Source: a virus
IMG/VR virus record: IMGVR_UViG_3300030389_003975
Span: 1 to 20,994 of that record
Direction: 5' to 3' (one strand)
Length of the DNA stretch: 20,994 bases
Shown: piece after piece, positions 1 through 20,994 of the stretch
How the letters are laid out: the number at the start of each line of letters is the position of its first letter
How positions within the stretch are numbered: the first letter of the stretch is position 1
Program-made: the position numbers and the translations under genes
The notes under the pieces: generated by a model
Database searches by the model: none
What the model was told of the DNA's origin: nothing
What the model saw: the letters and a program-made list of their open reading frames with translations, nothing else

Positions 1-198
1 TTGAGAGTCCCTTTCATTGGCTTTCTTTATTTGATACCAGATGAGATTATTATGTATTGGAAAATAACAGATAAATATGGAAACTTTTTGTTTGATTTTG
101 ACGTTAAAAACACAAAGACACAGAAAACAATTAACGGTGGTAGCATTGTTAGAACCAATGCATATCTACCAGTAAAGAGAGGAGCGGAACTATTATGA
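1..198 (+). CDS. Small protein of unknown function, possibly cut by the window edge
   Basis: The frame is open from the first base, so the true start may lie upstream. Inside the window the best start is the ATG at 52, which would give 48 residues starting MYWKITDKYG; the TTG at base 1 is the only other one that fits. No convincing ribosome binding site precedes either. The visible part is polar, with no membrane segment and no Cys or His cluster. I do not recognise a family. Its stop codon overlaps the next start (ATGA at 195-198), so it is translationally coupled to the next gene and belongs to the same plus-strand operon. The coupling and the fitting frame make it a likely real gene. Confidence 0.55.
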   Translation: MRVPFIGFLYLIPDEIIMYWKITDKYGNFLFDFDVKNTKTQKTINGGSIVRTNAYLPVKRGAELL

Positions 199-464
199 AA
201 AAATATACTTGCACAGCTTTAATTAAGTATTCCAAAGAAGAGGTTGAGTTGCATATTAACGCACTAAAGATAGCCTTGCGAGTACCACCTGATTGGAGAG
301 GTATGAAAGAGAAAGGAAGATTAACTAGACCTCCCTATGAGGCTTTATTAAAAGATATGGAGAGAATTAAGAATGAAATGTTATATAAAGAAGAGGATGC
401 AATGGCAGATAGGTTAAAAGAAACTGATTTAACAGTAGAGAGATCAGTAATAAATAATGTTTGA
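195..464 (+). CDS. Small charged helical protein of unknown function
   Basis: An 89-residue protein rich in Lys and Glu and probably alpha-helical over most of its length (residues 13-28 and 48-80 look amphipathic). It has one Cys, no signal peptide and no membrane segment. The start is the ATG inside the ATGA overlap with the preceding stop, with a GGAG about 10 bases upstream. Its own stop lies inside the next gene, which begins at 457, so the three genes from 1 to 627 overlap in sequence. I do not recognise the family. The position next to a nuclease-like gene suggests an early or DNA-metabolism module, but that is inference only. Confidence 0.7.
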   Translation: MKKYTCTALIKYSKEEVELHINALKIALRVPPDWRGMKEKGRLTRPPYEALLKDMERIKNEMLYKEEDAMADRLKETDLTVERSVINNV

Positions 465-627
465 TCTTACTAGAACAAAATATTTAAATGGTCATTATGT
501 CATAGAGTATTTGTATAAATGTGATAAGTGTGACAATACTCACTGGTCAGACTCTAAAAGGCTTTATATGAGCTGTCCTATTTGTAGAAATAAAAAACAA
601 CATAGCAAGATGAGGTTAGCGGTATGA
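457..627 (+). CDS. Zinc-ribbon-like small protein
   Basis: A 56-residue frame starting at the ATG at 457 (MFDLTRTKYLNG) and ending at the TGA at 625-627. It fills what would otherwise be a 160-base hole in a gap-free operon. It overlaps the preceding gene by 8 bases and the next by 4 (ATGA). Two pairs of cysteines are visible: C22-x2-C25 (KCDKCD) and C40-x2-C43 (CPIC). This is the four-Cys arrangement of a zinc ribbon or rubredoxin-like knuckle, with 14 residues between the pairs. The C-terminus is basic (RNKKQHSKMR). Such small zinc ribbons in phages often bind nucleic acid or host proteins, but no specific role can be assigned. The start codon has only a weak Shine-Dalgarno match, as expected for a coupled gene. 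Confidence 0.72.
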   Translation: MFDLTRTKYLNGHYVIEYLYKCDKCDNTHWSDSKRLYMSCPICRNKKQHSKMRLAV

Positions 628-974
628 AGAATCCTAAAAATGTAAAGCGTGGCAGGAGAGCAAGGCAACGTGGTGCAGAGCTACAGAGACAAGCGGTTCG
701 CATGGCAAAAGATTTTGGCTTAGATGCTTTCAACAGAGACAGAGGGGGTGCACAGCATGAGCAAGGAGATATAGAAATAGAAGGTCATTACTTCGGATGC
801 AAAAGAAGAAAACAAATAGCAATGTGGATGAAGCCAGAGAAACAAGAACACGGTGTAGTAATCCGTGAAGATCGTGGCAAACCATACATTGTATTAGATT
901 ATGAATATTTTATTAACACACTATCAATAATGAAGGAGATGGCAGGTGAAAAACAACAAACTAATGGGGACTAG
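624..974 (+). CDS. Putative PD-(D/E)XK nuclease, Holliday-junction-resolvase-like
   Basis: A 116-residue protein with a very basic N-terminus (residues 2-16) and a PD-(D/E)XK-like layout: a helix carrying E19 (RGAELQRQ), then G48-D49 in QGDIEIEG, then a beta strand leading into GCKRRK (58-63), then a C-terminal strand and helix with VVIREDRGKP. This order matches small archaeal-type or phage Holliday junction resolvases, which cut branched DNA before packaging. The position normally held by the Glu of ExK is G58 here (G-C-K instead of E-x-K), so either the family is a variant or catalysis is altered. The start at 624 lies in an ATGA overlap, with GAGG 8 bases upstream. The fold call is moderate; the resolvase activity is inference. 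Confidence 0.55.
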   Translation: MKNPKNVKRGRRARQRGAELQRQAVRMAKDFGLDAFNRDRGGAQHEQGDIEIEGHYFGCKRRKQIAMWMKPEKQEHGVVIREDRGKPYIVLDYEYFINTLSIMKEMAGEKQQTNGD

Positions 975-1155
975 AGGTCTGGTTACATATTATAAAAAAA
1001 TTATTAAAGAAGGTCGAGTTTCAGAAAATGGATCAACTTACAAAAGAATGGTAGAGCTCGAAACAAGATTGAATAACAAAACAGGGCAACCTGATTCTTA
1101 CAAAGAGAATGACAATGAAAAGTCTCTCGGTTGGCTAAAAAAGGTAATGAATTAG
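946..1155 (+). CDS. Small basic protein of unknown function
   Basis: A 69-residue frame read from the GTG at 946, preceded by AAGGAG seven bases upstream (933-938). A second in-frame start, the ATG at 964, would shorten it by six residues, but the GTG has the better ribosome binding site. It overlaps the end of the nuclease-like gene by 29 bases in another frame. The product is polar and Lys-rich, with a probable helix around residues 12-45 (YYKKIIKEG...YKRMVELETRL). It has no Cys and no membrane segment. I do not recognise the family. A minus-strand frame covers the same bases but runs against the operon and has a composition typical of an antisense shadow. Confidence 0.6.
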   Translation: MKNNKLMGTRGLVTYYKKIIKEGRVSENGSTYKRMVELETRLNNKTGQPDSYKENDNEKSLGWLKKVMN

Positions 1156-1178
1156 ATTGCCCATAACTAGGAGGCAAA

Positions 1179-1388
1179 ATGGCCGAATACAAAATAAAAG
1201 ACAACAGCTTTACGCTGTGGAAAAACAAGTACAAAAAAGACGGTGATAAAAAGCCTGACTACACTGGCAACGGTATGGTAAACGGAGAGAAGAAAGATTT
1301 TTCTCTTTGGATTAACGAAACCGATAAGGGAGATAGGTATCTTTCTGGTCAGTTTAAGGAAGAGTACAAGAAAAAAACGCCATTTTAG
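1179..1388 (+). CDS. Small OB-fold-like phage protein (DUF736-like pattern)
   Basis: A 69-residue protein starting at an ATG preceded by a strong AGGAGG. The pattern FTLWKNKYKKDG, then PDYTGNGMVNGEKKDF, then SLWINETDKGDRYLSG matches a common small phage and bacterial protein type: a lead strand with an aromatic residue, a PDY(T/R)G turn, a W-containing strand and a (K/R)(F/Y)LS strand. Proteins of this kind are often annotated as DUF736 or as uncharacterised OB-like proteins near single-strand-binding or recombination genes. A nucleic-acid-binding role would suit the neighbouring nuclease-like gene, but this is inference. It is the last gene before the terminator at 1400-1440. Confidence 0.72.
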   Translation: MAEYKIKDNSFTLWKNKYKKDGDKKPDYTGNGMVNGEKKDFSLWINETDKGDRYLSGQFKEEYKKKTPF

Positions 1389-1399
1389 GTCTTGTTAAT

Positions 1400-1440
1400 A
1401 ATAAGGGGGCTACGGCCCCCTTATTCAATAGTTTTTATTT
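1400..1440 (+). terminator. Rho-independent terminator with C(UACG)G loop
   Basis: Bases 1400-1410 (AATAAGGGGGC) pair perfectly with 1415-1425 (GCCCCCTTATT), giving an 11-bp stem closed by a TACG loop. C(UACG)G belongs to the extra-stable UNCG tetraloop family. A T-rich tail follows (GTTTTTATTT, 1431-1440). The T-tract is on the plus-strand side only, so it serves plus-strand transcription. It sits 12 bases after the stop of the OB-fold-like gene and before two further plus-strand genes, so those may be transcribed by partial readthrough or from a promoter I cannot see. Confidence 0.9.
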
Positions 1441-1451
1441 AGGCGATACTT

Positions 1452-1754
1452 ATGTCCAATAATTTATTTTACAGCCATAATCGTGAGATTAGAGGGGGTT
1501 TTTTAAAGCCAATGTTTGAAATTTGTAGTAAAATTGATAGAACCTGTGGTTTTTGCGGTAAATCGTATTTTAACCCACAAAAGCAGAAAAACGATGACCA
1601 ACTTAAAAAATTTTGTGGTGTTGCAGGTAGTTATGACACTCAAGTTTCCTCACTTCCAGAGTGTTGGTTGAAGATGACAAAGAGTCAAAGGTCTACATAT
1701 ACAAAGAAAAAGAAAGAAGAACTTTTTTCTATAGAAATAAGGAGTGGTAAGTAA
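1452..1754 (+). CDS. Cysteine-containing small protein, possible zinc binding
   Basis: A 100-residue protein with C33-x2-C36 in TCGFCGKSY and further cysteines in KKFCGVAG and LPECWLK. This four-Cys set could hold one zinc ion, although the wide irregular spacing makes that uncertain. The C-terminus is rich in Lys (YTKKKKEEL). I do not recognise a family. The start ATG has only a weak AGGCGA upstream. The gene lies directly behind the terminator, and its stop overlaps the next start (TAATG at 1752-1756), so the two form a short unit between the terminator and the opposing late operon. Confidence 0.65.
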   Translation: MSNNLFYSHNREIRGGFLKPMFEICSKIDRTCGFCGKSYFNPQKQKNDDQLKKFCGVAGSYDTQVSSLPECWLKMTKSQRSTYTKKKKEELFSIEIRSGK

Positions 1755-1951
1755 TGGATATATTGGATGACTTTCCAGTAGAAGAGAAACCTATGGAACC
1801 TGAACTGGTTTCTGAGTTTATGGCAATTATAAAAGATTTAAAAAGAAACCGTATCACAACAAAAGTATATTACAAAAGATTAGCTAAGTTCTGGGAGAAG
1901 CATGGGTTTCCAGAATTTGCAGAAGAAACTTTATTGTACGTTACGGATTAA
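1754..1951 (+). CDS. Small acidic helical protein of unknown function
   Basis: A 65-residue protein with an acidic N-terminus (MDILDDFPVEEKP) and a probable helical body (residues 18-48), ending EFAEETLLYVTD. It starts in a TAATG overlap with the preceding gene, with AAGGAG nine bases upstream. It is the last plus-strand gene: its final 11 bases overlap the 3' end of the large minus-strand gene, so the two transcripts run into each other. No family is recognised. The good ribosome binding site and coupling support it as real. Confidence 0.65.
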   Translation: MDILDDFPVEEKPMEPELVSEFMAIIKDLKRNRITTKVYYKRLAKFWEKHGFPEFAEETLLYVTD

Positions 1952-4900
1952 GTGATTTTTCATATTTACTTCTAACTCTATCAAACACCTCTTTAGGGCT
2001 AACATCTTCTACAAATATCATATTATTTGGATTAGAGTTGTTCCAAGCATCCATTACTCTGTAAGCTTCTTCCTCTCTTTCATCTATGAATAAATCTAAT
2101 ATTCTACTTCTGGTAATTCCTTTTCTATATCTAGTATATGTTTCTTTTTGACCCTCAGTTTCAAACCTTCTTGCATATCTTCTTGGAACAGTTCCTAATA
2201 TTGGAGCAAAATATTTTATAGATCTTTTATATGAACCGATACCATACGTATGTAAATCATTGTTAACTCTTTGTATGGCATCTATTGCTTTCAAAGCATC
2301 TTGTATTATTGCAGGTTTTGCTAAAAATTCTATTGCTCTAAATTTATTTTCATTGGCTATAACATCAGAAACAAAACCAAAAGCACCAACAGAAGCAACA
2401 TGGTCAAAGAAATCACCTCTTGTATACTTAGATATGTCTGTTTCTACATCAATGCCCATTACATCTATATTTGTATTTGGTGGTAAACCCGGTAAAAATA
2501 ATCTACTTTCATCGTATATATCATCTTCTCCAGCTATTAAATTATTCAATGCTTTTTTAGACCACACCACTAATTGAGAACCAAACAACCCACCTGCACC
2601 TAATCTTAGCATGGGAAAAAGATTTCCTCTAGCAAGTTCAAAACCCAACTCTTCTCGAATCCAATTAAATTGCTTGTAACCAAATCTTTTAAACAATATA
2701 AAAGGTCTAAATCGAGGGTCGTTGAAAAAAAGAGGATCTCTTAAAACGTTTTTTTGTAGCTGTGCATCTCTTGCAAACCTATATACAGCCTCTGCTTCCT
2801 TGGAATTTGCTATTGTTCTTTTACCGTCAGGAGTTCGTATAGATTCTTCTCTGGTTAACTCTTTTTTTGAAATATTTTCTGATAAACCTAGTCTTTTTAA
2901 ATTTGCTTTTGCCCAGTTTCTTCTTAATTCTATGGGACTTGTTCTTGCTTTAATCAAAGACCTTATATATTCCCTACCAGCGGCGGCCGCTACATATTGA
3001 TTTACCTTATTTATACCCTGAAACAAGCTAACTCTAGTCACCATATCAGCGATCCTTGACATTCTCCTGTCTGTAGGTTCTAAACCATACATCATTTGAG
3101 ATATGCTTAAGTTAGACAAACCTGATCTACCAATTTGTTTTCTGTAATTTTTGTCGGTTGCTAAATTGTAGCCTCCTTTAAAAGTGTTCCAATATCCTGC
3201 TTTTACAGCAGTGGAAACTAAAGTTTGTGTAAGGTTTGGAATTGTAGCATAACCCAATCCTATTTTAGTAGCAACTTCAAAATCTACCAAAGTGGATAAA
3301 AAGTTTTTTGCCCTTGGGTCATAGTTTTTAGACGGGTTTATTTCTATTTTATTAGTGAACGTATCAAATAATTGATCTATGAATTTTTCTTCCTGTCTTA
3401 ATTTTTTTTCTTTCGTATAGTCTCTTTGCCTATGGGCATCATTTGCTAATCTTCTTATTGCAGAAAGCCTTTGTTCGATTACTTCACCTTTTGGGCCAAA
3501 GTTTTCTACATAAGCGATTCTTCTTGATAGATCTGTTGCATATCTAGTCAATACAATCCTAGCATCTCTTTCGTACATATAGTCAGGCAACTCATACTTT
3601 CTTGATTTTTCTATGTTTCCCATAACGCTAAATCTCTGATGGAGAACATCATCTCTTAAAGTAGAAAAAGCCTCTGCTAAAGCTTTATCTCTACTAAGAG
3701 TTTTATTTTGGTCTTTTGCATTTTTTTGAAATACATTTGCTATGTGCTCAAGAGCACTCTTGGTTTTTGGGTCTATACTGGTAGATTCCATAATTGCATT
3801 TATTTTTTCTACCATCAAAGGCTTATTGGATAAACCTCTACCTTCAAAGCTTACGTCTTGAGATATAATTTTGAATATATCACTTCCCAATATATCTAAA
3901 TACTCTGATTTAACTTTATTGGGAAAATAATTTTTACGAAATTCTACTACTGGAACACCTGCTTGTTTAGAAAGATAGTATTGCTTATTTAAAAAAGACC
4001 TTACTTTTTTAACATCCACATCGTTTTGCCTAGCAGGGTCTTGTGCTCTTCTCCCCAAATCTTCAAAATATTCTTTAGCTTGTTTTTCAGTTCTTAATTT
4101 TTTAAAACCTGAAGGAGTCTCTACTTCAACCAAACCAAATATTTTTTTAAAAAACCCACCATTATACAAACCAGCACTCTGCAATTCTTGCAAACTTGTA
4201 CCTGTTAAAACTACACCCCTAGAATCTGCCTTGTTTATGTCTTTTATGGTACTAACACCAAACTCAGTAACTGCTCTGTTTTTACTTTGTTTTAAAAACT
4301 CAGGAATTATTTTAGTGTATACAGCAGACTGGGGTATTAAATATTCATCATAGCCTTCTCTTTTAAATTCTTTAAATATCTTATCTGCAAGACTCTCTTT
4401 TCTTAAAGTGTCTAAAAATTTAACTTTTTCAATAGGTGTCATTTGAGAGTATCCAGTTTTACCTTTTGATGTATCAACCTTTCTACCTGTAACAGACTCA
4501 ATTCTATTAACAATCTCTTGCTGACTTAGACCCAACCCCTTTTTTCCCAATCTACTGAAAACCTCTTTTCTCCTAGAATTTTCTATCTCCTGAGATGTTT
4601 TCATATTAACCCTGTTTTTAGACCTAGCAAAACCTCTATTACTAAACTCAGTGGCAGAAAATTCAACAGAATTACCTGATTTAATATTTTTTGCTGTTAC
4701 ATAATCAACAACTTTTCCAGAGGTTGTTTCCTTAGACTCAAACTTAACATCATCTATTTTTGTTCCTTTTCTATCTGTCCATACAGCTTCTTTTGCCTCT
4801 GTGCTTTTTTTCGCTTCTGCGAAAGCTTTTGCAGTATCTTTAGTAGTTAATAACGGATTGTCTTTTCCTGCTAATTTCATAGCTGTTTTTGGCACTTTCC

Positions 4901-5921
4901 TAACTAAAGTTAAACCACCAATAACTCCAGCCGCATGGATGTAGTCGTCAACTTTAGGCATTTCACCTTCCATTATAGGGGACAATGTTCCAAATTCAAT
5001 AGTTTCTAAGGCTTTAGTTGCAGTTGCATAAGCTATTTTTTCTCCAACTGTTTTAGGAGTTCCTAAATTTCTAATTAAATAGTTATTCATAGCTTTTCCA
5101 GACCCAGCAGTTACACCACCAAGAACTGCACCTTTTGAAGCATCTGCTAAAGTTTGTATAAAGCTAATATCTCCAGTTTTTATTTCCTGACCTAAGCTAG
5201 ACTGCAAACCGCTATAAAATCCTAAACCAGTTGCACCTTTAACACCTTCTTCTAATATCCTATTAGAAACTATTGGCTTTATTTTTTGTATTAATTTATT
5301 TGCTGTTTTTGTTGTTACACCTCCTTGATTAGATAAAACTTGAGATGCTTTAACTGCATTTTTTTCAACTAACTCCTCAACGGCTTCTTTTGCAACTTTT
5401 CGATTAATACCAGAAACTGCACCTTTTTGAAGTGCAGAAACTGCCGCTCTTTTTGTTGCTCCTCTAATTGCAAAACCACCAATTCCTCCGCCAGCCGCCA
5501 TTGTGCCAATATCTGTTAATGTAAAAAAAGAAGTAATAGTAGATAAAACGTCATCAACAACACCCATATTTTCTTCTTCATAACGAGCAATATCAAATTT
5601 TTTACCACCAGTTGCCATTTGATAAGCCAAACCCTCAATGCTGTTGTTATAACCCACTTTAGCCCAAGTAGGCAACCATTCGCCGGGAACAAATCCATAC
5701 AACTTTTCATCTTTAGATGATTTTTTTATCTCATCATCAACTACTTGTTTTGCAATATTTTCATAATAGCTAAAATCATTTTGTATAGGTTGTGATTTTT
5801 GATGAGATTGATCACTAAGATATTGCAACATATCTTCAGAGCCTTGATATTTATTTTGATTATTAGATGCTCTATCTATAAGGTTTGAATAATAAGAAAA
5901 GCTATCGTTTTGGTTAGACAT
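1941..5921 (-). CDS. Large internal virion (ejection) protein, T7 gp16-like by size and position
   Basis: A 1326-residue protein, the last gene of the late operon. Visible parts: a polar Asn/Gln/Ser-rich start (1-60), a Gly/Ala-rich hydrophobic stretch near 125-170 that could insert in a membrane, a long charged helical middle (about 380-860), a segment near 880-920 with IGLGYATIPNLTQTL, and an aromatic stretch near 1060-1120 (FRPFILFKRFGYKQFNW). The segment with ATKIGLG...PNL and a tryptophan-containing WNTFKGG is of a type I know from large polyvalent or internal proteins of marine phages. The length is close to T7 gp16 (about 1318 residues), and the place after nozzle and two mid-sized proteins matches the T7 order. 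No transglycosylase motif was seen. The likely role is delivery through the cell envelope with the DNA; that is inference. Confidence 0.7.
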   Translation of the reverse strand: MSNQNDSFSYYSNLIDRASNNQNKYQGSEDMLQYLSDQSHQKSQPIQNDFSYYENIAKQVVDDEIKKSSKDEKLYGFVPGEWLPTWAKVGYNNSIEGLAYQMATGGKKFDIARYEEENMGVVDDVLSTITSFFTLTDIGTMAAGGGIGGFAIRGATKRAAVSALQKGAVSGINRKVAKEAVEELVEKNAVKASQVLSNQGGVTTKTANKLIQKIKPIVSNRILEEGVKGATGLGFYSGLQSSLGQEIKTGDISFIQTLADASKGAVLGGVTAGSGKAMNNYLIRNLGTPKTVGEKIAYATATKALETIEFGTLSPIMEGEMPKVDDYIHAAGVIGGLTLVRKVPKTAMKLAGKDNPLLTTKDTAKAFAEAKKSTEAKEAVWTDRKGTKIDDVKFESKETTSGKVVDYVTAKNIKSGNSVEFSATEFSNRGFARSKNRVNMKTSQEIENSRRKEVFSRLGKKGLGLSQQEIVNRIESVTGRKVDTSKGKTGYSQMTPIEKVKFLDTLRKESLADKIFKEFKREGYDEYLIPQSAVYTKIIPEFLKQSKNRAVTEFGVSTIKDINKADSRGVVLTGTSLQELQSAGLYNGGFFKKIFGLVEVETPSGFKKLRTEKQAKEYFEDLGRRAQDPARQNDVDVKKVRSFLNKQYYLSKQAGVPVVEFRKNYFPNKVKSEYLDILGSDIFKIISQDVSFEGRGLSNKPLMVEKINAIMESTSIDPKTKSALEHIANVFQKNAKDQNKTLSRDKALAEAFSTLRDDVLHQRFSVMGNIEKSRKYELPDYMYERDARIVLTRYATDLSRRIAYVENFGPKGEVIEQRLSAIRRLANDAHRQRDYTKEKKLRQEEKFIDQLFDTFTNKIEINPSKNYDPRAKNFLSTLVDFEVATKIGLGYATIPNLTQTLVSTAVKAGYWNTFKGGYNLATDKNYRKQIGRSGLSNLSISQMMYGLEPTDRRMSRIADMVTRVSLFQGINKVNQYVAAAAGREYIRSLIKARTSPIELRRNWAKANLKRLGLSENISKKELTREESIRTPDGKRTIANSKEAEAVYRFARDAQLQKNVLRDPLFFNDPRFRPFILFKRFGYKQFNWIREELGFELARGNLFPMLRLGAGGLFGSQLVVWSKKALNNLIAGEDDIYDESRLFLPGLPPNTNIDVMGIDVETDISKYTRGDFFDHVASVGAFGFVSDVIANENKFRAIEFLAKPAIIQDALKAIDAIQRVNNDLHTYGIGSYKRSIKYFAPILGTVPRRYARRFETEGQKETYTRYRKGITRSRILDLFIDEREEEAYRVMDAWNNSNPNNMIFVEDVSPKEVFDRVRSKYEKSLNP

Positions 5922-5922
5922 T

Positions 5923-7161
5923 TTAATTGTTAAATGATTGCAATATATCTAAAACCTGTTGATCGTTGGAAGTTGATATCGGTTGAGCAACTTTAAGACT
6001 AGATGCTGGAGACTCATCCTGAACTGCATCTTGGCCAAAAACAGGAGTTCCGGGGATGGGTAAAGGTAAACCACTTGCAACATCCCCAAGCCCCTCAAAT
6101 AGACGTTGAATAATTTTATCACCAGTAGGAACATTTCTATCTTCACCATAAAGACCGCTGGTAAAATACTCCCTGCTATCTTTAGGTTGAGAAACCTCTT
6201 TTTCAATATCTTGTTTTGGTTGAGAAGATCTTTGCTCCTCAACAGCATTTTTAAAAATATTAAAATTATCTTGGTTGTCTGGATCTTCTAACCAAGTTTG
6301 TAATTTTTCAGATAAATCAGGGTTATTTAAAATAAGTTCATCGTTATCAACTGCAAAATCAGTTTTATCAGAGTAGCTTATTTGCTTATCGGCTAATTCT
6401 GGATATGTGTACTTTGACTGTATGTTTAACATGCTTTGCTCAAGTCTTAATATCTTGTCTTTTTCTAATGATATAGGCCCTTCTAACTGTTTAGCTTGCT
6501 TACTATCTTTATCATAACGACTTAAAGTCTGAACGTATTGAGTTTCAAGATCAGCTAATCTCTCTGTTGCTTTATCTTTTGTTTTACCCATTGAATTAAA
6601 CATTGACTTGTCAACAGGACTATAGGCACTAATTGGTTTTAACGTCCCAGCAGTTGATTCAATATTATCAACCATTGATTTTAAATCTCTACTAGCGTTT
6701 CTTATATAACTTCCTCTTCCAGAATTATCAGAAACATACTGAGAACTAATTGAAAATGCCTTATCTCTAACTTCTTTTATCTTGTCTAAATTAGCATACA
6801 TTTCATCGGTAGACATATTTATAATATCAGAATAATCTCCACTAAAATCAGAAAATACCTTTGATGATTTTTCTAATTTGTTAGCCTCAGATGTTTTACC
6901 ATATTTTCTAAAAACACTAGCCATAACATTTGGATCTCCAGTAGAACGAGCCATATTAAAGTCATCTATCATTACTTGCCTTTCCTGTGCATCCTCATAT
7001 CTTTTATCTGCCAGTTGCTGTCTTTCAAGGGCTAATTGATTTCTTTGATAATCATTAAAATAATCTGGCAGTCTATCTAAAAAGTCTGCAAGGGGATTGT
7101 CAAACCTAGCAGGGCCTAACCTCTGTCTTCTGCTGTATATACTTCTAGTGTGTCCGGGCAT
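5923..7161 (-). CDS. Probable internal virion protein, coiled-coil rich
   Basis: A 412-residue protein, highly polar and Gln/Asp/Ser/Lys-rich, with long predicted helices. Residues about 35-70 (QRNQLALERQQLADKRYEDA) look like a coiled coil, and another helical stretch lies near 190-250. The C-terminal third is low-complexity and Pro-rich, with a short hydrophobic Gly/Pro-rich piece (VASGLPLPIPGTPVFG). No enzyme motif is visible. It starts at an ATG with AAGGAT upstream, 11 bases after the preceding stop, and ends one base before the start of the 1326-residue gene. Position between a Gly/Ala-rich 466-residue protein and a gp16-sized protein suggests a role like T7 gp15, but there is no sequence proof. 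Confidence 0.6.
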   Translation of the reverse strand: MPGHTRSIYSRRQRLGPARFDNPLADFLDRLPDYFNDYQRNQLALERQQLADKRYEDAQERQVMIDDFNMARSTGDPNVMASVFRKYGKTSEANKLEKSSKVFSDFSGDYSDIINMSTDEMYANLDKIKEVRDKAFSISSQYVSDNSGRGSYIRNASRDLKSMVDNIESTAGTLKPISAYSPVDKSMFNSMGKTKDKATERLADLETQYVQTLSRYDKDSKQAKQLEGPISLEKDKILRLEQSMLNIQSKYTYPELADKQISYSDKTDFAVDNDELILNNPDLSEKLQTWLEDPDNQDNFNIFKNAVEEQRSSQPKQDIEKEVSQPKDSREYFTSGLYGEDRNVPTGDKIIQRLFEGLGDVASGLPLPIPGTPVFGQDAVQDESPASSLKVAQPISTSNDQQVLDILQSFNN

Positions 7162-7172
7162 CGTAATTATCC

Positions 7173-8573
7173 TTAATCATATAGATCATCATAATATTCA
7201 CTCATACCTTGCTCAAATTCATCCTGAGTAATGTACCGACCAGAGTCATTGTCCCAAACATAACCAACACCATTAAAAGTTACAGCACCTTGATCTGACG
7301 TTGGTAAGCTTGAAACTGTAGGTGGTGGAGCTGTAAAGCCACTAAACTCTGCACCTTGATTTATCAAGCTAGCCGCCTCTCCCAATGTCTGTGACTCAAA
7401 TTGTTTAGCCGCTCTTTCTTGTGCAGACTCAAGTTGATCCATAGCACTTTCTCTTTGCTGTGCTTGTTGTTGCTGTACTGCACCAGAACCAGCAAATCCC
7501 ATACCAGCTTGTTGCTGTTGTGCCTGTTGAGTTCCAGAAAGAAGACTGCTTTGTAAACCAGATGCTAATTCATTTAAAGAACTGGGGTCAAACTGTTCAA
7601 ATAAAGCTAATTGCTCTGGAGATGCGGTAATACCAGCATCCTGCAAAATACTTTGTATGCCACCAACTCCCCCACCGTACTGATATTCAATGAGACCACC
7701 ATCTTCATAGAGCTGAGGTACTGGAACTGCTTGCGTTAAAGAAAACGCTTCAGGTATATAATCACTAGCCCCTAGTAAAGCATCAGCAGGAGATTCCATT
7801 GGGTTGTAAGTAGATGCAGGAAAAACAGAGGAAGGATCAAATATTTTAGCACTAGCACTGGGGTTAAGAGGGATGGAAACAGCATCCAAGTCAACACTGG
7901 GAGCTACTGGCAAACTTGGAGCAGGAGAACCTTGAATCATAGACATAAGGTTTGATGGAGCTTGTTTAATAGCCATAGGTATAGCTTCTTTTAAAGCCTG
8001 CCTTGCTTGGCTAGTTGCTAGCTTACCACCAACCTTGCCATATATACCGCCACCGGGAGAAAAACCTGCTGTAAGCCCAGCTTTTAAACCTGAAACTATA
8101 GCTCTTTCCCCCATACCCCTAGTGTAGTCCCTACTGGCCTGTTCTACATCTCTAAAATCCTGCTGTGCAAATACCGTCCCTTCTGTATCGGCTTGCACTG
8201 TCTTACCAGCACCAATACCCTCACCCACTCTTCTGCCTAAAGCAGTTCCTAAACCAGAAGCAAGTGCAAGGCTAGCACCACCAGTAACCGGGGCAAGAGC
8301 CGCACCCAATAAACCACCAGCTAAACCACCAATACTACCAAACAAACCACCACGTTTTTGTCTTTTGGCTTCTGCTCTCTGTTGATCTTCTAATTTTTTT
8401 ATATCGCTTTGTCTTTGTGTTGCCTGAGCAAGCATAGCCGCACCACGACTAGGTTGACCCCCAGTCTGCATCATTTCCATTAAACTACCAGATTTACCCA
8501 TATCAAAGCCCATCATATTAGGGCCGGATTTCATAGGTAAGTAACCTTTTGATTTTGAGGAATGTTCAATCAT
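7173..8573 (-). CDS. Gly/Ala/Gln-rich virion protein, possible ejection or tail-tip protein
   Basis: A 466-residue protein. Residues about 74-125 form a glycine and alanine-rich hydrophobic block (GGLFGSIGGLAGGLLGAAL and on) of the kind seen in phage proteins that insert into membranes. Residues about 335-395 are Gln-rich, with runs such as QQAQQQQAG and QQQQAQQRE. The C-terminus ends in an acidic Tyr/Asp tail (EYYDDLYD). The ATG at 8573 has AAGGA eight bases upstream. A 33-base AT-rich gap separates it from the preceding stop. It has no catalytic motif that I can see. Gene order after the nozzle and before the two larger internal-type proteins suggests an analogue of T7 gp14, by inference. 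Confidence 0.6.
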   Translation of the reverse strand: MIEHSSKSKGYLPMKSGPNMMGFDMGKSGSLMEMMQTGGQPSRGAAMLAQATQRQSDIKKLEDQQRAEAKRQKRGGLFGSIGGLAGGLLGAALAPVTGGASLALASGLGTALGRRVGEGIGAGKTVQADTEGTVFAQQDFRDVEQASRDYTRGMGERAIVSGLKAGLTAGFSPGGGIYGKVGGKLATSQARQALKEAIPMAIKQAPSNLMSMIQGSPAPSLPVAPSVDLDAVSIPLNPSASAKIFDPSSVFPASTYNPMESPADALLGASDYIPEAFSLTQAVPVPQLYEDGGLIEYQYGGGVGGIQSILQDAGITASPEQLALFEQFDPSSLNELASGLQSSLLSGTQQAQQQQAGMGFAGSGAVQQQQAQQRESAMDQLESAQERAAKQFESQTLGEAASLINQGAEFSGFTAPPPTVSSLPTSDQGAVTFNGVGYVWDNDSGRYITQDEFEQGMSEYYDDLYD

Positions 8574-8606
8574 GGTATAATTCCTTAGAATTTAATAAAT
8601 TTTTTA

Positions 8607-9296
8607 TCATATTTCCACCTCTACTCGCCAAACCGATGTAATATAATAATCTATAGTACTAGCCGGGTCTCCATCAAATTGTATTTTAATACCTACTTTC
8701 ATGCCAGTTTCTACTTTTGGTTGATTATTAAAATCAGATTCATTTATTGTTAAAAAAGTATCGTTAGATATGTTATCAGTTGTGTACTGAAAAGTAGCTA
8801 CGGTGTCCACATTAGCATCTCCATCATCTTGCCTTACAACAGTGAAAGTAAGATTTGCACTAGTAGGGTCAGATGTAAGCGTTTCTGGCCTAAAAAGTAT
8901 TCTATGGCAAGTCATATCAAAAGGGACAAGCAACGAGTTTCTTGCATCGTCCATACCCGTGCTATCGGTAGGCCCAACCCAAGGAAGAAACCTCTCAGCC
9001 GTTGAAAGGTTTTCTGAAAAATTATGAGAAAACATACGATAGTCTATAAATTTATGTTTGTACTCAAGATCGTTAGTTGTTAGCTTCTTCTCTACAATCT
9101 GATTACCATCGCTAGTCATAAAGGAATGAAACAGCTTTCCAAACTGTTTTCTGTATAATGCTAATTGGCTATTTGATTTTTTCTTTATAGCTATTTGGCC
9201 ATCAACCATTCCCTGTATAGAAGGAGTTCCTTGGAACTCAACAGATGCCTGCTTTGTATTAATTAACTTTCTAGTGTCCCTTTCTGTTAACGGCAC
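8607..9296 (-). CDS. Beta-rich tail or virion protein of unknown role
   Basis: A 229-residue protein that starts at a GTG inside a TAGTG overlap with the nozzle stop. The first 60 residues hold a phage-fibre-like phrase (MVDGQIAIKKKSNSQLALYRK), like the short N-terminal strands of fibre or collar proteins. The rest alternates beta strands and loops, ending in a jelly-roll-like stretch (residues 140-229). No signal peptide, membrane segment or catalytic motif is visible. Tight coupling to the nozzle gene suggests a tail component, perhaps an adhesin or nozzle-associated protein. I cannot assign a family. Confidence 0.6.
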   Translation of the reverse strand: MPLTERDTRKLINTKQASVEFQGTPSIQGMVDGQIAIKKKSNSQLALYRKQFGKLFHSFMTSDGNQIVEKKLTTNDLEYKHKFIDYRMFSHNFSENLSTAERFLPWVGPTDSTGMDDARNSLLVPFDMTCHRILFRPETLTSDPTSANLTFTVVRQDDGDANVDTVATFQYTTDNISNDTFLTINESDFNNQPKVETGMKVGIKIQFDGDPASTIDYYITSVWRVEVEI

Positions 9297-12082
9297 TACG
9301 TAACCTCTTTGCTTCCTATGACTCTATACTGCACTGTCATATCGTTTATTTCAAACAGCCCAGTGCTAGGAGCATCAAATTTAATTTGAAGGCTCTGACA
9401 TTCTATGGGTGAAGCAGTGCTTAAAGTAACAACATCCCATTTATCACTTGTTCCTATAAAGTTACCTGTAAAAGTCCCACCGCCATCCCCAGAAAAATTC
9501 TGTGTTCCGTTTATAGCGTATTTAAAAGGAGTTGTTTCGGAAGCATTAGACTTATAAGTTACAATAACTTTATATATTTTCTTTACCAATCCGGGCACAC
9601 CAAAATCAATATCTCTAGTAACAAACTCTTGGTCTGTTTGTGTGGTAGGAACTGGTAAAAACTTTTTAAAATCAACGTCAGTAGAATCGTCTTGATACCC
9701 TACAGTAAGGTTGTTGTTAAAGTCTGTTATAAAATTTGTATAGGTTTCGCTATCATCAAATATTCCAGTGCTAAACGTCCAACCATTACTATCAAAGTCA
9801 TAAACAAAAGCCTGATTAGAGTTAGTGGATGAGTCATTAGGGCTCCTAAACATTATCAAAGAATTACTTATTGGGTCATACCCAAGCATAATATCTTTTA
9901 CAAAAGCACTTCCTCTATACCAGTCATTCCAAGTAATATTATTTGTCGTGTATGAGGCATTACTTACAGCTATTTTTTTATCAATTAAATTTCTTATTCT
10001 AGAACCATCGTATAAATAGCACCCATCATCTGAAACCCAAGCTATCCCATTGTTAGTTTTAGCAACGCTAAAAGGAAACTCAACACCATAATACTTTACA
10101 GTTTCTTCTAAATACCAATTAAAAACACTAGGGCTAGCAATATTAATTATATGTATTAAATTATGCTTAAAAGCAAGAAGCCTATCAGCATAAGATTCTA
10201 ATGCAACGTACTCACCATAATCTCCGGTAGAAACATCTATAAAATTATGAGGTAAAAAAGTGTCAAACTTATTTATTTCACTATACATAATTCTATCACC
10301 AAAAGTTTCTACCTCTCCTGAGCTTCCTTTTAGGGATACATTAGCTACAAAGGTTCTCCGATTTGCAATTACGCCAGCCTTATATCCTTCATTAAAGCCA
10401 CCTATGCCTAAAAATTTTACATCTGGACTAAATCCGTTAATTGTTTGATATGTATCTAAATTAGGACTAAGTGCATTGCCAGTTGATTCGCCTAAAACAT
10501 AATACCCTTTCCCCTCTTGATAAGACCAAGGTTGATGATCTCCATCTAAAGTAGTCCTAACACCTTTTACAATATCTATATCTACCAACATTATTAAATC
10601 TTCATCTGAGTTTAGCAACCTTGTATAAATTCTACCACCTGTAATCCTTCCAGAATAAGCCAAATCTGCAAATATAGAAATTCTTAGTCCGTCTCCGCTA
10701 TTTACAGACAAAGAAAAAACATCAATAGAAGATTCTCCATCGCCTGTTCTTACAGGTAAAGACTCTTGATTTCCATCATAAATAAAAGTTTGATGAAACT
10801 CGTATGTGCCTTCCCCCCACCCTCCGGCATTAGAAACAGTGGTTACCCCAATATTAAAACCTGTTCCCCTTTCTATAATAGGAGTTTCATTGTCATCAAA
10901 GTTAAAAGGAGCTGTTCCGTCTGGCAAAACACCTCCATAACTTCTTTCGTAAATAGCAAATCCAGACGAACTGGTATAACCTCTTTTGCAAAATAAAAAT
11001 TCTTTTGGATATTCCCCTAAATCACCAACTCCACCTGCAGTATCTTTAATAGATATAACCTCACCAACAACAGCCCTACCTGTTTTGTCGTTATTACTAG
11101 AGTCTTCAAATTTTAAAAGGGTGCTTGATGTGTTTAAATTAACTCCCATTTGTAAAACAGCATCTTCTGCATACTTATGAATCGCAACTCCTCTAAAGTC
11201 GTCTGTAGCAGGGTTTTTAAAGTAATTAGCACCCGCACCACCTGTATCTGCATCATGTGCAGAATGACCGTAGGCATACGTTAAATTAGTTGCTAACTTA
11301 GGAGAACTTAAAGTATTAATATGCTCTTGCCATTCAGCAAATACTAATCCGGTGTTAATATTAAATTGATTTCTTTGAATGTACCCGTACCATTTTACTA
11401 AAGATTTATTTGTTGTGTTTATATTCCTAACCCGCAAAGCTCCATCTACGTAAAGATACATATACTTAGCATTCTCACCAGATATCGTAGGGTTAATAGC
11501 CGCTGTTTCCCATCCGCTGTTTTCCGTAGTGTAATTTGTAGTTGCATTGTTAGACCAAACGTCTACCCCTCCAGCATCAGCGGTATCTCCCAAGGCAATT
11601 AACTTGTCCCCAGTGGGTCTGACAACATTAATAGTAGGATTTCCACCACTAGAATCTGTTAATATAGGTCTTCCTTTTACAATGTAATATATATCTTGAT
11701 CTGCAAAAGTAAGGGTAACTGTTCCAGTTGTCCCTTCCCTATTCAATGTAAACTGAGTAGAGCTATCAACCGAAGAAACAATAGAACCTGATGCAACTCC
11801 AGTGCCAGCAACAGATAGACCTGCTACGATATTAGCATTAGCAGAATGAGTTACGGTTGCTCCACTAATAGAGCAAGATGCCTGAGTAAAACTTGAACCT
11901 AAAGCCTCTCCAGAATTTAAAGAGTCAACGACTTGCTCAACGGTAAAAATACCATCATTTCCACCTGATCCGGTTATTTTTATAACATCGCCTATTTGAA
12001 TTAAGCTACTTGTAAAAATAGTGCTATTGTTAGAACTAGCTCCTCCAACTAAAACAATATGAGATGAAGTGGGTAACGGCAT
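9296..12082 (-). CDS. Tail nozzle-like beta-propeller protein, main part
   Basis: A 928-residue beta-rich protein. Residues about 84-115 carry an Ig-like phage decoration motif (AGLSVAGTGVASGSIV followed by STQFTLN). Residues about 600-760 read like the propeller blades of podovirus nozzles (T7 gp12, P22 gp10 type): a phrase about initial contact (RLLAFKHNLIHIIN), then FSVAKTNNGIAWVSDDG, then LYDGSRIRNL. This protein class seals the tail below the portal and contacts internal proteins. The usual N-terminal piece of a nozzle is encoded separately just upstream (12085-12510), so the nozzle looks split over two coupled genes. It starts at an ATG two bases after the preceding stop (ATGTAATTATG). 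Confidence 0.7.
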   Translation of the reverse strand: MPLPTSSHIVLVGGASSNNSTIFTSSLIQIGDVIKITGSGGNDGIFTVEQVVDSLNSGEALGSSFTQASCSISGATVTHSANANIVAGLSVAGTGVASGSIVSSVDSSTQFTLNREGTTGTVTLTFADQDIYYIVKGRPILTDSSGGNPTINVVRPTGDKLIALGDTADAGGVDVWSNNATTNYTTENSGWETAAINPTISGENAKYMYLYVDGALRVRNINTTNKSLVKWYGYIQRNQFNINTGLVFAEWQEHINTLSSPKLATNLTYAYGHSAHDADTGGAGANYFKNPATDDFRGVAIHKYAEDAVLQMGVNLNTSSTLLKFEDSSNNDKTGRAVVGEVISIKDTAGGVGDLGEYPKEFLFCKRGYTSSSGFAIYERSYGGVLPDGTAPFNFDDNETPIIERGTGFNIGVTTVSNAGGWGEGTYEFHQTFIYDGNQESLPVRTGDGESSIDVFSLSVNSGDGLRISIFADLAYSGRITGGRIYTRLLNSDEDLIMLVDIDIVKGVRTTLDGDHQPWSYQEGKGYYVLGESTGNALSPNLDTYQTINGFSPDVKFLGIGGFNEGYKAGVIANRRTFVANVSLKGSSGEVETFGDRIMYSEINKFDTFLPHNFIDVSTGDYGEYVALESYADRLLAFKHNLIHIINIASPSVFNWYLEETVKYYGVEFPFSVAKTNNGIAWVSDDGCYLYDGSRIRNLIDKKIAVSNASYTTNNITWNDWYRGSAFVKDIMLGYDPISNSLIMFRSPNDSSTNSNQAFVYDFDSNGWTFSTGIFDDSETYTNFITDFNNNLTVGYQDDSTDVDFKKFLPVPTTQTDQEFVTRDIDFGVPGLVKKIYKVIVTYKSNASETTPFKYAINGTQNFSGDGGGTFTGNFIGTSDKWDVVTLSTASPIECQSLQIKFDAPSTGLFEINDMTVQYRVIGSKEVT

Positions 12083-12084
12083 AA

Positions 12085-12510
12085 TTACATTGGGGTATCT
12101 TCAGGTGGTATAAGAGCATTATCCCCCCCCAACTGAGGAGCTACAAATCTTATATTGCCAACAGAAGTTCCCACAGTTAATGCATTGCTTGATCCGGGGT
12201 GCTTTGTATCTGTAATTGAAAAGTTACTATCTCTACTGTGGTCAGACTCAAAATAAAAAAGACCATATCCCCCTGAATTAACCACCTTTGCTTGCCTTCT
12301 TACAAGGTATTGAGTAAGAGGGGTTGAGCTAGTATCACCGTCAGAGTCAGCATTGCTAGCAAATAAACCACCAGATGTTTTAATCTTACCTAAAGAGTCT
12401 ATGGACATGTTTTGTATATAAGAATACTCATTTTCTCTTAAGTCTCTAGGGTCTTTTCTGTTGTTCATTCCACCAGACCAATCTCTAATTGTATACATTT
12501 GCTTAGGCAT
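12085..12510 (-). CDS. Nozzle N-terminal-domain-like protein
   Basis: A 141-residue protein whose start (TIRDWSGGMNNRKDPRDL, then ENEYSYIQNM and SLGKIKTSGG) is typical for the N-terminus of podovirus nozzle or stabilisation proteins: a Gly-Gly turn, a Pro-Asp or Asp-Pro patch and a short strand leading to 'KTSGG' or 'RKRPG'. In other phages this piece is followed in the same chain by the propeller. Here a TAA ends it and the propeller-type protein follows in another frame. An 8-G run on the coding strand (12123-12130) lies near its end. The start ATG shares a base with the preceding stop (TAATG). It is probably part of the tail complex. Confidence 0.62.
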   Translation of the reverse strand: MPKQMYTIRDWSGGMNNRKDPRDLRENEYSYIQNMSIDSLGKIKTSGGLFASNADSDGDTSSTPLTQYLVRRQAKVVNSGGYGLFYFESDHSRDSNFSITDTKHPGSSNALTVGTSVGNIRFVAPQLGGDNALIPPEDTPM

Positions 12511-12737
12511 TATTTACCTTTAAATACACCTTCTAACATATCTGTCATTACATCAACTAGTTTTTCAAAAAGCTCTTGTTCTTTTTCTTCGTTGATCCAA
12601 GGTATATTTACCTTCTCGTTAATTTTTGTAGCTAAATTTTTTGTAAACTCATCCGATGCTAAATGCTTCATAGCCTCTTCTTGCATCTTGTCTGCCTGCT
12701 CTTCAGCAAGCTTTACTAACATTGACTTAATATCCAT
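12510..12737 (-). CDS. Small helical acidic protein of unknown function
   Basis: A 75-residue protein with strong helical periodicity throughout (MDIKSMLVKLAEEQADKMQ and LFEKLVDVMTDMLEGVFKG), ending in Lys. It has no Cys, membrane segment or signal peptide. Start and stop are both tightly packed: the preceding stop ends just upstream (TAAATG) and its own stop overlaps the nozzle N-terminal gene (TAATG). This kind of small helical protein before the nozzle could be a chaperone or assembly factor, but no family is recognised. Confidence 0.65.
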   Translation of the reverse strand: MDIKSMLVKLAEEQADKMQEEAMKHLASDEFTKNLATKINEKVNIPWINEEKEQELFEKLVDVMTDMLEGVFKGK

Positions 12738-12884
12738 TTAATCTTCCTTTATTTTCTTGGTTTTTAAATACAAATAATAAATTTGCACTGCAAACATTAT
12801 ACACATTAAAACACCAGACAATAAATCTGTCCAGTATACAATGCCTAAGCTTGTGCTTAATCCTGTTACCTTTAAACTATCCAT
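12738..12884 (-). CDS. Small single-span membrane protein
   Basis: A 48-residue frame from the ATG at 12884 (MDSLKVTGLSTSLG) to the TAA at 12738-12740. It fills the hole between two accepted genes and overlaps the preceding stop by one base (TAATG). Residues about 15-40 are hydrophobic (LLSGVLMCIMFAVQIYYLYL) and are followed by a basic tail (KTKKIKED), as expected for a one-span membrane protein with the C-terminus in the cytoplasm. Such small proteins near other membrane genes can be holins or holin partners, but nothing beyond the membrane segment supports that. Confidence 0.65.
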   Translation of the reverse strand: MDSLKVTGLSTSLGIVYWTDLLSGVLMCIMFAVQIYYLYLKTKKIKED

Positions 12885-13201
12885 TAGTGTTTACCGTTTA
12901 TCCTACTTAAAGAACCATCTATTCTAGAAACTTGATTGTCTAAGTCGTTTATTTCTTTTGTTAAAGCATCAAACTTGCGATCTAGTTTATCGTCTGACTG
13001 ATTCCACCTATTAATCAACTTTATTATCATACCTTCCATATTTTCTAATGTTTCAGATTGGCCCTTATTTTCTACTTTTAAACTTTCCAACTGTTCTTGT
13101 TGTCTTGCACTTTTGTTTGACAATGATATAACCAAATATACGAACATAGCACCTACTACTCCTATCATTCCCGCTTCACCGTAGATGGCTAAAAAGTCCA
13201 T
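12884..13201 (-). CDS. Membrane-anchored coiled-coil protein, holin- or spanin-like
   Basis: A 105-residue protein with one membrane segment at residues about 9-28 (EAGMIGVVGAMFVYLVISL), followed by a basic patch and a long heptad-like coiled coil (30-100) containing EQLESLKVENKGQSETLEN and LDRKFDALTKEINDLDNQV. This layout is shared by BhlA/UviB-type holin-like proteins and by some inner-membrane spanin subunits. The ribosome binding site GGGAG lies six bases upstream. It lies in a cluster of membrane genes, which supports an envelope or lysis role, but no specific assignment is possible. Confidence 0.65.
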   Translation of the reverse strand: MDFLAIYGEAGMIGVVGAMFVYLVISLSNKSARQQEQLESLKVENKGQSETLENMEGMIIKLINRWNQSDDKLDRKFDALTKEINDLDNQVSRIDGSLSRINGKH

Positions 13202-13203
13202 TG

Positions 13204-13326
13204 TTACTCCCTAATGCATTTTAAAAATTGTTTAATTATTCTTTTGGTAATTTGCTTATTACCTTGATTTCTTGCAAGCATTACAAGAGCCCTTTCTCTA
13301 ATTACTGACTCTTGCAACTCACTCAT
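13204..13326 (-). CDS. Small basic protein of unknown function
   Basis: A 40-residue frame from the ATG at 13326 (MSELQESVIRERALVM) to the TAA at 13204-13206. It overlaps the preceding stop in an ATGA junction, and its stop lies two bases before the next ATG. It fills a 120-base space in an operon without gaps. The product is helical and becomes Lys/Arg-rich at the end (KQITKRIIKQFLKC). It has no clear membrane segment. No family is recognised. Confidence 0.55.
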   Translation of the reverse strand: MSELQESVIRERALVMLARNQGNKQITKRIIKQFLKCIRE

Positions 13327-13643
13327 TTCTTTTTACGCTTACCCCAGCTTAATGGATTGATGTTAAATTCTTTTTCATAGAAAGCTACTTTCTCTGCCAA
13401 CTCTTCTCTTTCAGCCCTTTCTTCCATGATGTGTTTACTAAGCAAATCCCCAATCTGTTCATTTGCAATAATAACATTATCTTCAAGCTTTGCAATCCTA
13501 GTTTCAATTTGCCAATAACCATATACCAACATTGCGATAAGAACTCCAATCTGACCCAACCACTTAAGGTTAATGCTAACAATGGCATTATCATCAAGAA
13601 TAGTAGTCCTATAACTTCTAGCGGTATCTGGCTTCGCACTCAC
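13323..13643 (-). CDS. Single-span membrane protein with coiled coil, inner spanin- or holin-like
   Basis: A 106-residue protein if read from the GTG at 13643, which forms a GTGA overlap with the stop of the preceding lipoprotein gene and has GAGG four bases upstream. A TTG at 13664 would add seven residues but is less likely. Residues 1-27 are polar and basic, 28-44 (WLGQIGVLIAMLVYGYW) span the membrane, and 45-90 form a heptad-like coiled coil (IETRIAKLEDNVII, then EERAEREELAEKV). The C-terminus is basic (WGKRKKK). With the lipoprotein gene directly upstream, it could be the inner-membrane half of a spanin pair, although the cytoplasmic N-tail is long for that. Confidence 0.62.
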   Translation of the reverse strand: MSAKPDTARSYRTTILDDNAIVSINLKWLGQIGVLIAMLVYGYWQIETRIAKLEDNVIIANEQIGDLLSKHIMEERAEREELAEKVAFYEKEFNINPLSWGKRKKK

Positions 13644-13879
13644 TTTACCTCGACTTTTTCCCAATCATTATGTAGATAGCACCAATTAGTATAATCAGAC
13701 AAACGACCATAGAACAAATGTGTAATAGAGTCAGCATCAACTATCTCCATAAACACTGTATTCGTAAACCTTTCCTCTTCTCCTATTGGTATGTTTGCTA
13801 CTACCCACCCTTGATTTGTGCAACTGTGAATTAGAAATATACTTAACAGGAATGTTATAACTCGTATGTACAACTTCAA
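13640..13879 (-). CDS. Putative lipoprotein, outer spanin-like candidate
   Basis: A 79-residue frame with a good lipoprotein signal: basic start (MKLYIR), a hydrophobic core (VITFLLSIFLI) and the lipobox-like IHSC with Cys at residue 20. The mature part (about 60 residues) is polar. The start is a TTG preceded closely by GGAG; no ATG is available in this frame. It starts inside the 59-residue gene in another frame and runs 97 bases past its end, giving an Rz/Rz1-like nested arrangement. Its stop overlaps the start of the membrane coiled-coil gene. A lipoprotein next to a one-span coiled-coil protein suggests an o-spanin, but Pro-richness is absent and the order is reversed compared with lambda Rz-Rz1. 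Confidence 0.62.
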   Translation of the reverse strand: MKLYIRVITFLLSIFLIHSCTNQGWVVANIPIGEEERFTNTVFMEIVDADSITHLFYGRLSDYTNWCYLHNDWEKVEVK

Positions 13880-13916
13880 AATCTCCGTTCTTTAATGTTT
13901 TAATTGTTTTGTTCAT
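13737..13916 (-). CDS. Small basic protein overlapping the lipoprotein gene
   Basis: A 59-residue frame from the ATG at 13916 (MNKTIKTLKNGDF), which shares an ATGA junction with the stop of the preceding membrane protein, with GGTGGATGG upstream. This coupling is the pattern used throughout the operon and is the main support for it. An in-frame start at 13931 exists but does not fit the junction. The second half of the frame (KSRVGSSKHTNRRRGKVYEY) is low in hydrophobic residues and overlaps the lipoprotein frame over 143 bases. So only the first 12 codons are free of overlap, and the tail may be constrained by the other frame. The function is unknown. It may serve mainly to start the lipoprotein. 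Confidence 0.45.
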   Translation of the reverse strand: MNKTIKTLKNGDFEVVHTSYNIPVKYISNSQLHKSRVGSSKHTNRRRGKVYEYSVYGDS

Positions 13917-14206
13917 AGCACCATCCACCAAGCTATACCAGTTTCTACTACAATATCAGCCATAGTGTTGTATGCCCATGCTTTTTTGGTTCCGTATGTT
14001 TCCTCATCACCCTCAATAAACCATTCAAATATTTCCCACAGAACACCTATAATAAATACACCCATGACACACCAAAAATCTGACCAACTCAACCATTGGA
14101 ATATCTTACATAAAAAAGCACCAGCCGCTAAATGATACGCAGTCCAGCCATCTAACTGTCCAGTTTTATATTGCCATGATACTAATGTTGCTAAAGGATT
14201 CTTCAT
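13913..14206 (-). CDS. Membrane protein with YjdF/DUF2238-like pattern
   Basis: A 97-residue protein with three hydrophobic stretches: about 23-37, 43-64 and 82-97. Between and within them lie H25-x3-G29, W57-E58-x2-E61-W62 (GVLWEIFEWFIEG), E68 and an NTMAD motif at 80-84. The combination of a His in the first span, a WE..EW pair in the second and an NT-x-D near the third resembles the YjdF (DUF2238) family of bacterial inner-membrane proteins, although this protein is about half as long and that comparison is from memory. The role is unknown. A holin-like or envelope-modifying role is possible from its place next to the putative lipoprotein. Confidence 0.6.
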   Translation of the reverse strand: MKNPLATLVSWQYKTGQLDGWTAYHLAAGAFLCKIFQWLSWSDFWCVMGVFIIGVLWEIFEWFIEGDEETYGTKKAWAYNTMADIVVETGIAWWMVL

Positions 14207-14493
14207 TTGCTCTGTATCATATTATTTATTAATTCATGTTTACCAATTAACATTCTTCCCGTTCCACCGCCATGCTCATCATCGCATTTATCAACATAAG
14301 CTTCTTCTATTGTATCCCAACTATTGCTTCTCTTTATGACTTCTCCATTGTAAACTAAAAAGTAATTATACCTAGAAGGATAAGTAAGGGTCTCTGTTGT
14401 ACCGTCTGGATATTTCTTTGTACGAGTCGCACCGGGAGTTGTATTTCTATACAGCTTTAGGTCGTGACCCTTAGAACTTTTCCTTATTAGCAT
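14203..14493 (-). CDS. Small phage protein of unknown function
   Basis: A 96-residue protein with a basic start (MLIRKSSKGHDLKLYR), a beta-like centre with RYNYFLVYNGEVIKRSNSWDT, and an acidic Cys/His patch (DKCDDEHGG). It has no membrane segment. The ATG overlaps the preceding stop (TAATG), and its stop overlaps the next start (ATGA). The single Cys-Asp-Asp-Glu-His patch could bind a metal, but one such patch is weak evidence. No family is recognised. Confidence 0.65.
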   Translation of the reverse strand: MLIRKSSKGHDLKLYRNTTPGATRTKKYPDGTTETLTYPSRYNYFLVYNGEVIKRSNSWDTIEEAYVDKCDDEHGGGTGRMLIGKHELINNMIQSK

Positions 14494-14777
14494 TAGTCGT
14501 TTTCATCTCCCGGATCATGTGGTGAGTGGTCATTATTAAGCATTTGCTTTAGCTCTTTAACACCTTTTTGATGTTTGTCTACAAATGCTTTCTCACATTC
14601 AACTAATTGCTGTCTCATAAAAGCGTTTGTAGATAGCTTATTTTGTATATCACTTACATGATTTTGATACAAAGCAACTTCACCTGCTTTTTCTTTTTGT
14701 AAATCAGTCATATCCTCAATGATGTATTCTTTACCATCTAGATTCAAGACTGGCTTTTCTTTTTCTTTTTTAGCCAT
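14493..14777 (-). CDS. Coiled-coil small protein, DUF6447-like
   Basis: A 94-residue protein beginning with a Lys/Glu-rich start, then the pattern LNLDGKEYIIEDMTD (11-25) followed by a long helix (26-80) and an acidic, Pro/His-containing tail. A short strand pair '(L/I)-x-(I/L)DGKEY-(D/I)IE' before a coiled coil is the layout of small phage proteins annotated as DUF6447, usually near tail-fibre genes. The ATG has AAGGAG upstream and lies 21 bases after the fibre stop. Its place just behind the fibre gene is compatible with a fibre chaperone or accessory protein, which is inference. Confidence 0.65.
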   Translation of the reverse strand: MAKKEKEKPVLNLDGKEYIIEDMTDLQKEKAGEVALYQNHVSDIQNKLSTNAFMRQQLVECEKAFVDKHQKGVKELKQMLNNDHSPHDPGDEND

Positions 14778-14798
14778 TTTTGACTCCTTGCTTGTTAA

Positions 14799-17700
14799 TT
14801 ATTTCTTTTCTAATTCTTCTACTTTTGCAGATAACTCTTGCACTGCTTTAATTAATGGTGCAATAAGTTGAGAATATCTTAATCCATATATATCAGATTC
14901 TTCGTCATATACTATTCCAGCAAAATCATCATTTGTTAATCCAATATCTTTTAAAGCTTTCTCTACATCTTGTGCAAGTAAACCTTGATGTTTTCTTTTA
15001 AAAGTTTTGGTTTTAGTAATAGTTTTAGGTTCTTCTCCATCTTGCCTTTCGATATACTCATAATCGTAGTCTTTCCATTTGTATTCTTTCGGTTTTAATT
15101 TATTTACAAAATCAAGACCAAGACTTGTATCTTTTACATTGTCTTTTCGCCTTTCATCAGATGTATCTATTGTTCCATTTGTTGCAAAAATATCATCAAA
15201 CCTAAAAGAACTGTTTCCAATGTCCGCTGAATCATTTACACCCGGAACAATATTTCCAGAATTTTCTAATCTTAACTTTAAGTTAGTGCCAACATAAAAC
15301 TGAAATTGTTCATTACCATGATCGTATAAAACTTGACCAGATTCAGCACCAGTATCTTTAAATACAATAGATTGAGTAGCACTTGTACTGCAATCTGGTG
15401 CTATATAAAGTTTTGTTACAGAACTATTACCAAGTGTTACAGTATTGTCACCTTGTCCTATTGCTTGAAATCCTATTACTGATTGGTTTGATCCTGTAGA
15501 TGAACTTGCATCTGCTTGAACTCCCAAGATAGTATTTTGCTGTCCTCCAGCAAGTTGATCCGCACTAAACGCACCAAAACAAGCATTATTTGAGCCTGTA
15601 ATTAATTTACCAGATTGATAACCATAAGCTGAATTGGAATCTCCTGTTTCATTTGTTAATAATGACTCATAACCAGTTGCTGTAGAATATTGTCCTTCAG
15701 TTAACGCTTTAAGAGAGTTATAACCTACAGCAACTGTACCTTCAGCATCTGTTGTTGTACTAGCTGTACCAACAAAAGCATTTGTACCAATGGCAACAAC
15801 ATTTGCAATAGCTTGACCTGATGGGACACCAGACATTGCATCACCACCAATAACTACATTTGCAGTCGCAGTTGTAGCCGCCCCTAATGCCGAATCTCCT
15901 ATAACTATATTACTTCCACCAGAGGTAATTGCATCTCCAGCTAATCTTCCTACAACAGTATTATTACTACCTGTAGTAACCGCAAATAAAGCATTAAGAC
16001 CAACTGCTGTATTATTAGCAACTGCACCTTCAGCATTGTTCATTGCATTTGTACCGATAGCAGTATTGCCACCTCCTGTAATTGCATTTCCACCACCTTC
16101 ACCCATAGCACTTCCACCAATAGCAATATTATTACTGCAATTTGTCATGCTAGTTCCAGCCCTATATCCGATTCCAATATTATCTGAAGGAGTGCTTGCA
16201 CCAATTAATGAACCTAAAGCCTCAGTACCAATAGCAATGCTTCTTTTTACATGAGTAATATTTGCAACCATAGCACTATTTCCAATCGCAATATTATCTT
16301 CACAAGTACCAGCATTAGTTCCATATAACGCTCGATAACCAATAGCAATAGAAGCAGTTGCTCCATTTGATTGAGCCAATGCTTCTTGACCAATAGCAGT
16401 AAGTTGTGATTGCGTAGTAACAGCAGAACCAGCAGAAAGTCCTATAAAAGTATTACTGCTACCTTCTGTAATTGCATCACCAGCCCCAGAGCCTACTGCG
16501 ACATTATTACTGCCTCCAAGGACTGCTTTTAGAGCTTCATAACCTACTCCAGTATTATTACTGTTATTATTATTATCTACGCCAAATCCAGCACCATAAC
16601 CTACATAGGTGTTAAAATCTCCAGTCCTATTTCCAAAACCAGTAAAAGCTCCAAAGCCAACATTTTTTTCTCCAGTTGTATTTTTATTTCCAGATGCGTG
16701 TCCAAAAAATGCGTTATCTTCACCGCCATCTACTATTGCTAAACCAGCGAATGCACCAAATAAAGTATTTCCAGTTGTACCATCTGCACCACTAGTACCA
16801 CCAGAGTCATTATTACTCATTGAAAATCTAGAATTAGCATCTATTATAAAAGACTTATCAGTACTACCATTTACTCTAATAAACATTCTATCAGTACCTT
16901 GATCGTAAGATAATACACCTTTATCAGCATCATCAGCATCACCAAATAAAATTTGTCCATGACTTGAAGTCCCACTTAAGATATTGATAGCCGCAACTCC
17001 GCTATTCTCTACCGCTAATTGTGCATCTGAATGTGCATCTACTGTACCAGCACTTGCTTTAAAAATGTGCAAATTAGTGTCTGGTGATTCTGTACCAATA
17101 CCGACCGAACCTCCAGTAATAGTCATAACTTCTGTTTGACTTGCATTTACCATTTGACTAAACCTAAATGCACCATCATAAGCTCCACCAGTTACGTCTG
17201 GAGTGTATGCTTCAATAAATGCCATAAGCCTTGATGAACCAGTTGCATCATTACTATTAAATTGTATTTGACCAATGTTATCATTATTTGCTGGACTAGA
17301 GCTACTTTTCTTAAAAGATAAAAATGGAGACCTACTACCAGCATTAGCATTTTCAATAGTTAACGTTGGGTTGAAATCCTGATCACTAAATACATGAAGA
17401 TTTGTACTAGGACTTGAAGTTCCAATACCAACATTGCCATCTGAACCTTGCACAAAAAAAGCTGGGTCTAGATTATCTGATAATACTCTAAAATCTATAT
17501 CTCTACTATCTTGATTAAATATAACTGCTGGAGTAGAACCAGATGCCATTCTCATATACTCTCGTAAAGTACCATCAGTCATTACATCAAATTCTATTTG
17601 AGCATCTTCTGTTCCATCCAATACATGACCAGCCGCTACTTTTATTCTAGCTCCTACAAAATCTTGACTATTATTGTTTCTACCATCAAAATCTATTTGA

Positions 17701-18080
17701 CCGAAAACATCTGAATCTGCTGGGCTTGGTGAATTTCTATATAATCTTAAATTTGGAGCGGCTGATGCACCATCGTCTGTTGATATAAGAGTAAGGTTGT
17801 CTGAGTTATCTGTCGTTGTAATTGACATTGTACCAGTAAGTATTTCATCAAAAGTCTGACTACCCCCACCCTGTACAGTTAAATCTCCTGTAATGGTAAC
17901 ATCACCTGAAATAGTATTGCTACCACCAAGGGATACATTAAGTCTGTTATTAGAAGTATCAAGCACAGCGTTTAACGCTTCTTGAGATGTGTGAGAATTT
18001 GCGGCTACGGAGTTGCCTGAAGAATCTAGAAGTACCTTGTTTAGCACTTCTTTTGTAGTAAATTTATTTATGTCTGACAT
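14799..18080 (-). CDS. Tail fibre with YadA-head-like repeats and S74 self-cleaving chaperone domain
   Basis: A 1093-residue protein. Residues 1-75 form an anchor-like start with short strands (NTISGDVTITGDLTVQGG). Two similar beta modules contain GNVGIGTSSPSTNLHV (about 216-230) and GSVGIGTESPDTNLHI (about 324-339). Residues 438-884 hold about 26 repeats of the form N(T/I)A(I/V)Gx(x)A(L/G/M), as in the left-handed beta roll of YadA-type adhesin heads. Residues about 974-1093 are an S74 intramolecular chaperone: TSDERRK, LKPKEYKW, HQGLLAQDV, YGLRYSQL and a C-terminal coiled coil (VQELSAKVEELEKK). The Ser974/Lys979 spacing equals the catalytic Ser-Lys pair known for endosialidase. So trimeric assembly followed by cleavage before Ser974 is expected. 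It probably binds the host receptor. Confidence 0.93.
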   Translation of the reverse strand: MSDINKFTTKEVLNKVLLDSSGNSVAANSHTSQEALNAVLDTSNNRLNVSLGGSNTISGDVTITGDLTVQGGGSQTFDEILTGTMSITTTDNSDNLTLISTDDGASAAPNLRLYRNSPSPADSDVFGQIDFDGRNNNSQDFVGARIKVAAGHVLDGTEDAQIEFDVMTDGTLREYMRMASGSTPAVIFNQDSRDIDFRVLSDNLDPAFFVQGSDGNVGIGTSSPSTNLHVFSDQDFNPTLTIENANAGSRSPFLSFKKSSSSPANNDNIGQIQFNSNDATGSSRLMAFIEAYTPDVTGGAYDGAFRFSQMVNASQTEVMTITGGSVGIGTESPDTNLHIFKASAGTVDAHSDAQLAVENSGVAAINILSGTSSHGQILFGDADDADKGVLSYDQGTDRMFIRVNGSTDKSFIIDANSRFSMSNNDSGGTSGADGTTGNTLFGAFAGLAIVDGGEDNAFFGHASGNKNTTGEKNVGFGAFTGFGNRTGDFNTYVGYGAGFGVDNNNNSNNTGVGYEALKAVLGGSNNVAVGSGAGDAITEGSSNTFIGLSAGSAVTTQSQLTAIGQEALAQSNGATASIAIGYRALYGTNAGTCEDNIAIGNSAMVANITHVKRSIAIGTEALGSLIGASTPSDNIGIGYRAGTSMTNCSNNIAIGGSAMGEGGGNAITGGGNTAIGTNAMNNAEGAVANNTAVGLNALFAVTTGSNNTVVGRLAGDAITSGGSNIVIGDSALGAATTATANVVIGGDAMSGVPSGQAIANVVAIGTNAFVGTASTTTDAEGTVAVGYNSLKALTEGQYSTATGYESLLTNETGDSNSAYGYQSGKLITGSNNACFGAFSADQLAGGQQNTILGVQADASSSTGSNQSVIGFQAIGQGDNTVTLGNSSVTKLYIAPDCSTSATQSIVFKDTGAESGQVLYDHGNEQFQFYVGTNLKLRLENSGNIVPGVNDSADIGNSSFRFDDIFATNGTIDTSDERRKDNVKDTSLGLDFVNKLKPKEYKWKDYDYEYIERQDGEEPKTITKTKTFKRKHQGLLAQDVEKALKDIGLTNDDFAGIVYDEESDIYGLRYSQLIAPLIKAVQELSAKVEELEKK
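15429..16769 (-). repeat. About 26 imperfect YadA-head-like repeats in the fibre
   Basis: The translated units (residues 438-884) include NTLFGAFAG, NAFFGHASG, NTYVGYGAG, NVAVGSGAG, NTFIGLSAG, SIAIGYRAL, NIAIGNSAM, NTAIGTNAM, NTAVGLNAL, NIVIGDSAL and NTILGVQAD. Spacing between units varies from about 14 to 28 residues because loops differ. The DNA is not highly repetitive, so the units are diverged copies and not recent tandem duplication. In YadA-type heads each such unit is one turn of a trimeric beta roll, so a rod-like receptor-binding shaft is expected. Confidence 0.9.
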
Positions 18081-18184
18081 AATCTATCCTATATTTCCAC
18101 CACCACCGCTTTAAAGCATTCATATAGTCAAATTATATGTCGTGAAACTTAATCTAGATCAAGACAAATAATCAATCAATAATA
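18081..18184 (-). promoter_or_regulatory. Intergenic gap with a possible promoter for the tail-fibre gene
   Basis: This 104-base stretch is the only sizeable gap in the late operon. On the minus strand it carries a perfect TATAAT (complement of 18132-18137) with TTGATC (complement of 18157-18162) 19 bases upstream, a slightly long spacer for a sigma70-like promoter. An ATCTAGAT palindrome (18152-18159) lies within the spacer and the -35-like site, so it could be an operator. The fibre start has AGGAT upstream. AT-rich sequence makes chance TATAAT likely, so this is a candidate only. Confidence 0.35.
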
Positions 18185-18613
18185 TTATGTAAAACTAGCT
18201 GGAACAACTGCTCTGGTTCCTCCAGTCTTACTTCTTTTCTTTGTGCCATATTTCTTAATGGCCATATCAAATTTTCTTTCATGCCTCATCATCAAGTTCA
18301 TTGCTACCTGAGCTCTGTTACCATCTGATGTTTTTCCTGCACGATCCATGTACAAACATTTCTTTACATAATCCACAATCGCAGAATGATATAAATTATC
18401 AACATCTGGAGTATCCGTGATTGCTGTAACCTTATTAGGATTTCCATAATAATGTATAAGTAATCCGTTTGTAACTGAGTGGTCAAACGCTTGAAAAGCT
18501 TTTCTATCTGTTCTTGATTCACCTGTTGAAGAAAATGTTGTAATTAATCCTAAATGATCTCCTCTAATAAAGTATAATACTTTATCTTCTGGATGTTTTA
18601 TTTCACTAGCCAT
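18185..18613 (-). CDS. Probable virion neck or tail-completion protein
   Basis: A 142-residue protein (MASEIKHPEDKVLYFIRGDHLGLI) with an alpha/beta character in the first 70 residues and a helical second part (YHSAIVDYVKKCLYMDRAG), followed by a basic tail (IKKYGTKKRSKTGG). No signal peptide or membrane segment. It starts in a TAATG overlap with the 116-residue gene. The set of a 340-residue, a 116-residue and this protein, all coupled, resembles the head-to-tail adaptor blocks seen in marine podoviruses. I place it as virion-associated by context; the exact role is unknown. Confidence 0.55.
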   Translation of the reverse strand: MASEIKHPEDKVLYFIRGDHLGLITTFSSTGESRTDRKAFQAFDHSVTNGLLIHYYGNPNKVTAITDTPDVDNLYHSAIVDYVKKCLYMDRAGKTSDGNRAQVAMNLMMRHERKFDMAIKKYGTKKRSKTGGTRAVVPASFT

Positions 18614-18963
18614 TATGAAGGCTCCTCTATTGCAGACTCTGAAGTAATATCAAACATAAGTGGCTCACCATCCAACACCCTTGGAATCCTTATGTAGTCA
18701 CCTTCATTATCCATTATATCTACTCTATATACCTTGTTTATCCCCATTGCTTTATTAGAAGAATCTACAGCACTATCTGACAAATCATAAAATGTTTGAT
18801 TGGCTTCGATGTTAACTTTTGCAGACATTGACTTTTGAGAGTATTGACCAAGTTCATTTAAAGCATCGTTAATTAAAGATATAATATATGTTTCTGGTGC
18901 ATCAGGAAAAACCTGCCTAACTCTACTAATAATTTGTTTTACTGTTAAAGAATGTATTGCCAT
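18613..18963 (-). CDS. Head-tail adaptor-like protein
   Basis: A 116-residue protein whose first part (SLTVKQIISRVRQVFPDAPE, then YIISLINDALNELGQY) is typical of phage adaptor or gp6-like connector proteins: an alpha helix, a short 'FPD' turn, then a longer helix with 'INDALNEL'. The second half forms beta strands (VNIEANQTFYDLSDS, VYRVDIMDNEGDYIRI). Such proteins bind beneath the portal and receive the tail. Both ends overlap their neighbours by one base (TAATG). I am fairly confident of a neck-type protein and less sure of its exact counterpart. Confidence 0.6.
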   Translation of the reverse strand: MAIHSLTVKQIISRVRQVFPDAPETYIISLINDALNELGQYSQKSMSAKVNIEANQTFYDLSDSAVDSSNKAMGINKVYRVDIMDNEGDYIRIPRVLDGEPLMFDITSESAIEEPS

Positions 18964-19985
18964 TATTTCAACGCCTGTATTCCTTTGTCATAATCTGCCT
19001 GTAATTTAGCTTGTTGTTTCTCATATTTGCTATACCTACTTAAATCTACTGACAATCTAGCCTGTATCTCTTCTGCGTGTCCTCTAGCCTCAGCTAAAGC
19101 CGCATTGATTTCTTTTACTCGCATATCACCTATTGCGTTCCACTCGGCTAGATGAGTTTGTGCTCTTCTAATTTCTGCCGCAGAAATATTCAAAGCACTC
19201 GTTACAAGCTCCACATCTTCACTTGCTTGAGCTCCAAATGCATCTGTATCCGCTGAAGGTTGATTGCTATTAATAACATCTTCAGCCGCATCTAAAGCAT
19301 CTTTTACTCTGGTGATTTGAGAATCGTCTGTTTTAAAGGTAGACTCATCACCAAATACAGATTCAGAGTCAGCATTTTCAAACTTATCCACTGCGTTTTT
19401 TGCATCCGTTACAGCCGCAGTAATAGCACTCAGTGCATTATTAACATCCGTATTGCTTAGTGATAGGGCCCCTAAAGAATTTTGCAGTGCTTTTATTGCC
19501 CCATAAATAGGCACTAGATACTCAGCATCATCTGGAAACTTAGCAATGGTGCTATCACCAAATGCTACCGTAGGATAATTCAATGTATGTACGTGGGCAT
19601 TTTGAGCGTTGGTAGGTGAAGGCACAACAACTAAAATATTATTTGTAACGTAATAAGCAGGGTCTGTAGTGGTAGCCGCCATCATATCATCAGCATCTCT
19701 AATACGCCCATTTAACTCAGCAGGCACCTTTCTACAGGGCTGATTAATTGTTCCATCATCTCTAGTGACACTAAATACCTCAGATCCCAAAAGAGTAAGA
19801 CTTTGACTACTACCGTTCAAGTCGTTTGCAGTTGTAAACAAAGCTTGCTTTGATCTTGGTAGTGTATTTAAGATTTCTTTAGCACCATCTGTTAAGAACT
19901 GAGAAAGTTCTGACTGTGTTGGTGCACTGCTACCATCTATATCTAAACTTGTTAACGCCTCTACCTGTGCTTCAAATGTTGCCAT
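18963..19985 (-). CDS. Virion protein with C-terminal coiled coil, possible adaptor or tail protein
   Basis: A 340-residue protein. The first 170 residues look like an adaptor-type fold: helix with FEAQVEALTSLDID, then SELSQFLTDGAKEILNTLP, a beta section (SLTLLGSEVFSVTRDDGT), ILVVVPSPT, and PDDAEYLVPIYGAIKALQN. This last phrase is common in adaptor or neck proteins of marine phages. The remaining part is helical, Ala/Asp/Asn-rich, with a coiled coil near 265-340 (AEIRRAQTHLAEWNAIG, EIQARLSVDLSRYSKYEK). It starts at an ATG shortly after the preceding stop. It is probably part of the tail or connector. I cannot name the specific family. Confidence 0.65.
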   Translation of the reverse strand: MATFEAQVEALTSLDIDGSSAPTQSELSQFLTDGAKEILNTLPRSKQALFTTANDLNGSSQSLTLLGSEVFSVTRDDGTINQPCRKVPAELNGRIRDADDMMAATTTDPAYYVTNNILVVVPSPTNAQNAHVHTLNYPTVAFGDSTIAKFPDDAEYLVPIYGAIKALQNSLGALSLSNTDVNNALSAITAAVTDAKNAVDKFENADSESVFGDESTFKTDDSQITRVKDALDAAEDVINSNQPSADTDAFGAQASEDVELVTSALNISAAEIRRAQTHLAEWNAIGDMRVKEINAALAEARGHAEEIQARLSVDLSRYSKYEKQQAKLQADYDKGIQALK

Positions 19986-19988
19986 GTA

Positions 19989-20303
19989 TTACTTCTTCTT
20001 TCTTCTAGTAGTTGTTTTCTTTTTAGCTGTTTTCTTTTTACCACCACGTATTAAATCTGCATCTGCTTTTCTAGCCCCACCTTTACCTGTAGCAAAACTT
20101 CTTACCCTGCCAGCGGCCCATTGATGAGCACTAACTCCGGGTCTAGAACCACTGGAGTAGTATGCACCCAAACCTCTTGAGTACACCTTAGACAAAGTTC
20201 CTTTTGATATTCCAGAGCTTTTGGAATACTTAGCAAGAACTGCGGCTTTACTTCCTCCGCTTTTTTTTCTTGCTGGTTTTCTTTTTGCTGGTTTTCTTGC
20301 CAC
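19989..20303 (-). CDS. Small Lys/Arg-rich phage protein with RPGxSxHQWAxGRVRSF motif
   Basis: A 104-residue protein with a polybasic start (RKPAKRKPARKKSGG), a central conserved-looking domain (VYSRGLGAYYSSGSRPGV, then HQWAAGRVRSF and ADADLIRGG) and a polybasic end (KKKTAKKKTTTRRKKK). Proteins with this centre occur in marine phages and some large DNA viruses as an uncharacterised family; I recall DUF5824/DUF5872-type names but cannot tell which applies. It starts at a GTG with AAGGAG five bases upstream. It overlaps the preceding gene by 56 bases in another frame. DNA binding or condensation is plausible from charge alone. Confidence 0.68.
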   Translation of the reverse strand: MARKPAKRKPARKKSGGSKAAVLAKYSKSSGISKGTLSKVYSRGLGAYYSSGSRPGVSAHQWAAGRVRSFATGKGGARKADADLIRGGKKKTAKKKTTTRRKKK

Positions 20304-20481
20304 TCTTACTCCTTTGTTTCGATATCATATCCATCATTGCAGGTGTCAATGCACCCTCTCTATACATCTTACGTGTTCTTAATATCTCATCCTGTGTTTT
20401 CTTTTGGTTTCTAGAACCTTTAACATATTTTTTGGGTACGCCTCGCTTTGTCTTTGGTACTTTTTTAAACTTTCTAGCCAT
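20248..20481 (-). CDS. Small Lys/Arg-rich protein of unknown function
   Basis: A 77-residue protein, strongly basic at both ends (MARKFKKVPKTKRGVPKKY; GKKTSKKKTSKKKKRRK) with a small helical middle (QDEILRTRKMYREGALTPAMM). It starts at an ATG one base after the previous stop. The last 18 codons overlap the next gene in a different frame. A 15-base tandem duplication lies in this overlap (see the repeat). It looks like a DNA-binding tail or core protein by charge. There is no family I can name. Confidence 0.62.
   Translation of the reverse strand: MARKFKKVPKTKRGVPKKYVKGSRNQKKTQDEILRTRKMYREGALTPAMMDMISKQRSKSGKKTSKKKTSKKKKRRK
20270..20298 (-). repeat. 15-base-period tandem repeat coding in two frames
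   Basis: A 14-base identical unit occurs at 20270-20283 and 20285-20298, with a 15-base period. It lies inside the overlap of the 77- and 104-residue genes. Because 15 is a multiple of 3, it produces a five-residue repeat in both frames: KTSKK twice in the end of the 77-residue protein and RKPA(K/R) twice in the start of the 104-residue protein. Confidence 0.85.
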
Positions 20482-20482
20482 G

Positions 20483-20779
20483 CTACTTTTTCTTTTTATT
20501 TGCCCTTCTAATCGCTTCTTTACCCTTTTTAAAAATCTGTACCTGTGTTCTCTTTCCCGCTACCTTTGACCTCTGCTCTCCCACTGTTAGTATCTGTATC
20601 TTGCGAGCAAAAGGCTTTCTAATCCTTTTTACTTTTGCAACCGTTGCTCTGGCATCAGCAGGCGTTGCATATTTAATCCTTACTGTGTCTTTTGGGTTCT
20701 CATCTGTGTATAACCTACGTCCACTACCCTTTGGCTTCTTACCCGTGCCAACCTTCGGGTCTTTTTTCTTTCTAGCCAC
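20483..20779 (-). CDS. Lys/Arg-rich phage protein with LYTDENPKDTV motif
   Basis: A 98-residue protein with basic termini (ARKKKDPKVGTGKKPKGSG at the start; RRANKKKK at the end) and a centre with RRLYTDENPKDTVRIKY, then a helix-like ADARATVAKVKRI, then ARKIQILTVGEQRSKVAGK. The combination 'KKDPKVGTGKKPKGSGRR' plus 'LYTDENPKDTV' is a conserved phage pattern that I recall as an uncharacterised family (possibly DUF5824). The start is a GTG in a TAGTG overlap with the 40-residue gene. It probably works with the neighbouring basic proteins. Confidence 0.7.
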   Translation of the reverse strand: MARKKKDPKVGTGKKPKGSGRRLYTDENPKDTVRIKYATPADARATVAKVKRIRKPFARKIQILTVGEQRSKVAGKRTQVQIFKKGKEAIRRANKKKK

Positions 20780-20901
20780 TACTTCTTAATCTTCTTGACT
20801 TTACCGTTTTTTGTTCTGGCAAACTTATGGGTTTTTGTCTCTCTTATCAAGGTTCCATAATGTCTCTTACCACCCCACATCCAGCTAACGGTTTTTGCCA
20901 T
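20779..20901 (-). CDS. Small basic phage protein
   Basis: A 40-residue frame from the ATG at 20901 (MAKTVSWMWGGKRHYGTLIR) to the TAG at 20779-20781. It overlaps both neighbours by one base (TAATG at its start, TAGTG at its end). It has a conserved-looking centre with WGGKRHYGTLIRETKTHKF and a basic end (KNGKVKKIKK). The Gly-Lys-Arg-x-Tyr-Gly-Thr-Leu pattern occurs in small marine-phage proteins. The function is unknown. Confidence 0.65.
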   Translation of the reverse strand: MAKTVSWMWGGKRHYGTLIRETKTHKFARTKNGKVKKIKK

Positions 20902-20994
20902 TACTTTCCAACTTTCTTCTGAGCCATTTTATGAGAAGCTCCAAAGCTTTTACCTTTCTTCATTGCATTAGCCATCATCTTCAAGTGTTTTGCT
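20901..20994 (-). CDS. Small basic phage protein, N-terminus outside the window
   Basis: The visible 30 residues (first codons beyond the window edge) read AKHLKMMANAMKKGKSFG, then ASHKMAQKKVGK, then TAA at 20901-20903. It is rich in Lys, Met and Ala. It is coupled to the next gene by a one-base TAATG overlap. With the four genes downstream it forms a block of five basic small proteins. Whether it continues far upstream cannot be seen here. Confidence 0.6.
   Translation of the reverse strand, partial: AKHLKMMANAMKKGKSFGASHKMAQKKVGK

Follow-up and report, generated by a model that had tools for sequence, protein, structure and literature searches.

A phage tail fibre with YadA-like 17-residue turns and a predicted self-cleaving S74 end, encoded by a mosaic gene

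In the window (the whole stretch of viral DNA analyzed, 20,994 nucleotides of an IMG/VR record), we identified a gene that probably encodes a homotrimeric fibre carrying a self-cleaving S74 chaperone and that was probably assembled by recombination among related marine phages. At the sequence level the gene is a DNA mosaic, an unusually fine patchwork of pieces with close matches in seven or more other phage contigs. Long fibres of this design, in which a repetitive shaft is combined with a folding helper that probably cuts itself off, are common in marine phages.

The fibre gene and the fold of its shaft

An uninterrupted open reading frame (ORF) of 1093 residues occupies positions 14799-18080 exactly, on the minus strand. 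The strand was unstated in the original prediction, and coding on the plus strand was rejected because the frame there is full of stops. The best fibre-family match is PHROG 4636, "tail spike protein" (E 2.5e-53), and more tail-fibre PHROGs match; these matches, together with the position of the gene among virion genes, identify the product as a phage tail fibre. The upstream genes are SU10-type adaptor-like (below the Pfam cut-off), and the downstream gene encodes an Rz-like spanin. Megablast of the whole window against 50,697 phage records returned zero matches, and in a protein search of the same collection the 928-, 340-, and 75-residue ORFs of the window were without a match. For its 1326-residue protein there were weak matches to 6 Pseudomonas phage records, at about 21% over 24%. 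The gene divides as follows:

14799..18080, minus strand: tail fibre gene, 1093 residues plus stop, open frame, PHROG matches
17841..18080, minus strand: conserved N-terminal module, residues 1-80, 92% DNA identity to contig L096
16779..17840, minus strand: proximal shaft, residues 81-434, beta-rich repeats with recurring NVGIGT..P-like motifs
15399..16778, minus strand: distal shaft, residues 435-894, 26 turns of about 17 residues each
15162..15398, minus strand: tip between roll and cut site, residues 895-973, containing Arg960
14802..15161, minus strand: S74 intramolecular chaperone and predicted auto-protease, residues 974-1093 (PF13884, profile and structure matches)

The first 40 residues recur at 77% in L004 and at 73% in L098, and residues 1-80 probably attach the fibre to the virion.

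A glycine served to register the 26 turns of the distal shaft (from G442 to G884), which is why layer position 8 is glycine in 26/26 turns by construction; the spacing of the turns is 14-21 residues with a median of 17. This repetition is not due to chance. Compared with 300 shuffles, autocorrelation had z scores of 8.4 (lag 17) and 4.6 (lag 34), and a loose turn motif occurred 36 times compared to a mean of 8.9 and a maximum of 19 in 2000 shuffles; the motif was composed after inspection of the sequence, while the autocorrelation was chosen independently of it. As originally predicted, about 26 turns with a YadA-like G..N..AIG core make up the distal shaft, but they repeat every 17 residues instead of every 14 and were not confirmed as members of the YadA_head family: PF05658 reached 12.5 bits at its best place, under the cut-off of 25, and was absent from the protein scan at E 10. 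A search of the roll profile against PDB sequences yielded two weak, unrelated-looking matches (galectin-1 and a periplasmic binding protein). Nor do the turns stand directly ahead of the S74 domain as had been supposed: about 80 residues (895-973) intervene before the cut site, so the mature fibre would end in that tip. The tip was of low confidence in the single-chain model, and residues 938 onward align with the segment of T5 pb1 that precedes Ser1264.

We compared single-chain models, built on shallow alignments of 20 and 6 rows, with known structures; matches with an rmsd over 9 Å (phi29 gp12, Z up to 14.7, and leucine-rich repeats) were excluded from the argument. The distal turns align to YadA (1p9h; Z 15.7, 161 residues, 3.5 Å) and to EibD (2xqh; Z 12.8, 116 residues, 2.1 Å), a likeness confined to about residues 704-943. 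The proximal turns (about residues 437-706; block pLDDT mostly 68-87) match right-handed beta-helices. The models thus support the beta-roll originally expected over residues 430-890 for the distal turns only. Could the shaft turns instead form a right-handed beta-helix of the tailspike type? Residues from about 425 to 706 take that fold in both models, with matches to the P22 tailspike (1qrb; Z 12.5, 247 residues, 3.6 Å) and AlgE6 (5lw3; Z 14.6, 227 residues, 3.2 Å). We nevertheless regard this as unlikely, because one motif registers all 26 turns, the highest block pLDDT of any turns (78-91) falls on the YadA-like ones at about residues 745-874, there is a further match of model residues 255-466 to left-handed GlmU (Z 11.5), and the models that favor the helix rest on those same shallow alignments. 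The handedness used here is the one we take the matched PDB entries to have (right-handed helices, left-handed GlmU).

DNA mosaicism of the fibre gene

Seven contigs with 83-92% identity were needed to tile 3067 of the 3282 bases of the fibre gene (93%), the best single contig covering 30%, and when all compared contigs were pooled, their blocks with 80% identity or more covered 94%. Each of 10 neighbouring segments, used as controls, needed one contig; more queries were run for the fibre than for its neighbours, which may raise the number of tiles and can only raise the best-single value. Within residues 81-434, the blocks match L005/L007 (83%), L301 (92%), L304 (96%), and L302 (83%), and farther on L202 shares 87% DNA identity over residues 873-931. 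Junctions between the blocks fall near residues 83, 220, 333, 415, 527, 790, and 945. Ten consecutive turns, T7-T16, are in order 84-96% identical to L096; among ten other roll loci, the best reached 57-76%. With 3.3 kb matching seven contigs and flanking genes matching one each, this is an unusually clear record of exchange within a gene, and it opens to testing the idea that host range evolves through swaps at the scale of turns. In the literature searched, largely at the abstract level, we found no description of turn-scale mosaicism in a shaft of this kind.

The close DNA relatives are all IMG/VR contigs, and most or all of these are metagenomic; chimeric assembly could therefore have created some of the junctions, and repeats favor the mis-joining of this contig or of its matches within their shafts. 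That the mosaic as a whole is such an artefact seems improbable to us, as the reading frame is open throughout and block switches are not limited to the roll but also occur near residues 80-86, 213-225, and 931-957. Moreover, L302 (83%, residues 326-519) bridges blocks that are better matched by L304, L098, and L099, and three contigs whose names point to three metagenomes (L098, L100, and L101) match identical stretches of the window with equal or almost equal identity.

The S74 chaperone and its predicted self-cleavage

Residues 974-1047 match Pfam PF13884 (Peptidase S74; E = 7.7e-9, 36.2 bits against a cut-off of 22), and profile searches matched the solved S74 domains 6eu4 (8.2e-11), 3gud (1.3e-6), and 4uw8 of T5 (2.2e-6). 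In the model, the domain aligns to 3gw6 (Z 8.6, 97 residues, 3.3 Å; model residues 556-669, corresponding to 980-1093), 4uw8 (Z 8.4, 125 residues, 3.5 Å), and 7dc3 (Z 6.3, 82 residues, 2.5 Å). The catalytic motif SDxxxK is present as SDERRK at residues 974-979, and its S, D, and K are constant in all 15 rows of an alignment that includes the window and whose rows were hand-picked from the fetched loci. More broadly, S[DE]xxxK was found within the last 260 residues of 88/88 distinct viral S74 ORFs; the motif was not used by the contig scans, although the S74-calling profile contains it. The codons concerned are:

15159..15161, minus strand: Ser974, predicted catalytic residue, constant in 15/15 alignment rows
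15144..15146, minus strand: Lys979, predicted general base, constant in 15/15 alignment rows, T5 Lys1269
15201..15203, minus strand: Arg960, equivalent of the T5 Arg1250 trimer sensor by alignment to 4uw8

The +5 spacing of Ser974 and Lys979 equals that of Ser1264-Lys1269 described for the T5 auto-protease (PMC4690869), in agreement with the original prediction, and the predicted products of 973 and 120 residues compute to 98.6 and 14.0 kDa. Like the T5 L-shaped tail fibre pb1 (4uw8), the fibre has a C-terminal S74 chaperone, a Ser with a +5 Lys, an Arg at the sensor position, and a tip before the cut. It differs in that T5 pb1 has a bullet-shaped tip domain, which aligned to model residues 491-669 only and not to the turns. 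The Arg960 column holds R in 8 of the 15 rows, K in 3, V in 1, and a gap in 3.

It might be argued that S74 acts here as a folding cap without protease activity and remains attached, because Asn949 occupies the position of T5 Asp1239 and because gp37 of Roseobacter phage CRP-1, a roll fibre of 10 turns without S[DE]xxxK, indicates that such fibres can do without the motif. We find this very improbable given the constancy of Ser and Lys in 15/15 rows; in addition, Asp950 adjoins Asn949, and 12 of the 14 rows with letters there have Asp at one or both columns. The sequence evidence supports a fibre with YadA-like turns and a predicted self-cleaving S74 end.

The anatomy, the catalytic residues, and the DNA mosaicism are read from the sequence itself, and from them we infer how the fibre would form and work and by what direction and route its parts were exchanged. 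In the homotrimer, the beta-rich proximal shaft and the 26 stacked turns would hold the tip of about 80 residues outward, and the C-terminal 120 residues, acting as an intramolecular chaperone, would trimerize the tip and then excise themselves between Thr973 and Ser974. Ser974 would be the nucleophile and Lys979 the base, and only in a correctly formed trimer would Arg960 of a neighbouring chain complete the site. Once the chaperone is lost, the tip would be free to bind a receptor. Shaft and ends would be exchangeable parts, and the gene was probably built by repeated recombination among related marine phages, several junctions lying within the repetitive shaft, where equal turns preserve frame and register.

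Roll and S74 domain in other viruses and in bacteria

The pairing of roll and S74 domain is not a special case: a 17-residue roll precedes the S74 domain in 41/81 distinct viral S74 ORFs recovered with the S74 query, with a median period of 17 in 41/41. This is the fair count, as a larger set of 92 ORFs (48 with at least eight turns) includes roll-query loci. Turns were detected by a hand-written motif chain, which found at most 4 turns in shuffled sequences (460 tries each) and was slightly laxer for YadA-anchor loci than for the viral and prokaryote S74 counts. Two of three annotated phages examined share the architecture (CRP-1 does not), namely Pelagibacter phage HTVC111P (gp52; 18 turns of 17 residues, then SDLRDK) and Methylophilales phage Venkman (gp55; 17 turns of 17 residues, then SDARDK). 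Both proteins are shorter, with 811 and 730 residues, and about 31% identical to our fibre over 59% of its length. Domains including S74 and a YadA-like region (3S6L_A) are listed for pelagiphage fibres as a group in the Figure 3 legend of PMC3909814; those fibres have a T7-type N-terminus, unlike the fibre described here.

Among prokaryote S74 ORFs from 80 genome loci, 36/92 carry a roll, 32 of the 36 at a median period of 17. Of those with a closed 5′ end, 23/32 look secreted by a crude hydrophobicity rule, and 26/34 loci with roll and S74 name Bacteroidota in their title. Four of these Bacteroidota proteins (L166, L164, L145, and L161) resemble the fibre in having a 17-residue roll (13-25 turns) plus S74, and differ in a signal-like N-terminus, judged by eye, and in their location in bacterial genome contigs. 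YadA-anchor ORFs with a roll had a median period of 14 in 4/4 cases (six loci examined, two without a chain of at least four motifs), in line with the 14-residue turn and G..N..AIG core described for trimeric autotransporter heads (PMC9543794). One number, 17 as opposed to 14, therefore separates roll-S74 proteins from autotransporter heads, and the bacterial counterpart of the fibre is the secreted S74 proteins, not the autotransporter adhesins. The Bdellovibrio MAT fibres, secreted predator proteins described as trimeric, with S74, an SDxxxK motif, and demonstrated self-cleavage (PMC10769870), are bacterial as well; the main text of that paper contains neither the word YadA nor beta-roll. 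The combination of a YadA-like roll with S74 is thus common both among environmental phage contigs and among proteins of bacteria, for the most part Bacteroidota.

That adhesin modules are shared between phages and bacteria, as originally suggested, holds insofar as prokaryote roll-S74 proteins exist; autotransporter heads use the other turn, and at the DNA level the sharing that can be demonstrated from sequence is among phages. Although YadA-type heads (1p9h, 7o23, 3s6l) have the same G..N..AIG core and resemble the model of the distal turns, acquisition of a head module from a bacterial trimeric autotransporter and its joining to an S74 chaperone is highly unlikely in view of the 17- versus 14-residue periods, the PF05658 score under the cut-off, and the membrane anchor of those heads, no such C-terminal anchor (the Pfam scan at E 10 listed S74 only) and no signal-like N-terminus being found in the fibre.

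The turns are near-equal in length with one core motif, and phages could therefore swap tips, shaft ends, and series of turns while keeping both frame and register. We tentatively suggest that the 17-residue roll may serve as a recombination ladder, on which the length of the fibre and the type of its tip (with or without S74) change by reshuffling at a much higher rate than the neighbouring genes, and that secreted S74 fibres of bacteria, which have the same 17-residue turn, may draw on this pool or contribute to it. The 17 roll-query loci include 13 ORFs with a closed C-terminus and at least six motifs, seven ending in S74 and six not; a Pfam scan of four of the non-S74 tips gave nothing above the cut-off. 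L100, L101, L107, and L109 run off their contig, and L111 showed no roll. With its median spacing of 22, one of the six non-S74 ORFs (L105:1098-1997) may be something other than a fibre of this kind; L105 and L106 appear to be near copies.

The fibre gene and its predicted self-cleaving end

The window is a virus record 20,994 bases long. The parts of its fibre gene are listed here with residues numbered along the encoded protein.

14799-18080, minus strand: fibre ORF, 1093 residues in an uninterrupted frame
Residues 435-894: shaft roll, a run of 26 turns with a YadA-like core (T1-T26)
Residues 895-973: tip, about 80 residues separating the roll from Ser974
Residues 974-1093: S74 domain (intramolecular chaperone and predicted auto-protease), over the Pfam cut-off

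Several tail-fibre and tail-spike PHROGs match the fibre, with phrog_4636 at the top (E 2.5e-53). Its neighbour genes gave few family matches, but two SU10-adaptor matches upstream, both under the Pfam cut-off, and an Rz-like spanin downstream fit a tailed phage. Two further large proteins of the window have relatives in IMG/VR, 57 for the one encoded at 1941-5921 and at least 80 for the one at 9296-12082; among 50,697 named phage records the former found faint matches and the latter none, and the two may represent a phage group without a cultured member.

Roll and S74 domain were found together in two of three annotated marine phages examined, the third (CRP-1 gp37) having 10 turns and no S[DE]xxxK motif. 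S74 and a YadA-like region both appear in a figure legend on the domains of pelagiphage fibres (PMC3909814), and other papers describe YadA-domain structural proteins in cyanophages and others (PMC9146016) and fibre-module exchange between distant phages (PMC10579305). The general architecture is therefore already known, and the gene is a further example rather than a new kind of fibre. In the literature searched, we met neither a separation of rolls by periods of 17 and 14 nor a patchwork at the scale of turns.

The window and 14 hand-picked relatives were combined into a 15-row profile, which matched the solved S74 domains 6eu4 (8.2e-11), 3gud (1.3e-6), T5 4uw8 (2.2e-6) and MyRF 7dc3 (1.8e-4). 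Ser974, Asp975 and Lys979 are invariant in all 15 rows of this hand-picked alignment, and the S[DE]xxxK motif falls inside the last 260 residues of 88/88 distinct viral S74 ORFs. The Ser974-Lys979 spacing, originally likened to that of known auto-proteases, is identical to that of T5 Ser1264 and Lys1269 (PMC4690869). Arg960 aligns with T5 Arg1250 in a weak single-sequence alignment (E 0.17). The position of T5 Asp1239 is occupied by Asn949, next to Asp950. The roll does not, as had been proposed, stand directly ahead of the S74 domain: residues 895-973 intervene, so the mature fibre ends in the tip and not in the roll. From the last-turn glycine to Ser974 there are 90 residues, and the median gap from the last detected turn is 126 in 43 viral ORFs.

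According to the T5 work, Arg1250 is supplied by the neighbouring chain, so that cutting depends on a correct trimer; cut protein inhibits adsorption and uncut protein does not, and its authors propose that the receptor site becomes unmasked on cleavage (PMC4690869). In Bdellovibrio Bd3182, changing the serine is described as stopping cleavage (PMC10769870). By analogy, trimer-dependent self-cleavage with chaperone release is the most likely working of the window fibre: the S74 domain would help the chains trimerise at the tip, a correct trimer would allow the neighbour's Arg960 to complete the site, and Ser974 would then cut before the chaperone departs. Cleavage with unmasking of a receptor site is inferred by homology.

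Shaft turns and their predicted fold

The turn glycines run from 442 to 884 at spacings of 14-21 (median 17). Compared with 300 shuffles, the autocorrelation of this stretch has maxima at lag 17 (z 8.4) and at lag 34 (z 4.6). With the registering glycine numbered 8, the 26 turns carry G1 in 14, N4 in 18, A6 in 12, I/V7 in 18 and A/S11 in 25. The YadA head core is given as GxNSVAIGAxSxAx, a 14-residue layer, in PMC9543794; the window turn has this core plus about three extra residues. The description of the turns as YadA-head-like thus stands for the core, but not for the period (17 against 14), and the Pfam YadA_head model scores no higher than 12.5 bits on the fibre, where its cut-off is 25.

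Residues 425-1093 were modelled as a single chain from a 20-row alignment (mean pLDDT 72.9, pTM 0.60), giving regular strands along the turns, block means of 57-86 in the S74 domain and a poorly modelled tip. The last is expected, because in known trimers the tip is interlaced between chains. This model matched YadA 1p9h (residues ~704-943; Z 15.7, 161 residues, 3.5 A), EibD 2xqh (~746-884; Z 12.8, 116 residues, 2.1 A) and BpaC 7o23 (~593-890; Z 14.8, 241 residues, 5.2 A), and its S74 part matched 3gw6 (Z 8.6) and 4uw8 (Z 8.4). Foldseek alone gave no PDB match below 0.001, its PDB list being topped by T5, YadA-like head and S74 entries; 73 viral models fell below 0.001, and several of these carry the annotation intramolecular chaperone protein.

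The proximal turns might instead form a right-handed helix, against the left-handed YadA-like reading. The same model matched the P22 tailspike over residues ~437-706 (Z 12.5, 247 residues, 3.6 A), with block means in the proximal half mostly 68-87 and hence not low. A separate model of residues 425-675 (6 rows, pLDDT 71.6, pTM 0.73) had as its first 20 matches proteins that we take to be right-handed helices: alginate epimerases and lyases, FdlA, PfbA and tailspikes. The left-handed GlmU and LpxD ranked lower with rmsd >10 A. However, one motif runs the whole length of the shaft, and we therefore suspect that one half is mis-modelled, more likely the proximal one.

Turn period in viruses and prokaryotes

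Turns were counted with a motif-chain detector, eight or more making a roll. The S74 query by itself gave 81 distinct viral S74 ORFs; 41 of them have a roll, with a median period of 17 in all 41. In prokaryote genomes a roll is present in 36/92 S74 ORFs (80 loci), with a median of 17 in 32 of the 36, and 26 of 34 roll loci bear Bacteroidota titles. By a crude rule, the N-terminus is signal-like in 23 of the 32 prokaryote roll ORFs whose 5' end is closed and in 0/33 such viral ORFs. Six YadA-anchor loci served as the yardstick for autotransporter heads; four have a roll, all with a median of 14.

Turn period thus divides rolls into two groups, 17 and 14. Since nearly all S74-linked rolls have the former and the four YadA-anchor rolls the latter, the bacterial counterpart of the fibre is not an autotransporter adhesin but an S74 protein with a signal-like N-terminus. 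The suggested sharing of adhesin modules with bacteria accordingly holds only in a changed form, for roll/S74 proteins, and is unlikely for autotransporter heads.

One of the four YadA-anchor ORFs with a roll, that of locus L195, has 14 residues in 14 and 21 in 8 of its 24 turn spacings, which suggests a roll of mixed length. Two contigs of one Bacteroidales MAG (L171 and L165) carry at least eight S74 ORFs (five and three), a tandem family with a median spacing of 17 in 5/8. A contig titled Woesearchaeota archaeon (L154:4831-6513) has a 13-turn, 17-residue roll with S74. Head-to-tail S74 fibre ORFs occur on two phage contigs, L077 (1-4020 and 4024-6300; 14 and 14 detected turns) and L086 (599-3589 and 3601-6318; 7 and 6), and such pairs may be common.

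A mosaic at the DNA level

No contig covered the whole gene when its DNA was compared with the fetched contigs.

Blocks of the fibre gene and the fetched contigs (L numbers) matching them, with DNA identity
Residues 1-80: L096, 92%
Residues 86-224: L005, 83%
Residues 86-217: L007, 84%
Residues 217-330: L301, 92%
Residues 326-396: L304, 96%
Residues 326-519: L302, 83%
Residues 410-482: L098, 89%
Residues 423-519: L099, 86%
Residues 534-777: L096, 85%
Residues 803-897: L002, 92%
Residues 873-931: L202, 87%
Residues 957-1093: L003, 84%

At 80% identity, all fetched contigs together cover 94% of the gene and the best single one 30%; tiling required seven contigs for 3067/3282 bases (93%). By contrast, one contig is enough for each of ten further segments (other genes of the window), the best covering 87-100% in nine and 60% in the tenth. 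At the level of turns, T1-T2 match L098 at 96-100%, T2-T4 match L099 at 88-94% and T22-T25 match L002 at 96-98%; T7-T16 match L096 at 84-96% with their order kept, whereas the closest among ten further roll loci reaches 57-76% there. The L003 match continues across the downstream genes (overall 92.6% over 13325-15212). The upstream flank of L096 has just 68% identity over 18333-19394 against 92% in the block at the gene start, which points to a recent exchange of that block.

L096 and L002, both close to parts of the roll, have a non-S74 tip, as do L099 and L103, which argues from sequence that shaft and tip are swapped separately. No Pfam family exceeded its cut-off in the non-S74 tips, and those of L002, L096 and L099 start DYEEGTW(S/T)P or DYEEGTFTP. 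Among 13 roll-query ORFs with a closed C-terminus, seven end in S74 and six do not.
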